DNA of 64,000 nucleotides. Origin: Sphingobacteriales bacterium. GTDB lineage: Bacteria; Bacteroidota; Bacteroidia; Sphingobacteriales; Sphingobacteriaceae. This document shows, in pieces, positions 1-64,000 of this stretch (within the stretch, counting starts at the first letter, position 1; each line of letters opens with the position of its first letter). The notes beneath the pieces were generated by a model that did not search any database, had not been told where the DNA came from, and worked only from the letters and a program-made list of their open reading frames with translations. The position numbers and the translations under genes were made by a program. The stretch lies in contig JANXOD010000024.1 in NCBI GenBank assembly GCA_025353765.1, forward strand, positions 152,530-216,529, written 5' to 3'.

Positions 1-1
1 A

Positions 2-547
2 AAACATATTGAAGCTTTAATATTTGTGTCTGAAAAAGGGATTGATATAGGAGAGATTACCGAAATAATTAATTCTATATGTGACAATAATTTTTCTGAT
101 AATGATTTGAGCCTTGTTATAAGTAATATTCAGCAAAAATACGAGCAGAAAGATCTGGCTATTGAATTGGTAAATATTAATGGTGGATTTCAATTTTTAA
201 CAAAGAAACTATACCACAATACCATTAATCAACTGCAGTTACAACGCTCACAAAAGAGATTAAGCCAGGCAGCTCTGGAAACATTGGCTATTATTGCATA
301 CAAACAACCTATTACTAAATTAGAAATTGAGCAAATAAGAGGCGTAAATTGTGATTATACTATTCAAAGGCTTTTAGAAAAAGATCTCATTAAAATTATC
401 GGAAAAGCAATTAGTGTTGGTAAACCTATTCTATATGCTACAAGTGAAATTTTTATGGATTATTTTGGGATTAATTCAGCTGCAGAATTGCCTCAATTAA
501 AAGACATCATTTCTATAAACAATGAAATTGGTCAGCAAGTAGAATAA
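2..547 (+). CDS. scpB: Segregation and condensation protein B (5' end outside window)
   Basis: ScpB forms the winged-helix part of the SMC-ScpA-ScpB condensin that compacts and segregates the chromosome. The reading frame is open to the first base of the window and reads KHIEALIFVSEKGIDI, the typical ScpB N-terminus, so the GTG at 26 in the ORF track is internal and the true start lies upstream. The characteristic central stretch ALETLAIIAYKQPITKLEIEQIRG and the second winged helix (YTIQRLLEKDLIKIIGK) are present. The family is usually about 180-200 residues, so only a few residues are missing. The following small gene is on the same strand about 100 bp downstream. Confidence 0.93.
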   Translation, partial: KHIEALIFVSEKGIDIGEITEIINSICDNNFSDNDLSLVISNIQQKYEQKDLAIELVNINGGFQFLTKKLYHNTINQLQLQRSQKRLSQAALETLAIIAYKQPITKLEIEQIRGVNCDYTIQRLLEKDLIKIIGKAISVGKPILYATSEIFMDYFGINSAAELPQLKDIISINNEIGQQVE

Positions 548-648
548 TAATTTAATATGAAAAAAATATAGAAATACTCTTTTAGGTTTCAAAAACTTTA
601 TAATTTTATATAACTCAATTAAATTCATATCTATTTATTCGATTGAAG

Positions 649-852
649 ATGAAAACATCAAAAAAGTTAAAAAAGACTCCAGGCACTGATAAAAATGCCC
701 CAAGTGTGCCTAAGATTGCAAAACCCGACTCTAAAGATCTCATAATCAAAAAACGGTTTAATGAAGATGGAGAAGATGATTTTGATCTGCAGCTTGATGA
801 TGATATAAAAGGGTTTGATGAATTTGATGACTTGGACGAAGACGATTATTAA
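649..852 (+). CDS. Small Lys-rich/acidic-tail protein, function unknown
   Basis: A 67-residue protein with a basic, Lys/Pro-rich first half (KTSKKLKKTPG) and a strongly acidic C-terminus (DDFDLQLDDDIKGFDEFDDLDEDDY). No domain is recognised; it is probably largely disordered. The ORF track starts at a TTG (643), but the ATG at 649 two codons later is the better start. A rho-independent terminator follows directly, which marks it as the last gene of the scpB-side transcription unit. The two-faced charge pattern could suit a nucleic-acid or ribosome-associated role, but that is speculation. Confidence 0.65.
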   Translation: MKTSKKLKKTPGTDKNAPSVPKIAKPDSKDLIIKKRFNEDGEDDFDLQLDDDIKGFDEFDDLDEDDY

Positions 853-873
853 GATATCTACGATTTAATTCTA

Positions 874-906
874 AAGCATTCAATATTAACGTTGGATGCT
901 TTTTTT
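874..906 (+). terminator. Rho-independent terminator after the small acidic gene
   Basis: A 10-bp stem AAGCATTCAA / TTGGATGCTT (one G-T pair) with an 8-nt loop is followed by a T run. It covers the upstream ATG (896) of the next ORF, which argues that that ATG is not the real start. Confidence 0.8.
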
Positions 907-934
907 ATATTTGGCTTTTACACTATCCCTAAAC

Positions 935-2071
935 ATGATTATTAAAGAAGTAACTGACACACGTACTGAAGAAGAATTTCTAGAGGTAGCCCGCGAAATT
1001 TATAAAGAAGATCCGGTATGGGTTTGCCCATTAGATAATGAAATTCGAGCAGTATTCAATCCAAAAAAAAATAACTTCCATCAGCATGGGCAATATAAGA
1101 GATGGGTTTTAAAAACTACAACCGGAAAGCTAATTGGCCGTATAGCTGCTTTTATTAATTCGGACAAAGCATATCAAAACGAACAGCCAACTGGCGGAAT
1201 TGGATTTTTTGAATGTATAAATAATTACGAAGCTGCAGAAATTCTATTTGATACTGCAAAAAATTGGCTTTCAGATTTAGGAATGGAAGCAATGGATGGC
1301 CCAATAAATTTTGGAGAAAATGACGCATTTTGGGGCTTGTTAGTTGAAGGATTCACTCATCCTTCTTATGGGATGAATTATAATCCACCTTACTATAAAA
1401 ATTTATTTGAGAAGTATGGTTTTGAAAAAATATATGAGCAAATAACGAATCATCTTGATATAAATAAACCTTTTCCTGAACGTTTTAGTAAAATAGCAGA
1501 ATGGGTTTCAAATAAACCAGATTACCGTTTTGAATATTTACAAGTAAAGCACTTTGATAGATTTGCTAAAGATTTTGTGGAAATATATAATGACGCCTGG
1601 AAAGATTTTAAAAATTTTGTTCCGTTAACAACTACCACTATTCTTGAAAGTTTCAATAAAATGAAACTACTCATGGATGAAAAGTTGATCTGGTTTGCCT
1701 ATGTTAATAATGAGCCTGCTTCTTTTGTTGTCATACTACCAGATGCAAATCAAATGATTAAAAGTTTTAAAGGCAAATTAGGTTTATTAGAAAAAATGAA
1801 ATTCGTTTATTATCGCTGGAAAGGAGTTTCACGAATGAGAGCAGTTGTTATGGGTACTAAAAGCAAATTTCAAAAACACGGTTTAGAATCTGCCCTATTT
1901 ATTAAACTAAAAGAGTATGTACTGCCCTTAAAACAATACACTGAGCTTGAATTATCGTGGGTGGGAGATTTTAATGATAAGATGTTATCTCTCCATGAGG
2001 CTACAGGGGCAATCTTTGGAAAAAGGCATTTAACGCTGAGAAAATTATTCCAAATAAAAAAACCCTCTTGA
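935..2071 (+). CDS. GNAT-like acyltransferase-fold protein (YghO-like), substrate unknown
   Basis: A cytoplasmic protein of 378 residues. The N-terminal half contains VCPLDNEI and GPINFGENDAFWGLLVEGF, and the C-terminal half resembles an acyl-CoA N-acyltransferase fold (RMRAVVMGTKSKFQKHGLESALF). I recognise it as the YghO-like group of GNAT-fold proteins of unknown substrate. The ORF-track start at 896 lies inside a terminator hairpin, so MIIKEVTDTRTEEEF at 935 is preferred. It stands alone between a terminator and a convergent regulator gene. The fold assignment is by eye and moderately sure; the reaction is not known. Confidence 0.75.
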   Translation: MIIKEVTDTRTEEEFLEVAREIYKEDPVWVCPLDNEIRAVFNPKKNNFHQHGQYKRWVLKTTTGKLIGRIAAFINSDKAYQNEQPTGGIGFFECINNYEAAEILFDTAKNWLSDLGMEAMDGPINFGENDAFWGLLVEGFTHPSYGMNYNPPYYKNLFEKYGFEKIYEQITNHLDINKPFPERFSKIAEWVSNKPDYRFEYLQVKHFDRFAKDFVEIYNDAWKDFKNFVPLTTTTILESFNKMKLLMDEKLIWFAYVNNEPASFVVILPDANQMIKSFKGKLGLLEKMKFVYYRWKGVSRMRAVVMGTKSKFQKHGLESALFIKLKEYVLPLKQYTELELSWVGDFNDKMLSLHEATGAIFGKRHLTLRKLFQIKKPS

Positions 2072-2121
2072 ATTTCAAAAGAATTTTTTTATTCATTAAA
2101 TAGATATATGAAGAGCTTTAC

Positions 2122-2469
2122 CTAGCTTTTCATATAGTTTACCGGTCTTCTTAACTCTTCATATAATTCAATCACTTTCTTCTGCAGGTCAATTACCTCA
2201 ACTTCTCTTTCTTGAATTTTTTTAGTTAATACTTCAAGATCAGATGTATACTTTTCCTGCTGCTCTGTGTCATTAAAGGTAAGTAATTGAACAACACTCA
2301 TTTCGAACAAAGTAGAAATTTGTTCTAATCTCGAAAGATTGATATCTGTTATACCTGTTTCAATTTTTGAAAAAGCAGGTATCGAAATATCTAATCTTTT
2401 CGCTACATCCTCTTGACTCCAACCTTTTTGATGTCTTAATAATCTGATTTTTTTACCTAAAGTTTTCAT
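2122..2469 (-). CDS. XRE-family HTH regulator with C-terminal coiled coil
   Basis: A 115-residue DNA-binding protein. Residues 5-60 form a Cro/CI-type helix-turn-helix (LRHQKGWSQEDVAKRLDISIPAFSKIETG). Residues 70-110 are heptad-like (LEVLTKKIQEREVEVIDLQKKVIELYEEL) and should form a dimerising coiled coil. It lies about 40 bp upstream of mpl on the same strand and may be co-transcribed with the cell-wall gene. Its target is unknown. The length and architecture match the short XRE regulators common in Bacteroidota. Confidence 0.88.
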   Translation of the reverse strand: MKTLGKKIRLLRHQKGWSQEDVAKRLDISIPAFSKIETGITDINLSRLEQISTLFEMSVVQLLTFNDTEQQEKYTSDLEVLTKKIQEREVEVIDLQKKVIELYEELRRPVNYMKS

Positions 2470-2508
2470 TTTTTATTTAAAATTTACATAGTGCGATTTC
2501 GGAAAATA

Positions 2509-3876
2509 TTAGTGTTTATGACCTAAAGCGACATCTTTAAGTTGATTTAGATCGAGACCCCCAAAATTACCCGAACTCATAAACAGCAAATTTTTGTAAT
2601 TAAAGTTGATACTCATCAAAAATCCTTCCAATATTTCAAAATTGTCGAAAAATTTTATTTTTACGTTAGCAAATGATTGTTTAACAAAATTTTCACCATA
2701 AGGTTTCATTCCTTTTTGCAAAAAAGTTTTTTTATCTATAAAAACAATAGCTTCATCTGCTTCATCCATTGTTCCTTCATATTCTTTTAAGAAATTTTCA
2801 TTTAGACTGCTAAAGGTATGTAATTCTATGATAGCAATCAATTTCCTATTAGGAAATTGATTCTTCATTGCATTAATCGTTGCTTTTAATTTAGAAGGGG
2901 AATGGGCAAAATCCTTATAGATAGCTGTAAACTCATTTTTTCCTAATAATTCTAATCTGCGAGCTGCTCCGATAAAACTTTTTATTGCTTCATGAAAATC
3001 TGTATCAGATATTCCTAATTCTGCACAAACTTGTTTAGCGGCATTAAGATTAAGTAAATTATGTTCCCCAAAAACCTGTAAAGAAATTTCTCCCTCTGCT
3101 GTAATCAATTTCGTAATGTTTTTTTCAATAATAGCTTTGGGAATAGAATATGATTTTTTATCAATATTTACTACTGTCCTGTTTACCTGATTACTTAAAA
3201 TTTTGTCATCCTTACAATAAATTAATACTCCTCCAGCCTGTATCGTTTCTATAAAAATTTCAAATTGTTCAACATAGTTTTCAAAAGTGGGAAATACATT
3301 GATATGATCCCAGGCAATTCCGCTTAATACGGCAATATTTGCTTTGTACAAGTGAAACTTAGGTCTTAAGTCTATAGGAGATGCTAAATATTCATCGCCT
3401 TCAATAATAATGATTGGCGCTTCTTGGGTTACTTTTACCATGGTATCAAAGCCTTCTAACTGCGCTCCTACCAGATAATCGAAATCTTTTTTATAATAAT
3501 TAAGAACATGCAAAATCATGGAAGTAATAGTTGTTTTTCCATGACTGCCACCAATTACAACCCGGATTTTATCTTTGGATTGCTCATAAATATATTCCGG
3601 ATAAGAATAAATTTTTAATCCCAATTCTTGTGCTTTTAATAATTCGGGATTATCTAAGCGTGCGTGCATGCCCACTATCACTGCATCTAAGTTTGCATCG
3701 ATAAGATCAGGATTCCATCCTTCAATAACGGGTAACAAACCATATCTTAGTAATCTGGATTTGGAGGGCTCAAATATCACATCATCCGAACCGCTAACCT
3801 GGTATCCTTTCTTCGAAAGTGCAATAGCAAGATTATGCATTGCACTTCCACCTATTGCTATAAAATGTACACGCAT
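2509..3876 (-). CDS. mpl: UDP-N-acetylmuramate:L-Ala-gamma-D-Glu-meso-DAP ligase (murein tripeptide recycling)
   Basis: A Mur-ligase-family enzyme that attaches recycled murein tripeptide to UDP-MurNAc using ATP, in the cytoplasm. The N-terminal Rossmann part has GGSAMHNLAIAL, the ATP loop is GGSHGKTTITSM (residues about 108-119), and the middle domain has IIEGDEYLASPIDLRPKF and SGIAWDHINVFPTFENY. The length (455 aa) fits Mpl and the Bacteroidota peptidoglycan synthetases of this type. Mpl is preferred to MurC because of the sequence style and because it is grouped with metabolic genes rather than the dcw cluster. It is followed downstream by nothing on the same strand except the XRE gene; upstream is prmA (15 bp gap). 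Confidence 0.88.
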   Translation of the reverse strand: MRVHFIAIGGSAMHNLAIALSKKGYQVSGSDDVIFEPSKSRLLRYGLLPVIEGWNPDLIDANLDAVIVGMHARLDNPELLKAQELGLKIYSYPEYIYEQSKDKIRVVIGGSHGKTTITSMILHVLNYYKKDFDYLVGAQLEGFDTMVKVTQEAPIIIIEGDEYLASPIDLRPKFHLYKANIAVLSGIAWDHINVFPTFENYVEQFEIFIETIQAGGVLIYCKDDKILSNQVNRTVVNIDKKSYSIPKAIIEKNITKLITAEGEISLQVFGEHNLLNLNAAKQVCAELGISDTDFHEAIKSFIGAARRLELLGKNEFTAIYKDFAHSPSKLKATINAMKNQFPNRKLIAIIELHTFSSLNENFLKEYEGTMDEADEAIVFIDKKTFLQKGMKPYGENFVKQSFANVKIKFFDNFEILEGFLMSINFNYKNLLFMSSGNFGGLDLNQLKDVALGHKH

Positions 3877-3891
3877 ATATAAGGAGATTAA

Positions 3892-4743
3892 TTAAGGATG
3901 AATAGCTAATGGATCAATATGAAAAATTACAGCTACCCAATCCTTTAGTTTTTTATGGCGACTGTATGTTAAACCTAAGTTGTTCGCCTTCTTTTTAATC
4001 ATGTCTAAATCTGTTTTTTCATAAAAACCACTAAGAAAAACAAGAGCATCATTACTTAAAGATTCAACATAACGTTCAAGTTGATCGAGTAAAATATTCC
4101 TATTTATATTCGCCAATACTATATCATATTTCTGATCAGGAATAACCTCTTTTGATCCGCAAAGTGCCTGAATATTTTTTATGTCGTTAAGATTTGAATT
4201 CTCTATAGTACTTTGATAACATATGTCATCGTTATCAATTGCTATAATTTCTTTAGCACCAAGTTGAGAAGCAAGTATAGCCAAAATTCCAGTTCCGCAT
4301 CCCATATCTAATACTTTTTTACCTGCGAGGTTTTCTTCCATCATCAGCTCCATCATCATTGCTGTTGTTTGATGGTGCCCTGTTCCGAAAGCCATTTTAG
4401 GATCTATTACGATCTGATGGCGGTACTCGGGATGTGGATCATGAAAAGTTGCACGTACATAACATTGATCATTAATACCCAAAGGTTCAAAGTTACTTTC
4501 CCATACTTCATTCCAGTTTTTTTGTGGGATGAGGTTCACATCATACGAAAACATCCCGTTGAAACCACCAAGAACCTGATCCAAACCTTGTTGATTAAAA
4601 TTTGGAGATGGAATATATGCTTTAAAACCCTGCTCAAACTCTTCGAAAGTATCAAATCCTATTTGCGATAACGCATCTATTAATAAATCTTTATGAAAGT
4701 CTTCAGCAGATTTCGGCGTAAAAATTAACTCCTTATACTCCAT
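3892..4743 (-). CDS. prmA: Ribosomal protein L11 methyltransferase
   Basis: An S-adenosylmethionine-dependent methyltransferase that modifies ribosomal protein L11. The N-terminal substrate domain is followed by the diagnostic DPKMAFGTGHHQTTAMMM block, the SAM-binding loop VLDMGCGTGILAIL (residues about 145-158) and the catalytic-site motif VLANINRNILL (N-I-N in place of the more common NIL). The length of 283 residues is normal. It lies between tpiA and mpl on the minus strand with gaps of 6 and 15 bp, so the three are very probably one operon. Confidence 0.94.
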   Translation of the reverse strand: MEYKELIFTPKSAEDFHKDLLIDALSQIGFDTFEEFEQGFKAYIPSPNFNQQGLDQVLGGFNGMFSYDVNLIPQKNWNEVWESNFEPLGINDQCYVRATFHDPHPEYRHQIVIDPKMAFGTGHHQTTAMMMELMMEENLAGKKVLDMGCGTGILAILASQLGAKEIIAIDNDDICYQSTIENSNLNDIKNIQALCGSKEVIPDQKYDIVLANINRNILLDQLERYVESLSNDALVFLSGFYEKTDLDMIKKKANNLGLTYSRHKKLKDWVAVIFHIDPLAIHP

Positions 4744-4749
4744 GCTGTA

Positions 4750-5511
4750 TTAAAAGGCTTTAATTATATCTACAAAATCACGAGCTTTTAATGATGCTCC
4801 ACCAATAAGACCGCCATCGATATCAGGTTGAGAAAACAGCTCTTTGGCATTTTTAGGATTACAGCTTCCACCATATAGAATAGTTAAGTTATTGGCTATA
4901 GTTGAGCCATATTTTGTTTCAACTTCCTTTCGTATAAAAGCGTGAACTTCTTGTGCCTGTTCCGGCGTAGCAGTTAAACCTGTACCAATTGCCCAAACCG
5001 GCTCATAAGCTAGTATTATATGGGCAAAATCATCTTTAGGTAAATGAAAAACACCTTCTTCCAACTGTTGTTTAATAACCTGGAAATGAATATTTCCATT
5101 GCGTTGTTCCAGCGTTTCACCGATACAGAAAATGGGTCTGAGGTAGTTTTTAAGAGCGGTATCCACTTTTTGAGCTAATAAAAAATTATCTTCTCCAAAA
5201 TATTGCCTGCGTTCAGAATGTCCTAAAATAACATATTCTACTCCCATGGACTTTATCATTGGAGCCGAAATTTCACCGGTAAATGCACCGGATTCCGCCT
5301 GATGGCAATTTTGAGCACCGATGGAAATTCTGTTATTTACTTTAGCAAGCTGAGCCAAACTGTTTAAATGAATATAAGGAGGACAAACAATTACTTCCTG
5401 GTCTCCGGTTACTATATTACTAAGTATGTTTGATATTTCGGAAAACAGGCTAACACCAGAGGTATAGTCCATATTCATTTTCCAATTGCCGGCAACAATA
5501 TTTTTTCTCAT
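4750..5511 (-). CDS. tpiA: Triosephosphate isomerase
   Basis: Interconverts dihydroxyacetone phosphate and glyceraldehyde 3-phosphate in glycolysis. It shows the full TIM signature: N-terminal VAGNWKMN, ILGHSERRQYF with the catalytic His, the catalytic Glu in AYEPVWAIGTG, the flexible loop, and the phosphate-binding LYGGSCNPKNAKE and DGGLIGGASL. The length of 253 aa is standard. It starts 22 bp after the GlmU-like gene and ends 6 bp before prmA, in the same minus-strand run. Confidence 0.98.
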   Translation of the reverse strand: MRKNIVAGNWKMNMDYTSGVSLFSEISNILSNIVTGDQEVIVCPPYIHLNSLAQLAKVNNRISIGAQNCHQAESGAFTGEISAPMIKSMGVEYVILGHSERRQYFGEDNFLLAQKVDTALKNYLRPIFCIGETLEQRNGNIHFQVIKQQLEEGVFHLPKDDFAHIILAYEPVWAIGTGLTATPEQAQEVHAFIRKEVETKYGSTIANNLTILYGGSCNPKNAKELFSQPDIDGGLIGGASLKARDFVDIIKAF

Positions 5512-5532
5512 TTATTTAGGCTAAGTATGTTA

Positions 5533-6717
5533 TTAAAATCTTCTATTCTTTTCTGTTAATTCAAAAACCTTGGTCAGTATTCTCTTTTCAACCTCATCAA
5601 ATTTGATGTTTCTGCGTTCATACACTTTTTCGGCCGTCTCAAACATTTTATTAAGCATATAAACTTCAAATCCATGAGAACCTCCCCAAGAAAAATCAGG
5701 AATAAAATTTCGCGGAAAGCCAGAACTGAAAATATTAGCGCCTACACCCACAACTGTACCTGTGTTAAACATGGTATTAATAGCACATTTAGCATGATCT
5801 GCCATAATTAAACCGCAGAATTGAAGTCCGGTTTTTCTAAAACTCTCCTTTTCATAATCCCATAATCGTACTTCCGCATAATTATTTTTAAGATTAGAAT
5901 TATTACTATCAGCGCCAATATTACACCATTCACCTAATACTGAATTCCCAAGATAGCCCTCGTGACCTTTAGAAGAATAACCCATAATAACGGAATTACT
6001 AATTTCTCCTCCAACACGTGAATATGGACCAATGGTTGTCATACCATAAATTTTTGCGCCCATTTTAACCTGGGAGTTTTCACACAAGGCAAAAGATCCA
6101 CGAATGTGGCCTCCTTCCCATACTTGTGAGTTTTTGCCTAAATAGATAGGGCCTTGTAAAGTATTAAAAGTAGAACATTCTGCTTCAACACCTTCTTCAA
6201 CAAATAAATTATTTCCCAAAATAGTATTGGTACTACTTAATTGATTAGAATTTCGGCCTTTGGTTAAAAGTTCGAAATCTTTTTTAAGTTCGGTATCGTT
6301 ATGTTTAAAAATCTCTTCTGGAAAAGAGATTTTCAATACCGGTCTACGATAATCAACTCTAACATATTGACCTGTATGGTCTACATTAAATTCTTTAGCA
6401 GCAGTTTTATTTAGTTTTATTGCGATGCAATTTGTATCGGCAAATAAAGCTTCTCCTTCTTTCAGTTTATCAATAGCTTCAATTAAATCATCATCCGGAC
6501 AAACGCTGCCATTTATAAACCAATTTGCATCCTTAATAATAATCGGATATTTTTCCTGCAAATAGCCCTCAGTATAAAAGGAGGCTTCTGATTTTAAATA
6601 ACTCTCCCACTTTTTAGTTATGGTTAGAATACCAATCCGCAATTCGGAAACCGGACGTGTAAACGTTAATGGAAGCAGGTTTCTACGAAACTGATCGTCA
6701 AATAAAATGATACTCAT
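5533..6717 (-). CDS. GlmU-like sugar nucleotidyltransferase / left-handed beta-helix protein
   Basis: A 394-residue member of the Bacteroidota GlmU-like family: an N-terminal nucleotidyltransferase-like part (SIILFDDQFRRNLLPLTFTRP) and a C-terminal hexapeptide-repeat beta-helix (GKNSQVWEGGHIRGSF, MGAKIYGMTTIGPYSRVGG, GTVVGVGANIFSSG). The classical GlmU pyrophosphorylase motif GxGTRM is not visible, so a sugar-phosphate nucleotidyltransferase activity is inferred and the substrate is unknown. The ORF-track N-terminus (MCKSPGPKAW) is translated from the rpmE terminator hairpin, so the ATG at 6717 is chosen. It is the first gene of the tpiA-prmA-mpl run. Confidence 0.85.
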   Translation of the reverse strand: MSIILFDDQFRRNLLPLTFTRPVSELRIGILTITKKWESYLKSEASFYTEGYLQEKYPIIIKDANWFINGSVCPDDDLIEAIDKLKEGEALFADTNCIAIKLNKTAAKEFNVDHTGQYVRVDYRRPVLKISFPEEIFKHNDTELKKDFELLTKGRNSNQLSSTNTILGNNLFVEEGVEAECSTFNTLQGPIYLGKNSQVWEGGHIRGSFALCENSQVKMGAKIYGMTTIGPYSRVGGEISNSVIMGYSSKGHEGYLGNSVLGEWCNIGADSNNSNLKNNYAEVRLWDYEKESFRKTGLQFCGLIMADHAKCAINTMFNTGTVVGVGANIFSSGFPRNFIPDFSWGGSHGFEVYMLNKMFETAEKVYERRNIKFDEVEKRILTKVFELTEKNRRF

Positions 6718-6724
6718 TGAGCAA

Positions 6725-6762
6725 AAATAAAAAAAGTCCCAAGCTTTAGGGCCGGGACTTTT
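6725..6762 (-). terminator. Rho-independent terminator after rpmE
   Basis: Read on the minus strand, AAAAGTCCC and GGGACTTTT form a 9-bp stem around a GC-rich loop, followed by TTTTTTTATTTTT. The GlmU-like ATG (6717) comes only a few bases after the T run. Confidence 0.85.
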
Positions 6763-6783
6763 ACACAATATTTTATTATACTA

Positions 6784-7032
6784 TTATTTTTTCTCGTAAC
6801 GGGTACGAAATTTATCAATACGCCCTGCGGTATCAACCAATTTCATCTTACCTGTATAAAATGGGTGGGAGGTGTGTGAAATCTCTAATTTAACCAGAGG
6901 ATATTCGTTACCATCTTCCCATTTGATGCTTTCTTTTGTATCAATGCAAGATTTTGTTAAGAAAGTATATTCGTTAGACATGTCTTTAAACACAACTAAT
7001 CTATAATTTTTAGGATGCAATTCTGCTTTCAT
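6784..7032 (-). CDS. rpmE2: 50S ribosomal protein L31, type B
   Basis: A structural protein of the large ribosomal subunit, 82 residues. [19 protein letters not shown] and the C-terminal [20 protein letters not shown] are typical of L31. The zinc-binding CxxC pair of type A L31 is absent, so this is the zinc-independent type B (YkgM-like), the usual form in Bacteroidota. It is a monocistronic unit with its own TAtaTTTGC promoter element upstream and a strong terminator downstream. Confidence 0.96.
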
Positions 7033-7058
7033 CGTATTTCAAACTTTTATAAGAGGTG

Positions 7059-7066
7059 CAAATATA
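7059..7066 (-). promoter_or_regulatory. Bacteroidota -7 element upstream of rpmE2
   Basis: Minus-strand TATATTTG(C), matching TAnnTTTG, lies about 27 bp before the rpmE2 ATG. No convincing -33 TTTG was found at the usual spacing. Confidence 0.6.
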
Positions 7067-7216
7067 GAATAAAATACAATTAATAAAAAGGTAAAGTATC
7101 AAATTCTATATTCCTATAGTAGCCTTTTATTAATCAAAAAGCCTCTCTCCTGTAACATAGTTTATACAATTTAAACTATTTCTAGAAAATGAAGGCTGAT
7201 ATATAAATAAAAAATA

Positions 7217-7224
7217 TATTTTTG
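7217..7224 (+). promoter_or_regulatory. Bacteroidota -7 element for the first barrel gene
   Basis: TATTTTTGC matches TAnnTTTG and lies 57 bp upstream of the ATG at 7282, leaving an AT-rich leader. The -33 box is unclear. Confidence 0.5.
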
Positions 7225-7281
7225 CCTAAATTTTTAAAAACATAACCCTAACTATTTAAACAATTTAATTAAATTAAAATC

Positions 7282-8022
7282 ATGAGAAAAAAACTATTTT
7301 TATCTATCGCATGCTTAGCTCTTAGCGCTTTGGCATATTCACAATCTAAACCTACACTATCTGATTACAAACCTAAAAAAGGAAGCGTTTTAGCAGAAGG
7401 TATTATTGGTGACATTGCTAATGGACCAAATTTCAATACTTTTCCTAATGCAGAATATGGTTTAAAATTCAGATATTTCTTAAAAGATGATATGGCAGTA
7501 CGTATTCATTTTGGAGAATCTAAAAATAATACAACTACATATTTATACGACCCTACGGATGATACCCAAAGTGGAACATATAAAAACTCTCAATCTGATT
7601 TTTCTGTTTACTTAGGTGTCGAAAAACACTTTGAAGGTACTAATCGTTTATCCACTTATATGGCATTTGATTTGGGATATACTTCTACCACAACTAAAGA
7701 TGATGTTGAAAATGGTACAATTCCTGCAAATAATACTAGTACTTATTCTAAAAACGAATTTTATACTAGTAGCATAAAAAATAGTGGAATTGTAGTAAAA
7801 TTGGGTACAGGCGCTGATTACTATATCGCTAAAAAATTATACTTAGGTGCTGAACTAGGCCTTGCATTAAAGTTACATACTAATAATAGTGGTGACACTT
7901 CTTATACAGAGCCTGTTAATGGCGATGTAACTACTACCAGCTCACACAAAGACTCAAAAACTACTGATATAACAACCGGTTTTGCTCCAAGTGCTGGTTT
8001 CCGTATTGGTTACATTTTTTAG
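7282..8022 (+). CDS. Outer-membrane beta-barrel protein, paralogue 1
   Basis: A 246-residue protein with a signal peptide (RKKLFLSIACLALSALAYSQS, cleavage near residue 20) and alternating beta-strand character that ends in an aromatic residue (FRIGYIF), as expected for a barrel inserted by the BAM complex. Conserved blocks are LSDYKPKKGSVLAEGIIG, YGLKFRYFLKDDMAVRIHFGE and KLGTGADYYIAKKLYLGAELGL. The ligand or role is unknown. The next gene is a paralogue with the same blocks in the same order, so the pair arose by tandem duplication. A strong terminator follows, so each copy is probably expressed separately. Confidence 0.85.
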   Translation: MRKKLFLSIACLALSALAYSQSKPTLSDYKPKKGSVLAEGIIGDIANGPNFNTFPNAEYGLKFRYFLKDDMAVRIHFGESKNNTTTYLYDPTDDTQSGTYKNSQSDFSVYLGVEKHFEGTNRLSTYMAFDLGYTSTTTKDDVENGTIPANNTSTYSKNEFYTSSIKNSGIVVKLGTGADYYIAKKLYLGAELGLALKLHTNNSGDTSYTEPVNGDVTTTSSHKDSKTTDITTGFAPSAGFRIGYIF

Positions 8023-8041
8023 TCTAACTTAAAAATTATAT

Positions 8042-8074
8042 AAAAAAGGCCCTGCATAACAGGGCCTTTTTTAT
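8042..8074 (+). terminator. Rho-independent terminator between the two barrel paralogues
   Basis: A perfect 13-bp stem (AAAAAAGGCCCTG / CAGGGCCTTTTTT) with a 5-nt loop, ending in a T run. Confidence 0.93.
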
Positions 8075-8088
8075 TACATGGCCTTTTA

Positions 8089-8097
8089 TATATTTGC
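8089..8097 (+). promoter_or_regulatory. Bacteroidota -7 element for barrel paralogue 2
   Basis: TATATTTGC fits TAnnTTTGC and lies about 34 bp before the ATG at 8131, just after the terminator. It supports independent transcription of the second copy. Confidence 0.6.
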
Positions 8098-8130
8098 ATT
8101 TAGCCATTAAAAATAATTGCCATTACAATC

Positions 8131-8853
8131 ATGACAAAAAAACTGATTTTATCCATTTCCTATTTAATGCTTAATGCTTTTGTTTATGCACAACAATCTA
8201 CACCTACATTATCAGACTATAAACCTAAAAAAGGGAGTGTTGTAGGAGAAGGTATTATTAGCAATATTGCTAATGGCCCGGCTTTTAATACCTATCCAAT
8301 TACTGAATATGGTTTAAAGTTCAGGTATTTTTTAAAAGATAATTTAGCTGTACGTATTCATTTTGGAGAAGCAAATCATAATATAGTAACCTATTTATAT
8401 GATCCTAATGATGACAGCAAAAATGGAACTATTGCATTATCTAACTCTTATTTTTCTATTTTATTGGGTGTAGAAAAACACTTTACAGGTACAGATCGCT
8501 TATCTACTTACGCTTTAGTAGATTTGGGATATACTTGTCATGCAGATAATGTAGATGTAAAAGATGGTGATCCAGCAACCAGTAAATATCTGGCAAACAG
8601 CTTTTTTACGGCTAAAATAGCAGAAAGCGGACTCACATTAAAATTAGGTACCGGGGCTGATTATTATATTTCTAAAAAATTATATTTAGGCGCTGAGTTA
8701 GGCCTGAGAATGATTTTAATTACTCACTATATAGCTAAAAATTCTTCTATAGATCCGACTATTAATATTGATCAAAGAAAGGATTATGCGGAAAACAAGT
8801 TATCAACAGGTTTTGCTCCTTCTATGGGTTTCCGTATTGGATATGCGTTTTAA
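8131..8853 (+). CDS. Outer-membrane beta-barrel protein, paralogue 2
   Basis: A 240-residue paralogue of the preceding gene: signal peptide (MTKKLILSISYLMLNAFVYAQQ), then LSDYKPKKGSVVGEGIIS, YGLKFRYFLKDNLAVRIHFGEA, KLGTGADYYISKKLYLGAELGL and a terminal FRIGYAF. The transmembrane-strand blocks are nearly the same in the two proteins, while the segments between them (probably surface loops) differ in length and sequence, for example YDPNDDSKNGT and SSIDPTINIDQRKDYAENK. It converges on the methylmalonyl-CoA epimerase gene, with only 8 bp between the ends. Function unknown. Confidence 0.85.
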   Translation: MTKKLILSISYLMLNAFVYAQQSTPTLSDYKPKKGSVVGEGIISNIANGPAFNTYPITEYGLKFRYFLKDNLAVRIHFGEANHNIVTYLYDPNDDSKNGTIALSNSYFSILLGVEKHFTGTDRLSTYALVDLGYTCHADNVDVKDGDPATSKYLANSFFTAKIAESGLTLKLGTGADYYISKKLYLGAELGLRMILITHYIAKNSSIDPTINIDQRKDYAENKLSTGFAPSMGFRIGYAF

Positions 8854-8861
8854 TTTAGTTT

Positions 8862-9260
8862 TTATATATCCTGGCAAAGTTCTATTAAAATACCATGTGC
8901 ACTTTTAGGATGAACAAAGCAAACCAATTTATTATCTGCTCCTTTTTTAGGAGTTTCATTTAAAAGTATAAAACCTTCTTTTTTAAGGCGCTCCATTTCT
9001 GCTTTAATGTCTTTAACAGCAAATGCAATATGATGAATGCCTTCACCCTTCTTTTCAATAAATTTTGAAATGGCACTCTCATTAGAAGTAGCTTCAAGTA
9101 ATTCAATCTTACTTTCGCCAATTTGAAAGAATTCGGTAAGGACATGTTCACTGGTCACTTCTTCTTTCTTATAGCTCTTTACACCCAACAAACGCTCATA
9201 AACTGAGCTTGCCTCACTTAAATTTTTAACGGCAATACCAATATGTTCAATCTTATTCAT
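8862..9260 (-). CDS. mce: Methylmalonyl-CoA epimerase
   Basis: Interconverts (2R)- and (2S)-methylmalonyl-CoA between propionyl-CoA carboxylase and methylmalonyl-CoA mutase. It is a glyoxalase/VOC-fold protein of 132 residues. Metal ligands are seen in MNKIEHIGIAV (His), FFQIGESKIELLE (Glu region), GIHHIAFAV (His) and ILIELCQ (Glu). These are the standard epimerase positions. No mutase or carboxylase gene is adjacent; the mutase in this window (59.3 kb) is of the isobutyryl-CoA type, so its partner mutase must be elsewhere. Confidence 0.93.
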   Translation of the reverse strand: MNKIEHIGIAVKNLSEASSVYERLLGVKSYKKEEVTSEHVLTEFFQIGESKIELLEATSNESAISKFIEKKGEGIHHIAFAVKDIKAEMERLKKEGFILLNETPKKGADNKLVCFVHPKSAHGILIELCQDI

Positions 9261-9313
9261 AAAGCTTATTATGGCATAAAAATGACTATTTTATCTCTAT
9301 TTCTATTGCTTAG

Positions 9314-9349
9314 TTTGATAATTAAGCTAAAAAATATTCATTATCTTTG
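9314..9349 (+). promoter_or_regulatory. Promoter of the isc operon
   Basis: TTTG (9314-9317) and TATCTTTG (9342-9349) match the Bacteroidota -33/-7 pattern with a 24-bp spacer, just over 30 bp before the iscS ATG. Confidence 0.6.
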
Positions 9350-9380
9350 TATCTGAATTTAAACTCAATCTAAATAACAG

Positions 9381-10592
9381 ATGAATCTTCCGATATACTT
9401 AGATAATAATGCCACCACTCCAATGGATCCGCGTGTTTTGGATACGATGTTGCCTTATTTTAATTCGAAATTTGGTAATGCAGCAAGCCGAAATCATGCT
9501 TTTGGATGGGCAGCAGAAGAAGCGGTTGATTATGCACGTGAGCAGGTTGCTCAACTAATTGGAGCAAATGAGAAAGAAATCATCTTTACTTCCGGAGCAA
9601 CAGAGTCGGATAATCTTGCTATTAAAGGTGTGTTTGAGATGTATAAGGAAAAAGGAAATCATATTATCACTTGTGTTACAGAACATAAAGCAGTTCTTGA
9701 TGCCTGTAAACATTTAGAAAAATTAGGTGCAGAAGTAACTTATCTCCCTGTTAAAACAGATGGGTTAATTGATTTAAATCAGCTTGAAGCTGCTATTACA
9801 GAAAAAACAATATTAGTTTCTATCATGTATGGAAACAATGAGATAGGCATTGTTCAGCCGATAAAAGAAATTGCAGCAATTACACATAAGCATGGTGCTC
9901 TTTTTATGACAGATGCCACACAAGCTGTTGGTAAAATTCCGGTGGATGTTATTGCTGATGGAATTGACCTGATGGCTTTTACAGGACATAAAATGTATGG
10001 CCCAAAAGGTGTAGGAGCATTATACGTTCGTCGTAAAAATCCAAGAGTTAAAGTAACTGCACAAATGGATGGCGGTGGCCACGAACGCGGTATGCGCTCA
10101 GGAACATTAAATGTACCAGGTATTGTTGGTTTAGGAAAAGCAGCAGAATTATGTCGCTTAGAAATGGCTGAAGAAGCAAAGCGCTTATCTGCTTTACGCA
10201 ATAAATTACAAACCTCACTGCTACAAATGGAAGAAAGCTATCTGAATGGAAATCAGGAAAATCGTTTACCTCATGTAGCCAATATCTCATTTAAATATGT
10301 AGAAGGTGAGGGATTAATGATGGCTATGAAAGATCTGGCAGTTTCTTCCGGTTCTGCTTGTACTTCAGCATCCTTAGAACCATCTTATGTTTTAAAAAGC
10401 TTAGGCTTATCAGATGACCTTGCTCATTCATCTATCCGTTTTGGATTAGGCCGTTTCACAACGGAAGAAGAAGTAGATTTTGCTATCACACAAACTAAAA
10501 AAGCAGTAAATCATCTTCGCGACTTATCCCCATTATGGGAAATGTTTAAAGAAGGCATAGATTTAGATAAGATTGAATGGGCAGAGCATTAA
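9381..10592 (+). CDS. iscS: Cysteine desulfurase IscS
   Basis: A PLP enzyme that takes sulfur from cysteine and gives it to the IscU scaffold for iron-sulfur cluster assembly. It begins with the typical [20 protein letters not shown]. The PLP-binding Lys is in [11 protein letters not shown] and the persulfide-forming Cys in [17 protein letters not shown]. The length of 403 aa matches IscS rather than SufS. It is the first gene of an operon with iscU (44 bp) and iscA. No iscR, hscAB or fdx genes follow, so this is a reduced isc set. Confidence 0.97.
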
Positions 10593-10636
10593 TGTGATAA
10601 ACACATTAATATATTAATAAATTAACATATTGAATT

Positions 10637-11050
10637 ATGGCATACTCAGAAAAAGTAATCGATCATTATACCAATCCCCGCAATGTGGGTACGTTGGACA
10701 AAAGCAACAACAGTGTTGGTACAGGTTTAGTTGGAGCTCCTGAATGTGGTGACGTAATGCGTCTGCAAATTCAGGTTGATGAAAACCATGTGATCACAGA
10801 TGCAAAATTTAAAACGTTTGGCTGTGGATCTGCAATTGCATCTTCTTCACTGGCAACAGAATGGTTAAAAGGCAAATCTATCGATGATGCTATGAAAATA
10901 GATAATATGGATATTGTGGAAGAACTGGCTTTACCACCGGTAAAAATTCACTGTTCTGTATTGGCAGAAGATGCTATTAAAGCGGCTATTAACGATTACC
11001 GTATTAAAAATGGGTTAGAAGCTTTAGTAGTAGAAAAATCACATCACTAA
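10637..11050 (+). CDS. iscU: Iron-sulfur cluster scaffold IscU
   Basis: The scaffold on which [2Fe-2S] clusters are built from sulfur supplied by IscS. The three cluster-binding Cys residues are visible: GAPECGDVMRLQI, TFGCGSAIASSS and KIHCSVLAEDAIKAA. The chaperone-recognition segment LPPVK precedes the third Cys, as in true IscU. The length of 137 aa is normal. It lies directly after iscS; a long inverted repeat separates it from iscA. Confidence 0.97.
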   Translation: MAYSEKVIDHYTNPRNVGTLDKSNNSVGTGLVGAPECGDVMRLQIQVDENHVITDAKFKTFGCGSAIASSSLATEWLKGKSIDDAMKIDNMDIVEELALPPVKIHCSVLAEDAIKAAINDYRIKNGLEALVVEKSHH

Positions 11051-11067
11051 ATAGTATGTGAGTATAA

Positions 11068-11128
11068 AGTACTTAGTATTTAGACCATCCATCTTATACT
11101 AAATACTTGATACTAAATACTAAGCACT
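11068..11128. repeat. Inverted repeat between iscU and iscA
   Basis: The arms AGTACTTAGTATTTAG (11068-11083) and CTAAATACTAAGCACT (11113-11128) are complementary at 15 of 16 positions across a 29-bp loop that holds further TACTAAATACT-like copies. It lies within the operon, with no T run after the 3' arm, so it may be an mRNA-processing or stability element rather than a terminator. Confidence 0.7.
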
Positions 11129-11135
11129 AATAGAA

Positions 11136-11462
11136 ATGGTTACAGTAACAGATAAAGCGAAAAACAAAGTAGAACAGCTCATGCAGGAGAACGGCTTAGA
11201 CAGTTCTCATTTTCTGCGTGTATCTGTTCAGGGAGGTGGATGTTCCGGCTTATCTTATAAATTAGATTTTGATAACGAAGAAAAACCCGGAGATCAGTTC
11301 TTCGAAGATCAGGGAGTAAGAATGGCCCTGGACATGAAATCATTTTTATACCTGGCAGGTACGGAACTCGATTTCTCTGATGGATTAAATGGCAAAGGAT
11401 TTAATTTCCACAATCCCAATGCAACCCGAACCTGTGGTTGTGGAGAAAGTTTTTCCGTATAA
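11136..11462 (+). CDS. iscA: IscA/HesB-type iron-sulfur carrier
   Basis: An A-type carrier that delivers iron-sulfur clusters to apoproteins. The three conserved Cys residues are seen in VQGGGCSGLSYKL and in the C-terminal TRTCGCGESFSV. The length is 108 aa, normal for IscA/ErpA; the two cannot be told apart with certainty here, but the operon position favours the IscA role. A rho-independent terminator lies about 45 bp downstream. Confidence 0.93.
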   Translation: MVTVTDKAKNKVEQLMQENGLDSSHFLRVSVQGGGCSGLSYKLDFDNEEKPGDQFFEDQGVRMALDMKSFLYLAGTELDFSDGLNGKGFNFHNPNATRTCGCGESFSV

Positions 11463-11506
11463 CCTATATTTAATATTTAAATTAGATTCTGAAAGTTTTT
11501 TACATT

Positions 11507-11533
11507 GGCTCATTCCTGAGCCTTTTGTTTTTT
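11507..11533 (+). terminator. Terminator of the isc operon
   Basis: GGCTCA / TGAGCC, a 6-bp stem with a 4-nt loop, followed by TTTTGTTTTTT. Confidence 0.8.
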
Positions 11534-11586
11534 ACAGGTATTCTGTATACTTGTTCATTGAAACAAAGTGTTAATTATCCCAAACA

Positions 11587-13500
11587 ATGAATTTGATAAC
11601 CGAAAAAACTACAATCCCAACCTTATTACGTAACGTAGTTAGTCATATTCATGACGAAAATAATACATTCTTAATCCATAAGGTAAAAGATACTTGGGAA
11701 GAAATTAGCTATAAACAGGTTTTGCATAATGCTGATGCCATTTCCAGTTATTTTCTTGAAATGGGAATTAGAAAAGGTGATCGTTTAGGTTTAATTATTG
11801 AAAACTGTGTCGATTATATTTATTACGACCAAGGCCTGCAGCAAATTGGCGCTGTAAACGTCTCTATATATCCTACACTTTCTGAACATGAGGTAGAATA
11901 TATCTTAAAAGATTCCGGTGTGCGTACCCTATTAGTTGGAAATCCATTTTTATTCCGCAAAATTTTAAAAATCGCCAATAACTGTCCTGATCTTCAGCGA
12001 ATCATTCCGGTTTTTGATGACTATGAGAAATATCTTACAGATCTAAATATAGATGCCGGTGTATTAAGTTTTAAAGCCCTAATTGAAGAAGGTGAACGAA
12101 GTATTAAATTTTATAGTAAAGATCTTAAACGGATACGGGAAGAGGTATTACCATCAGATCTCTCTTCTTTAATATATACATCCGGCACTACCGGAACTCC
12201 AAAAGGTGTAATGTTAACCCATTCTAATTTTGTAGAAAATGTACGGGTTTGTTTAGATCAAATACCGGTTATTGATAAAGATGATACCTTTCTTTCTTTT
12301 TTGCCCTTATCTCATGTTTTTGAACGTACTGCTACCTATCATGTTTGCATTACTAAAGGTTCCAAAATTGCCTTTGCCCAAAGCTTAGAGCTGCTTGCCA
12401 AAAATATGGCAGAAGTAAAACCAACCGTTATGAGCTGTGTTCCACGTTTATTAGAACGTATTCACGATAAAGCCATGAAAAACGGGACAGCTGGAGATGG
12501 CGCAAAAGCAAAGATCTTTTTATGGGCTATTGATACCGGCAAAAAATATCGGGAAATTAAAGAAGCCGGCCAAACTCCCGGCCTTATGATTTCCTTAAAA
12601 CAAAAACTGGCCGAAAAATTAGTATTTAGTAAGATAAAAGAGAAAACCGGCGGACGTTTAAAATTCATGCTTTCCGGCGGTGCAGCTTTGCCTAAAAACG
12701 TAGGCGAATTCTTTGGCAATTTAGGAATCAAAATATTAGAGGGATTTGGTTTAACCGAGACATCTCCTGTAATGTCGGTAACGGAGTTTCACAGACAGGT
12801 TTATGGTACCGTTGGTCGTGTAATTCCGGGTATTGAAGTAGGAATACAGGATGTAGAAACCAAGCAATTTATCAGCATCCAAACTCATGACTCCTTTAAT
12901 GAAGATTTTGAATGCGAAGAAGGCGAAGTGGTAGTACGAGGCCATTGTGTAATGAAAGGTTACTGGAACAAACCCGAAGAAACAGCGCAGGTAATTGATA
13001 GCGAAGGATGGTTTCATACCGGAGATATTGGCCGGTTTTATAAAGGGAATCTCCAAATTACAGATCGTATTAAAAATATGCTGGTAAATGCATACGGTAA
13101 AAATATTTATCCAACCCCGGTTGAAAACACTTATTTAAAAAGCCCTAAAATTGAACAGTTATTTCTTATTGGCGATAAACGGGAATATATCACAGCGATC
13201 GTAATTCCTTCTAAAGAAACACTTCAGGAAACCTTCAAATTAAAAGAAGATTTTTTTCAGCAAAAAGAGCAGTTTATTCAGAATAAAGAAATTGTAGATT
13301 GGGTTAATCTTGATATCCGGAAATTCTCTGCCGAGCTCGCTAAGTTCGAACGGATAAAAACATTCATTATCAAACGGAATCCCTTTACGATAGAAGAAGG
13401 CGAGATCACACCTACCTTAAAAGCCAAACGTAAGGTTATTGAAAAAAAATATGCTGATCAGATAGATCACATGTATTTACAGGAAGTAGAGGTTGATTAA
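11587..13500 (+). CDS. Long-chain fatty acid-CoA ligase (AMP-forming)
   Basis: Activates long-chain fatty acids to acyl-CoA with ATP at the membrane. It shows the adenylate-forming signature LIYTSGTTGTPKGVMLTHSNF (P-loop-like motif), the GFGLTETSPVM motif, WFHTGDIG and the hinge DRIKNMLVNAYGKNIYP. The length of 637 aa fits the large FadD15/ACSL-like ligases found in Bacteroidota. A monocistronic gene between two terminators. Substrate chain length is inferred from the family only. Confidence 0.93.
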   Translation: MNLITEKTTIPTLLRNVVSHIHDENNTFLIHKVKDTWEEISYKQVLHNADAISSYFLEMGIRKGDRLGLIIENCVDYIYYDQGLQQIGAVNVSIYPTLSEHEVEYILKDSGVRTLLVGNPFLFRKILKIANNCPDLQRIIPVFDDYEKYLTDLNIDAGVLSFKALIEEGERSIKFYSKDLKRIREEVLPSDLSSLIYTSGTTGTPKGVMLTHSNFVENVRVCLDQIPVIDKDDTFLSFLPLSHVFERTATYHVCITKGSKIAFAQSLELLAKNMAEVKPTVMSCVPRLLERIHDKAMKNGTAGDGAKAKIFLWAIDTGKKYREIKEAGQTPGLMISLKQKLAEKLVFSKIKEKTGGRLKFMLSGGAALPKNVGEFFGNLGIKILEGFGLTETSPVMSVTEFHRQVYGTVGRVIPGIEVGIQDVETKQFISIQTHDSFNEDFECEEGEVVVRGHCVMKGYWNKPEETAQVIDSEGWFHTGDIGRFYKGNLQITDRIKNMLVNAYGKNIYPTPVENTYLKSPKIEQLFLIGDKREYITAIVIPSKETLQETFKLKEDFFQQKEQFIQNKEIVDWVNLDIRKFSAELAKFERIKTFIIKRNPFTIEEGEITPTLKAKRKVIEKKYADQIDHMYLQEVEVD

Positions 13501-13534
13501 AAATAGTTCATCTGATAATCAGATGAACTATTTT
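13500..13534. terminator. Bidirectional terminator between fadD-like and papain-like genes
   Basis: A perfect 17-bp stem, AAAATAGTTCATCTGAT / ATCAGATGAACTATTTT, with one central base. A-rich on one side and T-rich on the other, it can end both convergent genes. Confidence 0.88.
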
Positions 13535-13539
13535 GACCT

Positions 13540-14274
13540 TTAAATAAATGGAATAATAGCTCTAAACCGCAAGCCATAAATCGGGAAAGTCGGACATTCC
13601 CAACCTTGATGAAATATGGAGTCAGGTATATCTTTATCACTATAGCCATAAGAAAAGAGAGTATTTGATAACTCGGTATTGAAATTATGACTACCTCTAA
13701 AAACTAACCAGTGTAAATTAAGAGGCGATCCTCCAACATAACCTGTTTGGCAAAGTACAATGGCAGGAAAACCATTATTCGCCATATTCCACAGTGTAGC
13801 CCAGTGTGATTGAAAAAGTACCTGATTTGCAGGATTAATAAAGCCTCCTAATAGCCATGGTTCTACATATTTATCAATAAACCGTAAACCATAAGCATTT
13901 AATATATCCATAATCCTATTCGGAGATGTTCCTAATGCACCACCAATAATATCGGGTCCATGATTTGAATGAATCTCAGTAAATAATCTATCCATATCAC
14001 CAGGGTATGGATTTTTCCCCCATGCCTCAATAATTGCAGTACATGCCGCCTGAGCACAAGGATTATTAAAATTACTATTAGGTGGTGTATAGCTCTGTAT
14101 AGAATTTGGAATGCCCTTCGTATTTCCTGCAATTAATACATCCTCTTTTTCAGCATTTGTTTGCTTCAATTCTTTATTTTTTGCATCTAAAATTTGTGAG
14201 CTATCCCAAACACTTTGATCGAAATAGTTATAGTTGATTTCCTTTTCCATACTTAAATCTATAAATAGATCCAT
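13540..14274 (-). CDS. Papain-like (C39-like) cysteine peptidase-fold protein, orphan
   Basis: A 244-residue protein without a signal peptide. After a polar, probably disordered N-terminal region (residues 1-65) comes a block resembling a papain/C39-like core: the likely nucleophile in NNPCAQAACTAIIEAWG (Cys73) and a possible catalytic His in PLNLHWLVFRG (His188), preceded by GFPAIVLCQTGY. The spacing of these motifs fits the C39-like fold, but no strong family match comes to mind. An alternative start is Met9. It is a single gene between convergent fadD and the DUF4259 gene. It could be a peptidase or a toxin-like effector; that is inference. Confidence 0.6.
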   Translation of the reverse strand: MDLFIDLSMEKEINYNYFDQSVWDSSQILDAKNKELKQTNAEKEDVLIAGNTKGIPNSIQSYTPPNSNFNNPCAQAACTAIIEAWGKNPYPGDMDRLFTEIHSNHGPDIIGGALGTSPNRIMDILNAYGLRFIDKYVEPWLLGGFINPANQVLFQSHWATLWNMANNGFPAIVLCQTGYVGGSPLNLHWLVFRGSHNFNTELSNTLFSYGYSDKDIPDSIFHQGWECPTFPIYGLRFRAIIPFI

Positions 14275-14376
14275 AGAAAACCTATAAATAAAATAGTATT
14301 TGTATAAAAAGGAGTACTATAAAAGTGAAGAGCATTTAGAATTCGTCCTATCACAGGATCCCCGTGTAGTCTCCAT

Positions 14377-15213
14377 TTATTGTTCCTTTTTTATCCACTC
14401 TTTTATGGTTTGGATGTTTGTTGGTCGTGCTTTTGTCTCTTCAGATTTAAATTGTTTGTCAGCAATTCCAATTAACCAAATATTCAAGTTAGATATACTA
14501 CCAAACATGGATGTTTTTTCTTCATAATTAGCTTCTACTGCAATATTGTCAATAAATTCTATGAGATGCGAAAATTCTTTATGCCTTACTGGAACATACC
14601 AATCTACGTTTGGTCTATTGAGCCAACTTCCAAAATTAATTACAAGAACCTCTGCATTTTCAAAGTCCTTTTTAGTTGGCTTGGCTGGTTGATTAATTCT
14701 GGTTGTAACAATAAGATTTTGTCCGTATTTCGTATCATTAATAGCTTCTAATACAACAGCCCCGCCATAATTCCCATTTTCAAGTTTAAAAGTTAAACAG
14801 TCTCCTTTTTCAAAAACAGGTTGGTGAATTCTTTTCTTTTTTCTCGGTTTTGCTTTTGGTCTTTCTGTTTGCAAGTCCGCTAAAAATTTGTCGAGAACTA
14901 TTTTGCGTTCTTCAATATCTTTTTTGCTTGCAGCAAGTTGTCGCCAAACCTGAAGGTCTGCACCTGTTTCAATTATTTCTTTTACACGATTAAACAGTTC
15001 AGGGTCAAGTTGCTTACACTCCCATGTTGCTTGTGCTAATGCAAACCAAAAGTTATTGCTATCGTCAGTGTCGCTAATTGTCTCTTGATTATTGGCAATT
15101 ACCTTTTTCGAAATTTCATTAACATCCAGTCCGTCATTGTACAGGTCAAAAAACTCAGCGTAAATGTCCGAAGAAGTGTCGTTAGATAATATTTCTGTTC
15201 CCCAGGTTCCCAT
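14377..15213 (-). CDS. DUF4259 domain protein
   Basis: A 278-residue cytoplasmic protein that begins with the DUF4259 hallmark MGTWGTEILSNDTSSDIYAEFFDLYNDG and includes the helical part FWFALAQATWECKQLDPELF. The C-terminal portion (KGDCLTFKLENGNYGGAVVLEA) looks like a small beta-barrel following a basic linker (KPRKKKR). The domain is found in many bacteria as a single gene and its role is not established; in my recollection some members sit with immunity-type genes. Its neighbours give no further help. Confidence 0.82.
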   Translation of the reverse strand: MGTWGTEILSNDTSSDIYAEFFDLYNDGLDVNEISKKVIANNQETISDTDDSNNFWFALAQATWECKQLDPELFNRVKEIIETGADLQVWRQLAASKKDIEERKIVLDKFLADLQTERPKAKPRKKKRIHQPVFEKGDCLTFKLENGNYGGAVVLEAINDTKYGQNLIVTTRINQPAKPTKKDFENAEVLVINFGSWLNRPNVDWYVPVRHKEFSHLIEFIDNIAVEANYEEKTSMFGSISNLNIWLIGIADKQFKSEETKARPTNIQTIKEWIKKEQ

Positions 15214-15400
15214 GGTTTTTTGATTGTTGTCTATCTTTTGAAGCTGCCACTAACTTGCCTATATACGCAACAGATAGGTGCATCTCCATCGAATTGCTAA
15301 TATATGATAGCATTTAAAAATTCTGAATGATTTTCGCATTTAAATTACGTCCGCTAATTTTAAAATCAGCGATACACATTATTTCTGAGTTTGGAATTTT

Positions 15401-16483
15401 TTAACATCCTTTATTTGGTATGGCATAAATCACGTTGCCTGAAACAGATAAATTGAAGCCATAATTTTCTATAGCAGGAAGTAACAGCTTTTTCCATGTT
15501 TTGCCCATGTCAGATGACCGGAATATACCATCTGAGCGACCACATATTAAATATTTGCCCACTTGTTTGATTGATGAAATATTTAATGAAGATTTAAGCC
15601 CGAATATATTCCAAATAGGCTGAAGTCCTTCACCTACGATATTCCAGGTTTTTCCACTATCCAGTGAAATGTGTATTGTGTTTGTTTGGGTTATTGTGTT
15701 GTAGACTATAGCGGCAAATCCTCCATCGATACGTTCCACAGCGATGCCAGCGCTCCCTTCACTCATCACACAATCCCAGTTTTCACCATCATCTGTCGAT
15801 CTTAATATCCCCTGTGAGCTGGCAGCCAGGAGTACACCGTTTGACTCTACCATTTTCATTACCCAGCCTCCAACATGCACATATTTCCAAGTTTTTCCAC
15901 TGTTAGTGGATTTAAAAAGGGCGTTGTTGGAGCCGATGAAAACTGTGCCTCCCGTGGTCTCAAAAACGCTGGATACTTGTCTCTCATTATAATTCTTGTA
16001 CATCCAATCTATCGTTCTGTTAATGCGTACGGCTTGCTCCTGAAAATTTGTGTACATGGGCGACCAATCACTCGTTCCGTTTATTTTTTTTAAAAATTGA
16101 CCCCTGAAATTATATGCAAATATCCCATTCTTGCCAGGAGCAATATTATTCTGTTTACCAGGGAAAATGTCTTTTGTCCAAAAAGAAGTTGTGGAATTTG
16201 GTTCACTGCGATAAACCCCATTTCCAGCACGTAAATAGAGCCCACTGTCATTTGCAAAGAAACCATCACTCCGTACACCTTCTCTCTGCAAGTTTTCAGG
16301 CAGTCCTTCGCTAATGTTCTGCCATGTTTGTCCGCCATCAGTAGATCTGAAAACGATGTTCAAAAGCCCTGATTTAGTCTCTTTTGTTGTTTTCTCCCGC
16401 GTCTTCTTTTCTTTTAGTACAAAAGAATTTAGTAGGAATAATAGCAGGAGTATAGCCGGAACAAATACAAATAATCTTTTCAT
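15401..16483 (-). CDS. BNR/sortilin-type beta-propeller protein, secreted or membrane-anchored
   Basis: A 360-residue protein with an N-terminal hydrophobic segment (KRLFVFVPAILLLLFLLNSFVL) and at least four Asp-box repeats: FRSTDGGQTWQNI, FKSTNSGKTWKYV, LRSTDDGENWDCV, ISLDSGKTWNIV and FRSSDMGKTWKKL. Such repeats fold as a beta-propeller (sialidase/YCF48/VPS10 style), but no sialidase catalytic motif is seen, so a binding role is more likely than hydrolysis. MKRLF at 16483 is preferred to the upstream Met of the ORF track. It diverges from the membrane-anchored winged-helix regulator; the two may form a functional pair. Confidence 0.8.
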   Translation of the reverse strand: MKRLFVFVPAILLLLFLLNSFVLKEKKTREKTTKETKSGLLNIVFRSTDGGQTWQNISEGLPENLQREGVRSDGFFANDSGLYLRAGNGVYRSEPNSTTSFWTKDIFPGKQNNIAPGKNGIFAYNFRGQFLKKINGTSDWSPMYTNFQEQAVRINRTIDWMYKNYNERQVSSVFETTGGTVFIGSNNALFKSTNSGKTWKYVHVGGWVMKMVESNGVLLAASSQGILRSTDDGENWDCVMSEGSAGIAVERIDGGFAAIVYNTITQTNTIHISLDSGKTWNIVGEGLQPIWNIFGLKSSLNISSIKQVGKYLICGRSDGIFRSSDMGKTWKKLLLPAIENYGFNLSVSGNVIYAIPNKGC

Positions 16484-16577
16484 TTTCTTAAATTTAAAGT
16501 AAAACATATTGATTAGTAACGTATCAACGTTGATTCAGCAAAGCTACTTTGATATTTTTCGGCTTGAGGGATTTGGA

Positions 16578-16611
16578 TTGTAAATAAAAATGTAAACTTT
16601 GTAAATAAAAA
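16578..16611 (+). repeat. Two 13-bp direct repeats upstream of the wHTH gene
   Basis: TTGTAAATAAAAA occurs at 16578-16590 and 16599-16611, 21 bp apart (about two helical turns), ending 9 bp before the ATG. This would suit an operator for tandem binding of a winged-helix protein, possibly autoregulation of the divergent pair; the function is inferred. Confidence 0.6.
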
Positions 16612-16620
16612 CTTGACACT

Positions 16621-17511
16621 ATGCATCTTAGTCGAAATCTCCTCTCCGGAAAACGCAAATACCTATTCGCATTGATACTACTCTTGTTTATCTCTGTGAT
16701 CTGCGTGGCTTTCAGTATGGCAGGCAGTAACAACTTTGATATCGCCAGAAGGGAAGTTTTGCTCCGCAGGATAGGACATGAACTACTTTTACAGTCGGGC
16801 GACAGTACATCAAGGGTACTTCCGGTAAAGAAGATCGCCGAAAATGAATACCAGATTAGGTTTGAGAATGATCTTACTTTTCAACCGGCCTCTCTGGTGA
16901 ATACAACTCGGCGTTTGTTGGCCAAAGACCCCCTCGCACGTGATTATATTGTTAACGTTCTGAACTGTGGCAACTCCAGTGTAGCCTATGGATATGCTAT
17001 ATCCCAAGATAAAAAAGATGATATTGTAGCATGCATAGGAAGAGAGCAACCCAGAGCATGTTACATAATCAACGTTAAATTCAAACCGATAGGAATAAAT
17101 ACAGCAAAGAATAGATATCTTCTGGGCAGCCTCCCATTTTTAGCATTTGTTGGTTTTATTTTTTTGAGATCTGTTAAGCCACGGAAGGCTTTACCTGACA
17201 GTTGGCATACTGATACGTTCACTTTGGGCTCGGTGTTGTTCGATGCGAAAAATAGGAAGCTTATCATAAATGGAAAGACAATAGACCTGACCACAACGGA
17301 AACCCGTGTATTGCTCATTTTCGCATTGTCTCCTAACGAGACCATAGAGAGAAGCCGGCTACAAAAAGAGATATGGGAAGATGAAGGTGTTATTGTGGGG
17401 CGCAGTTTGGATATGTTCATATCAAAACTTAGAAAAAAACTGGAATTTGATCCGAATATCAACATCGTTGTTATACGCGGGAAAGGATATAAGCTTGAAA
17501 TTAGCGCTTAA
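16621..17511 (+). CDS. Membrane-anchored winged-helix (OmpR/ToxR-type) transcriptional regulator
   Basis: A 296-residue protein with an unusual order. It has an N-terminal transmembrane segment (residues 14-34, LFALILLLFISVICVAFSMA), a periplasmic part of about 130 residues with two Cys-containing motifs (NVLNCGNSS, VACIGREQPRACYI), and a second membrane segment (about 166-182). A cytoplasmic C-terminal winged helix follows (LTTTETRVLLIFALSPNETIERSRLQKEIW ... VGRSLDMFISKLRKKLEFDPN, ending RGKGYKLEI). It thus couples an extracytoplasmic signal directly to DNA binding, as ToxR/CadC do, but with the DNA-binding domain at the other end. Its first 60 bases are 24/60 G+C, against 15/60 in a sampled line of the AAA gene, which hints at a different origin. 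It diverges from the BNR protein. Confidence 0.82.
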   Translation: MHLSRNLLSGKRKYLFALILLLFISVICVAFSMAGSNNFDIARREVLLRRIGHELLLQSGDSTSRVLPVKKIAENEYQIRFENDLTFQPASLVNTTRRLLAKDPLARDYIVNVLNCGNSSVAYGYAISQDKKDDIVACIGREQPRACYIINVKFKPIGINTAKNRYLLGSLPFLAFVGFIFLRSVKPRKALPDSWHTDTFTLGSVLFDAKNRKLIINGKTIDLTTTETRVLLIFALSPNETIERSRLQKEIWEDEGVIVGRSLDMFISKLRKKLEFDPNINIVVIRGKGYKLEISA

Positions 17512-17610
17512 GAAAATCTTCCCGCTCCGAACTGATGCTATTAGAATTCAATTTGGCATTTGTAAAACGCTATAGTGAGCTACTAATGTGGTATTATTAA
17601 AAGAATTTCG

Positions 17611-17706
17611 TCCCGGCATGCTGCGAGTTTGCAACTCGTACCTTATTTTATTTTTAATGCAGACTATCATTTATAGGAAGATACGAGCTCATATCAGCGG
17701 AGGAGG
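17611..17706 (+). repeat. MITE-like element, copy A
   Basis: Contains CTGCGAGTTTGCAACTCGTA at the left end, the internal TTATTTTATTTTTAATGCAG and ACTATCATTTATA, and a right end GATACGAGCTCATATCAGCGG complementary to the left. It belongs to the family with copies at 19.74, 20.50, 22.12 and 22.40 kb and lies 4 bp before the SMI1/KNR4 gene. Confidence 0.8.
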
Positions 17707-17709
17707 AAA

Positions 17710-18321
17710 TCATTTTACCAGAGCAAATGCTTCAGCCAGTTCTTCTGCTGTGCCTTCTATATTTTTCATCATAAGCGTTTCCTCTTCTTCTGACCAGTAA
17801 AGCTCACCTGTTTGTAAAAGCTGCGCATAACGGTCTAAAGCCTTATGAAAACTTTCATCCAATACTACATAATCACATTCTGTTACTAATGTAATCAGTT
17901 GGCCTTCTTTTCCCTTTGGCCCTGGGATTAAATCAAGGTAGCTTATAATTCCGTCTCCATAGGGATCAGCAGCAATTGGAATTCGCTTCGGATCTGATCG
18001 CTGATAAACATGTTCATCTAAAACGGTTCCCGCATAATCGTCATCACCTTCTCTATCTAATTTCCATTGCTTAAGCATTCGCTTTAATGATAACAATGGC
18101 CCACAACCTGGCATCCATATACCCTGAGCATCTTCTTTGGAAGCTTGCCCATCATGTAATAAAAGATGTTCTCTAAAATCGTTAGGAAATTTTATGTTTA
18201 ATTGTTCTTCTGTTTTTTGGATAGCCTCTTCAGAAGCCCCTTCATTTAAATTTAATGAAAGCTCCGTATTTTTACTGAACCATTCTTCAATAGTTTTCCA
18301 AAGTGCCTCAATTGATTGCAT
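17710..18321 (-). CDS. SMI1/KNR4 (SUKH) family protein
   Basis: A 203-residue cytoplasmic protein of the SUKH superfamily. Diagnostic segments are WKTIEEWFSKN near the N-terminus, GASEEAIQKTEEQLNIKFPNDFREHLLLHDGQ (residues about 30-60) and IPIAADPYGDGIISYLDL. Bacterial members often act as immunity proteins against polymorphic toxins, or as general cell-wall or regulatory proteins. No toxin gene is adjacent. MQSIEALW at 18321 is preferred to MKFTILSY at 18345, because SUKH proteins begin near this helix. It is bounded by repeat elements on both sides. Confidence 0.88.
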   Translation of the reverse strand: MQSIEALWKTIEEWFSKNTELSLNLNEGASEEAIQKTEEQLNIKFPNDFREHLLLHDGQASKEDAQGIWMPGCGPLLSLKRMLKQWKLDREGDDDYAGTVLDEHVYQRSDPKRIPIAADPYGDGIISYLDLIPGPKGKEGQLITLVTECDYVVLDESFHKALDRYAQLLQTGELYWSEEEETLMMKNIEGTAEELAEAFALVK

Positions 18322-18385
18322 ATATGATAAAATTGTAAATTTCAAATATAATAGATTTTAATACGGACAGGGTATAAATTATAAA

Positions 18386-18411
18386 GGCCCCAAGGCTGGT
18401 GCGGAGGGGCC
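18386..18411. repeat. Short GC-rich hairpin with remnant of the MITE ends (copy B)
   Basis: GGCCCC ... GGGGCC arms enclose AAGGCTGGTGCGGA. GGCTGGTGC is the left end of the MITE family and GCGGAG its right end, as though an internal deletion had joined them. Confidence 0.45.
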
Positions 18412-18462
18412 ACATTAACATCTTTCTAAAATCATTTTTGCATCTGTTACTGATAGAGAACC

Positions 18463-19677
18463 TTATTTCTTTTCCTTTAATAATGTTTCAAGCTTTTGTT
18501 TTGTTTCGGGAATGACCTCTAACGACAACGTTTTTTTGAAACTCTCTATAGCTTTTAATTTCTCACCTTTTGCCAGGTACAAATCTCCCAATCCATCATA
18601 ACAATTAGCCGTTTCGGGATAGTTTGCAATATTTAGTTTAAACAATGCTTCTGCCTTAACAAATTGCTTTTGATTCAACATATAGTATCCAAGACTATTA
18701 ACCTGGCTTTCATCTGGTTTAATGAGATAGCCAATTTGCTCAGAAATAGTATTATAATGTGTTACTAATAAAGAATCCAATTTAAAATTGGGATCGTCTA
18801 ATTCACTATTATAAATTTTAAGTTTGAAATAATCAAAAATAAAACGGAGGGCATCATATTCCCCGATCAACCGGACAGAACTATGATCGTCATTTTCATA
18901 ATATTTATGTTGGAAACGCAATTGATTTGTTTTGTTTTTGAAAATATCTTTAATAAATTCCAGGTTGCTGCGAATAAGTTCAGTACCCTCAGTAGTATCT
19001 TTTTGAACTGCCAGCGTATCCATTCCTCTTTCCATTCGGTTTGCCAATGCCATAAATAATGTTTTCCCTTTATAATTTGTATTTGCTAAAGTTGTTTTAG
19101 CTTCTTTTACAATTTGCTGGTTGTTCCACCATAAAGCACCATCAAGAGAAACATAGGCATTGAATAAATATGGATGATGTATTAAGGTATTTACAACAGT
19201 GAGGCCGCCAACAGAGTGACCAATGAAGATCTTATAGGAAGCTGTTGGGTAATTGTTTTCAATGTAAGGCATCAATTCCTTTTCCATGTAGCGCATGAAA
19301 TTTTCGCCTTTGCCAACAACACCGGGAGTTTCCTTATCTGTACCAAATGTCAAATCCGTCATTCGGGCAGGATGTAAAACTCCGACTACGATCATTGGCG
19401 GACAAAGACCTGCATTACTCATGAATTCGGTTATACTCACAATATGATTAAAATTTGCATCGCCGTCTAATAAATAAATTACCGGGTAACGTCCTTTACC
19501 GGTATTGTCATTTCCTCCATTGCTGTTTGGAATATGAATCCAAACAGTTCGTTGTGAACCTAATGTTATTGAAGGCATTGTTTTTTCAAATCCGGAGATA
19601 AAAGGATTGCTTTGCTGCGCCTTGGTCACAAGTCCTATGGATAAAAGGATAACTGAAATATAAATTCTTGTTCTCAT
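18463..19677 (-). CDS. Secreted esterase-family alpha/beta hydrolase with C-terminal TPR
   Basis: A 404-residue exported protein: signal peptide (MRTRIYISVILLSIGLVTKAQQ), then a putative esterase domain (Esterase D/IroE-like) with YPVIYLLDGDANF, the nucleophile elbow KIFIGHSVGGLTVVNTL (Ser in GHSVGG), and a likely catalytic His in NDDHSSVRLIGE. Residues about 320-400 form TPR-like helices (YYMLNQKQFVKAEALFKLNIANYPETANCYDGLGDLYLAKG). Known relatives hydrolyse siderophore or ester substrates, but the substrate here is unknown. It is a single gene with MITE copies beyond both ends. Confidence 0.87.
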   Translation of the reverse strand: MRTRIYISVILLSIGLVTKAQQSNPFISGFEKTMPSITLGSQRTVWIHIPNSNGGNDNTGKGRYPVIYLLDGDANFNHIVSITEFMSNAGLCPPMIVVGVLHPARMTDLTFGTDKETPGVVGKGENFMRYMEKELMPYIENNYPTASYKIFIGHSVGGLTVVNTLIHHPYLFNAYVSLDGALWWNNQQIVKEAKTTLANTNYKGKTLFMALANRMERGMDTLAVQKDTTEGTELIRSNLEFIKDIFKNKTNQLRFQHKYYENDDHSSVRLIGEYDALRFIFDYFKLKIYNSELDDPNFKLDSLLVTHYNTISEQIGYLIKPDESQVNSLGYYMLNQKQFVKAEALFKLNIANYPETANCYDGLGDLYLAKGEKLKAIESFKKTLSLEVIPETKQKLETLLKEKK

Positions 19678-19740
19678 TTTTGTTTTCTTGTTATTGATTT
19701 ATTATACAAAATTACCAAGAGCTTTCAGCCCCACTTTGGC

Positions 19741-19852
19741 CCAGGCTGGTGCGAGGATGAAACTCGTACCTTATTTTTATTTTTTACTACATTTTTTAAT
19801 GCAGAATATCATTTACATGAAGATAGGAGCTACAAGCTTGCACCAGCGGAGA
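19741..19852 (+). repeat. MITE-like element, copy C
   Basis: Left end CCAGGCTGGTGCGAG, right end GCTTGCACCAGCGGAG; the terminal CTGGTGC / GCACCAG are inverted. The body TTTTTAATGCAGAATATCAT matches the other copies. About 112 bp. Confidence 0.85.
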
Positions 19853-19860
19853 TAAATTAT

Positions 19861-20439
19861 TTAATGGAATTTCTCACCTTTTTCCAGCATTTCAATAATT
19901 TCTTTCATGCGCTTTTCTCTTGTATCTTGTTTTTTTGCTGTCTGAAGGCGAAATCCAATGGAGAAAAGATTGGTCTTATTGAGACCCATAAAAAACGCCT
20001 CTGCTTTTTTGTTTTTGCTAAGTTCTTTTAGAAAGTCTTCAGGTATAGTCATTTTGCTTGGAGAATCGTATGCCTTTTCCCAACTACCGTCTTCTTTGGC
20101 TTTTTCGACAGCTTTTAATCCTGCGGGTCTCATTCTAAGTTCATTGACTAATCTTTCGACATGTCCAATATTTATTTTGGACCAAATACTTTTTGCTCTT
20201 CGGGCACAAAACCTTTGCAGCCAGGCTTGTTCGTCATATGTTTGTTTTTGGCCATCAATCCAACCGTAGCAAAGAGCTACATCAAGTGCCTCTGCATAGC
20301 TGATGGTCTTTTTCCCGGAATCTTTCTTGAATATTTTGAGCCAAATCCCTTCTGAGTTATCGTGATTCTTTTCGAGCCAAGTTTCAAATATTTCGGCTGT
20401 TTTGAATTCTATTATTGGAATAGTATTTAATTTAGTCAT
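19861..20439 (-). CDS. YdeI/OmpD-associated family protein
   Basis: A 192-residue cytoplasmic protein. The YdeI signature is clear: WLEKNHDNSEGIWLKIFKK, the SYAEALDVALCYGWIDGQKQ block, QRFCARRAKSIWSKINIGHVERL, and the C-terminal KTAKKQDTREKRMKEII-like helix. Relatives have been linked to bacteriocin or peptide stress tolerance, but the molecular activity is not established. The two intergenic regions around it hold the best-preserved MITE copies (C and D). Confidence 0.9.
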   Translation of the reverse strand: MTKLNTIPIIEFKTAEIFETWLEKNHDNSEGIWLKIFKKDSGKKTISYAEALDVALCYGWIDGQKQTYDEQAWLQRFCARRAKSIWSKINIGHVERLVNELRMRPAGLKAVEKAKEDGSWEKAYDSPSKMTIPEDFLKELSKNKKAEAFFMGLNKTNLFSIGFRLQTAKKQDTREKRMKEIIEMLEKGEKFH

Positions 20440-20461
20440 ATTACTTTGGCTTCGTCCCAGG

Positions 20462-20483
20462 AGGGTCTCTCGCAGAGGACCCT
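20462..20483. repeat. Small GC-rich palindrome next to copy D
   Basis: AGGGTCTCTC / GAGGACCCT with a 3-nt loop and one bulged T; the flanking TTCGTCCC also precedes copy A (17609). It may be a separate REP-like unit. Confidence 0.6.
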
Positions 20484-20500
20484 GCGTTCTTTTCAGTTTC

Positions 20501-20594
20501 CCAGGCTGGTGCGAGTTTGCAACTCCTTATTTTATTTTTAATGCAGACTATCATTTATATGAAGATACGAGCTACAAACTCGCATCAGTGGAGG
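20501..20594 (+). repeat. MITE-like element, copy D (best-preserved ends)
   Basis: Left end CCAGGCTGGTGCGAGTTTGC, right end CTACAAACTCGCATCAGTGG; the ends are inverted repeats of about 25 bp. The body ACTATCATTTATATGAAGAT is shared with copies A and C. Confidence 0.88.
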
Positions 20595-20667
20595 ACTTTT
20601 TATTTACCAGACTAGCCATTACCCGCTTTCCTTCTCCTCATACTTGCGCTAAACCAGGCTAGGATCT

Positions 20668-22068
20668 TTATAAATAAGATTTCAGCAATTCAATTGAATC
20701 TATGAGTAATTCTTCAAATTTTCGAGGTTTAGTCGAAGGATAATGAATACAATTTCTTATGAAAGTTGGCAATGTAACTGCATTCTCAGTCCCCTTATTT
20801 GGTCTGTCTTTCTTTAATTTTTTTATTTGTCTTAAGTATTCTTCATCAAATCTGTTAATTCCTAAATCCAAAATATTTCTTTCTTGTGAATAATTCTCTC
20901 TTAAAAAATCATACATTTCATTGTGATAGCCATCAGATGTTATTCCAAAAACATCATAATTAATACTTGCATAGGTTGATTTTTGTCCTTTAAACCATTC
21001 TATAGTGGTCTTATCATCTTGTTTAATAATTTTTGCATTTCTCTCCAATGTGTTCTTATCAATTAAATAATTAGAATGTGTCGCAAAAAATAAGATATTA
21101 TTATTTGTTTTAGTGATTCCAATAAGTTCTTGTAATAAATCCTCTTGTGCTTTTGGATGTAAATGAATTTCAGGCTCATCTAATAATAAAATAGTATTTT
21201 TTAAATCAGAATTTACATTTTCAGCAGATATTGTTAAAAGGAAAGAAATAAATTGTTTAAACCCATCACTTCGCTGTTCAATTGTTTTTGCTTTACTTTT
21301 ACTGCCTTCATCTTTAATATGAAAATTTAATGTAGTAGGAGTTATATCAAAAGTGATTTTTACTTTGTGTTTTTTCCATACTCTTTTTAAATGTTTAGTA
21401 ACTGAATCACTTAAATTATCTCTAATCTCTTCTCTTTCAGTTGAATCATTTAATAGTGAATTTATAGAACTGAATTTTTCTTCACTAAAACCAGAAAGTT
21501 TAAAACAATTTTTAAGTGGTATTGATATAGATTCTGGGGATGAAAAAAAGTTTGATAAATTAATCTCTTTTGAAATTAAATATTTATCATCAAAACTCCA
21601 GAAAACAGTATTATGCCTTATACTATCTATGTAATTTGTTAATTCCTGATTTTCAGCTAATGTAACTGTGTAATTCTTTTTAGATGTTTTTATTAATAAT
21701 GTTTTTTGAATAAGTGATAAATTTTCATAAGAAATAGCAAATTTCAAAATTATATTTTTAAATTTATCAATACTAGTTTCTGATTTTAATTCCTTGATTA
21801 ATAATGAAATTTTTTCTTCTTCTTTCTCTGAAATTTCATAATCAAAAGTAATGGAAATGGGATTTTCTTTAACTTTAAAATCAATTGTTTTTACTTCAAT
21901 TTGATTTAAATTATCAGTTAACCCAATAGCCTTAAGTATTGATGATTTTCCGGTTTCATTTTCACCGATAATTCCAAAAGTATATGAATTATCACTATTT
22001 TGATTTATCTCAATTTTAAGATTTTCAATACTTTTATAGTTCTGAATTTCTATTAGTTTTAGTATCAT
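20668..22068 (-). CDS. AAA family ATPase (SMC/OLD-like), lone
   Basis: A 466-residue ATPase of the ABC/SMC-type AAA group. It begins with LKLIEIQNYKSIENLKIEI, has Walker A GENETGKSSILKAIG (residues about 35-49), a signature-like QRSDGFKQFISFLLTI, Walker B TILLLDEPEIHLHPKAQE and the switch His in FFATHSNYLID. The fold is that of OLD/RecF-like ATPases that often form part of anti-phage or plasmid systems. No TOPRIM or nuclease domain is recognised at the C-terminus, and no partner gene is adjacent. Very AT-rich (15/60 G+C in one sampled line). It may be a defence gene or a transferred remnant; this is inference. Confidence 0.85.
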   Translation of the reverse strand: MILKLIEIQNYKSIENLKIEINQNSDNSYTFGIIGENETGKSSILKAIGLTDNLNQIEVKTIDFKVKENPISITFDYEISEKEEEKISLLIKELKSETSIDKFKNIILKFAISYENLSLIQKTLLIKTSKKNYTVTLAENQELTNYIDSIRHNTVFWSFDDKYLISKEINLSNFFSSPESISIPLKNCFKLSGFSEEKFSSINSLLNDSTEREEIRDNLSDSVTKHLKRVWKKHKVKITFDITPTTLNFHIKDEGSKSKAKTIEQRSDGFKQFISFLLTISAENVNSDLKNTILLLDEPEIHLHPKAQEDLLQELIGITKTNNNILFFATHSNYLIDKNTLERNAKIIKQDDKTTIEWFKGQKSTYASINYDVFGITSDGYHNEMYDFLRENYSQERNILDLGINRFDEEYLRQIKKLKKDRPNKGTENAVTLPTFIRNCIHYPSTKPRKFEELLIDSIELLKSYL

Positions 22069-22120
22069 TTTAATTATTGCAATAAGTTATTGAATGGTTA
22101 CATTTTGGGCTACTATTGTC

Positions 22121-22215
22121 ACGGCTGATGCGAATTTGCAACTCGTGCTTTGTTTATTTTAATACAGTTTCTTTAAGTCTCAGGCTGGTGCGTATGAATG
22201 CTACTCCATTTTATT
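22121..22215 (+). repeat. Degenerate MITE-like copies E
   Basis: CGGCTGATGCGAATTTGCAA (22122 on) is a diverged left end, followed by a second left end CAGGCTGGTGCGTATGAATG at 22181. Neither has a clear right end. Confidence 0.6.
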
Positions 22216-22267
22216 CTCTATTTATTACCACAATCATCTGCATTTGACATTGCTTCTGTAAAAACGT

Positions 22268-22376
22268 CTTATAAACTTTCCGCTTAATCTCAAATATATA
22301 AATATTAGCCTATGCCTCCGCAAATCATTTCGAGAGCTTATAAACTTTACGCTATTATTTATATTATAAATATATT
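22268..22376. repeat. Diverged direct repeat
   Basis: CTTATAAACTTTCCGCT (22268) and CTTATAAACTTTACGCT (22337), each followed by an AT-rich TATAAATAT stretch, are 69 bp apart. No coding potential is visible here. Confidence 0.6.
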
Positions 22377-22399
22377 CGAATACTTATAACACAATTGGC

Positions 22400-22461
22400 G
22401 CAGGCTGGTGGGACTTTGCAAGTCTTATTTTATCTTTAATGCAGACGATCATTTATATAAT
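22400..22461 (+). repeat. MITE-like element, copy F (3' end replaced by the 42-bp array)
   Basis: CAGGCTGGTGGGACTTTGCA and the body TTTAATGCAGACGATCATTT match the family; the right end is missing, and the 42-bp array begins where it should be. Confidence 0.75.
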
Positions 22462-22790
22462 CTTAACAAACACCAACCTATTTTCTATTTACGGGTATCC
22501 GTAATCAATAAACACGTACCTGTTTTCTATATATAAGTACTGGTAATCAATAAACACCAACCTATTTTCTATATACAGGTACTAGTAATCAATAAACACC
22601 AACCTGTTTTCTATATCCGAGTACCTGTAATCAATAAACACATACCTGTTTTCTATATATGGGTACTAGTAATCAATAAACACATACCTGTTTTCTATAT
22701 ATGGGTACTAATAATCAACAAACACTAACCTGTTTTCTATATTCAGGTACTGCTAATCAATAAACACATACCTGTTTTCTATAAACGCCA
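22462..22790 (+). repeat. Tandem array of about eight 42-bp units
   Basis: Units start at 22501, 22543, 22585, 22627, 22669, 22711 and 22753, after a diverged first unit. Each reads TAATCAATAAACAC-nn-ACCTGTTTTCTATAT-nnn-GGTACT with a few variable positions. Units 22627 and 22669 are identical. ACCTG and the variable nGGT can pair, so each unit may form a weak hairpin. It is not a CRISPR: there is no separate spacer, the period is constant and no cas gene is present. Confidence 0.92.
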
Positions 22791-22885
22791 ATAAAAAAAT
22801 AAAAAACTATTTGGTTTATTTAAAATATTAATTAATTTTATGTTATATTATATATTTATTTAATCATTTTAATTTAAATTTTCTT

Positions 22886-23239
22886 ATGGCTCGTTTAAAA
22901 ACATCTTCTAAAACCTATGAAAAAGCATTCCGCCGGATTGCATCTGTAAAAAACATTGATGCTAATTTTGATCTGGGTAATGGCTTAACGGCAGCATCTT
23001 ACCAGGCAAGTATTGACCTGGTAAAAGCTTCTATGGACGAGTATAATACTCAATTATCAAAGGTAGACGGGCTGTTAAATACTCTCAAAGACAGCGAAAA
23101 AGCGCTTAATGATTGGAATGATCGTATTCTTATGGGGGTGGCTTCTAAATTTGGCAAAGAGAGCAGCCAGTATGAGGAGGCCGGCGGTACGCGTAAAAGC
23201 GACCGTAAAAAAGTGGTAAAAAAAATTAAAGCTGCTTAA
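22886..23239 (+). CDS. Small basic protein with GGTRKSDRK tail, function unknown
   Basis: A 117-residue protein. It has a basic start (MARLKTSSKTYEKAFRRIASV), a long helical middle with heptad-like spacing (IDLVKASMDEYNTQLSKVDGLLNTLKDSEKALNDWND) and a conserved-looking tail KFGKESSQYEEAGGTRKSDRKK followed by a Lys-rich end. I do not recognise a named family; I recall similar 'YExxGGTRxSxRK' tails in unclassified small proteins of other bacteria, unverified. It is preceded by the 42-bp array plus 95 bp of AT-rich DNA, and followed by a REP hairpin that may serve as its terminator. Confidence 0.75.
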   Translation: MARLKTSSKTYEKAFRRIASVKNIDANFDLGNGLTAASYQASIDLVKASMDEYNTQLSKVDGLLNTLKDSEKALNDWNDRILMGVASKFGKESSQYEEAGGTRKSDRKKVVKKIKAA

Positions 23240-23250
23240 GTAAGGGATTA

Positions 23251-23316
23251 ACCATTCCAAAAGTTTTAATTAACCTTTCCAAAAGTTTTAAACTTTTGGA
23301 AAGGTTTTATTTTTTA
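23251..23316. repeat. REP-type hairpin upstream of the transposase gene
   Basis: A perfect palindrome with 17-bp arms, AACCTTTCCAAAAGTTT / AAACTTTTGGAAAGGTT (23272-23306), then TTTATTTTTT. A half copy (CATTCCAAAAGTTTTAAT) sits just before it. The hairpin may also terminate the 117-aa gene. Confidence 0.9.
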
Positions 23317-23331
23317 AGAACTTCTTTTTAA

Positions 23332-23904
23332 ATGGAAGCAGAAACATACTACCATATTTATACTCATGCAAACGGTTCTGAAAACCTGTTCAGAAATACA
23401 AAAAATTACCTATTTTTTCTAAAACGTTACATAACCTTTATTCCTTCTATTGCAAATACCTATGCCTATTGCCTGATGCCAAATCATATTCATTTTTTGA
23501 TCCGAGTTAAAAGCGAAAAAGAAATTGAAAAATATTTTGGAAAGTTTGAAACTTTCCAAAAGTTAAGCTTCCGTATCAGTAAACAATTTGCCAATCTGTT
23601 TAGCAGCTATACGCAGGCTTATAATAAAGTTTATAGCCGTAAGGGCAGTCTTTTTATTCCTAATTTTAAAAAGAAAGAAATAACATCAGTAGCACACCTT
23701 ATAAAGATTATTCATTACATCCATGCCAATCCTGTACATCATGGTTTTACAAAGGCTATAAGCCAATGGCAATGGAGTTCGCATCATGCCTTTCTTAGTC
23801 AGAAATCGAGTTTATTAAAGCGGGATGAAGTTTATGAATGGTTTGGGGGAAAAGATGGATATGAAGATTTTCATCAAAAAGAAATTATTCATTTAAAAAA
23901 ATAA
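23332..23904 (+). CDS. REP-associated tyrosine transposase (RAYT, Y1/IS200-like)
   Basis: A single-domain HUH transposase of 190 residues. The HUH motif is in YAYCLMPNHIHFLIRV. Other family marks are YYHIYTHANGSENLF at the start, YSRKGSLFIPNFKKKEI, and HYIHANPVHHGF ... WQWSSHHAFL (usually WSSYxAF). RAYTs cut and join single-stranded DNA and are thought to spread REP hairpins; most are single-copy 'domesticated' genes. Hairpins with arms of CTTTCCAAAAGTT lie on both sides of the gene, and another copy of this half-site lies inside the gene (23535-23564, encoding FGKFETFQK), as expected for a REPtron. Confidence 0.92.
   Translation: MEAETYYHIYTHANGSENLFRNTKNYLFFLKRYITFIPSIANTYAYCLMPNHIHFLIRVKSEKEIEKYFGKFETFQKLSFRISKQFANLFSSYTQAYNKVYSRKGSLFIPNFKKKEITSVAHLIKIIHYIHANPVHHGFTKAISQWQWSSHHAFLSQKSSLLKRDEVYEWFGGKDGYEDFHQKEIIHLKK
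23535..23564. repeat. REP palindrome inside the RAYT coding sequence
   Basis: TTTTGGAAAGTTT / AAACTTTCCAAAA, with one central base, contains CTTTCCAAAAGTT (23552-23564), the same half-site as the flanking hairpins. Confidence 0.85.
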
Positions 23905-23919
23905 GCTTTTAAAAAAATT

Positions 23920-23952
23920 AGCTTTCCAAAAGTTTTGAACTTTTGGAAAGCT
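23920..23952. repeat. REP-type hairpin downstream of RAYT
   Basis: AGCTTTCCAAAAGTT / AACTTTTGGAAAGCT, a perfect 15-bp stem with a TTG loop. Its arms match the upstream hairpin except at the base. Confidence 0.92.
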
Positions 23953-23974
23953 TAGCAAATGCTTAATTAATTTC

Positions 23975-23982
23975 TATTTTTG
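23975..23982 (+). promoter_or_regulatory. Bacteroidota -7 element for lysS
   Basis: TATTTTTG fits TAnnTTTG and lies 15 bp before the ATG at 23998, so the leader would be very short. It overlaps the TTG start of the ORF track, which supports the ATG. Confidence 0.5.
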
Positions 23983-23997
23983 AACAAATTATCAAAA

Positions 23998-25719
23998 ATG
24001 AGCATAGGTTTATTTGAACAGGAAATATTACGCCGTGAGGCAATGGCAGAACTTCGCAAATTAGGAATTGATCCTTATCCTCCCGAAGCGTTTGAAGTGA
24101 ATGTAAATGCTCAGGATATAAAGGATAATTACGAACGCGATAAAACATCCTATAAAAACATCAGCTTTGCCGGCCGTATTATGAGCCGCCGTATTATGGG
24201 CAGCGCTTCCTTTGCCGAGCTTCAGGATTCAACCGGACGTATTCAGGCTTATATAAACCGGGATGAAATTTGTCCCGGAGAAGATAAAACACTTTACAAT
24301 ACCGTATTTAAAAAGCTGCTGGATATTGGCGATTTTATTGGCGTTAAAGGATATGTATTTACTACAAAAACAGGTGAAATATCTATCCACGTAAGTGAGA
24401 TGACTATTTTATCTAAATCTTTAAAGCCGCTTCCCATTGTAAAACGCGATGATGAAGGCCATGTGTATGATGGTTTTACAGATCCGGAAATGCGTTACCG
24501 CCAACGTTATGTAGATTTAACCGTTAATCCGGAATTCAAACATATTTTCATGAACCGTTCTAAGGTGATTAACACCATGCGGAATTATTTTGATAGCCAG
24601 GGATGGATGGAAGTAGAGACGCCAATACTTCAGCCGGTACATGGTGGTGCAGCAGCACGCCCCTTTGAAACACATCATAACACCTTAGATATGCCGCTTT
24701 TTTTACGGATAGCTAATGAACTTTATTTAAAAAGATTGATTGTTGCCGGCTTTGACGGAGTATATGAGTTTGGTAAAATGTTCCGTAATGAAGGGATGGA
24801 TCGCACCCATAATCCGGAATTTACCGCGATGGAAATTTATGTAGCCTATAAAGATTATATCTGGATGATGGCTATGGTGGAAGAATGCCTGGAAAAAGTA
24901 GCTTTGGCCGTTCACGGATCGTCCAAAGTTAAAGTGGCTGATCAGGAGATCGAATTTGCAGGACCATATGAAAAACTTTCTATGTATGATTCTATCAAAA
25001 AATATACGGGCATTGATGTTTCGGCAATGGATGAATCTGCTTTACGCCAAACCTGTAAAGATTTAAAGATCGAAATTGACCCTACCATGGGAAGAGGGAA
25101 ATTGATTGATGAAATTTTCAGCAAAAAAGTAGAAGAACATTTGATACAACCTACTTATATAACCGATTACCCCATTGAAATGACTCCCCTTGCTAAGAAA
25201 CATCGCAGCAAAGAAGGACTCGTTGAACGCTTTGAGCTTTTTGTAATGGGCAAAGAGATCGCTAATGCTTACACCGAGTTAAATGATCCGATTGATCAGC
25301 GTGAACGTTTGGAAGATCAGTTATTATTGGCCGGTCGTGGCGATGAAGAAGCCATGGCCATGGATGAAGATTTTCTGCGTGCTTTAGAATATGGAATGCC
25401 ACCAACATCTGGCCTGGGTATTGGTATTGATCGTTTAGTGATGCTCATGACTAACCAAAGCACCATACAGGAAGTGCTATTTTTCCCTCAAATGCGTCCT
25501 GAAAAGAAAGCTAAACTGCCAAGTCTTGAAGATTTTATTGCTATTGGTGTTCCGGCAGAATGGGTACCGGTGATTCAAAAAATGGGATTTAATACTGTAG
25601 AAGAATTAAAAGCAGCTAACCCCAATAAAGTATTTAATGATCTGGGCGGAATGCGCAAGAAAATGAAACTGGAAATTACCATGCCGCAAAAAGAGGTGGT
25701 GATGGAATGGTTTAGCTAG
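23998..25719 (+). CDS. lysS: Lysine-tRNA ligase, class II
   Basis: Charges tRNA-Lys with lysine. The N-terminal OB-fold anticodon-binding domain (residues about 50-160, including [21 protein letters not shown]) is followed by the class II catalytic core: motif 1 region [18 protein letters not shown], motif 2 [20 protein letters not shown] and motif 3 [16 protein letters not shown]-terminal extension ([19 protein letters not shown] ... [15 protein letters not shown]) gives 573 residues and is typical of Bacteroidota Lys[18 protein letters not shown] at 23998 is chosen over the TTG at 23980. Confidence 0.97.
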
Positions 25720-25746
25720 GTTTCAAACTATATTTAAATAATAAAA

Positions 25747-26226
25747 ATGTTACTACCAGCAGTTATAATTTCAATCCTGGTTATTTTAACCATCGTTGTT
25801 ACTATTTTCTTAGTAAAACGTAGTCCCAATGCTTTGAAATATTCTGTAAAAGTTTGGTTAACAAGCGTCTTAATATCGCCTATTGCTATAATTATAGTTT
25901 GGAAAGCTAAGGATGAATATATTTTTGTTTCTATGATAATGGGACTTATACTCTCTTTCCCTGGCTGGCTTGTATTTTATTTAACAACAATCTCAGTTAA
26001 TAAGAGTACTTGGACAATATTTCAAAAGAAAAGTATGTTAATTTTAATAGGTATTTTATTAATAACAGTTACAATTTATATTCCTTCTCCAATATTAGTA
26101 AATTCTTCATCAGAAACTATAAATTCAATACTTGGATATACATCAATTACTATTTTAGGAATTATAGTTTACAAACTAGAAAACCCTGAGGAAAATCATG
26201 ATAAGTCTATTGAACCGATAAATTAA
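25747..26226 (+). CDS. Small integral membrane protein, function unknown
   Basis: A 159-residue protein made mostly of hydrophobic segments: about residues 3-23, 35-52, 59-80, 91-112 and 128-145, so four to five membrane helices. It has a short charged C-terminal tail (KLENPEENHDKSIEPIN). No motif is recognised. It follows lysS by 27 bp on the same strand and could be co-transcribed. Confidence 0.65.
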   Translation: MLLPAVIISILVILTIVVTIFLVKRSPNALKYSVKVWLTSVLISPIAIIIVWKAKDEYIFVSMIMGLILSFPGWLVFYLTTISVNKSTWTIFQKKSMLILIGILLITVTIYIPSPILVNSSSETINSILGYTSITILGIIVYKLENPEENHDKSIEPIN

Positions 26227-26258
26227 CAATCCGCTTTTTTAGTTTAATATATAGGCTT

Positions 26259-26801
26259 TTACCGATATCCCCTCACCTGCTGTTGTTTATCCATTTGGCC
26301 CATTTGGTCTTTCATCATCTTAATCTGATCGGCCAGTAATTTATTTTTATCCGCTTTTTTAGCCTCCTGAAGGTACAAGGTTGCTTCGCGTTTATTCCGC
26401 TTAGCCATGGCAATTCCGGCTAAACTCAACTTAGCCAAAGCAACATTATGATCCATGGTCATACCCAGAGTAAGTGCTCTTTTAAAGTATTTTTCTGATT
26501 GTAAAGGTGCCTTACGAGATTCTATTAATCCGATCAATAAATTATAATACCCATGTTGTCCTTTAACCAGCTGCTTTTCATAATCGGTTATTTTGCCTAA
26601 CCATAAACTGGCTTTTTCCATATTTTCCTTTCTTAGGAAATATTGGGCAATCAGCATATTCTCATTGAAGAAATAAGTTACTGCAATTAGCAGAGCAACA
26701 AAAATCAATGGAATGCCCCATCCCCAATATCCAAAAACTATTAATGTTATTGCTGCACCTAAAACGGTAGATGCGAGGATCAATCTTATATAATTAGGCA
26801 T
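26259..26801 (-). CDS. Membrane protein with two TM helices and TPR-like repeats
   Basis: A 180-residue protein. Two adjacent membrane segments (residues about 5-24 and 29-46) are followed by a cytoplasmic helical region with TPR-like spacing (YNLLIGLIESRKAPLQSEKYFKRALTLGM and NVALAKLSLAGIAMAKRNKREATLYLQEAKKAD) and a Gln/Met-rich tail. I do not know a named family. It is convergent with the previous gene and divergent from ung. Confidence 0.72.
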   Translation of the reverse strand: MPNYIRLILASTVLGAAITLIVFGYWGWGIPLIFVALLIAVTYFFNENMLIAQYFLRKENMEKASLWLGKITDYEKQLVKGQHGYYNLLIGLIESRKAPLQSEKYFKRALTLGMTMDHNVALAKLSLAGIAMAKRNKREATLYLQEAKKADKNKLLADQIKMMKDQMGQMDKQQQVRGYR

Positions 26802-26884
26802 TGTCTTATTTTATTAAAATATTAAATTTGTGGATGCAAATATCCATTTATTTGCCCGTTTAAGCAATATCTATCTGATAAAAT

Positions 26885-27562
26885 ATGGCCATTCAACTCG
26901 AAAAAAGCTGGAAAGAAGCTTTAGGTGAAGAATTTGAAAAAGATTACATGAAATCCTTGCGTTCTTTTTTGCAGGAAGAGCAATCTAACGGCCGTGTAGT
27001 CTATCCTCCAAACAAGTTTATATTTAATGCTTTTGAACACACCCCGTTTGATAAAGTTAAAGTTGTAATCCTCGGACAAGATCCTTATCATGGTGCAAAC
27101 CAGGCTCATGGACTTTCTTTTTCAGTACAAAAAGGAGTAGGATTTCCTCCATCCTTACAAAATATTTTCAAAGAACTGCAAAAGGAAATTCCGGATTATA
27201 AGTATCCTACACATGGAGATTTAACAAAATGGGCAGACCAGGGAGTTTTATTATTAAATGCAACTTTAACTGTACAATCAAATACCGCCGGGTCACATCA
27301 AAAAAAAGGCTGGGAGTTATTCACAGACAGGGCAATTAAAGAACTATCTGATAAAAAAAGTGGCATTGTATTTTTGCTTTGGGGGAAATATGCGCAAGCA
27401 AAGGCTGAACTCATAGATGAAAAAAAACATTTCATTTTAAAAGCAGCTCATCCTTCTCCTTTTTCGGCACATAATGGGTTTTTTGGATGTAATCATTTTA
27501 TTAAAACAAATGAATTGCTCATAAAAAGCGGACAGAAGCCTATTGATTGGCAAATAGATTAG
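26885..27562 (+). CDS. ung: Uracil-DNA glycosylase, family 1
   Basis: Removes uracil from DNA, starting base-excision repair. The water-activating loop VVILGQDPYHGANQAHGLSFSV holds the catalytic Asp, and the DNA-intercalating loop AAHPSPFSAHNGFFGCNHF contains the second catalytic motif. FKELQKEIPDYKYPTHGDLTKWADQGVLLLNATLTV is also typical. The length of 225 aa is standard. Its stop overlaps that of the convergent Lrp gene by 4 bp. Confidence 0.97.
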   Translation: MAIQLEKSWKEALGEEFEKDYMKSLRSFLQEEQSNGRVVYPPNKFIFNAFEHTPFDKVKVVILGQDPYHGANQAHGLSFSVQKGVGFPPSLQNIFKELQKEIPDYKYPTHGDLTKWADQGVLLLNATLTVQSNTAGSHQKKGWELFTDRAIKELSDKKSGIVFLLWGKYAQAKAELIDEKKHFILKAAHPSPFSAHNGFFGCNHFIKTNELLIKSGQKPIDWQID

Positions 27563-28029
27563 TACTCCAAAGGTATTGCCGGCTCCTTCTTATTGGTAGA
27601 CATGATCATCATGGTTTGAAAAGTCTTTACCACACTGATCTTGCTAATTTTATCCATAATTAAACGTTCATAGGATTTGATATCTTTTACATATACTTTC
27701 AGAAGAAAATCACACTGCCCGGTTACATGATGACATTCTGTGATCTCTTTAATAGCTTGTACTTCTACTAAAAAAACCTGTATAGTATTATTTTTATGAA
27801 AATCTAACTGAATTTGAATAAAGGTCTTAATTCCTAAACCCAAAAGTTCTTCATCAACCAGAGCATGATAACTTTTAATATAACCTGCATTCTCCAATTT
27901 CCTAACCCGTTCAAGAGTTGGAGCAGGAGATAATCCAACTTCGCTAGAAAGCTGAAGATTGGTAATCCGCCCGTTCTCCTGCATAATCTTAAGAATTCGT
28001 AAATCTATTTTATCTAATTCAGCAGCCAT
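27559..28029 (-). CDS. Lrp/AsnC family transcriptional regulator
   Basis: A 156-residue feast/famine regulator: N-terminal HTH (LDKIDLRILKIMQENGRITNLQLSSEVGLSPAPTLERVRKLENAGYI) and a C-terminal RAM/AsnC ligand-binding domain (VQAIKEITECHHVTGQCDFLLKVYVKDIKSYERLI). MAAELDKIDLRIL at 28029 is the usual Lrp N-terminus; the longer ORF-track N-terminus (23 extra residues) is unlikely. It diverges from the mntR-type operon, with about 125 bp between the two starts. The ligand and targets are unknown. Confidence 0.94.
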   Translation of the reverse strand: MAAELDKIDLRILKIMQENGRITNLQLSSEVGLSPAPTLERVRKLENAGYIKSYHALVDEELLGLGIKTFIQIQLDFHKNNTIQVFLVEVQAIKEITECHHVTGQCDFLLKVYVKDIKSYERLIMDKISKISVVKTFQTMMIMSTNKKEPAIPLEY

Positions 28030-28118
28030 ATTTATCAAAAATAAGTTATTAAAGCCACAACCAAATAATATTTCTTCATAAGTGACTTTTCTTAGCATAA
28101 ATTTTACAAAAGAATAAA

Positions 28119-28134
28119 TTTAGGTTAATCTAAA
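28119..28134 (+). promoter_or_regulatory. DtxR/MntR-type operator upstream of the metal operon
   Basis: TTTAGGTTAATCTAAA is a near-perfect palindrome (7 of 8 pairs) 21 bp before the regulator ATG. It resembles the first part of the DtxR/IdeR box TTAGGTTAGCCTAACCTAA. The context (a DtxR-family gene directly after it) supports autoregulation. Confidence 0.7.
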
Positions 28135-28155
28135 AAAATAATTAGATTCGCTTAA

Positions 28156-28812
28156 ATGTATTCATTTACCGAAGAGAATTATTTAAAAGCCATTTATCAT
28201 TTAAGTAATAACACCGAAGCCGGAGTTAGCACGAATGCTATTGCAGAGTTAATTAATACCAAGGCAGCTTCTGTTACAGATATGCTCAAAAAACTATCTG
28301 ACAAAGAGCTTATTAATTATATCAAATACCAGGGTGTTACGTTAACGGAAAGTGGTAAAAAAGCGGCTGTAAGTATCATCAGAAAACACCGTTTATGGGA
28401 AGTATTTTTAGTTAAAAAGTTAGGCTTTAAATGGGATGAAGTTCATGATATTGCAGAAGAACTGGAACACATTAATTCAACAGTATTGATTGACAGGTTG
28501 GATGATTTTCTGGGAAATCCGGAAGTTGATCCTCATGGTGATCCTATACCTGATAAAAATGGTCTTTTTCAGCATAAAAAGTTGATAAGTATAGTGAGAA
28601 TGAAAATCGGCCAAAAAGGAGTAATCTCTGGAGTTGGTGAGCATTCATCCCTCTTTTTAAAGCATTTAGAAAAATCTGATTTAACGCTAGGAACAGATAT
28701 AACAATTAAGGAAGTGGTAGAATTTGATGGTTCTGTACTGCTTTTGATAGATAATAACAAAGAAATTACTATAAGCAGAGAAGTTGCAAAAAACATATTA
28801 GTTGTATTATGA
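28156..28812 (+). CDS. mntR: Metal-dependent transcriptional regulator, DtxR/MntR family
   Basis: A 218-residue repressor with a winged helix (FTEENYLKAIYHLSNNTEAGVSTNAIAELINTKAASVTDMLKKLSDKELI), a dimerisation/metal-binding domain (RLWEVFLVKKLGFKWDEVHDIAEELEHI, with GNPEVDPHGDPIPDKNG) and a C-terminal SH3-like FeoA domain (IGQKGVISGVGEHSSLFLKHLEK). The three-domain layout is that of DtxR/IdeR-type regulators and not the short MntR. It overlaps mntH by 4 bp (ATGA) and therefore probably controls that operon in response to Mn2+ or Fe2+. The metal is inferred from the transporter. Confidence 0.9.
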   Translation: MYSFTEENYLKAIYHLSNNTEAGVSTNAIAELINTKAASVTDMLKKLSDKELINYIKYQGVTLTESGKKAAVSIIRKHRLWEVFLVKKLGFKWDEVHDIAEELEHINSTVLIDRLDDFLGNPEVDPHGDPIPDKNGLFQHKKLISIVRMKIGQKGVISGVGEHSSLFLKHLEKSDLTLGTDITIKEVVEFDGSVLLLIDNNKEITISREVAKNILVVL

Positions 28813-30686
28813 GCGGTTCAAATAATAGCGAATCTTTAAGTGAAGTGCATGGTTCTGTAGCTACATCCGGCAAAACCGGCTGGAGAAAATTAATGGCTTT
28901 CGTTGGTCCGGCTTATTTAGTAAGTGTGGGTTACATGGATCCGGGGAATTGGGCAACAGACATTGCAGGAGGTAGTCAATTTGGATATAAGTTGATATGG
29001 GTCCTACTTATGTCAAACTTAATAGCTCTATTGTTGCAATCATTAAGTGCCCGTTTAGGAATTGTAAGAGGACTTGATTTGGCACAAGCATCCAGAAAGG
29101 CATATCCACGTTTTGTAAATTATCCATTATATGTACTTGCACAAATAGCAATTATAGCTTGTGATCTTGCTGAAATCATTGGTATGGCTATTGGCTTGAA
29201 TCTATTATTTGGTCTTCCTTTAATCTGGGGCATATCCATCACCATATTCGACACCTTTCTACTGCTCTTCCTGATGAACAAAGGAATGCGGATGATGGAA
29301 GTTTTCATTATTTCCATGGTGTTTATTGTAGCTGTCTCTTTTTTAACAGAAATGTTTATTGTACAACCCAATGTTGGCGAAGTTCTGTCCGGTTTTAAGC
29401 CTTCTATTTTATCAGGAAATGCATTATATATAGCTATTGGGATAATTGGCGCTACTGTAATGCCTCATAATTTATACCTGCATTCATCATTAGTACAAAC
29501 TCGAAAAATTACCCGGACAGGAAAAGGAATAAAAGATGCCCTGAAATATAATTTTATAGATACTACAGTTGCACTTAACCTGGCTTTTTTTGTGAATGCA
29601 GCTATTTTAATACTTGCTGCAGCCGCTTTTTACAAAAACGGTTTGTTTGAAGTTGCTGAAATAAAAGATGCCTATAAACTATTGGAAAATATTTTTGGTT
29701 CTCTTGCTCCCAAGCTCTTTGCAATTGCTTTAATAGCTTCCGGTCAGAGTTCTACCATTACAGGAACACTAGCAGGCCAAATTGTGATGGAAGGACATTT
29801 AAATTTGCGTATCCGGCCTTGGTTAAGACGCTTATTAACACGATTGTTAGCTATTATTCCTGCCTTCTTCACCATTCTGTATTGGGGTGAAGAAGCCTTG
29901 GGAGGTTTACTGGTATTAAGTCAGGTAGTGCTTAGTTTACAACTCGGATTTGCTGTTATTCCTTTAATACATTTTAATTCTGATAAGGTTAAGATGAAAG
30001 AATATACTATAAAAACCTGGGTTAAAATATTGGCCTGGTTAAGTGCTTTCATCATTGTCGGCCTTAATGTTAAACTGGTAGCACAGGAAATAACAGGCTG
30101 GGTCGCAAATGCTCAAGGTAATTTATGGTGGATATATTTTATAGTTATCCCTGTGATAATTGCTGTGAGCATACTTTTATTGTATATCATTTTCTTGCCT
30201 TTCTTTAAAAAACCGGAGAGAGATATCTCAAATGTTCCGCATGGCAAAGCCTTAGAGATAGGAAATATTGAGTCTATCGAATACCATGCGATTGGGATAA
30301 CTGTAGATTTCTCTGTAAAAGATAAAAATACAATCAGGTACGCTTTAATCCAAGGAGGAAAAGATGCCGTTTATCACTTAATCCATGTGGTAGAAACTGC
30401 CGGAGCCTGGTATCATAAAGAAAAAGTATTGGATTTGGAAACCCAAAGTGATATAGATAATCTGGAAAAATACCGAAAAAATCTTTCGGAATTAGGCTAC
30501 AAGGCCGAAATATCTATTGGCTATGGTATAGCAGCTAAGGCTATTGCAAACGTTGTAAAAAATAAAAAATTAGATTTACTTGTTATGGGGGCTCATGGCC
30601 ATAAAGGGATTAGTGATTTGGTATTTGGAACTACAGTAAATACCGTAAGGCACAAAGTAAACGTTCCTATACTAATTATAAAATAA
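28809..30686 (+). CDS. mntH: NRAMP-type divalent metal transporter fused to a C-terminal UspA domain
   Basis: A proton-coupled Mn2+/Fe2+ importer in the inner membrane, 625 residues. The NRAMP part (residues about 20-465, eleven or so TM helices) has YMDPGNWATDIAGG with the TM1 metal ligands and MPHNLYLHSSLVQTRKI in TM6, plus the transport signature GQSSTITGTLAGQIVMEG. After the last helix a cytoplasmic universal-stress-protein domain follows (residues about 490-625) with the ATP-binding motif LLVMGAHGHKGISDLVFGTT. The Usp domain may tie transport to energy or nucleotide state. Overlaps mntR (ATGA) and the following barrel gene (TAATG). Confidence 0.95.
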   Translation: MSGSNNSESLSEVHGSVATSGKTGWRKLMAFVGPAYLVSVGYMDPGNWATDIAGGSQFGYKLIWVLLMSNLIALLLQSLSARLGIVRGLDLAQASRKAYPRFVNYPLYVLAQIAIIACDLAEIIGMAIGLNLLFGLPLIWGISITIFDTFLLLFLMNKGMRMMEVFIISMVFIVAVSFLTEMFIVQPNVGEVLSGFKPSILSGNALYIAIGIIGATVMPHNLYLHSSLVQTRKITRTGKGIKDALKYNFIDTTVALNLAFFVNAAILILAAAAFYKNGLFEVAEIKDAYKLLENIFGSLAPKLFAIALIASGQSSTITGTLAGQIVMEGHLNLRIRPWLRRLLTRLLAIIPAFFTILYWGEEALGGLLVLSQVVLSLQLGFAVIPLIHFNSDKVKMKEYTIKTWVKILAWLSAFIIVGLNVKLVAQEITGWVANAQGNLWWIYFIVIPVIIAVSILLLYIIFLPFFKKPERDISNVPHGKALEIGNIESIEYHAIGITVDFSVKDKNTIRYALIQGGKDAVYHLIHVVETAGAWYHKEKVLDLETQSDIDNLEKYRKNLSELGYKAEISIGYGIAAKAIANVVKNKKLDLLVMGAHGHKGISDLVFGTTVNTVRHKVNVPILIIK

Positions 30687-31531
30687 TGAACAAAAGTATT
30701 TGCCTTACAATAGTAACGAGTTTAATATCCTTATTGGGTTATGCTCAACAGCCTGATTCTATAAAAAAGTGCTATCATATTTTCAATCCTGTTCCTAAAA
30801 AAGAAATGAGGGAAATGCAAACGGATAGGCCTGATTTTACAGAAAGTCCTTATACTGTAGACGCCGGGCATTTTCAATATGAAACTGATGCTTTTAAAAT
30901 AGTTAAAAACAAAGATGGTGACATACTTAATACCCAGTTTTTTTACAATGTGGCGAATATTAAGATGGGAATTACCAATAGTACAGACCTGCAGTTAATT
31001 GTGGAGTCTTTTGTGACAAACAAAACTAAAAATACCCTTACAAACAACATTGCTGAATCTTCCGGATTGGGTGATCTTACTTTACGACTGAAACAGAATA
31101 TATGGGGCAATAACGGATCAGGAAAAACAGCTTTTGGCATTATGCCATACCTAAATATTCCAACGTCTAAATCATCCAACGATAAACGAGTTGATGGTGG
31201 CGTAATCATTCCTTTTACATTAGAACTGGGAAATAAATGGGATTTTGGTACAGAGGTAAACATAAGTCTGGTAAAAAATGACCAAAGCAAATCATACCAT
31301 AGTGAATTATTAAATTCTCTCACTTTAGACAAGGAGCTTTCTCAAAAATTTAGTACCTATATAGAAAGCTATTCCATTTATAATTTTAAGGATGAGCAAT
31401 TTGATGTATATGCAGATACAGGCTTGATCTATTCCTTATCAAATAACTTCAAAATAGATACTGGTTTAAACTATGGCTTAACCAAAAGCTCAGATAAAGT
31501 TTACTTTGTAGGATTTTCTTTCAGATATTAG
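30686..31531 (+). CDS. Outer-membrane transporter-like beta-barrel (MetA-pathway-of-phenol-degradation type)
   Basis: A 281-residue exported protein: signal peptide (MNKSICLTIVTSLISLLGYAQQ), then EMQTDRPDFTESPYTVDAGHFQYETDAFKI, the usual start of the Phenol_MetA_deg outer-membrane family, beta-strand-rich repeats and a C-terminal YFVGFSFRY. Translationally coupled to mntH (one-base overlap, TAATG), so it is likely to be an outer-membrane pore or channel that supplies the metal to the inner-membrane importer. That role is inferred from position and is not established for the family. Confidence 0.83.
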   Translation: MNKSICLTIVTSLISLLGYAQQPDSIKKCYHIFNPVPKKEMREMQTDRPDFTESPYTVDAGHFQYETDAFKIVKNKDGDILNTQFFYNVANIKMGITNSTDLQLIVESFVTNKTKNTLTNNIAESSGLGDLTLRLKQNIWGNNGSGKTAFGIMPYLNIPTSKSSNDKRVDGGVIIPFTLELGNKWDFGTEVNISLVKNDQSKSYHSELLNSLTLDKELSQKFSTYIESYSIYNFKDEQFDVYADTGLIYSLSNNFKIDTGLNYGLTKSSDKVYFVGFSFRY

Positions 31532-31547
31532 CATTTTGATTAGTGTT

Positions 31548-31997
31548 ATGGGAAGCGATTTAAACATCCGAAATAAAAAGGCATATTTTGAATATCATAT
31601 TCTTGATAAATATACTGCCGGAATAAAGCTTTTAGGAACAGAAATAAAATCTATTAGAGAAGGAAAAGCGAATATAAATGATGCTTTTTGTACCTTCTTA
31701 ACAGATGGATTATATGTTCGCAACATGCATATTGCAGAATACTCACACGGTTCTTTTTATAATCACGAATCTAAACGTGACAGGCCTTTATTGTTAAACA
31801 AAAAAGAACTTGAAAAACTAAAAACCAAAATTCAGGAAAAAGGTTTTACAATCGTTCCTCTTCACTTATTTATCAGCGATCGCGGATTTGCTAAATTAGA
31901 AATTGGCCTTGCTCAGGGAAAGAAGATCTACGATAAACGGGAAACCATGAAAGACCGCGATGCCAAGATTGAAATGGACAGGGCGATGAAAAGGTAA
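31548..31997 (+). CDS. smpB: tmRNA-binding protein SmpB
   Basis: Binds tmRNA and brings it to stalled ribosomes (trans-translation). 149 residues: DLNIRNKKAYFEYHILDKYTAGIKLLGTEIKSIREGKANI, FYNHESKRDRPLLLNKKEL, and the positively charged tail KKIYDKRETMKDRDAKIEMDRAMKR. The ATG at 31548 (MGSDLNIRNKK) is chosen over the TTG of the ORF track. The ssrA gene was not seen in this window. Its start lies 16 bp after the barrel gene. Confidence 0.96.
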   Translation: MGSDLNIRNKKAYFEYHILDKYTAGIKLLGTEIKSIREGKANINDAFCTFLTDGLYVRNMHIAEYSHGSFYNHESKRDRPLLLNKKELEKLKTKIQEKGFTIVPLHLFISDRGFAKLEIGLAQGKKIYDKRETMKDRDAKIEMDRAMKR

Positions 31998-32018
31998 TAA
32001 TTATGTAATTCTGATAGC

Positions 32019-33350
32019 ATGGGGGTAAATATGTGGCCAAGAAGAAAATTTATACAACAAACTGCCCTCACAACAGTTGGCCTATTACTTGCACCGTCAT
32101 TAAAAGATTTTGCCAGAGCTGATAATAACTACTGGTTTGTTCCTACTGCATTACAAGTCGAAATGTATAAAGCAGCCATTGCAATTGCAAAAAAGAAAGT
32201 ACGTGGCGGGGCCAGTGAACCTATATTTAAAAAACCCTTTTTAGATGCTGCATTTAATGGGAATATTTTTTTGTGGGATACCTGCTTTATCGCCTCTTAT
32301 GCTAAATACCATCAGAATGAATTGCCCATTGCAAATGCATTAGATAATTTTTATAATCTGCAGGAAGATGACGGTTTTATATGCCGGGAGTATACCAGAG
32401 AAGGTAAGGCTATGTGGCCAAAGGAACATCCGGTAAGCATTAATCCGCCTTTACTTGCTTTTGCAGAACTAGAATTATACAGTCAGGTAAAAAATAAACA
32501 GCGTTTACAAAAAGTGTATCCTTCATTAAAGAAATTCTATCATTTTTTAGCGGAGCATTACTGCATGGATGATAAGCTTTTCTTTAGCGATGCTTTTGGC
32601 TCGGGTATGGATAATATCCCACGCTATCCCGAGGGTTGGCAGGATGATGGCAAAGGCATTGCCCTAAAAAATTTATTCCCTGAATTTTTTAAGTATGAAG
32701 GCTTAAGCTCATTATGGAACAGACAAGGTCGTACAGTAGATTTTTCTGCACAAATGGCTTTATTTGCCGAGAATTTAACAACCATTGCTCAACTGATCAA
32801 TAAAAAGCAAGATATAGCCGCTTACCGGCAATTGTACAATGAAACAAAAGAAGCCATCAATCAATTATGCTGGGATGAGACAGATGGATTTTATTACGAT
32901 CTGGGTTATGGCAAACAGATAAAACGAAAACACATTGGAATGTTTTGGGTATTGATGGCTGGCATTGTTCCCCATGGTAAATTAAACAAAGTAATCTCTA
33001 ATTTAACTAACACAAATCAGTTCTGGCGAAAATTTCCTCTTGCAAGCTATTCTGCTGATCAACCCGGGTTTTCAAGTTTGGGTACATATTGGCTGGGTAG
33101 TGTTTGGGCGCCTACCAATTATATGGTCATAAAAGGATTGATGCGGTATAATCAAAAACAATTGGCAACTAAACTTGCTAAGCAATATTACTGGTGTGTT
33201 GCAGAAGTATATAAAAAAACAAAAACTTTTTGGGAAAACTATGCCCCTGATTCTCTTATGCCAGGCAACCAGGCAAGGCCGGATTTTTGCGGCTGGACAG
33301 CAATTCCTCCGGTGACATTATATCGTGAATTTACAAGGAATATAAAATAA
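32019..33350 (+). CDS. Tat-exported MGH1-type glycoside hydrolase (alpha/alpha toroid)
   Basis: A 443-residue protein with a twin-arginine signal (WPRRKFIQQTALTTVGLLLAP). The rest resembles the MGH1/GH63-type (alpha/alpha)6 toroid found in mannosylglycerate hydrolases and trehalase/glucosidase-like enzymes. Marks include FLWDTCFIASYAKYHQ (substrate-binding motif), SFGSGMDN-like FSDAFGSGMDNIPRY with a possible acidic catalytic residue, VDFSAQMALFAENLTTIAQ, FYYDLGYG and YWLGSVWAPTNYMVIKGLMRY. The start may be M at 32031. The substrate (a trehalose- or glucosylglycerate-like glucoside) cannot be told from the sequence. Confidence 0.82.
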   Translation: MGVNMWPRRKFIQQTALTTVGLLLAPSLKDFARADNNYWFVPTALQVEMYKAAIAIAKKKVRGGASEPIFKKPFLDAAFNGNIFLWDTCFIASYAKYHQNELPIANALDNFYNLQEDDGFICREYTREGKAMWPKEHPVSINPPLLAFAELELYSQVKNKQRLQKVYPSLKKFYHFLAEHYCMDDKLFFSDAFGSGMDNIPRYPEGWQDDGKGIALKNLFPEFFKYEGLSSLWNRQGRTVDFSAQMALFAENLTTIAQLINKKQDIAAYRQLYNETKEAINQLCWDETDGFYYDLGYGKQIKRKHIGMFWVLMAGIVPHGKLNKVISNLTNTNQFWRKFPLASYSADQPGFSSLGTYWLGSVWAPTNYMVIKGLMRYNQKQLATKLAKQYYWCVAEVYKKTKTFWENYAPDSLMPGNQARPDFCGWTAIPPVTLYREFTRNIK

Positions 33351-33430
33351 TAAAACCACTGCTACCATTCTAATTATTGAAATAGCTTACATCAAAAATA
33401 TATGTAAAATGCTAATTCAGACTTAAACTA

Positions 33431-34087
33431 TTACCAAGCCTGATCTCCCACCAAGGGAACGAAGCGAAAAGTATCTAATTCAAATTTCTCATAATCAGTT
33501 TCGCTTACACGTAATACGGTTACCATTTTCTGAGCGTTTTCATCTCCTACCGGGATCACCAAAACTCCGCCAATTTTTAATTGTTTAAGCAAAATTTCGG
33601 GTACAAATGGTGCTCCTGCAGTAACTAATATTTTATCATAGGGCGCATGCTCAAGAATTCCTTTTGAACCGTCCCCACAAAAAAATTCAGGATGGTATCC
33701 CATATGAGGCAATACCTGTATGGTACGATTAAATAAATTTTCCTTCCTTTCAATAGTATAAACTTGAGCTCCAAGTTCTAATAAAATGCAGGTTTGGTAT
33801 CCTGAACCCGTTCCTATTTCTAATACCTTATCTCCTCGTTTAATATGCAGTAACTCGGTTTGATAGGCTACGGTATAAGGCTGAGAAATGGTTTGCCCAT
33901 CTCCTATTGGGAATGCAATATCTTTATAAGCCTGAATCCAAAATGTTTCATCAAAAAAATAATGCCTTGGTACTTTGGCAATCGCTTTTAAAACATTTTT
34001 ATCCTGTATACCACGGTCACCTAATATTTCTACTAACTTTTTACGGGCACCTCTCTCGCGGTAATTATCAACAAATTTATGAGCCAT
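33431..34087 (-). CDS. pcm: Protein-L-isoaspartate O-methyltransferase
   Basis: Repairs isoaspartyl residues in aged proteins using S-adenosylmethionine. 218 residues with IGDGQTISQPYTVAYQTELL, the SAM-binding loop VLEIGTGSGYQTCILLELGAQVYTIER and YDKILVTAGAPFVPEILLKQLKIGGVLVIPVG, all standard PIMT motifs. A single gene between the glycosidase gene (convergent) and a divergent barrel gene. Confidence 0.95.
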   Translation of the reverse strand: MAHKFVDNYRERGARKKLVEILGDRGIQDKNVLKAIAKVPRHYFFDETFWIQAYKDIAFPIGDGQTISQPYTVAYQTELLHIKRGDKVLEIGTGSGYQTCILLELGAQVYTIERKENLFNRTIQVLPHMGYHPEFFCGDGSKGILEHAPYDKILVTAGAPFVPEILLKQLKIGGVLVIPVGDENAQKMVTVLRVSETDYEKFELDTFRFVPLVGDQAW

Positions 34088-34241
34088 TGCAGTTCAAAAA
34101 TACTTTTCACAAAGCAATCCTATAGAAATTATTTTCTTTTATTTCTTTAAAAATATCTGTGAACATTTTTATTGGAGTTAAGTAAAGGTTACGACAAATA
34201 AATTTTAGTATTTTCGCTCATTATAAATACTTCCATTATCA

Positions 34242-34991
34242 ATGAAATCGCTTTTAACATTCACTTTCTGTTGCATTATTATAACCATCAGTGCTCAAGC
34301 TCAAATAGTTCGTATTGATACTTTAAAACGCACCTATGTGTATAAGCAAAATAAAAATAACGATAATTCATCCCGATCAGAATTTCTTTATACTATTGGG
34401 ATAAAAGCATTGGGCTTTGAACAATTTCCTAAGATATTAAATCAAACCAATTCTGAAGAGTATTTGACCACACCATTAAATGGATTGGTATTTAAATTTA
34501 ATGACAATCAGTTAAGTTATCGATTCGATGCAAATTTGTATACCAAAGATATTTCATTTACAAATGAGTGTGAAGATTGCGAGCGTTTAAATGGTAAGCT
34601 AAATGATCTGTCAATTAAAATGGGGTTTGAAAAAAATATCATTTATACAGTAATACAGCCTTACTTTGGCGCTGACTTAGGTTTTAGGCGCAATAATTTT
34701 AATGGTGAATCTACAAACATCAATACCGTAAATTATACTCCTTATGGTGTAAAAGCTGAAAAGAATGGTGCTGTATTTGGGCCTTTCGTTGGCATTAAAC
34801 TGAATATTATAAACAGATTTACTATAGCGGCTGAAAGTGGAATTGATCTAATGTATAGTTATGAACGACAAGAAAAAATGTATCATGATGCAAATAAGAC
34901 CAAAACCTTTAAGAAATATACAAAGTATGAATTTTTAACAAGGCCCCTAACTTCGCTGTCTCTTCAATATAACTTCGGTTTTAGTAATTAA
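34242..34991 (+). CDS. Exported beta-barrel-like protein, function unknown
   Basis: A 249-residue protein with a signal peptide (KSLLTFTFCCIIITISAQAQ) and alternating beta-rich segments (LVFKFNDNQLSYRFDANLY, FGADLGFRRNNF, FVGIKLNIINRFTIAAESGIDLMYSYE) ending in LSLQYNFGFSN. It is likely to be a small outer-membrane barrel. CEDCERL could hold a surface-exposed Cys pair. No family is recognised. Convergent with priA. Confidence 0.72.
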   Translation: MKSLLTFTFCCIIITISAQAQIVRIDTLKRTYVYKQNKNNDNSSRSEFLYTIGIKALGFEQFPKILNQTNSEEYLTTPLNGLVFKFNDNQLSYRFDANLYTKDISFTNECEDCERLNGKLNDLSIKMGFEKNIIYTVIQPYFGADLGFRRNNFNGESTNINTVNYTPYGVKAEKNGAVFGPFVGIKLNIINRFTIAAESGIDLMYSYERQEKMYHDANKTKTFKKYTKYEFLTRPLTSLSLQYNFGFSN

Positions 34992-34994
34992 TTC

Positions 34995-37478
34995 TCAATA
35001 AGGATCAACATCAATTTGGATATAAACTCCTTTGTTTATTGGCTCAGCTTCAAAATTAATTAGCATATTTCGCAATGTCTCTTTTACTTTTTGTGCTGAT
35101 ACACCCTCTTTCTCTACTTTAATGAGAATAGTTTGGATATAATAGTTTTTGATTCGGCTTACCAAAGGAGCCTCAGGTCCTAATATCCGTTTACCAAATT
35201 GCTGATATAATAGACCCGCTAAATCTCTGGCAATAGTTGCTAATTTAGAAGCATCTTTATGTTTAACATCCAAATGAATGAGCCGAAATAACGGAGGATA
35301 ATGAAAACTATGTCGTTCAAGAATTTCCTTATCAAACATCCCTCCATAGTCATTTCTAATAACCTGACTAATAATTCGGTTTGTAGTATCGTAAGCCTGA
35401 ATAATTACTTTTCCCTGCTTATTTCTTCGGCCTGCCCGGCCGGATACTTGTGATAATAGCTGATAGCTTCGCTCATAAGATCTAAAATCAGGATAATTCA
35501 ACAAACTATCTGCATTGATGATACCGATTAAAGTTACATTACTAAAATCTAATCCCTTAGCTACCATTTGAGTGCCTACTAAAATATCAATTCGGCCCTC
35601 TTCAAAATCAGTTAATAATAGTTGAAAACTGTTGCGTTTGCGGGTAGAATCTAAATCCATGCGAGCAATTTTTGCATCTGTAAAGATCAATTTCAACTCA
35701 TCCTCCACTTTTTCTGTTCCAAAACCCTTTTGCTCTATTTTTGAAGATCCACATGCCGGACAAACGTGCAATACTTCCTGTTTATACCCACAATAATGAC
35801 AATGAAGTTTACCGCTACTTTTATGAAACGTCAGACTTACATCGCAATTAATGCATTTAGGAGTATATCCGCAAGTTGCACAAAGTAAAAATGGTGTGTA
35901 GCCACGTCGGTTCTGAAATAAAATAACTTGTTCTTTGCGTGCTAATGTCTCCTGTATCTCATTAATTAGAACACCCGTAAAATGAGATTGCATGGTTTTC
36001 TTCTTTGTTTCTTCTGCGATGCTAACCACTTCAATTTCAGGAGGCTGTACTCCGCCATATCGTCCTGATAATTCTACCAGACCATACTTGTCTATTTTAG
36101 CATTATAATAACTTTCAAGACTTGGCGTGGCTGAACCTAACAGCACTTTAGCCTGATGAATGTAGCTTAAATAGATTGCCGTATCACGGGCATGATAACG
36201 TGGTGCCGGATCATATTGCTTGTAAGATGATTCATGTTCTTCATCAACTACAATTAAACCCAAGTTTTGAAAAGGTAAAAATACGGATGAACGGGCTCCT
36301 AAAATTATCCTGCATTCTCCTTTCAGAACTTTTTGCCAAACTTCTGCACGTTCATTATCATTAAAGCGAGAATGATAAATGCCTATCTGGTTACCAAAAT
36401 ATTTACGCAATCGTTCAATAACCTGTGTTGTTAATGCAATTTCGGGCAAAAGATAAAGAGCTTGTTTACCTGCTGCTAATTGTTGCTCTATTAGTCGGAT
36501 ATATAACTGTGTTTTCCCGGATGATGTTTCTCCATGCAATAAAACTACATCTTTATCCTTAAAATTCTCATCTATTTTATTGAATGTCTCTTGCTGTGTA
36601 TCACTCAGATCAAATTCCTGCAACAGTTCATCTTCCTCCTCATTTAAACGGCTTATTACTTTTTCATAGAGAATGAATACTTCTTTATCCAGCAATGATT
36701 TTAATGCGGATGCGCCACAAGCACTGGCTTCAAGCAATTCTGCCTTGCTTATTTCTTGTTGTTGCTTTATAAGCTTTAAATACGCCATGAATGCATCTAA
36801 TTGTTTGGGCGCTTTCTCTAATGTTTCAAAGAGGGTTTTTCGGCTATCTGCATCATTATAAATTGGATTTAATTGAATATATGATTTTTTACGAGGCTTA
36901 AATTTTTCGGTTATCTCTTCGGATATATTAATTATTCCTTTTTCAAGTAATTGCTTAAGTAAAGGAAACACTGTTTTTTGGCCTAATAGCTTACTTATAT
37001 CACTTACCCGAAGTTCTGATTGCAGATCTAAAGCATCTACAATTAAAAACTCTTTATCAGAAAGTAAAGATTTATCAATATCTGACTGTCCACTTAAAGT
37101 TATGCGGGTTTCACTTGCTAATTTCAAAGCGGCAGGCAAAGCGGCTTGCATCACCTCGCCGATGTAACAGAGGTAATATTCAGCAATCCACTGCCATAAT
37201 TTTAATTGAAATAATGTAACAATAGGTTCATCATCTAAAACCTCAATAATATATTTAGCCTCATATAAAGTTGGCGGTGTCTCAGTAAACTCATTGATGA
37301 TAGCTGTATATATTCTGCTCTTACCAAACTGCACAACAACCCTTTTGCCTATTACGATTTGAGAGTTCATTTCAAAAGGCACACGATACGTATACGTTTT
37401 AGAGATAGCCAATGGCAATATTACCTCCACGAAAAGAGTTTTTCGGGTGCTTGTATCAGCATCATTAAATTCGAGCAT
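34995..37478 (-). CDS. priA: Primosomal protein N' (replication restart helicase)
   Basis: Restarts stalled replication forks by loading DnaB. 827 residues: N-terminal DNA-binding domain (VEVILPLAISKTYTYRVP), winged helix, superfamily 2 helicase core with Walker A LLHGETSSGKTQLYIRLI, DEEH box LIVVDEEHESSYKQYD, the zinc-binding Cys cluster (CATCGYTPKCINCDVSL ... LHCHYCGYKQEVLHVCPACGSS) and motif VI region QLLSQVSGRAGRRNKQG. The length is at the long end of the family. Overlaps the DUF423 stop by one base (TAATG), so the two form an operon. Confidence 0.97.
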   Translation of the reverse strand: MLEFNDADTSTRKTLFVEVILPLAISKTYTYRVPFEMNSQIVIGKRVVVQFGKSRIYTAIINEFTETPPTLYEAKYIIEVLDDEPIVTLFQLKLWQWIAEYYLCYIGEVMQAALPAALKLASETRITLSGQSDIDKSLLSDKEFLIVDALDLQSELRVSDISKLLGQKTVFPLLKQLLEKGIINISEEITEKFKPRKKSYIQLNPIYNDADSRKTLFETLEKAPKQLDAFMAYLKLIKQQQEISKAELLEASACGASALKSLLDKEVFILYEKVISRLNEEEDELLQEFDLSDTQQETFNKIDENFKDKDVVLLHGETSSGKTQLYIRLIEQQLAAGKQALYLLPEIALTTQVIERLRKYFGNQIGIYHSRFNDNERAEVWQKVLKGECRIILGARSSVFLPFQNLGLIVVDEEHESSYKQYDPAPRYHARDTAIYLSYIHQAKVLLGSATPSLESYYNAKIDKYGLVELSGRYGGVQPPEIEVVSIAEETKKKTMQSHFTGVLINEIQETLARKEQVILFQNRRGYTPFLLCATCGYTPKCINCDVSLTFHKSSGKLHCHYCGYKQEVLHVCPACGSSKIEQKGFGTEKVEDELKLIFTDAKIARMDLDSTRKRNSFQLLLTDFEEGRIDILVGTQMVAKGLDFSNVTLIGIINADSLLNYPDFRSYERSYQLLSQVSGRAGRRNKQGKVIIQAYDTTNRIISQVIRNDYGGMFDKEILERHSFHYPPLFRLIHLDVKHKDASKLATIARDLAGLLYQQFGKRILGPEAPLVSRIKNYYIQTILIKVEKEGVSAQKVKETLRNMLINFEAEPINKGVYIQIDVDPY

Positions 37479-37861
37479 TATTTATTTTTAATCGCAGCTA
37501 AGAGTAAACTAATCCATCCCAGTATAAATAATGCACCGCCTATTGGTGTTATTGGGCCAAGGAAAGAAGGGCTTAAATTTAAAAGCTCTTTTGTAGCCAG
37601 AAGATATAACGATCCGGAAAAAAGAATAATGCCAAATATAAAACTCCATGAAGCCAGATTGATTAACCGGCTTTTAAAGCGAGAAAAAGTGGACAGAAAC
37701 AATAAGGCTAATGTGTGATAAAACTGGTAATTAACGGCAGTTTGCCAGATTTCCAGATTCTGAGTATTCAAATTATTTTTAAGGCTATGCGCACCAAATG
37801 CACCCAAAATAACGACCAAAAAACCAAAGATAGAAGCTGCAATAATAATTCGTTTGTTCAT
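37478..37861 (-). CDS. DUF423 family membrane protein
   Basis: A 127-residue inner-membrane protein with four hydrophobic segments (about 5-25, 45-62, 70-90, 100-121). The DUF423 marks are present: FLVVILGAFGAHSLKNNL near the start, VNYQFYHTLALLFLSTFSRF, GIILFSGSLYLLATKE and ITPIGGALFILGWISLLLAA. The function is not established. It is translationally coupled to priA. Confidence 0.92.
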   Translation of the reverse strand: MNKRIIIAASIFGFLVVILGAFGAHSLKNNLNTQNLEIWQTAVNYQFYHTLALLFLSTFSRFKSRLINLASWSFIFGIILFSGSLYLLATKELLNLSPSFLGPITPIGGALFILGWISLLLAAIKNK

Positions 37862-37953
37862 GATGCCTTATATTTATGCTAATTTAATAAACCTGATCAC
37901 ATTTTTCTTCTGCTTCCGTTTAAAAATATAATTTTTCCCAAAAGCTATGCTAA

Positions 37954-38643
37954 TTAAGAATTAGGTTTAATAACCATAAAATCTTTCAGATAAAAAGGTT
38001 CAAAATAAGCTACATCTTCAATCTGCCTTGCTTCTAATTTTGCCAAAGCCAATTTACTTAGATGAATTGCAGAATTTTGAAAATCTAAAAATGTAACATT
38101 TGGCCTTTTTTCATATAATTTCTTACATTTCTCTGCTCCATCGCCAAAAAATACTAAATCATATGTTCCTATATACTGGTCAAAAGAATGTTCATCCAAT
38201 ATTTTAGCCTGCGTCTTCTCAACTTCATTCAAATTTACATCAAACAATGCCGTATAAACTTCCATTCTTCGGGCATCTATCATAGGACATAATAGCATTG
38301 ATGGAGATAAAGAAGTCTTACCCAACAAACCTTCTGCCATAGCCGCTAACGTATTTATGGCAATTAAAGGCTTATCAAGAGCAAAACATAATCCTTTCGC
38401 TGTAGAAACGCCAATACGTAAGCCTGTATATGAACCCGGACCCATACTTACAGCTATCGCATCCAGATCCCTATACTTTTTCCCTGCTGCCTGCATCACC
38501 TCATCAATAAATAAGGTTAAATGAGAGGCATGAATATTCCGTTCGTTGACTTCTTTAAGTGTTATCACATTTCCGTCTTCAGCCAATGCAACTGAGCAGG
38601 ATGTAGTTGCAGTTTCCAGTTGTAAGATTAATTTATTTGGCAT
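37954..38643 (-). CDS. tsaB: tRNA N6-threonylcarbamoyladenosine synthesis protein TsaB
   Basis: Partner of TsaD and TsaE in making the t6A base at position 37 of ANN-decoding tRNAs. 229 residues of the ASKHA fold: LQLETATTSCSVALAEDG at the start, ERNIHASHLTLFIDEVM, and AVSMGPGSYTGLRIGVSTAKGLCFALDKPLIAINTL, the diagnostic TsaB block. The TsaD metal-binding HxxxH is lacking, as expected. Lies 46 bp after yidD on the same strand. Confidence 0.95.
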   Translation of the reverse strand: MPNKLILQLETATTSCSVALAEDGNVITLKEVNERNIHASHLTLFIDEVMQAAGKKYRDLDAIAVSMGPGSYTGLRIGVSTAKGLCFALDKPLIAINTLAAMAEGLLGKTSLSPSMLLCPMIDARRMEVYTALFDVNLNEVEKTQAKILDEHSFDQYIGTYDLVFFGDGAEKCKKLYEKRPNVTFLDFQNSAIHLSKLALAKLEARQIEDVAYFEPFYLKDFMVIKPNS

Positions 38644-38689
38644 TGGCTATTTATTAAACAGAATTTTAATCAATATATTAGAAAATAGA

Positions 38690-38926
38690 TCATGGCACCG
38701 GGTCATGCCCATGACCTCCCCAGGGATTACAACGCCCAATTCGTTTTAAAGTTAAAAAACCACCTTTAAACGGGCCATATTTTTTAATCGCTTCTGCTCC
38801 ATATTGTGAACAGGTGGGCGTATAACGGCAGGATGCGCCAAATAAGGGAGATATAAGATATTGGTATAACCGTATCAGCAATACAAAAAAAACTCCCAAA
38901 ACTGGCTTTATTATGCTATTCCACAT
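38690..38926 (-). CDS. yidD: Membrane protein insertion efficiency factor YidD
   Basis: Assists the YidC insertase. 78 residues with the hallmark [58 protein letters not shown]; the Cys-rich [10 protein letters not shown] and CNPW motifs are complete. Overlaps the end of rnpA by 11 bp, in the common rpmH-rnpA-yidD order. Confidence 0.97.
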
Positions 38927-39311
38927 AACTGCTTATATATGCTTGTTTGAGCTTTTCTATTGCTGCAACAAGCTTTTTCTCCATCAATGAATAGTCGGCA
39001 ATGTCTTTACCAATATAGTTAATACCCAAAAGCAGTTTTGCAGAGCCTGCATTTACAAACGAGTAGAGAAACTCCGATTTATGTAAACGATAAATTTCCC
39101 GAATACGACGTTTGATGAGATTACGATCTACCGCTTTTTTAAAATTCCGTTTAGAGACACTTATAACTACCTGAACAGGCACATCCGCAGGCAAAATTTC
39201 CGGTAGCCAAACGATACGAAAAGGATATAAAAGAAAAGAAGAACCGTTATGAAAAAGCTTTTCTAAAAGCTTCTTACTACATAACCGTTCTTCTTTTTTA
39301 AAAGTATACAT
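38916..39311 (-). CDS. rnpA: Ribonuclease P protein component
   Basis: Protein subunit of RNase P, which matures tRNA 5' ends. 131 residues: [24 protein letters not shown] at the start, and the RNA-binding signature [27 protein letters not shown]. It follows rpmH (64 bp) and overlaps yidD. Confidence 0.96.
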
Positions 39312-39375
39312 GATTGATTGCTTAAAGCTTTATCAGATGCAGAAATCTGTATCTGATACCAAACTGCAATCAAAA

Positions 39376-39534
39376 TTAAGCTTTATGAAGACGCTCGCTT
39401 GATACAGATAATTTTTTTCGGCCCTTAGCTCTTCTAGAAGCTAATACCCTTCTTCCGTTAGCAGAACTCATACGTTCTCTGAAGCCGTGCTTATTTCTTC
39501 TTTTTCTTTGGGAAGGTTGGAATGTTCTTTTCAT
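39376..39534 (-). CDS. rpmH: 50S ribosomal protein L34 (not in the ORF track)
   Basis: Too short for the ORF track but clear on the minus strand: 52 residues, [20 protein letters not shown], then [23 protein letters not shown], the whole L34 signature. It heads the rpmH-rnpA-yidD-tsaB run and has a textbook Bacteroidota promoter upstream. Confidence 0.97.
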
Positions 39535-39571
39535 GACTTTAAATCTATTATCGTTCTAAAAAACGAGAGCG

Positions 39572-39602
39572 CAAATATAAGGTTGATTTTTCATAAATCA
39601 AA
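39572..39602 (-). promoter_or_regulatory. Promoter of rpmH-rnpA
   Basis: On the minus strand TTTG (39602-39599), 19 bp, then TATATTTG(C) (39579-39572), matching the Bacteroidota -33/-7 consensus; about 37 bp before the rpmH ATG. Confidence 0.85.
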
Positions 39603-39728
39603 CCCTATATTCAATTTATTAACATATTGCTTTCATTATTTAATCTTGCAGTCACCTAAATAAACTTTTTCTTTTTTAGAAAACGAAATTGTAGGAATTA
39701 TTCAACTCGGACAGTCCCACTTTTTGTT

Positions 39729-39797
39729 TCAAACCCTCATCCCGAAAGCTTTCGGGGCTACGGGTTTTTCACGACAATCGGGTTTAGGGTTGAAAAG
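39729..39797. repeat. Nested palindromes upstream of the second SUKH gene
   Basis: A perfect 16-bp palindrome CCCGAAAGCTTTCGGG (39741-39756) lies inside a wider imperfect inverted repeat (TCAAACCCTCATCCCGA at 39729; TCGGGTTTAGGGTTGA at 39778). The rest of 39600-39820 shows no gene. Confidence 0.7.
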
Positions 39798-39821
39798 CCT
39801 GTGAAAATACTTCGCAATATT

Positions 39822-40325
39822 TTATTGCTTTAAAATCTCAAAGTAATCTCGTTCTAATGTGTTTATTTTATCCATTAAAAAATCATAAAAACTACCGTCA
39901 TAGTCATAAAAGTCTTCGTCATTATTTAAACTAATTTCTCCATCTCTAAAAAACGCCTTTTCTCCTCCAGCTAATTTAAAAAACATAATTTCATCAGGTT
40001 TATTGGAGCTCTCTGCTAATAAAAAATCAGAAGGAATCCTTGCATCTGTAGAAAAGCCTAATACATGAAATCCATAATTAAATTTCCAATAAGGTAACAC
40101 GTCAAATTCTTGTGGCCTTGGCCATATCTTTGGATCAACTTCAAGAGCTATCGCCCCGAGAGTTAATACAAATTCTTTATATTCCTCCGGAAGCTGTATT
40201 TTAAATTTTTTTTCAAATTTTAAAACTTCCTGCTTGGTAACTAAAAACCTTTCTGAATTAAAATACATGAAATCATCAGAAAGATCAAAAAGCTTCTTCT
40301 TTATATCATTAATATTAAACTTCAT
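39822..40325 (-). CDS. SMI1/KNR4 (SUKH) family protein, second copy
   Basis: A 167-residue cytoplasmic protein. SUKH marks: VTKQEVLKFEKKFKIQLPEEYKEFVLTLGA near residue 30-60, DVLPYWKFNYGFHVLGFS, and SSNKPDEIMFFKLAGGEKAFFRDGEISL. It is not closely similar to the SUKH protein at 17.7 kb. A single gene with no toxin partner; it may be an orphan immunity gene (inference). Confidence 0.82.
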   Translation of the reverse strand: MKFNINDIKKKLFDLSDDFMYFNSERFLVTKQEVLKFEKKFKIQLPEEYKEFVLTLGAIALEVDPKIWPRPQEFDVLPYWKFNYGFHVLGFSTDARIPSDFLLAESSNKPDEIMFFKLAGGEKAFFRDGEISLNNDEDFYDYDGSFYDFLMDKINTLERDYFEILKQ

Positions 40326-40547
40326 TTTATATTTTATTAAAGTTATTTGACTCCTTAAATATATCAGTTGTTTTCAACTAATCCTTTGCTTCTTTGAAAA
40401 GTATTTTATAATTGGAAGGCCAAAGCTATTCCCTTATAAAAACTCTAACTAATAAAAATCTATTATATTTAAGAGCAATTAATTTGAGAATAATTAGAGT
40501 TTTGCACTAATAATTGCAACTTTAAAAATTTAAGTTTAATAAAAAAA

Positions 40548-41183
40548 ATGAAAGAGCCTCTTAATCATAACAATAAGAAAATAAATATATTCTTTTGGAT
40601 AATGTTAAGTTTTTTATTCTTAATTCTTTATCCATCTCTGGGATATGCCCAAAGTAAAAAAGGCATCAAACTAACAAAAATACAAGAAGCCAGGGAAGAT
40701 ATTTCATACGATTCTACAGATGCAAATGCACATTATAATCTGGGATTAGCATTAATGAGAACCATCGAAACCTCCCTGCATGCACGAAAGATGCTGGATT
40801 TACATGAACAAAAAATTGCGGACGAAGCAGAAGAATCATTTAAAAAAGCTCTGTTTTTAACAAATAATGCACATGGCCGGGCTGCTATTATGCTAAGTAT
40901 GTTACTTCGGTTTCAAAAACAATATGAAGCAGCAATTCCGTATGCTCAAATTGGCTTACAATTGCCCCCCGAATCACAGGATTATACCATCGCTGTAGAT
41001 GTAATTGCAGCCTGTTATACAGAAACAGGTAAAACAAAAGAAGCTCTAGACATTCTTAAAGAAGCCTTGCAATACCATCCTGACGATTCTGTTTTACAAG
41101 AAGATTATGATATATTATCTTCTAAATTAGAGAACGAATTAACACCTCCCCTCCGATGGCAGACCGTGAGAAAAAAGCCATAG
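40548..41183 (+). CDS. Exported or membrane-anchored TPR protein
   Basis: A 211-residue protein: N-terminal hydrophobic segment (INIFFWIMLSFLFLILYPSLGYAQS) that may be a signal peptide or anchor, then TPR-like helices (DANAHYNLGLALMRTIETSLHARKMLD, DEAEESFKKALFLTNNAHGRAAIMLSML, IAVDVIAACYTETGKTKEALDILKEALQYHPDD). The C-terminus (LRWQTVRKKP) is out of frame with, and overlaps by 28 bp, an ORF of 56 codons; the two may be one protein split by a frameshift in the run CCTCCCCTCC. Function unknown. Confidence 0.7.
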   Translation: MKEPLNHNNKKINIFFWIMLSFLFLILYPSLGYAQSKKGIKLTKIQEAREDISYDSTDANAHYNLGLALMRTIETSLHARKMLDLHEQKIADEAEESFKKALFLTNNAHGRAAIMLSMLLRFQKQYEAAIPYAQIGLQLPPESQDYTIAVDVIAACYTETGKTKEALDILKEALQYHPDDSVLQEDYDILSSKLENELTPPLRWQTVRKKP

Positions 41184-41326
41184 CACTGGGTACTGAATTA
41201 CAAGATACGTTAATGAAAATACAAAACTCTTCTGATTTGGAAAAAGTTAAGAAGCAAAAAAGAGAACAGGCAATGGAAGATTATCAAACAAAAATAACTG
41301 CACTTTATCAACAAAAAAGTAATTAG
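41156..41326 (+). CDS. Small ORF overlapping the TPR gene (possible C-terminal extension)
   Basis: 56 residues in the -1 frame relative to the TPR gene: MADREKKAIALGTELQDTLM, then KIQNSSDLEKVKKQKREQ and AMEDYQTKITALYQQKSN. Strongly helical, charged, coiled-coil-like. It is too short for the ORF track. It could be a separate, translationally coupled small protein or the continuation of the TPR protein after a frameshift. Confidence 0.5.
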   Translation: MADREKKAIALGTELQDTLMKIQNSSDLEKVKKQKREQAMEDYQTKITALYQQKSN

Positions 41327-41336
41327 CCTTATTCTA

Positions 41337-41753
41337 TCATTCCTTTTTACGAAGTAAATCCCGAATGTCTGTAAGCAATGATTCTTGTTTTGTAAATGCA
41401 ACTTCCTGAGCTAAGGTCTTACGTCTGATACTATTAATCCCTTTAACCAATAGAAAAACTGCAAAAGTAATAATCAAAAATTCGAACACAGCTTGAATAA
41501 ATGCTCCATAAGCAACTACTGGTGCTCCGGCCTGCCTTGCTGCTGCCAAACTATCATAATGCTTCCCATCCAAAGAATATAGTAAATCTACAAAGCTTAC
41601 TCCACCCAATAATTTCCCTATAGGAGGAAGAACAATATCGTTTACGAAAGAATTAACTATTTTTCCGAAGGCGGCACCTATGATAATACCAACTGCCAGA
41701 TCAATTACATTTCCACGGATAGCGAACTCCTTGAATTCTTTAACGAAACTCAT
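41337..41753 (-). CDS. mscL: Large-conductance mechanosensitive channel MscL
   Basis: A pressure-release channel of the inner membrane. 138 residues: SFVKEFKEFAIRGNVIDLAVGIIIGAAFGKIVNSFVNDIVLPPIG (TM1 and its start), FIQAVFEFLIITFAVFLLVKGINS (TM2) and a short C-terminal helix. The ATG at 41753 is chosen; the longer ORF-track N-terminus lacks homology to MscL. A single gene, divergent from rpoN. Confidence 0.95.
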   Translation of the reverse strand: MSFVKEFKEFAIRGNVIDLAVGIIIGAAFGKIVNSFVNDIVLPPIGKLLGGVSFVDLLYSLDGKHYDSLAAARQAGAPVVAYGAFIQAVFEFLIITFAVFLLVKGINSIRRKTLAQEVAFTKQESLLTDIRDLLRKKE

Positions 41754-41921
41754 TTTATCTATGTTTATTTGAAGTATTCTATATCTAAATCTAAAAAAAT
41801 AAATTACTTTCACAAAAAGAACACTCAATTTCTATTACTTGTTTTGGAAGGTTTAATATAATTTTCTTTAGCATAGAAGTCATACCCCAGATTTATGTAG
41901 TTTTGTTCTTTATTAATCACG

Positions 41922-43394
41922 ATGTTACGACAAAATCTTCAGCAAAAGTTACTTCAAAAGCTTTCTCCCCAGCAAATACAATTTATAAAGCTATTACAGG
42001 TACCTACTGTTGCCCTTGATACCCGCATTAAAGAAGAGCTGGAAGAAAATCCTGCATTGGAAGATCTTAGCTTGGCTAATATGAATGAGCCTGTGGAAGA
42101 ATATCCGGATCGCGATCCAGACGAAGACACTTTTAATGCAGAAGAAAGTCATGATGATTTTGAAGAATTTAATGTGGATGATTACATTCAGGATGATAAT
42201 GTAAACGATTATGGGTCAAAATATGATCAAAATGGTGATGAGGATGATGAAAGAAAAGAAATACCAATTGCCATACAGAGTTCTTTTTTTGAAAGTTTAC
42301 AGGCTCAATTAGATCTGGCACCATTATCTGACAAGGATTTTATAATAGGTCAACAAATTATAGGCAGTCTGGATGATGATGGATATTTAAGGCGACCACT
42401 AAACTCTTTAATTGATGATTTGGCCTTTTCACAAAATGTATTTGCAGAAGAAGACGAAGTTGAAGAAATGCTTAAGATTATCCAATCATTCGACCCTGCA
42501 GGTGTTGGTGCCCGTGATCTGCAAGAATGTCTGCTCATTCAGCTTAGAAAAAGAGATCATATTCCATCTGTAAAAAAAGCAATTATTGTTGTTGAGCAAT
42601 ATTTGGATGAGTTTACAAAAAAACATTATGACAAGCTCGAGAAATCATTAAACATGGATTCGGAAGAACTTAGAGAGGTTGTAAATGAAATTTTAAAACT
42701 AAACCCAAAACCCGGAGATTCTAATGCGGTTACCACAAAACAATTACAGGTTATCCCGGATTTTCACATCATAAATAATGATGGAATTTTATTCTTAACG
42801 CTCAATTCTAAAAATGCCCCGGAGCTTCGTGTGAGCCGCTCTTACCAGGAAATGTTTGAACATTATGACAAAACAGCTCAAAAAGATAAAAAATTAAAAG
42901 AAGCTGTTCAGTTTGTGAAGCAAAAATTAGATTCGGCAAAATGGTTTATTGATGCCATAAAACAGCGGCAGCAAACTTTATTAAAAACTATGAATGCCAT
43001 TATGCATTACCAATATGATTATTTCCTTACAGGGGATGATAAAAATTTAAGGCCTATGATCCTTAAAGATATTGCTGATACAATCGGAATGGATATTTCC
43101 ACTGTATCCCGTGTTGCAAATTCAAAATATGTTCAAACTGAGTTTGGCACCTTTTTATTAAAATCATTCTTTTCTGAAGCAATTCAAATGGATAGTGGTG
43201 AAGAAGTTTCTAATAAAGAAGTGAAAAAGATTTTAGAAGAATGCATCGGCAAAGAAGATAAGCGCAGACCATTGGCAGATGAGAAACTAACCGATATTCT
43301 GAAAGAAAAAGGATATAACATTGCCCGCCGAACAGTAGCAAAATACAGAGAAGCAATGAATATTCCTGTGGCAAGATTACGTAAAGAACTATAG
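41922..43394 (+). CDS. rpoN: RNA polymerase sigma-54 factor
   Basis: Directs RNA polymerase to -24/-12 promoters that need AAA activators. 490 residues: Gln-rich region I (RQNLQQKLLQKLSPQQIQFIKLLQVPTVALDTRIKEELEENPALED), an acidic region II, the core-binding domain (FDPAGVGARDLQECLLIQLRKR), the DNA-binding HTH (IADTIGMDISTVSRVANSKYVQTEFGTFLLKSFFS) and the RpoN box ARRTVAKYREAM. A single gene. Confidence 0.97.
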   Translation: MLRQNLQQKLLQKLSPQQIQFIKLLQVPTVALDTRIKEELEENPALEDLSLANMNEPVEEYPDRDPDEDTFNAEESHDDFEEFNVDDYIQDDNVNDYGSKYDQNGDEDDERKEIPIAIQSSFFESLQAQLDLAPLSDKDFIIGQQIIGSLDDDGYLRRPLNSLIDDLAFSQNVFAEEDEVEEMLKIIQSFDPAGVGARDLQECLLIQLRKRDHIPSVKKAIIVVEQYLDEFTKKHYDKLEKSLNMDSEELREVVNEILKLNPKPGDSNAVTTKQLQVIPDFHIINNDGILFLTLNSKNAPELRVSRSYQEMFEHYDKTAQKDKKLKEAVQFVKQKLDSAKWFIDAIKQRQQTLLKTMNAIMHYQYDYFLTGDDKNLRPMILKDIADTIGMDISTVSRVANSKYVQTEFGTFLLKSFFSEAIQMDSGEEVSNKEVKKILEECIGKEDKRRPLADEKLTDILKEKGYNIARRTVAKYREAMNIPVARLRKEL

Positions 43395-43469
43395 ATTAAA
43401 ATGATCAAATGAATCAGGAATAAAATATTCATTCTCATTTTGACATTCAATCATTCCTATATACCTTCC

Positions 43470-44483
43470 CTACCAAAACCGATGAGGGCAAGTTACCTTA
43501 TAATGGTTATTGAGCAATAACCCTAACACAATTTCATGAGTTCCATTACTTACCGAACGCAAGTTGGAAGTAGTGAAATCATACGAATAGCTCAAATTAA
43601 CTAATGATCCGGCATTAAAACCTAATAAGGCTGCAAAGGAATCATCTTTCCTATAACTTCCTCCCATCCAAAATTTATCTTTAAAAGCTATTTTTATGTT
43701 TAAATCTATAGATACAGGTGCAGGTGAAACCAGTTTTACCATAGTGGATGGGATTGCAGTAATATTCTCACTTAAATAAAACTTATAGCCAGCTGTTAAA
43801 AACACATGAGGTACCTGTTTACCCTCGTTATATGAGGCATTATTGGTAAAAGAAATAGGCCTGAATAATAACTGCTGAGCAGAAACACCTGCAAAATATT
43901 GTGGCCCATAAAACCACACTCCAACTCCAAGATCAGGCTGAATTTTGCTGCTTTCATCAATAGCAATAGCAGGATCCAGATTGTTTTCGAGCGTAATTTT
44001 AGAAGCATCAAGGCTAATTTTTGAAATACCGGCAGCAATACCTACTGCAATATTTGCTTTTTCTGTAAGCCCTAAATGATAAGCATAGGTTAGATCTATA
44101 TTTGTTGTGGATATCGGTCCAACTTTATCCGAAACTGCATAAAAACCTATCCCATGATGAGGTTCTGAAGCCATATAGTTTTGTGTATAACTTCTACTCA
44201 TAGGGTTATCGCCATCATTTTCAAATGAAGTTGCATTATCGTACAAAAATTTTTTGCCTAAAGGCGCATGAATAGAAATATAAGATGTTACAGGTGCATT
44301 TTCTAAGCCTTCCCATTGGTTGCGGTAACCAGCCTTTACATCTGTATAATTTTCGATTCCGGAAATTGCAGGGTTAAGAATAAAATTATTGAAAATATAT
44401 TGAGTGTATTGTGGCCTTTGTTGCCCCATTACAGTTCCACTAAAAAGCATGAAAAGAAATAGACTTTCTATCTTTTTAATCAT
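43470..44483 (-). CDS. PorP/SprF family type IX secretion-associated membrane protein
   Basis: A 337-residue protein: signal peptide (FLFMLFSGTVMGQQ), then QYTQYIFNNFILNPAISGIENYTDVKAGYRNQWEGLENAPVT, the diagnostic start of PorP/SprF barrels, and a long beta-rich C-terminal part. Such proteins sit in the outer membrane and often accompany a PKD/CHU_C surface protein, which they help to display. The large gene upstream (4 bp away) is exactly such a protein, so the two probably form one functional pair. Confidence 0.92.
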   Translation of the reverse strand: MIKKIESLFLFMLFSGTVMGQQRPQYTQYIFNNFILNPAISGIENYTDVKAGYRNQWEGLENAPVTSYISIHAPLGKKFLYDNATSFENDGDNPMSRSYTQNYMASEPHHGIGFYAVSDKVGPISTTNIDLTYAYHLGLTEKANIAVGIAAGISKISLDASKITLENNLDPAIAIDESSKIQPDLGVGVWFYGPQYFAGVSAQQLLFRPISFTNNASYNEGKQVPHVFLTAGYKFYLSENITAIPSTMVKLVSPAPVSIDLNIKIAFKDKFWMGGSYRKDDSFAALLGFNAGSLVNLSYSYDFTTSNLRSVSNGTHEIVLGLLLNNHYKVTCPHRFW

Positions 44484-44487
44484 GAAA

Positions 44488-46172
44488 CTACCTCAAAATT
44501 GTAACTGAACCCGTTATCAGTTTCCTGCCATTTCTAGGATTAACGATGTAGTAATAAGTGCCGACGGGCAAATCTATATTATTATACCTTCCATTCCACG
44601 GTATGGGATATCCCGATGAGGTAAATACTTTCTCGCCATAGCGGTTATATATTTCCACCGTAGCATCAGGATAAGTATTAAGATATTTAATATCCCATTC
44701 ATCATTAATACCATCGCCATTAGGTGTAAAGGTGTTAGGAACACTTGGAGATGATAGCACTTTAACAAAAACGTCATCTGTTACAGAACAATCTTTATCC
44801 GAAGTAATAGTTAAGATATAGATCATATCGGTTTCAGGTGAAGCAATAGGATTTAATATATCATCGCGATCTAAACCTCTGGACGGTGTCCATTTATATT
44901 TGATGTTTTCACCTAAAGCTTTTGCCTGCAATTGGATTTGCCCTCCATCCAGTATAGTCTGATCCGGACCAGCATCCAGCTTTGGTGTAGGATAAACCAT
45001 AATATCCTGAGTTTTATAATCTGTACAGCCATTTGAAGCCATATAAGTATAAGTAAGAGTATGTGGCCCTATACCCGCTTTAGCAGGATCAAATATTCCC
45101 GTAGAGGAAATACCATCTCCTGTAAACTCTCCTATGCCGGGAATCGTATGTAATTCTTGTGCCTGTGTTATTTGATAAGGTAATTTTTCTTCACATACCC
45201 CTGGAATAACATCAAATTGAACTTCCGGGACTGCATGAAGAGTTACCGGTATAATTAAATCTGAAATGCATGTAGCACCAGAATAAGCAACCATCCTTAC
45301 GTTATAAATCTTGGTTAAGGGTGTATGAAAAACAGGGTATTGATGGGAATATTGCTTTGCAGTCTGACCTCTTAAATTAGGATGATCATCCAGCACTTTC
45401 GTATTAGGATCATTGGTATAATCAAAATACCATTCAATGCTTGTTATTTGTCCAAAATCTACGGTTGCTTTATCTTCAAAAATTACCGGATCTATACTAC
45501 ATAATTTATTTGAGTTTAAAATATTAAACTGTGCTTTAGGCGTACTTCCATTTACTGTAAAAGGCTTTATTAGTGTAACAGGGCATCCATTTATACTCGT
45601 TACGGTTAGTTTCACATCATAATTGGCGGCAACGGTATACGCATGTGATGGATTTTTTTGACCTGATGTATTCGGATGTTGTGCATTTGCAAACTGATCA
45701 CCAAAATCCCATGAATAAGTAAAGTTAGATTCAGTTCCATCAACAATACTTGACTTATCTTTAAATAAAGCCAAGCCATCACTAATACAAAAAGCAGGCG
45801 TTTCAAAATCTACCTGTGGTAAATCATGAATAGTTAGCTGATGAGTAATTTCTGCACCAATGCATCCTTTCTCAGTTTCTACACTTAGCTTTACATCATA
45901 TTTCCCTGCTTTATTAAATGTATGTGGAGGGTTTTTTACTGCTGATGATAAGGTTTGTCCATCGCCAAAATCCCAGTTCCATTTTACAATAGTACCATCA
46001 ACAGTAGTAGATTTATCGAAAAAATTAACAGCCTGGTTTTCACATAAAAATGTAGAATAGGTAAAATCTGCTATGGGTTGCTCACGAATATGGATTTTTT
46101 TTGATACTACCCCTGATGTACAGCCTGTTTCCCCCTCTACAACTAAGTGTACATTAAAATCACCAGCTTTGA
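44488..46172 (-). CDS. C-terminal part of the split surface protein: PKD domains and CHU_C sorting domain
   Basis: The reading frame is open from the AT tract to the end. It contains several PKD domains (WNWDFGDGQTLSSAVKNPPHTF, FTYSWDFGDQFANAQHPNTSG), a further Ig-like region, and at the C-terminus the gliding-motility-associated domain SVPNTFTPNGDGINDEWDIKY ... VEIYNRYGEKVFTS ... LPVGTYYYIVNPRNGRKLITGSVTILR (TIGR04131-like), which is the type B sorting signal for type IX secretion. The ORF-track start (TTG at 45774) is arbitrary. Confidence 0.8.
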
Positions 46173-48083
46173 TATATATATATGTTTGGGATTTGCAATA
46201 TCTGAAGTGCTTCCATCACCAAAATCCCAGGTCCATTTATTGATTATTCTTCCGGCATCTGTACTTAAATCCTTAAAATTAATTTCACTACCAAGACAAG
46301 TATCCTTGCTTGATGATGAAAAATCAGATACTGGAAGATCGTAAACGTTAAAATTAAAGTTTATATCTTCACTGGGATTACATCCTATAGGATTGGGGTT
46401 GACCGCAGTTACTACAATTTTGTAATTGTTATTTGTAGGGAAAACGGGAGCATTACCTGGAAATTTGTACACATAAACCGGTTTCCCATCTACTGTTTCA
46501 GTATCGAATAATATAGGATTAGGATCCTGAACTACCGGATCACCTTTACCTAAATCCCATTCTAAATCATCGGTTTGATAGGGTAACCTTAAAAATAACG
46601 AAACAGGTTCATTAACACAGCCACTGGAAACAACATTGCCGTTTATTGTACTGGTAATAGTTAAGTTTTGAAACAGGTTTTTAACATCGGCCCCAGCCAA
46701 ATACGCATAAGATTCTACCTGACCATAGCCATACGCAATAGCTATAAAGCCACCCTTTGCTGTAATCCGATGCTGTGCTTGCAAATTAGTTACATCTATA
46801 ATTACATAGCTGTATTGATTATCTATGGTTTTGAAAACACTATTGATCGCATTTCCATCTAATTTTAATGAGGGTGCATCTGCTGTTTTAATGATTACAT
46901 TGAGATAGTATGTTTGAATATTGGTATTTACCCCACTCACACTGCCTAGCTTAGAATAAACCGTAATATCACTTAAGGTTTGTTCTATTGGATTTAACAT
47001 CGTAAGCTCGGGATCTCCTCTAAATGAGGCAGTCTGTGTATTAGACGAGTTTTTCAAGTTACAGGTTTGTGATGTTTGCAGTTGTGCCACTCCGATGGGT
47101 TTATCTGCCGAAATAACATTAGGAGTAGTGGCAAAAAAGGTAATGATCTGCCCTTTCGTATATGGATTGGCTAAAGGAGTACCATTTGCGATAGCTGTGC
47201 TTCCGTTTACCGTTACAGTGGTATTATCTTGTGCAACTATAATCCGGATAATATCCGTATTGCCATTTTCTGAATTGAAGAAAGGTGCTGTGACATAATT
47301 TTTACCCCAGGAAGAGATTGGAAACAATTGCTGATAAATATTATCGCCACCACTGGGAACCCGGGAACTCCCGGCTTCACAAAATGCAACCCAGGTATTG
47401 CCTGAGAAAAATGCCAGCGGTTTACAATTACCAACGGTGCGAATATAGGAGCCTGATAAATCGGCAACAGCCTGGTATTGATAAATATCTCCTTTATTTA
47501 ATTGTATGGTAAAAGGAATATTAATGGCATGTATACCATCAGTGCTTGCGGCCTTGGGTGTTATTTCAATAATGGTATTATCTTCAACCGCAAGTGCAGT
47601 AAATTCTGAAAAAGCCAGCCCTGCATTTGTAGGGCTTGTATTATTGTATGAAAAAGCATAGTAATCTTTACCTAAAGCGCTTGTTGGTAAAATAAGAGAG
47701 CCTCCGGTACGGGCACTGCTTGAAATGATAGAGAAAACAGATATGGGCTGATCTGTAGTAATATGAATGCCTTTATTGATTTCGGTTAGGTTAGATGAAC
47801 CTATGTATACATTAAATATATTAGGATCAACAAATACGGGAGTGACTACATTCGCAATTATATTACCGGCCGAAATAATATTGCCATTAGCCTGTACTTT
47901 ATAAGAAGTAGTTACATCGGAGGATAAGAAGAGGGTCATTCTTGAGTTTAGTTCATCAATATGGCCTGCATAAGCCACCCAGAAATCAGTTCCCTTATTA
48001 GAAGTTTGGGCCTTAGAGTTCAGCGTAAACACAAAAATAATGGATATCATTAATCCAATCTTTTTAAGTTGCTTTAAGAACAT
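46143..48083 (-). CDS. N-terminal part of the split surface protein: signal peptide and IgGFc-binding-like domain
   Basis: 646 codons: signal peptide (IGLMISIIFVFTLNSKAQ), the block SNKGTDFWVAYAGHIDELNSRMTLFLSS, and a long beta-rich region (ILPTSALGKDYYAFSYN, FPISSWGKNYVTAPFF) resembling the IgGFc-binding N-terminal domain found in many Bacteroidota surface proteins. Next come a metal- or sugar-binding-like Ig segment and the first PKD domain (WTWDFGDGSTSDIANPKH), where the frame breaks. As read, the product would lack the C-terminal sorting domain and could not be displayed by the type IX system. Confidence 0.8.
   Translation of the reverse strand: MFLKQLKKIGLMISIIFVFTLNSKAQTSNKGTDFWVAYAGHIDELNSRMTLFLSSDVTTSYKVQANGNIISAGNIIANVVTPVFVDPNIFNVYIGSSNLTEINKGIHITTDQPISVFSIISSSARTGGSLILPTSALGKDYYAFSYNNTSPTNAGLAFSEFTALAVEDNTIIEITPKAASTDGIHAINIPFTIQLNKGDIYQYQAVADLSGSYIRTVGNCKPLAFFSGNTWVAFCEAGSSRVPSGGDNIYQQLFPISSWGKNYVTAPFFNSENGNTDIIRIIVAQDNTTVTVNGSTAIANGTPLANPYTKGQIITFFATTPNVISADKPIGVAQLQTSQTCNLKNSSNTQTASFRGDPELTMLNPIEQTLSDITVYSKLGSVSGVNTNIQTYYLNVIIKTADAPSLKLDGNAINSVFKTIDNQYSYVIIDVTNLQAQHRITAKGGFIAIAYGYGQVESYAYLAGADVKNLFQNLTITSTINGNVVSSGCVNEPVSLFLRLPYQTDDLEWDLGKGDPVVQDPNPILFDTETVDGKPVYVYKFPGNAPVFPTNNNYKIVVTAVNPNPIGCNPSEDINFNFNVYDLPVSDFSSSSKDTCLGSEINFKDLSTDAGRIINKWTWDFGDGSTSDIANPKHIYISKLVILMYT
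46172..46183. repeat. (AT)6 dinucleotide tract at the frameshift
   Basis: Six AT units on the minus strand inside a PKD codon run. 5 or 8 units would give an open 3.6-kb reading frame; 6 units closes it. Confidence 0.88.
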
Positions 48084-48292
48084 ACCCGATTATAATGCAG
48101 CATTCATTAAAATTTAAAACATGCTTGTTAAAAAAACGCAATAATGGCTTTAAATATACGAAATGCTTAGTATACCAAACAACATTTCTAAGGATACGTC
48201 ATTAAATTTGGGATATTAGAGCGTGTTTAAGTCACATTGGAAGTTTTCAAAATTTTGGATTGGGAGCCTTCAGAGAACTGTGTTACTTTACT

Positions 48293-48502
48293 ATGCCGGG
48301 AGCTAACGATGGCGGAGGCAAAACTCTGGTTGGCACAGGTAAAACTAGTGATGGCGGAAGCAAAACTCCTATTGGCATAGGCAAAACTAGCGATGGCGGA
48401 GGTAAAATTCCTATTGGCACAGGTAAAACTAGCAATGGCAGAGGTAAAATTCCTGTTGGCACAGGCAAAACTAGCGATGGTGCTAATATAATTCCTGTCT
48501 AA
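48293..48502 (+). CDS. Possible ORF of 14-residue repeats (GGGKTPIGTGKTSD)
   Basis: Low-complexity peptide: PGANDGGGKTLVGTGKTSD then three more units (GGSKTPIGIGKTSD, GGGKIPIGTGKTSN, GRGKIPVGTGKTSD). The DNA repeats keep the frame (42 bp), and differences between units include many silent changes. No signal peptide or known motif. The first ATG gives 69 residues; the ORF track used a TTG at 48260. It may not be a real gene. Confidence 0.3.
   Translation: MPGANDGGGKTLVGTGKTSDGGSKTPIGIGKTSDGGGKIPIGTGKTSNGRGKIPVGTGKTSDGANIIPV
48311..48502 (+). repeat. 42-bp tandem repeat, about 4.5 units
   Basis: Units start at 48311, 48353, 48395, 48437 and 48479 (partial). Core: GGCGGAGGYAAAA-TCCT-TTGGCACAGG. 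Confidence 0.9.
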
Positions 48503-48583
48503 GTGTTGTCAGGTAGAAATAATTCTCAACACTTAAAAACAGTTTCAAACAAATAAATAGAAAAAGTATACAAATCAATCTCC

Positions 48584-51187
48584 TTAATTCCCCGAACTCT
48601 CAGCCGGTTTTTTCTTTTTGAAGAGCCCATCCAATACATTTTTAATCGCTTTTTTAGTGGTGGTATCTTTAGTTAGTATTTTATCTAATTCTTCCTTCCC
48701 TTTTACTACAGCCTTATTTTTCATGCTATTTATAGTATCTTTTGCGGTACTTATAGCCTGTTTTTTTACGTCATTGGCTAACGTACTGGTTCCTTGTTTC
48801 AAATCTGTTTTCAAGCTTGGGTTTTTTATAGTGCCACCCATTTTTACAGACAAGTTGATAATATCACTCATCTTTATCGGAATGCCACTAGCATTTGCTT
48901 TACTGGTCAGATTATTGACCAATGCATTACCATTAGCACCCATCATACTACGGTGCAGTTTCAAATTAATATTATAATCCAATGATTGATCAAAGCCATG
49001 TGTACCTGCAATTTCCATGTTGATATCACTTACTTTTATATTAAACGGCTTCACCTGCACTTTCCCGTTTGCAAAAGCAATATGATTGTTCACATTATTT
49101 AGAGAAATATCTTTTAACTGGGATACATTAAGCGTTTTGGCAAGCTTATTTAAAGGCTCAAAATTCGTTATAACACCTTTTAATAATAACATATTCCCAT
49201 CGCCGGTTAAAGAACTTAAATCGGGCATCATATTTTCACCCAGTTTACCATTCATACTTAATTTTGAGGTTAATTTACCTGAAATAAACTGCCCGATAGG
49301 CATTAACTTCTGAACGGTATTAAATGCATTAAAGGTTTTTTGTACATCTACATCCCTTACATCATAACTTAAGGCAATATCTGGTTTCTTTTTACTGATT
49401 TTGGTAGAATAAGAACCATTTACTGCCATTGTACCATCTAATGCCTGGCCTTTTACATTATTCATAAAAACGGTTTCGTCCTTAAGTACAATGTTGCCGC
49501 TTAGGTTTTGAATATCTAGTTTATCATAATGTACTTTGCCAATATCTGCATTAACCAAAAATTTAACACGATTAGGCACAGCAAAAGGAGTTGAGGCAGT
49601 ACTGTTTTGGGCAGCGGTATTGCCGGAAGTTGCCATCCAGTCATTTAAATTTAATTGATCTGCCTTTACGTTAAGTGATCCATCCAAAGGCTGATTTTTT
49701 AACATAAAGCCCAATAAATTATTCAATATACCAGTAGCATTAAAATTTGTTTTTAAATACTGGCCTTTAAAATTATTGATAATTACATTTTTAGGATTAA
49801 AGGTCATTAATAGATTACTCACATCAATGCCGCCCGGATAATCTTTTGAAACGTAATTCATATTATTGATCTGAACAGTGCCTGCTGCATTAAACTGATC
49901 AAATTGTTTTTTTTCTATGGCTGCTACATTTCCCTTGAGATTCACATTTGCATCTAACAGCCCCGATAGTTTAGTACCTTTTTCCAGCTTGGAAAATTGA
50001 CTTACATTAGCTAAGTTTAATTTTCCTTTAGCCGCCGCATCAATAAACATATTCGTAACCGGATTTTTAATCAGCAATCTGAAATCAAAAGGTTCATTAT
50101 CCATTTCTATATGCCCTTTTGGAATATTGATCACCGAATGATCTGTAATACCATCCGGATTATTAACATTGACTATCAGATTGATGTTTTTAACAGGCTT
50201 AGGCAGATCGATATACTTAAATGAGCCATTTTGAACTTCCAAATTAATTCCATAAGCCGGAATAGAAGTTTTGCTATACGTTCCTTTGGCAAACCCATTA
50301 AAAATAGCTTTCCCACTTGCTTCTACTTTATCAAAATCTTTTTTAAATACGGCCGGCACTAAAGACAGAATACTTTTAAATTCGGTGGAAGGTGCATTAA
50401 ATTTAATATCCATCACATAACTGCTATCCAATAATTGAACAAAGCCTTCGGTGAATAATTTCAAGTTATTTACGGTAATATCACCTGTTTTAAATGAATA
50501 TTTTTGGGCTTTATGATCCACCTGAATATCAGTTGTGATATCTGTCTTTGCATTTACCAGGTAAGGAATATTGTTATAGGTAAAATTAACGGCGCCCGCA
50601 TGAGTAGTTGTGTTTAGTGTAAAAATATCATTCATGAAATCACCACTGCCTTTATGATGCAGATTAATCACTTCTGCATTCATATTGCCCTGCTTATCTA
50701 CATAACTGAGGTATCCATTATTAATTTCGTATTGCTTCAATTTAAGCGATAAAGGTTTTGATTTTGCAGTGTCTGTTTGAGCAGTATCCGGCTTAACAAT
50801 ATCCCAGTTCGTTTTTCCATCTTTATTGACGATAGCATGAATGCGAGGATTATTAACCGTTATCCCATAGATATCCATTTTTTTGCCATTGATAACGCTC
50901 ATTAAATTCAGAGAAACATCAATGTTTTTAGCTGAAATCAAAGTATCTTCCTGAAACTCTCCTGTACCTATAACCTGCAAATCTTCCAGAGCCACGGCTA
51001 CTTTAGGGAAATGGCGAAACAGGGAAATATCTACATCCTTAAAATTAACTTTCGCATTCAGTTTTTTATTGATTGTTTCTTTAACAATCATCGTGATTTT
51101 ATCTTTAAACAGATAAGGAACAGCAAATGCGACAGCTGTGATTAATACCACTATAATGGCTGTGATTTTTAAGAATTTTTTAAGCAT
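48584..51187 (-). CDS. AsmA-like protein (envelope lipid-transport or assembly family)
   Basis: An 867-residue protein with an N-terminal membrane anchor (LKITAIIVVLITAVAFAVPYLF) and a long periplasmic part typical of AsmA: KVNFKDVDISLFRHFPKVAVALEDLQV, repeated beta-rich segments, and the C-terminal AsmA_2-like block (GDGNMLLLKGVITNFEPLNKLAKTLNVSQLKDISLNNV). Large AsmA-like proteins are thought to form bridges for phospholipid movement to the outer membrane. It ends in a basic Lys-rich tail. A single gene. Confidence 0.9.
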   Translation of the reverse strand: MLKKFLKITAIIVVLITAVAFAVPYLFKDKITMIVKETINKKLNAKVNFKDVDISLFRHFPKVAVALEDLQVIGTGEFQEDTLISAKNIDVSLNLMSVINGKKMDIYGITVNNPRIHAIVNKDGKTNWDIVKPDTAQTDTAKSKPLSLKLKQYEINNGYLSYVDKQGNMNAEVINLHHKGSGDFMNDIFTLNTTTHAGAVNFTYNNIPYLVNAKTDITTDIQVDHKAQKYSFKTGDITVNNLKLFTEGFVQLLDSSYVMDIKFNAPSTEFKSILSLVPAVFKKDFDKVEASGKAIFNGFAKGTYSKTSIPAYGINLEVQNGSFKYIDLPKPVKNINLIVNVNNPDGITDHSVINIPKGHIEMDNEPFDFRLLIKNPVTNMFIDAAAKGKLNLANVSQFSKLEKGTKLSGLLDANVNLKGNVAAIEKKQFDQFNAAGTVQINNMNYVSKDYPGGIDVSNLLMTFNPKNVIINNFKGQYLKTNFNATGILNNLLGFMLKNQPLDGSLNVKADQLNLNDWMATSGNTAAQNSTASTPFAVPNRVKFLVNADIGKVHYDKLDIQNLSGNIVLKDETVFMNNVKGQALDGTMAVNGSYSTKISKKKPDIALSYDVRDVDVQKTFNAFNTVQKLMPIGQFISGKLTSKLSMNGKLGENMMPDLSSLTGDGNMLLLKGVITNFEPLNKLAKTLNVSQLKDISLNNVNNHIAFANGKVQVKPFNIKVSDINMEIAGTHGFDQSLDYNINLKLHRSMMGANGNALVNNLTSKANASGIPIKMSDIINLSVKMGGTIKNPSLKTDLKQGTSTLANDVKKQAISTAKDTINSMKNKAVVKGKEELDKILTKDTTTKKAIKNVLDGLFKKKKPAESSGN

Positions 51188-51302
51188 GATGTTTTTAAAA
51201 ATGGTTGAGATGAACTGGCAATAACTATATTTTCACAAGAACAAAAATATATAAAATTTATAAGAGGAAGGATTTCTCATCAGATGAATTTTTTAAACTA
51301 CC

Positions 51303-51342
51303 AAAAAAGCCCGACTGATAAAATTAAATCAGTCGGGCTTTT
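51303..51342 (-). terminator. Rho-independent terminator after clpC
   Basis: A 15-bp stem AAAAGCCCGACTGAT / ATCAGTCGGGCTTTT with an 8-nt loop, followed on the minus strand by further T bases. Confidence 0.92.
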
Positions 51343-51365
51343 AGTATTAATGAATTTCTAAATTA

Positions 51366-53894
51366 CTATTCTTTTTTCTCTTCTTTTTTCTTCTTAGCTT
51401 TTGTTTTACCTATAATTTTGATCTCATTCGTTTCTTTATCAAAATCTACTTCCATTGTATCACCTTCTACTAGTTCTCCCTTCAAAATCTCTTCAGCAAT
51501 TGGATCTTCCAGGTGTTTTTGTATAGCACGTTTTAACGGCCGGGCACCAAAATTAGAATCATATCCTTTTTCGGCAATAAACTCTTTTGCCGCTTCTGTC
51601 AACTTTACTTCATATCCTAAGCCATGAATACGCTCAAATAATGATTTTAATTCTATATCAATGATTTTAAATATCTCTTCTTTTCCTAATGAATTAAATA
51701 CAATCACATCATCCACACGATTCAGAAACTCAGGAGCAAAAGCACGTTTTAATGCATTTTCAATCACACCTCTGGAATGTGTATCGGCTTGAGTTGCTTT
51801 AGCTGTAGTGCTGAATCCAACACCTTGTCCAAAATCTTTTAATTGACGTGCACCAATATTAGAAGTCATGATGACGATGGTATTCCTGAAATCTACCTTG
51901 CGTCCTAAACTATCTGTCAATTGACCTTCATCTAAAACCTGTAACAGAATATTAAATACATCGGGGTGAGCTTTTTCGATCTCATCCAATAAAATAACAG
52001 AATATGGCTTACGTCGGACTTTTTCTGTTAACTGGCCACCTTCTTCATATCCTACATATCCCGGAGGCGCACCAACTAATCTGGATACTGCGAATTTTTC
52101 CATGTATTCGCTCATATCAACTTGTATAAGTGAATCTTCGCTATCAAACATAAAGCGGGCAAGTTCTTTGGCTAATTCTGTTTTACCAACACCTGTCGGG
52201 CCTAGGAAAATAAAGGAACCTATTGGTTTTTTAGGATCTTTTAAACCGGCTCGTGTACGTTGTATCGCTTTTGTTAATTTTTTAACTGCATCTTCCTGTC
52301 CTATAATTCGTGTATTAATCGAATCAAACATTCCAAGCAATTTCATGCTATCTGTTTGTCCTACACGCTGAACCGGAATACCGGTCATCATAGAAACAAC
52401 TTCTGCTACATTATCTTCACTAACAATATAGCGTTTGGTTTTTGTTTCTGCTTCCCATTCGATTTTTGCTTTTTCAAGCTCTTCAAGCAAATTCTTCTCG
52501 GTATCTCTTAGTTTAGCTGCTTCCTCATATTTCTGACTGCGAACAACTTTATTTTTTTCAACCTTAATTTCTTCAATCTTCTGCTCCACATCAATAATAT
52601 TTTGAGGAACATGGATATTAGTTAAATGAACTCGTGAACCGGATTCATCTAATGCATCAATCGCTTTATCGGGTAAGAAACGATCTGTAATATATCTGGA
52701 AGTTAAAGTTACACATGCCTTAATTGCTTCGTCAGTATATGTTACTCCATGATGCTCTTCATATTTCTCTTTAATGCGAGTCAATATTTCAACGGTTTCA
52801 TCCGGAGTTGCCGGTTCTACCATTACTTTTTGAAAACGACGATCTAAAGCACCATCCTTTTCAATATACTGACGATATTCATCTAAAGTTGTAGCACCAA
52901 TACATTGAATTTCTCCTCTGGCTAATGCTGGTTTAAACATGTTAGATGCATCCAATGACCCTGATGCGCCACCGGCACCCACGATGGTATGTATCTCATC
53001 AATAAACAGGATCACATCCGGAGATTTTTCAAGTTCATTCATCACCGCTTTCATCCGCTCTTCAAATTGTCCACGGTATTTTGTACCTGCAACTAAAGAG
53101 GCCAGATCAAGCGTAACCACCCTCTTATTGAATAATACACGTGATACTTTACGTTGAATAATTCGTAATGCCAAACCTTCTGCAATGGCAGATTTACCCA
53201 CACCTGGCTCGCCAATTAAGATGGGGTTATTTTTTTTACGTCGGGATAGAATTTGTGAAACGCGTTCAATCTCTTTTTCACGCCCAACAATAGGATCAAG
53301 TTTTCCGTCTTCAGCTGCACGGGTCAAATCGCGACCAAAATTATCTAAAACAGGAGTTTTAGATTTAATATCCGAAACTTTTTTAGGCTGACTGAAACTG
53401 TCTTCCTCTCTAAAATCATCATCGCCTGCCGGAGATCCGGGAGCTTCATCGCGAAAGCCTTCTTTATTATTTTCTACTTCTCCTTTAAAAACATCGTAAT
53501 TCACATTGTACTGCAATAGTATTTGTGATGCGATGTTATCTTCATCCCTTAATATGGATAGTAATAAATGTTCTGTTCCAATGACATCACTTTTGAAAAT
53601 TTTAGCTTCTAAATAGGTTATTTTAAGAACTTTTTCTGCTTGTTTTGTAAGAGGAATATTACCCAAATTTACAGTTGTGCTTGATGTTCCTTTTACCGCA
53701 TCTTCAATAGAACGACGCAAACGTGCGGTATCCACACCGGCATCTTTTAATATTTTTATCGCCATTCCATCTCCTTCACGGATCAGGCCCAGCAACAAAT
53801 GTTCTGTACCAATATAATCATGGCCCAAACGCAGAGCTTCCTCTCTACTATATGATATGACGTCTTTAACACGTGGAGAAAATTTAGCTTCCAT
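51366..53894 (-). CDS. clpC: ATP-dependent Clp protease ATP-binding subunit ClpC
   Basis: An unfoldase that feeds proteins to ClpP. 842 residues: two N-terminal Clp_N repeats ([23 protein letters not shown] and [17 protein letters not shown]), AAA-1 with Walker [18 protein letters not shown] and Walker [16 protein letters not shown], a UVR-like coiled-coil segment ([24 protein letters not shown]), and AAA-2 with [15 protein letters not shown] and [27 protein letters not shown]-terminal Lys/Glu-rich tail. No mcsAB or ctsR genes are near, so regulation differs from Bacillus. Confidence 0.97.
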
Positions 53895-54089
53895 TAGATA
53901 TACCTTTCTGTGTATTTTAAACCCCCTAAGCTATTAAAATTATTAGATTAAAAGAGCGACACTTTTTGTAACAATTTTATCAACAATTACGCCATTTCAA
54001 TGGAAATGGTTTTATCACATATTAGCTTCACAAAGTTTACACCTCTCTGACTAAAATTACGATATTTGGAGCTCATTTCAAACACAATA

Positions 54090-55772
54090 ATGTCAGACGA
54101 AAAGATCATATTTTCTATGGCCGGTGTAAACAAAATTTACCCGCCTCAAAAACAAGTTTTAAAAAATATTTACCTCTCTTTTTTTTATGGAGCCAAAATA
54201 GGAGTCATTGGTTTAAACGGATCCGGTAAATCATCCGTATTGAAAATCATTGCCGGATTAGATAAATCATACCAGGGGGAGGTTGTTTTTGCGTCAGGTT
54301 ATACCGTTGGCTATTTGGCGCAAGAGCCTGATTTAGATGCAACTAAGACTGTACGAGAAGTTGTAGAAGAAGGTGTTGCAGCTACTACAGCTATTTTAAA
54401 AGAATACGAAGATATTAATGAAAAATTTGGCTTGCCCGAGGTTTATGAAAACCCGGATGAGATGGATAAATTACTGGCACGTCAGGGAGAATTACAGGAT
54501 CAAATAGATGCAATTGGTGCTTGGGAACTGGACTCTAAATTAGAACGAGCTATGGATGCATTGCGATGTGCCGAGCCTGAAATTAAAATTGCCACTTTGT
54601 CAGGCGGGGAACGCAGAAGGGTAGCATTATGTCGGTTATTATTACAAGAACCGGATGTTTTACTTCTTGACGAACCAACAAATCACCTGGATGCCGAAAG
54701 TATTGATTGGCTTGAACAATATTTAAAACAATATAAGGGAACTGTTATAGCTGTTACACATGATCGTTATTTTTTAGATAACGTAGCCGGATGGATTTTA
54801 GAATTAGATCGTGGTGAGGGTATTCCCTGGAAAGGTAATTACTCTTCCTGGTTAGAGCAAAAAGCTAAACGTTTAGCATCCGAAGAGAAAACAGAAGGTA
54901 AACGCCAGAAAACCCTGGAACGGGAGTTAGAATGGGTACGGATGGCGCCCAAAGCCCGTCAGGCTAAATCAAAAGCACGTTTATCAAATTATGAAAAACT
55001 CGCATCGGAAGAAACCAAGGAGCGGGAAGATAAACTGGAACTATTCATTCCGCCGGGACCGAGATTGGGAAATATTGTTATCGAAGCTCAAAATGTAACC
55101 AAAGCCTATGGTGACAAATTATTATTTGAAAATTTGAATTTCTCTTTACCTCCTGCCGGAATTGTTGGAATTATAGGGCCAAATGGTGCCGGCAAAACTA
55201 CTTTATTTCGTTTAATAACTGGTCAGGATGTACCCGATGCCGGAACTTTTCGTGTTGGAGAAACTGTAGCATTAGGCTATGTAGATCAAATGCATGATGA
55301 CCTGGATCCCGAAAAATCTGTTTGGGAAAATATTACTGATGGACAGGAAACTATTTTATTAGGAAATCGTCCCATAAATTCAAGAGCTTATGTTTCAAAA
55401 TTTAATTTCAACGGCGCAGATCAGCAGAAAAAAGCAGGTGTTTTATCTGGAGGAGAGCGTAATCGTGTTCATTTATCTATCACTTTAAAGAAAAGTTCTA
55501 ATGTTTTACTTTTGGATGAGCCAACAAATGATATTGATGTAAACACATTGCGTGCATTGGAAGAGGGCTTAGAGAATTTCGGTGGTTGTGCCGTAATTAT
55601 TTCCCACGACCGTTGGTTTTTAGATCGCATTTGTACGCACATTCTGGCTTTTGAAGGGAATTCACAGGTTTACTTTTTCGAAGGAAATTATTCCGAATAT
55701 GAAGAAAATCGAAAAAAGAGAGCAGGTGATATAATTCCCCACCGCATTAAATACAAAAAACTGGCAGGATAA
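54090..55772 (+). CDS. ettA: ABC-F family translational ATPase (EttA-like)
   Basis: A cytoplasmic ribosome-associated ATPase that gates the first elongation step. 560 residues with two ABC domains: Walker A GLNGSGKSSVLKIIAG and GPNGAGKTTLFRLITG, signatures LSGGERRRVALCRLL and LSGGERNRVHLSITL, Walker B VLLLDEPTNHLDAESIDWLEQYL and VLLLDEPTNDIDVNTLRALEEGL, and the EttA arm region (EVYENPDEMDKLLARQGELQDQIDAIGAW). MSDEKIIFSMAGVNKIYPPQKQVLKNI is the typical EttA start; the ORF-track TTG is rejected. Confidence 0.95.
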   Translation: MSDEKIIFSMAGVNKIYPPQKQVLKNIYLSFFYGAKIGVIGLNGSGKSSVLKIIAGLDKSYQGEVVFASGYTVGYLAQEPDLDATKTVREVVEEGVAATTAILKEYEDINEKFGLPEVYENPDEMDKLLARQGELQDQIDAIGAWELDSKLERAMDALRCAEPEIKIATLSGGERRRVALCRLLLQEPDVLLLDEPTNHLDAESIDWLEQYLKQYKGTVIAVTHDRYFLDNVAGWILELDRGEGIPWKGNYSSWLEQKAKRLASEEKTEGKRQKTLERELEWVRMAPKARQAKSKARLSNYEKLASEETKEREDKLELFIPPGPRLGNIVIEAQNVTKAYGDKLLFENLNFSLPPAGIVGIIGPNGAGKTTLFRLITGQDVPDAGTFRVGETVALGYVDQMHDDLDPEKSVWENITDGQETILLGNRPINSRAYVSKFNFNGADQQKKAGVLSGGERNRVHLSITLKKSSNVLLLDEPTNDIDVNTLRALEEGLENFGGCAVIISHDRWFLDRICTHILAFEGNSQVYFFEGNYSEYEENRKKRAGDIIPHRIKYKKLAG

Positions 55773-55804
55773 AACGCTACATGAAACAAAGGAGCAAACA
55801 GCCT

Positions 55805-56563
55805 TTATTTCTTCCGAAATTCATAAGCTTTATCTAAAATTTGCCGATTGCCTTTTATGTCTTTTATGGGTGCTTCTATATTGTAAAATATGATACTATT
55901 AGCAGTTTTATTGATTTTAAATGCATAAAGATTTGCCAAACTATCATTACCTTTTAGTGCAATTAAATTGGATATGGGTTCAGTCTCTTCAACACAATCG
56001 CCACTGTAGCAAATAGAAAAATTGGTATAAGGTTTTAATCCTTTTACCTGTCCATCTGAAGTAAATTGTACTTTTTGAGGAGTCGCTATTCCATTTTTAT
56101 AAAGTACATATTCACCTGTTATCATTTTATCATTAAGATACTTTTCAAATACCCATTCTTTGCCTGGTATATTATCCACCTTCACAAATAAGGAGTTAGT
56201 ATGGCTCCCTGTCACGGTGCTATCAATTAAAGTGATACTACTATCTTTATTAATTATAAAAGCAAGATCCTTTCCCTGAGAAGCATTAATTAATTTATAC
56301 TTGTCGTCTTGCTTTTTATAAGCTACTTTTCCTTGCTCAAAGCCATAAAAAACATTTGCACTATCCGCCTTATTAAAATTTAATTCATAGCAATAGACAA
56401 AAATATTCCCTGGTATACTATCCGGGATATACTTTAAAAAAGCACTGTTTATGTATCTTCCCTTTACCCCCATTTGGGAGGTCCTTTTTGATTTGGTCTT
56501 ACAAGAAAAAAATAATGTACTTAATATTAAAGCAGCCATTAATGCTGAATATTTAATTTTCAT
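55805..56563 (-). CDS. Lipoprotein, function unknown
   Basis: A 252-residue exported protein with a lipobox (LSTLFFSCKTKSK, Cys at residue 21), so it should be lipid-anchored. The mature part is beta-rich (SSITLIDSTVTGSHTNSLFVKV, GEYVLYKNGIATPQKVQFTSDGQVKGLKPYTNFSICYSGDCVE). The layout resembles NlpE-like or META-type lipoproteins, but no motif is decisive. Convergent with ettA; a 66-codon ORF lies 20 bp upstream on the same strand. Confidence 0.8.
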   Translation of the reverse strand: MKIKYSALMAALILSTLFFSCKTKSKRTSQMGVKGRYINSAFLKYIPDSIPGNIFVYCYELNFNKADSANVFYGFEQGKVAYKKQDDKYKLINASQGKDLAFIINKDSSITLIDSTVTGSHTNSLFVKVDNIPGKEWVFEKYLNDKMITGEYVLYKNGIATPQKVQFTSDGQVKGLKPYTNFSICYSGDCVEETEPISNLIALKGNDSLANLYAFKINKTANSIIFYNIEAPIKDIKGNRQILDKAYEFRKK

Positions 56564-56583
56564 GTATTTTAGATATGGTGTAC

Positions 56584-56784
56584 TTAAATTAAATTTTGAC
56601 TAATAAAATTGCTTTTCCCTATAAGCCATACTAATCGATTTTTTTCGATAAAATCAACAATTTCATAATACATCGGCTTGGTCATGCAAAACTTCCGGCC
56701 GGATTCTTTAAGTTTATGAATACCACTAATCTGGCTCTTACAAACCATCATTAATTCCTTTTTAAGTTGAGTATATAAAGTCAT
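56584..56784 (-). CDS. Small hypothetical protein
   Basis: 66 residues, mostly helical and basic (MTLYTQLKKELMMVCKSQIS, HKLKESGRKFCMTKPMYYEIVDFIEKNRLVWLIG). No family recognised. It has an ATG and sits 20 bp before the lipoprotein start, which would fit an operon. Confidence 0.4.
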   Translation of the reverse strand: MTLYTQLKKELMMVCKSQISGIHKLKESGRKFCMTKPMYYEIVDFIEKNRLVWLIGKSNFISQNLI

Positions 56785-57026
56785 AGTAGGATATTTAATA
56801 TTGAAGCAACAACATTACTATAAAAATGTTTTAATTATCTTATTGCCGCTTAAATCTTATACCCATTCATGTATCCTTAAAATGTGCAAGTTAATGTTTG
56901 GATGTTAATATGTTAACAAATAAATAATAATTCATCTACGCTTTTTGCCCTTTCATCATCTATCTTTAATAAAAATTCTAACAATCTGTTTTACATCCCT
57001 TTAAGCTAATTCTTAATTTTTGAATT

Positions 57027-57500
57027 ATGATTTGGAAAAAATTTAACGGAGAAATTATTCAGATCCCGATTATTGAAGAAGTAGAACGTGCTATTGAACG
57101 TGAAGCAAATTTGGGAAATAAACTTAAAGTTTGTATTGGCACAGACTCACAGGTAAAAGGAAACACGATAGACTTTGCCACAGTAATTGTTTTTTTAAGG
57201 GAGCAAAAAGGCGGATTTATGTTTATCCATCAGGAACGTTCTTCTATTAAAATGAGTATTAAAGAACGAATGCTTTCTGAAGTTCAAAAATCTATTGAAT
57301 GTGCTTATTCATTGTGCGATCTTTTAGATCTATATGATGTAGATCTGGAAGTGCATGCAGATATTAATACAAATCCAAATTTTAAATCTAACCAGGCATT
57401 GCATGAAGCCATGGGGTACATTTTAAGTATGGGGTTTGTATTTAAAGCCAAACCTGAAGCTTTTGCAAGCTCGGCCTGTGCTAATAAAATAGTGCAATAA
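57027..57500 (+). CDS. RNase H-like fold protein (YkuK/DUF458)
   Basis: A 157-residue cytoplasmic protein of the YkuK group. Conserved blocks: KVCIGTDSQVKGNTIDFATVIVFL (the acidic Asp in GTDSQ), LEVHADINTNPNFKSNQALHEAMGYILSMGF (Asp in HADIN) and FKAKPEAFASSACANKIV, giving the three acidic residues of an RNase H-like fold. The reaction is not known. A single gene. Confidence 0.9.
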   Translation: MIWKKFNGEIIQIPIIEEVERAIEREANLGNKLKVCIGTDSQVKGNTIDFATVIVFLREQKGGFMFIHQERSSIKMSIKERMLSEVQKSIECAYSLCDLLDLYDVDLEVHADINTNPNFKSNQALHEAMGYILSMGFVFKAKPEAFASSACANKIVQ

Positions 57501-57526
57501 TATAAGGCTTTCATTGGATGATATTG

Positions 57527-58492
57527 CTAAACTGTGATTATTTGAGCAGGAACATAGTTACTTCCCTGCACTACCCCTCTACGCTCTAAGCCTTTATCGA
57601 TATAACTCTGAATCTCTGATTTTTTCATCCCCCAATTTGGAGCGATCAATAAATCAAAATCAGCTAACCCGAAAATTCGCTGTAACACAATATCCGGTCT
57701 CAAAAGAGGGATAAATGCAGCAATAAAATCGGTATATTCATCAATAGTAAATAATTTAAACGGTTCCCTGTTAAACCGTGATCCCATAATAGAACCCTTT
57801 ACAACATGCAGATGATGCAATTTTACAAATTTGATTTGTGGAAACCTGTTAATTTCATCAGCATAACGCAACATCATTTCATGCGTTTCCCAGGGAAAGC
57901 CAAAGATCGTATGAACACAAATGTCGATTTTTGTGCTGTTGGCTAAATTCAACGCATTTTCAAACTCCTGGTGAGTACAGCCCCGATTAATCTTTAGAAG
58001 TGTTTCATCATATATAGATTCCATCCCCATTTCTAGATCCACATCAAAACGATCTGCATAGCTTTCTAGTAAAGCAATTTTCTCAAAATCAATACAATCG
58101 GGTCGGGTACCTATGGATAAGCCTACCACATTTTCTGTATTTATGCTCAATGCCTCATCATAAAGCATTCTTAAATAATGAGTTGGAGCATAGGTATTGG
58201 TATTGGGCTGAAAATAAATAATGAATTTTTCGGCCTTGTAGTTTTTAAAAGCACGTTCCATGCCCTGCTCAATCTGTTCCCGTATGGTGGGAAGCTTTCT
58301 GGAAAGTTCTGGCGTAAATGAATCTACATTACAGTATGTACAACCGCCATAGCCTTTACTGCCATCGCGATTAGGACAGGTAAATCCAGCATCGGCAATA
58401 ATTTTATAAACACGCATGCCATCATACTTATTTTTCAAGTATGCACCGTAATGATTATAACTTTTCTGACCGTAATCTAAAGGAGTGCCCAA
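57527..58492 (-). CDS. Radical SAM protein, TIGR01212 (YhcC) family
   Basis: A 321-residue enzyme. The [4Fe-4S]/SAM motif is in GFTCPNRDGSKGYGGCTYCN (Cys ligands), and the family marks YFQPNTNTYAPTHYLRMLYDEAL, VGLSIGTRPDCIDFEKIALLESY, LEMGMESIYDETLLKINRGCTHQEF and HTIFGFPWETHEMMLRYA are all present. The substrate is not firmly known (a tRNA- or ribosome-related role has been suggested for relatives). A single gene. Confidence 0.95.
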   Translation of the reverse strand: MGTPLDYGQKSYNHYGAYLKNKYDGMRVYKIIADAGFTCPNRDGSKGYGGCTYCNVDSFTPELSRKLPTIREQIEQGMERAFKNYKAEKFIIYFQPNTNTYAPTHYLRMLYDEALSINTENVVGLSIGTRPDCIDFEKIALLESYADRFDVDLEMGMESIYDETLLKINRGCTHQEFENALNLANSTKIDICVHTIFGFPWETHEMMLRYADEINRFPQIKFVKLHHLHVVKGSIMGSRFNREPFKLFTIDEYTDFIAAFIPLLRPDIVLQRIFGLADFDLLIAPNWGMKKSEIQSYIDKGLERRGVVQGSNYVPAQIITV

Positions 58493-58715
58493 ACTATTTT
58501 TTTGTAAAGATACAAATCATACTATATCATTAGTTTTTTAAATAAATTCATCGGCATGAGAACTTGCTTTTGAGATGAATCAAATCCTCTAAATATTTTA
58601 AAAAAAATCAATTCTTTAAAAACCTATAATGACTATTTCTGTTAAAAATAGAAGTAACGTTTCCAAATAGACGTTTTAATATTCATCATTTAACAAATAA
58701 AATAAACAGAAAATC

Positions 58716-59018
58716 ATGCCAGACAAAGAAAAAAACCAAGGCGGACAAGGTCAGAGCCAAGGTAAAGAAGGCGATACCTCTAAACGAGGATTTGCCTCAA
58801 TGGACGAAGAAAAACAACGAGAAATTGCCAGCAAAGGTGGTAAAGCTTCTCATGGTGGGGGTAATAAGGAGGGAGGAACCCAAAAAAGTGAAGGAGATAC
58901 TTCTAAACGTGGTTTCGCTTCGATGGACGAAGAAAAACAACGAGAAATTGCCAGCAAAGGTGGTAAAGCCTCTCATGAAGGAAGCCACAAGAGCGAAGAC
59001 AGTCATAAAAAGAGCTAA
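58716..59018 (+). CDS. KGG-repeat stress-type protein (two KGG motifs)
   Basis: A 100-residue hydrophilic, Gly/Lys/Ser-rich protein. The con-10/KGG motif occurs twice: KRGFASMDEEKQREIASKGG followed by KASH in each copy. The two are nearly identical at the DNA level, a recent internal duplication. Such proteins are induced on starvation or desiccation in many bacteria; they are probably disordered and their molecular role is unclear. Followed by a perfect 14-bp hairpin. Confidence 0.88.
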   Translation: MPDKEKNQGGQGQSQGKEGDTSKRGFASMDEEKQREIASKGGKASHGGGNKEGGTQKSEGDTSKRGFASMDEEKQREIASKGGKASHEGSHKSEDSHKKS

Positions 59019-59038
59019 TTCACTTTTAATTGTTTCTT

Positions 59039-59070
59039 TACAAATGAGGAATAAAAATTCCTCATTTGTA
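59039..59070 (+). terminator. Hairpin after the KGG gene
   Basis: TACAAATGAGGAAT / ATTCCTCATTTGTA, a perfect 14-bp stem with a 4-nt loop; the T run is short (ATTTAT). Weak terminator or processing signal. Confidence 0.65.
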
Positions 59071-59275
59071 ATTTATAGACTTTCATTAATCAAAAATCAA
59101 AACTAAAGAGGTGTCTTCTTTCTTTGGAGCTGAAAGGTTGAAAATTGCACTTGAAAAGTTTGTGCCTATTTTCTCTCGCTCGTTTATTCAATCATTCTAT
59201 TATTTCTTCATGCAATCCTTCCTTCGCTCATTCATTCAAAACAGGTTACAGCTAAGCAAAAGTGCAATAATTGAT

Positions 59276-59283
59276 TACATTTG
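59276..59283 (+). promoter_or_regulatory. Bacteroidota -7 element for icmF
   Basis: TACATTTG(C) matches TAnnTTTG 18 bp before the icmF ATG. The 59.07-59.27 kb stretch holds no convincing gene (an ORF at 59111-59299 is rejected). Confidence 0.55.
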
Positions 59284-59301
59284 CTTAGATTCTAAGTAAC
59301 A

Positions 59302-62300
59302 ATGGAAATTACAGAGGTTTATAAACCTAAACATAAAATTCGTTTCGTAACAGCAGCAGCATTATTTGACGGACATGATGCTACCATAAATATTATACGC
59401 CGCATACTTCAATCCTCGGGAGCCGAAGTTATTCATTTGGGTCATAACCGATCTGTAGATGAAGTTGTAAATTGTGCTATTCAGGAAGATGTTCAGGGAA
59501 TAGCCATGACTTCCTATCAAGGCGGGCATATTGAATATTTTAAATACATGTATGATCTTTTACAAGAAAGAGATGCAAGTCATATTAAAATTTTTGGTGG
59601 CGGCGGCGGAGTAATTCTTCCTTATGAAATTGAAGAATTAAAAGCCTATGGCATTACACAAATTTATTCTCCGGATGATGGCCGCAAAATGGGCTTACAG
59701 GGAATGATTAATGATATGCTAAAACAATGCGACTTTCTGACCAAAACTAAACTAAATGGCGAAATAAAAGGTATAACTAAAAGAGAAGTAAAATCTATAG
59801 CTTCTGCCATTACTGTTGCAGAAAATCATCCTAAAGAAGCTGAAGAGTTTTTAAAAGAAGTTAAAAAATTAATAGGCCATAAAACAATTCCAGTTGTAGG
59901 CATAACCGGTACAGGCGGTGCGGGCAAATCATCTCTTGTTGATGAGTTGGTCAGGCGTTTTTTGATGGAAACAGATAAAACATTAGCCATCATCTCCGTA
60001 GACCCATCTAAACGAAAAACAGGTGGAGCATTATTAGGCGATCGTATCCGTATGAATTCCATCAATGATCCACGAATTTATATGCGTTCCTTGGCTACCC
60101 GCCAAGCGAATTTAGCATTGTCAAAATACGTTCAGGAATCTATTGACATATGCAAAGCCGCAGGTTATGATATGATTATTGTTGAAACATCCGGCATTGG
60201 TCAGTCTGATACTGAAATTACGGAACATTGTGATGTTTCTTTATATGTGATGACTCCCGAGTTTGGTGCAGCAACCCAGCTTGAAAAGATCGATATGTTG
60301 GATTTTGCGGATTTAGTGGCAATCAATAAATTTGATAGACGAGGAGCTTTGGATGCCATACGTGATGTGCGGAAACAATTTAAACGAAACCATCATTTAT
60401 TCGAGATCAAAGATGAAGACATTCCGATTTTTGGAACTATAGCATCCCAATTTAATGACCCGGGAATGAATAATTTATTCTCTGCATTAATGAGTTCTTT
60501 AAAAGAAAAGACCGGTTTAGATTTTCATGCCAAAATGCAACTCGCCAGTTCTCAATCAGAAAAAATATACATTATCCCTCCCGATCGTATTCGCTATTTA
60601 GCAGAAATTGCAGAAGCTAATTCTAATTATGCAGAATGGGTAAACACACAATGTAAAATTGCCCAGCAGTTATTTCAAATTAAGGGAGTATTAAGCCTGG
60701 CTAAAGAAAATAAGGCTCTTTCTTTCGGAGATGGTTTGGCTAAGGCTTATGCTAAACTCGAAGAAAAATTGGATGGCGAATGCAAACGATTATTGCGTGA
60801 ATGGCCGGAAACGATCAAAAGATATAAAGCGGATGAGTTTATTTTTAAAGTACGTGATAAAGAAATTAAACAATCTCTTTATTATGAATCATTATCTAAA
60901 CTTCGCATTCCTAAAATATCATTACCAAAATATGAAGCCTGGGGCGATATTTTACGTTGGCTATTAACTGAAAACGTTCCGGGTGAATTCCCATATGCCG
61001 CAGGAGTATTCCCATTAAAACGTGAAGGAGAAGATCCTACACGGATGTTTGCTGGTGAAGGCGGGCCTGAGCGAACAAACAAACGTTTTCATTATGTTTC
61101 CCTTAATCAACCAGCTCATCGCTTATCTACCGCTTTTGATTCGGTTACATTATACGGAGAAGATCCACATATTCGGCCTGATATTTACGGAAAAATTGGC
61201 AATTCCGGCGTAAGCATAGCTACGCTTGATGATGCTAAAAAATTATATTCCGGTTTTGATTTATGTCATCCATCTACTTCTGTATCGATGACAATAAATG
61301 GCCCGGCCCCTATGTTGCTTGGCTTTTTTATGAATACTGCTGTTGATCAACAATGTGAAAAATATATTCTGGAAAATGGTTTAGAAAAAGAGGTCAAATC
61401 CAAAATTGATCATATCTATCAATCAAAAGGAATGAGCAGGCCTTCTTACCAAGATAATCTGCCTGAAGGAAACAATGGCTTAGGGTTAATGCTTTTAGGA
61501 GTAACTGGCGATCAGGTTTTGCCTAAAGATGTATATGAGAAGATCAAAGCATATGCTATCACCAATGTTAGGGGGACGGTTCAGGCAGATATTCTAAAAG
61601 AAGATCAGGCACAAAACACTTGTATTTTTTCTACGGAATTTGCTCTTCGCATGATGGGGGATATTCAGAAATATTTTATAGATCATAAGGTACGCAACTT
61701 TTATTCTGTTTCTATTTCAGGTTATCATATTGCAGAAGCGGGTGCCAATCCCATTTCTCAACTAGCGTTTACATTGAGTAACGGTTTTACTTTTGTAGAG
61801 TATTATCTTAGCAGAGGAATGCATATTGATGATTTTGCTCCCAATTTATCTTTCTTCTTTTCAAACGGTATAGATCCTGAATATTCCGTAATCGGACGGG
61901 TTGCGAGACTAATTTGGTCGAAAGCGATAAAATATAGATATAAAGGGAACGATCGTTCTCAGAAATTAAAATATCATATCCAAACCTCCGGCAGATCCTT
62001 ACATGCCCAGGAAATCGATTTTAATGATATCAGAACTACATTACAAGCTCTTTATGCCATTTATGATAATTGCAATTCATTACATACCAATGCGTATGAT
62101 GAGGCAATAACCACTCCCACAGAAGAATCTGTACGCAGAGCGATGGCTATTCAGTTGATTATAAATAGGGAACTTGGCTTGGCAAAAAATGAGAATCCTT
62201 TACAGGGGTCATTTATTATTGAAGAGCTAACAGAATTGGTTGAGCAGGCAGTTCTAGAAGAATTTAAACGAATTAATGATCGTGGAGGTGTTTTGGGTGC

Positions 62301-62670
62301 GATGGAAACGATGTATCAACGTGGTAAGATTCAGGAAGAATCATTGTACTATGAGACACTTAAACATACAGGTGAATATCCGATTATTGGAGTGAATACT
62401 TTTCTAAATAAAAATGGTTCACCTACGATTGTACCATCTGAAGTTATTCGTGCCACGGAAGAGGAAAAACAATTTCAAATTACGGCATTAGAAGCTTTCC
62501 AAAAACGGAATCAGGAGGTTTCTGCACAATTATTAAAAGACTTGCAGAAGAAAGCAGTTGCGAGAGAAAATATTTTTGAAAGCTTAATGGAAGTATGCAA
62601 GGTTTGTTCTCTGGGACAAATCTCCAATGCACTTTATCAGGTGGGCGGGCAGTATCGCAGAAATATGTAA
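59302..62670 (+). CDS. icmF: Fused isobutyryl-CoA mutase IcmF (B12 domain + G-protein chaperone + mutase)
   Basis: An adenosylcobalamin enzyme of 1122 residues. Residues 12-145 form the B12 domain with [15 protein letters not shown] (His25 as lower ligand) and [12 protein letters not shown]. Residues about 190-430 form the MeaB/MeaI-type GTPase chaperone, with Walker [18 protein letters not shown] and the base-specificity motif [10 protein letters not shown]. The rest is the CoA-binding mutase barrel ([17 protein letters not shown]). At the two positions that tell mutases apart it has Phe583 (MFAGEG) and Gln771 (DQAQNT), where methylmalonyl-CoA mutase has Tyr and Arg. It thus should interconvert isobutyryl- and n-butyryl-CoA (or a bulkier substrate), not methylmalonyl-CoA. 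Confidence 0.93.
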
Positions 62671-62679
62671 TCATTATAT

Positions 62680-62715
62680 AAAAGAAAAGTGATGATCTCT
62701 CATCGCTTTTCTTTT
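62680..62715. terminator. Bidirectional terminator between icmF and the desaturase
   Basis: AAAAGAAAAGTGATGA / TCATCGCTTTTCTTTT, a 16-bp stem with one G-T pair and a 4-nt loop. It serves both convergent genes and just overlaps the desaturase stop. Confidence 0.85.
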
Positions 62716-63694
62716 ATCCTGCTATCCAGCTGAATTTATACTCTAAACCGGGATTTTTCATCCTTTCGGCAATTCGCAATAATCTGCTTGGCAAATTTAA
62801 AACATAATCACGAGCCTTTTCGCCTGCTTCATTTAAATCACGCATACTTTCAATTTCCCAATCTACAATAAGCTGTTTCATAATATCCACATAATCTATA
62901 GCAGTATAAACACCTAAACGCTGGGCTGCATCTGTAAAATGGCCAAAAGTCTGACCTACCTTTAATCCCACTTCACGTAAAAAATGAGCGGGCATTACAA
63001 TCTTATTGCGCATCATATCTTCAAAAGCAATCATCGCTTCACTAGGATCAATCTCAAAGATTCTTTTCATAAAATCTTTATATGCTTTTGCATGGCGGGC
63101 TTCATCCGAAGCGATTACACCACACATTTTAGATAATAAGGTATCACCACTGCTTTTTGCAAGTGATGCCACCCTTCGGTGAGATACATTTGTAGCTAAT
63201 TCCTGGAAACTGGTATAGATAAAATTACGATAAGGGTCATGCCCAGTACCTATATCAAATCCATCAGCTATTAAATATTGTGTTGATATTTCCATTTGAC
63301 GCATATCCACACGGCCGGATAGGTATAAATATTTATTCAACAGATCACCATGGCGATTTTCTTCAGCTGTCCAATGACGAACCCATTTCATCCAGCCACC
63401 TTCTTCATCCTTAGAGATTCCGTCAACCATAGTCAACCATGATTCATATGTTGGAAGAGCTTCTTCTGTAATGGTATCGCCTATTAATACCGCCACAAGA
63501 TCATAAGAAAGGTCTTTTGCATTTTCTTTTAATTCCTTAATCTCACTATAAAAATCTTCTTTGGTAGAATCCGGTAAAAAATCCGAAGGTTGCCAATTCG
63601 TTTCAATAGGTTTTAGGTATTCGTGCATCTTCTCAAGCATATATTTTTCAATATGCAATAACACTTCTCTACGAGAGCCAATATTGATGTTCAT
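62714..63694 (-). CDS. Acyl-ACP desaturase (stearoyl-ACP 9-desaturase family)
   Basis: A soluble di-iron enzyme that puts a double bond into acyl-ACP, so it helps to set membrane fluidity. 326 residues: the two iron-binding motifs are WTAEENRHGDLLNKYL (EENRHG) and VIASDEARHAKAYKDFM (DEARH), in the order and spacing of the plant-type desaturases. The second-shell SHRRVA is also seen. Typical of Sphingobacteriales, where such a gene is common. A single gene with a TAtaTTTG element upstream. Confidence 0.93.
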   Translation of the reverse strand: MNINIGSRREVLLHIEKYMLEKMHEYLKPIETNWQPSDFLPDSTKEDFYSEIKELKENAKDLSYDLVAVLIGDTITEEALPTYESWLTMVDGISKDEEGGWMKWVRHWTAEENRHGDLLNKYLYLSGRVDMRQMEISTQYLIADGFDIGTGHDPYRNFIYTSFQELATNVSHRRVASLAKSSGDTLLSKMCGVIASDEARHAKAYKDFMKRIFEIDPSEAMIAFEDMMRNKIVMPAHFLREVGLKVGQTFGHFTDAAQRLGVYTAIDYVDIMKQLIVDWEIESMRDLNEAGEKARDYVLNLPSRLLRIAERMKNPGLEYKFSWIAG

Positions 63695-63711
63695 CTTAAT
63701 TAGTTAAGTTT

Positions 63712-63719
63712 CAAATATA
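63712..63719 (-). promoter_or_regulatory. Bacteroidota -7 element for the desaturase
   Basis: Minus-strand TATATTTG, about 18 bp before the ATG at 63694. The stretch 63720-63860 holds nothing else recognisable. Confidence 0.55.
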
Positions 63720-63861
63720 ATGATTACCGTTGGTTTGACCTTGAAATATTTGCAATTCAAGTTCCCATGTTGAGGAGATTTAGATAATTCGAAGTAATTG
63801 TAACGGATTAATATTTCCTATACTCTGAAGATTGCAAAGATTAAGAAGATTAGGGTTCCAC

Positions 63862-63901
63862 AAAAAAAGCGCCCTTATTCTATAATAGAATAAAGGCGCT
63901 T
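63862..63901 (-). terminator. Terminator of the rRNA operon
   Basis: On the minus strand, after the 5S gene, a 16-bp stem (AAGCGCCTTTATTCTA / TAGAATAAGGGCGCTT, one G-T pair) with a 3-nt loop, followed by T bases. Confidence 0.92.
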
Positions 63902-63910
63902 AGTAAAATT

Positions 63911-64000
<90 letters not shown>

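What the first reader, a model, noticed from the sequence alone, without database searches (positions are those of the whole stretch)
23251..23952. REPtron: RAYT transposase flanked by REP hairpins, with a third REP site inside its own coding sequence
The half-site CTTTCCAAAAGTT appears in the hairpin before the gene, in the hairpin after it, and in the coding sequence (23552-23564), where it forms a palindrome in swapped order and encodes FGKFETFQK. RAYT genes with flanking REPs are known; an internal palindrome within the coding region is unusual and could allow the protein to act on its own gene or mRNA.
Basis: partly seen in the sequence, partly recalled or inferred. Interest (0 to 1): 0.62.

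Follow-up and report, generated by a model that had tools for sequence, protein, structure and literature searches.

The report
Transposase gene carrying its own hairpin
A domesticated-transposase gene is bordered by DNA hairpins and also carries the same kind of hairpin, in frame, inside its own coding sequence; such internal copies were first reported in 2018, but here they are shown to track each gene's bordering hairpins and to be conserved as DNA or RNA rather than as protein.

Summary
A 190-aa RAYT-like (TnpAREP) gene at 23332-23904 has REP-like hairpins on both sides (23272-23306, 23920-23952) and a perfect palindrome inside it (23535-23561).

It is not unusual. Quentin et al. 2018 (PMC6006769) reported in-frame REPs inside tnpAREP genes. 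I find one at the same place (loop before helix alphaC) in 58 of 175 non-redundant Bacteroidota homologues.

What I add:
- Internal hairpins match the flanking hairpins of their own locus (0.73 vs 0.40 permuted, 0/20,000).
- The unit is 33 nt (11 codons), so it can enter in frame; all three frames occur.
- Each 15-nt arm is itself a 6-3-6 inverted repeat. No GT[AG]G foot.
- The palindrome exceeds the codon-neutral expectation (window p=0.0015). In the window's clade 51/51 synonymous choices are kept in it, against 222/505 elsewhere.
- In this genome the hairpins occur only at this locus, so 'REP' in the dispersed sense fails here.

Best reading: a copy of the gene's own REP unit, placed in a tolerant loop and kept partly by selection on the nucleic acid, perhaps as a self-recognition site. 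Binding and autoregulation are untested. New variant of a known kind.

The parts
23247..23291 (+). 22-bp tandem duplication; its first copy holds a one-mismatch half-site (23253-23265)
   Evidence: TRF period 22, 2.0 copies, 95%
23272..23306 (.). upstream flanking REP-like hairpin, 17-bp arms, 1-nt centre; followed by a T-rich run on the + strand (terminator-like)
23332..23904 (+). RAYT-like (TnpAREP/Y1 HUH) gene, 190 aa; NHIH at residues 51-54, catalytic Tyr Y129 in YIHANP
   Evidence: PF01797 E 7e-5; NF047646 58 bits; AF2 pLDDT 94.7; Foldseek 4ER8 E 1.3e-8; single copy in the genome
23535..23561 (.). internal in-frame palindrome TTTTGGAAAGTTT-G-AAACTTTCCAAAA, coding for YFGKFETFQ; core of a 33-nt REP unit 23532-23564; at the tip between helix 62-69 and helix alphaC 75-101
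23552..23564 (+). internal half-site CTTTCCAAAAGTT
23920..23952 (.). downstream flanking REP-like hairpin, 33 nt, 15-bp arms, 3-nt loop

Best explanation
The internal palindrome is an in-frame copy of the RAYT's own 33-nt hairpin unit, sitting in the variable beta3-alphaC loop of its gene. Shown: internal units have the same length and nested architecture as the flanking units of the family and match the flanks of their own locus; they occur in all three frames and are conserved at synonymous sites, so the nucleic acid rather than the peptide is the conserved thing. Inferred: RAYT, acting close to its own gene, inserts or rewrites hairpin units at its locus, and copies survive inside the gene because 33 nt keeps the frame and the loop tolerates 11 extra residues. 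Inferred, less sure: in some lineages, the window's among them, the hairpin is then kept by selection as a site that RAYT itself recognises in its own gene or transcript (self-limitation or autoregulation), or as an RNA structure that tunes its expression.
For: Own-locus internal-flank similarity 0.73 against 0.40+-0.03 permuted, 0/20,000; more like own flanks than the nearest relative's flanks in 20 loci against 6. Modal perfect-hairpin length is 33 nt upstream, downstream and inside. On 42 internal units 97% of cells pair and 13 of 15 pairs show double changes; this set was chosen by peptide motif, but most rows with poor pairing were left out by hand, so it leans upward. In the undropped peptide-defined set 19/21 and 24/30 loci keep at least 11/12 pairs against nulls of 6.6 and 5.6. 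Window clade: same codon at 51/51 sites in the palindrome against 222/505 elsewhere; L008-L011: 42/46 against 421/775. In G075, G084 and G065 the internal hairpin is the only copy in the genome at up to 3 mismatches, so no donor is left to repair it. Sister genes L082 and L074/L078/L083 (63-67% identical) hold the unit at one place in two frames. In G720, 19 of 20 sampled copies are intergenic and the single intragenic one is in the RAYT.
Against: Presence is patchy: 31 changes on the tree for 49 carriers (shuffled 42.6). Some internal units are decayed (L050, L052, L163, L191) or belong to another hairpin family than the flanks (L039, L146), as expected of neutral turnover. Codon-pair counts are not phylogenetically independent. 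G614 and G858 each hold a flanking copy that could repair the internal one. For the window itself the internal unit is not the best match to its own flanks (0.48, rank 7) because the central triplet is inverted. No binding, cleavage or expression data exist.
Confidence: 0.6

Rival explanations
1. Neutral passenger: RAYT-driven hairpin units land near or in their own gene and only in-frame landings in the flexible loop survive. Internal and flanking copies match because both are recent, and there is no function.
For: Loop position; all three frames; patchy distribution; decayed and tandem relics such as L191 and L115; mismatching loci L039 and L146; Quentin et al. call the region peripheral with little expected impact.
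Against: Perfect palindromes kept at synonymous sites across proteins of about 50-77% identity, including three genomes with no other copy at up to 3 mismatches; about a third of the genes carry one.
Confidence: 0.33
2. The encoded peptide (FGKFETFQK, LQGFxNLGG and the like) is the selected feature, for example as the recognition element for the same hairpin, and the DNA palindrome is a by-product.
For: 43 of 51 internal units use one frame although the three frames are open about equally often; the residues lie just before helix alphaC, whose counterpart contacts REP in E. coli TnpAREP (PMC8266576).
Against: The same hairpin family is read in other frames with unrelated peptides at the same place (TFPKFxTLEK vs NFSKVxNFxKV); wobble bases are kept beyond peptide need; most homologues lack the insert.
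Confidence: 0.1
3. The flanking hairpins are ordinary intrinsic terminators and the internal one is a chance palindrome.
For: The upstream hairpin is followed by a T-run on the + strand and the downstream one on the - strand.
Against: Shared 13-mers found nowhere else as hairpins in the genome; family-wide internal-flank matching; codon-neutral test; conserved 33-nt nested architecture.
Confidence: 0.02

Closest known systems
TnpAREP subclass 2.4 of Quentin et al. 2018 (Bertels group 4)
   Same: [quoted passage not shown] found in Bacteroidetes among other phyla.
   Different: 2.4 REPs carry GT[AG]G feet. Here there is none (8/141 flank and 2/59 internal hairpins against 13/140 at control positions), and the WQ motif is replaced by F-I.
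TnpAREP subclass 2.6 of Quentin et al. 2018 (Bertels group 5)
   Same: Bacteroidetes; hairpins without GT[AG]G; conserved C-terminal Ser-Ser; YIHxNP.
   Different: Internal units were called unique to 2.4, not 2.6; 2.6 is listed with WQ and YIH[QN]NP, the window has F-I and YIHANP; 2.6 hairpins are called weak, these are perfect 15-17-bp stems.
E. coli TnpAREP/REP (REPtron, PDB 4ER8)
   Same: Fold, HUH and catalytic Tyr, flanking palindromes.
   Different: E. coli REPs have GTAG and a bulge and are dispersed; these are perfect nested palindromes confined to the locus in this genome.
REPs inside other genes (Di Nocera et al. 2013, PMC3733652)
   Same: Palindromic repeats read as in-frame codons.
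   Different: Those lie in unrelated genes; here the carrier is the cognate RAYT gene itself.

Membership tests
RAYT/TnpAREP protein family | HUH plus single catalytic Tyr, TnpAREP fold | tested here: met
   NHIH 51-54; Y129, H131 and N133 invariant in 53 rows; 4ER8 best fold match; PF01797
RAYT/TnpAREP protein family | NCBIfam NF047646 above its curated cut-off | tested here: not met
   58 bits against 80, E 9e-16; four homologues also below
REPtron | gene flanked by copies of one palindromic REP | tested here: met
REPtron | REP dispersed in the host genome | tested here: not met
   only the locus copies in G000; met in relatives G506 (31), G720 (26), G466 (16), G576 (14)
REPtron | RAYT binds and cleaves its REP as ssDNA | not testable with these tools
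   needs purified protein
[quoted passage not shown]
TnpAREP subclass 2.4 | GT[AG]G foot on the REPs | tested here: not met
TnpAREP subclass 2.4 | WQ motif (E. coli W94-Q95) | tested here: not met
   F108-I109 in the aligned place
TnpAREP subclass 2.6 | Bacteroidetes, REPs without GT[AG]G, C-terminal SS | tested here: met
   named hits are nearly all Bacteroidota; S149 and S150 nearly invariant
TnpAREP subclass 2.6 | YIH[QN]NP, WQ, the subclass HMM | tested here: inconclusive
   YIHANP, no WQ; the published HMMs are not held here
IS200/IS605 insertion sequence | multi-copy mobile element | tested here: not met
   one copy in G000

The most novel reading that the evidence does not exclude
In this Bacteroidota lineage the hairpins are not a dispersed repeat family but locus-bound control sites. 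RAYT recognises the same 33-nt nested palindrome upstream of, inside and downstream of its own gene, and the internal, coding copy is kept by selection on DNA or RNA as a self-recognition (autoregulatory) element that changes together with the flanking sites.
Probability: 0.3. Interest if true: 0.66.

Novelty: new variant of a known kind. Interest (0 to 1): 0.5.

Why it matters
The purpose of RAYTs and of their REPs is an open question. A cognate hairpin inside the coding sequence, matched to the flanks and conserved at synonymous sites even where no other copy remains in the genome, gives a clean test of whether RAYTs act on their own gene or message: break the hairpin with silent changes and keep the protein. 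The footless 33-nt nested palindrome also gives a defined substrate for a branch of the family whose hairpins have been called atypical.

Tried and rejected
- Dispersed REPs in the own genome: none. The sixth exact word, at C6:470139, has no mate on the other strand.
- GT[AG]G foot or any conserved base outside the 33-mer: none.
- Peptide-driven conservation: contradicted by units in other frames.
- 'Internal hairpins replace lost flanks': flanks are rarer where an internal unit is present (24/52 vs 77/112, p=0.009), but this does not hold in phylogenetically independent pairs, so not claimed.
- Empty-site pairs: the nearest 'without' relatives mostly carry decayed units, so no clean insertion junction was found.
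- Viral contigs: no relatives, no exact palindrome.
- An early synonymous comparison grouped loci by their DNA word and was biased; repeated with peptide-defined groups.
- Bertels et al. 2017 is not in the library and was not read.

Full report
WHAT IS THERE. A 190-aa gene (23332-23904, +) encodes a Y1/HUH protein of the TnpAREP/RAYT type: PF01797 just above its cut-off; NCBIfam REP_Tyr_transpos at E 9e-16 but below its cut-off; AlphaFold model at mean pLDDT 94.7 whose best PDB match is 4ER8, E. coli TnpAREP bound to a REP hairpin. It is the only copy in the 2.83-Mb genome. A 17-bp-arm hairpin lies 26-60 nt before its start, a 15-bp-arm hairpin lies 15 nt after its stop, and a perfect 27-nt palindrome lies inside it at 23535-23561. 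The shared half-site occurs six times in the genome, five of them here. Hairpins of the flank form or of the internal form, at up to 3 mismatches, occur nowhere else in this genome.

IT IS A FAMILY TRAIT. I collected about 200 homologues from Bacteroidota genomes. Of 175 non-redundant loci, 58 carry a hairpin with arms of at least 10 bp in the stretch after the HuH motif, between beta3 and helix alphaC. In the window's protein the palindrome codes for residues at the tip between helix 62-69 and helix 75-101. The internal sequences differ widely between loci (FGKFETFQK, FPKFxTLEK, LQGFxNLGG, LTGFxNLSG and others), and each tends to match the hairpins flanking its own gene: mean similarity 0.73 against 0.40 (sd 0.03) when flanks are permuted among loci, 0 of 20,000; 20 loci are closer to their own flanks than to those of the nearest relative, 6 are not. 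Exceptions exist (L039, L146, L085).

THE UNIT. Upstream, downstream and internal hairpins share one architecture with a modal length of exactly 33 nt and no information outside it. 33 nt is 11 codons, so an inserted unit keeps the reading frame. Each 15-nt arm is itself an inverted repeat with 6-nt arms and a 3-nt centre, so the unit reads [6-3-6]-3-[6-3-6] (arm self-pairing 0.79 against 0.28 for shuffled arms). On 42 internal units the long hairpin pairs in 97% of cells with compensatory changes at 13 of 15 pairs, and the two short hairpins pair in 91%. For these 42 I started from the peptide-defined set and left out most rows with poor pairing, so the percentages lean upward; the undropped set is. 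The 'swapped order' in the window is explained by this layout: internal and flank forms share most of the hexamers and differ by inversion of the central triplet. GT[AG]G feet are absent: 8/141 flank and 2/59 internal hairpins against 13/140 at control positions.

NUCLEIC ACID, NOT PEPTIDE. Choosing loci by peptide motif, blind to DNA, 19 of 21 and 24 of 30 keep at least 11 of 12 pairs; resampling synonymous codons gives means of 6.6 and 5.6; for the window 12 against 7.9, p=0.0015. In the window's clade (L007, L037, L065, L091) identical residues use identical codons at 51 of 51 sites inside the palindrome and at 222 of 505 outside it; in L008-L011 at 42/46 against 421/775 (pairs are not independent). 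G075, G084 and G065 hold no other copy at up to 3 mismatches, so repair from another copy in the genome cannot explain conservation there. The hairpin is read in one main frame (43 of 51) but also in the other two, with unrelated peptides at the same place. Counter-evidence: decayed internal units exist and presence is patchy on the tree.

DISPERSAL. Some relatives have 14-31 dispersed copies (G506, G466, G576, G720). In G720, 19 of 20 sampled copies are intergenic and the one intragenic copy is in the RAYT gene. In G506 the sample of 22 contained two hairpins in one 633-aa reading frame; three more frames called there look spurious to me. Several genomes hold a single exact copy, and it is the one inside the RAYT gene.

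HOW IT MOST LIKELY WORKS. A copy of the gene's own hairpin unit sits in a tolerant loop. Its agreement with the flanks implies repeated insertion or rewriting of units at the locus, presumably by RAYT acting close to its gene (inference). In the window's clade the hairpin is then conserved at the nucleic-acid level. The most economical function is recognition by RAYT of its own gene or transcript, or an RNA structure that limits expression; none of this is shown. The neutral-passenger reading remains a serious rival (0.33).

WHAT IS KNOWN. Quentin et al. 2018 (PMC6006769; [quoted passage not shown] The window's family combines the internal unit of 2.4 with the footless hairpins of 2.6 and lacks the WQ motif of both, so I do not file it in either. 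Corneloup et al. 2021 (PMC8266576) show TnpAREP/REP co-evolution in groups 2 and 3. I found no report of internal-flank matching, of the 33-nt nested layout or of synonymous conservation in the open-access papers searched; subscription papers and all supplements were out of reach, so this is not a claim of priority.

VERDICT. Observation confirmed; interpretation partly supported; a new variant of a known kind, of moderate interest because it makes RAYT self-recognition directly testable.

Noticed in passing
window 22468-22787: Tandem array of a 42-nt unit (7.6 copies, 84% matches) upstream of the 117-aa ORF that precedes the RAYT gene.
   Followed up: no
window 22886-23239: 117-aa ORF directly upstream of the RAYT gene, no Pfam match; the upstream hairpin with its T-run could be its terminator.
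   Followed up: no
L037 (G614:C1:765599-765835): A second, partial RAYT reading frame (57% identical over residues 1-79) directly before the intact RAYT gene; a degenerate internal-type hairpin lies at its end.
   Followed up: no
L115, L112, L191, L141: Loops that look like stacks of several old REP units (for example TLEKLELEKLELEKFKQLEKFKKLETLE in L115; a decayed LTGFESL next to a fresh NLQGFQNLEG in L191), suggesting repeated insertion at one place.
   Followed up: partly
L277 (G506:C5), positions 800 and 1073: Two REP hairpins inside one 633-aa reading frame that is not a RAYT.
   Followed up: no
L113 loop: Internal unit that looks like a chimera of two hairpin families (CTCCAAGGG half and CCTGACAGG half), which could be a replacement intermediate.
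   Followed up: no
L170, around the start codon: REP hairpin overlapping the start codon of a RAYT gene (AAAGATGGCATCACT...), a possible translational control site.
   Followed up: no
L056, L202, L201: Both orientations of the central triplet (for example TCA and TGA) occur among hairpins of one locus, as between the internal and flank forms in the window.
   Followed up: partly
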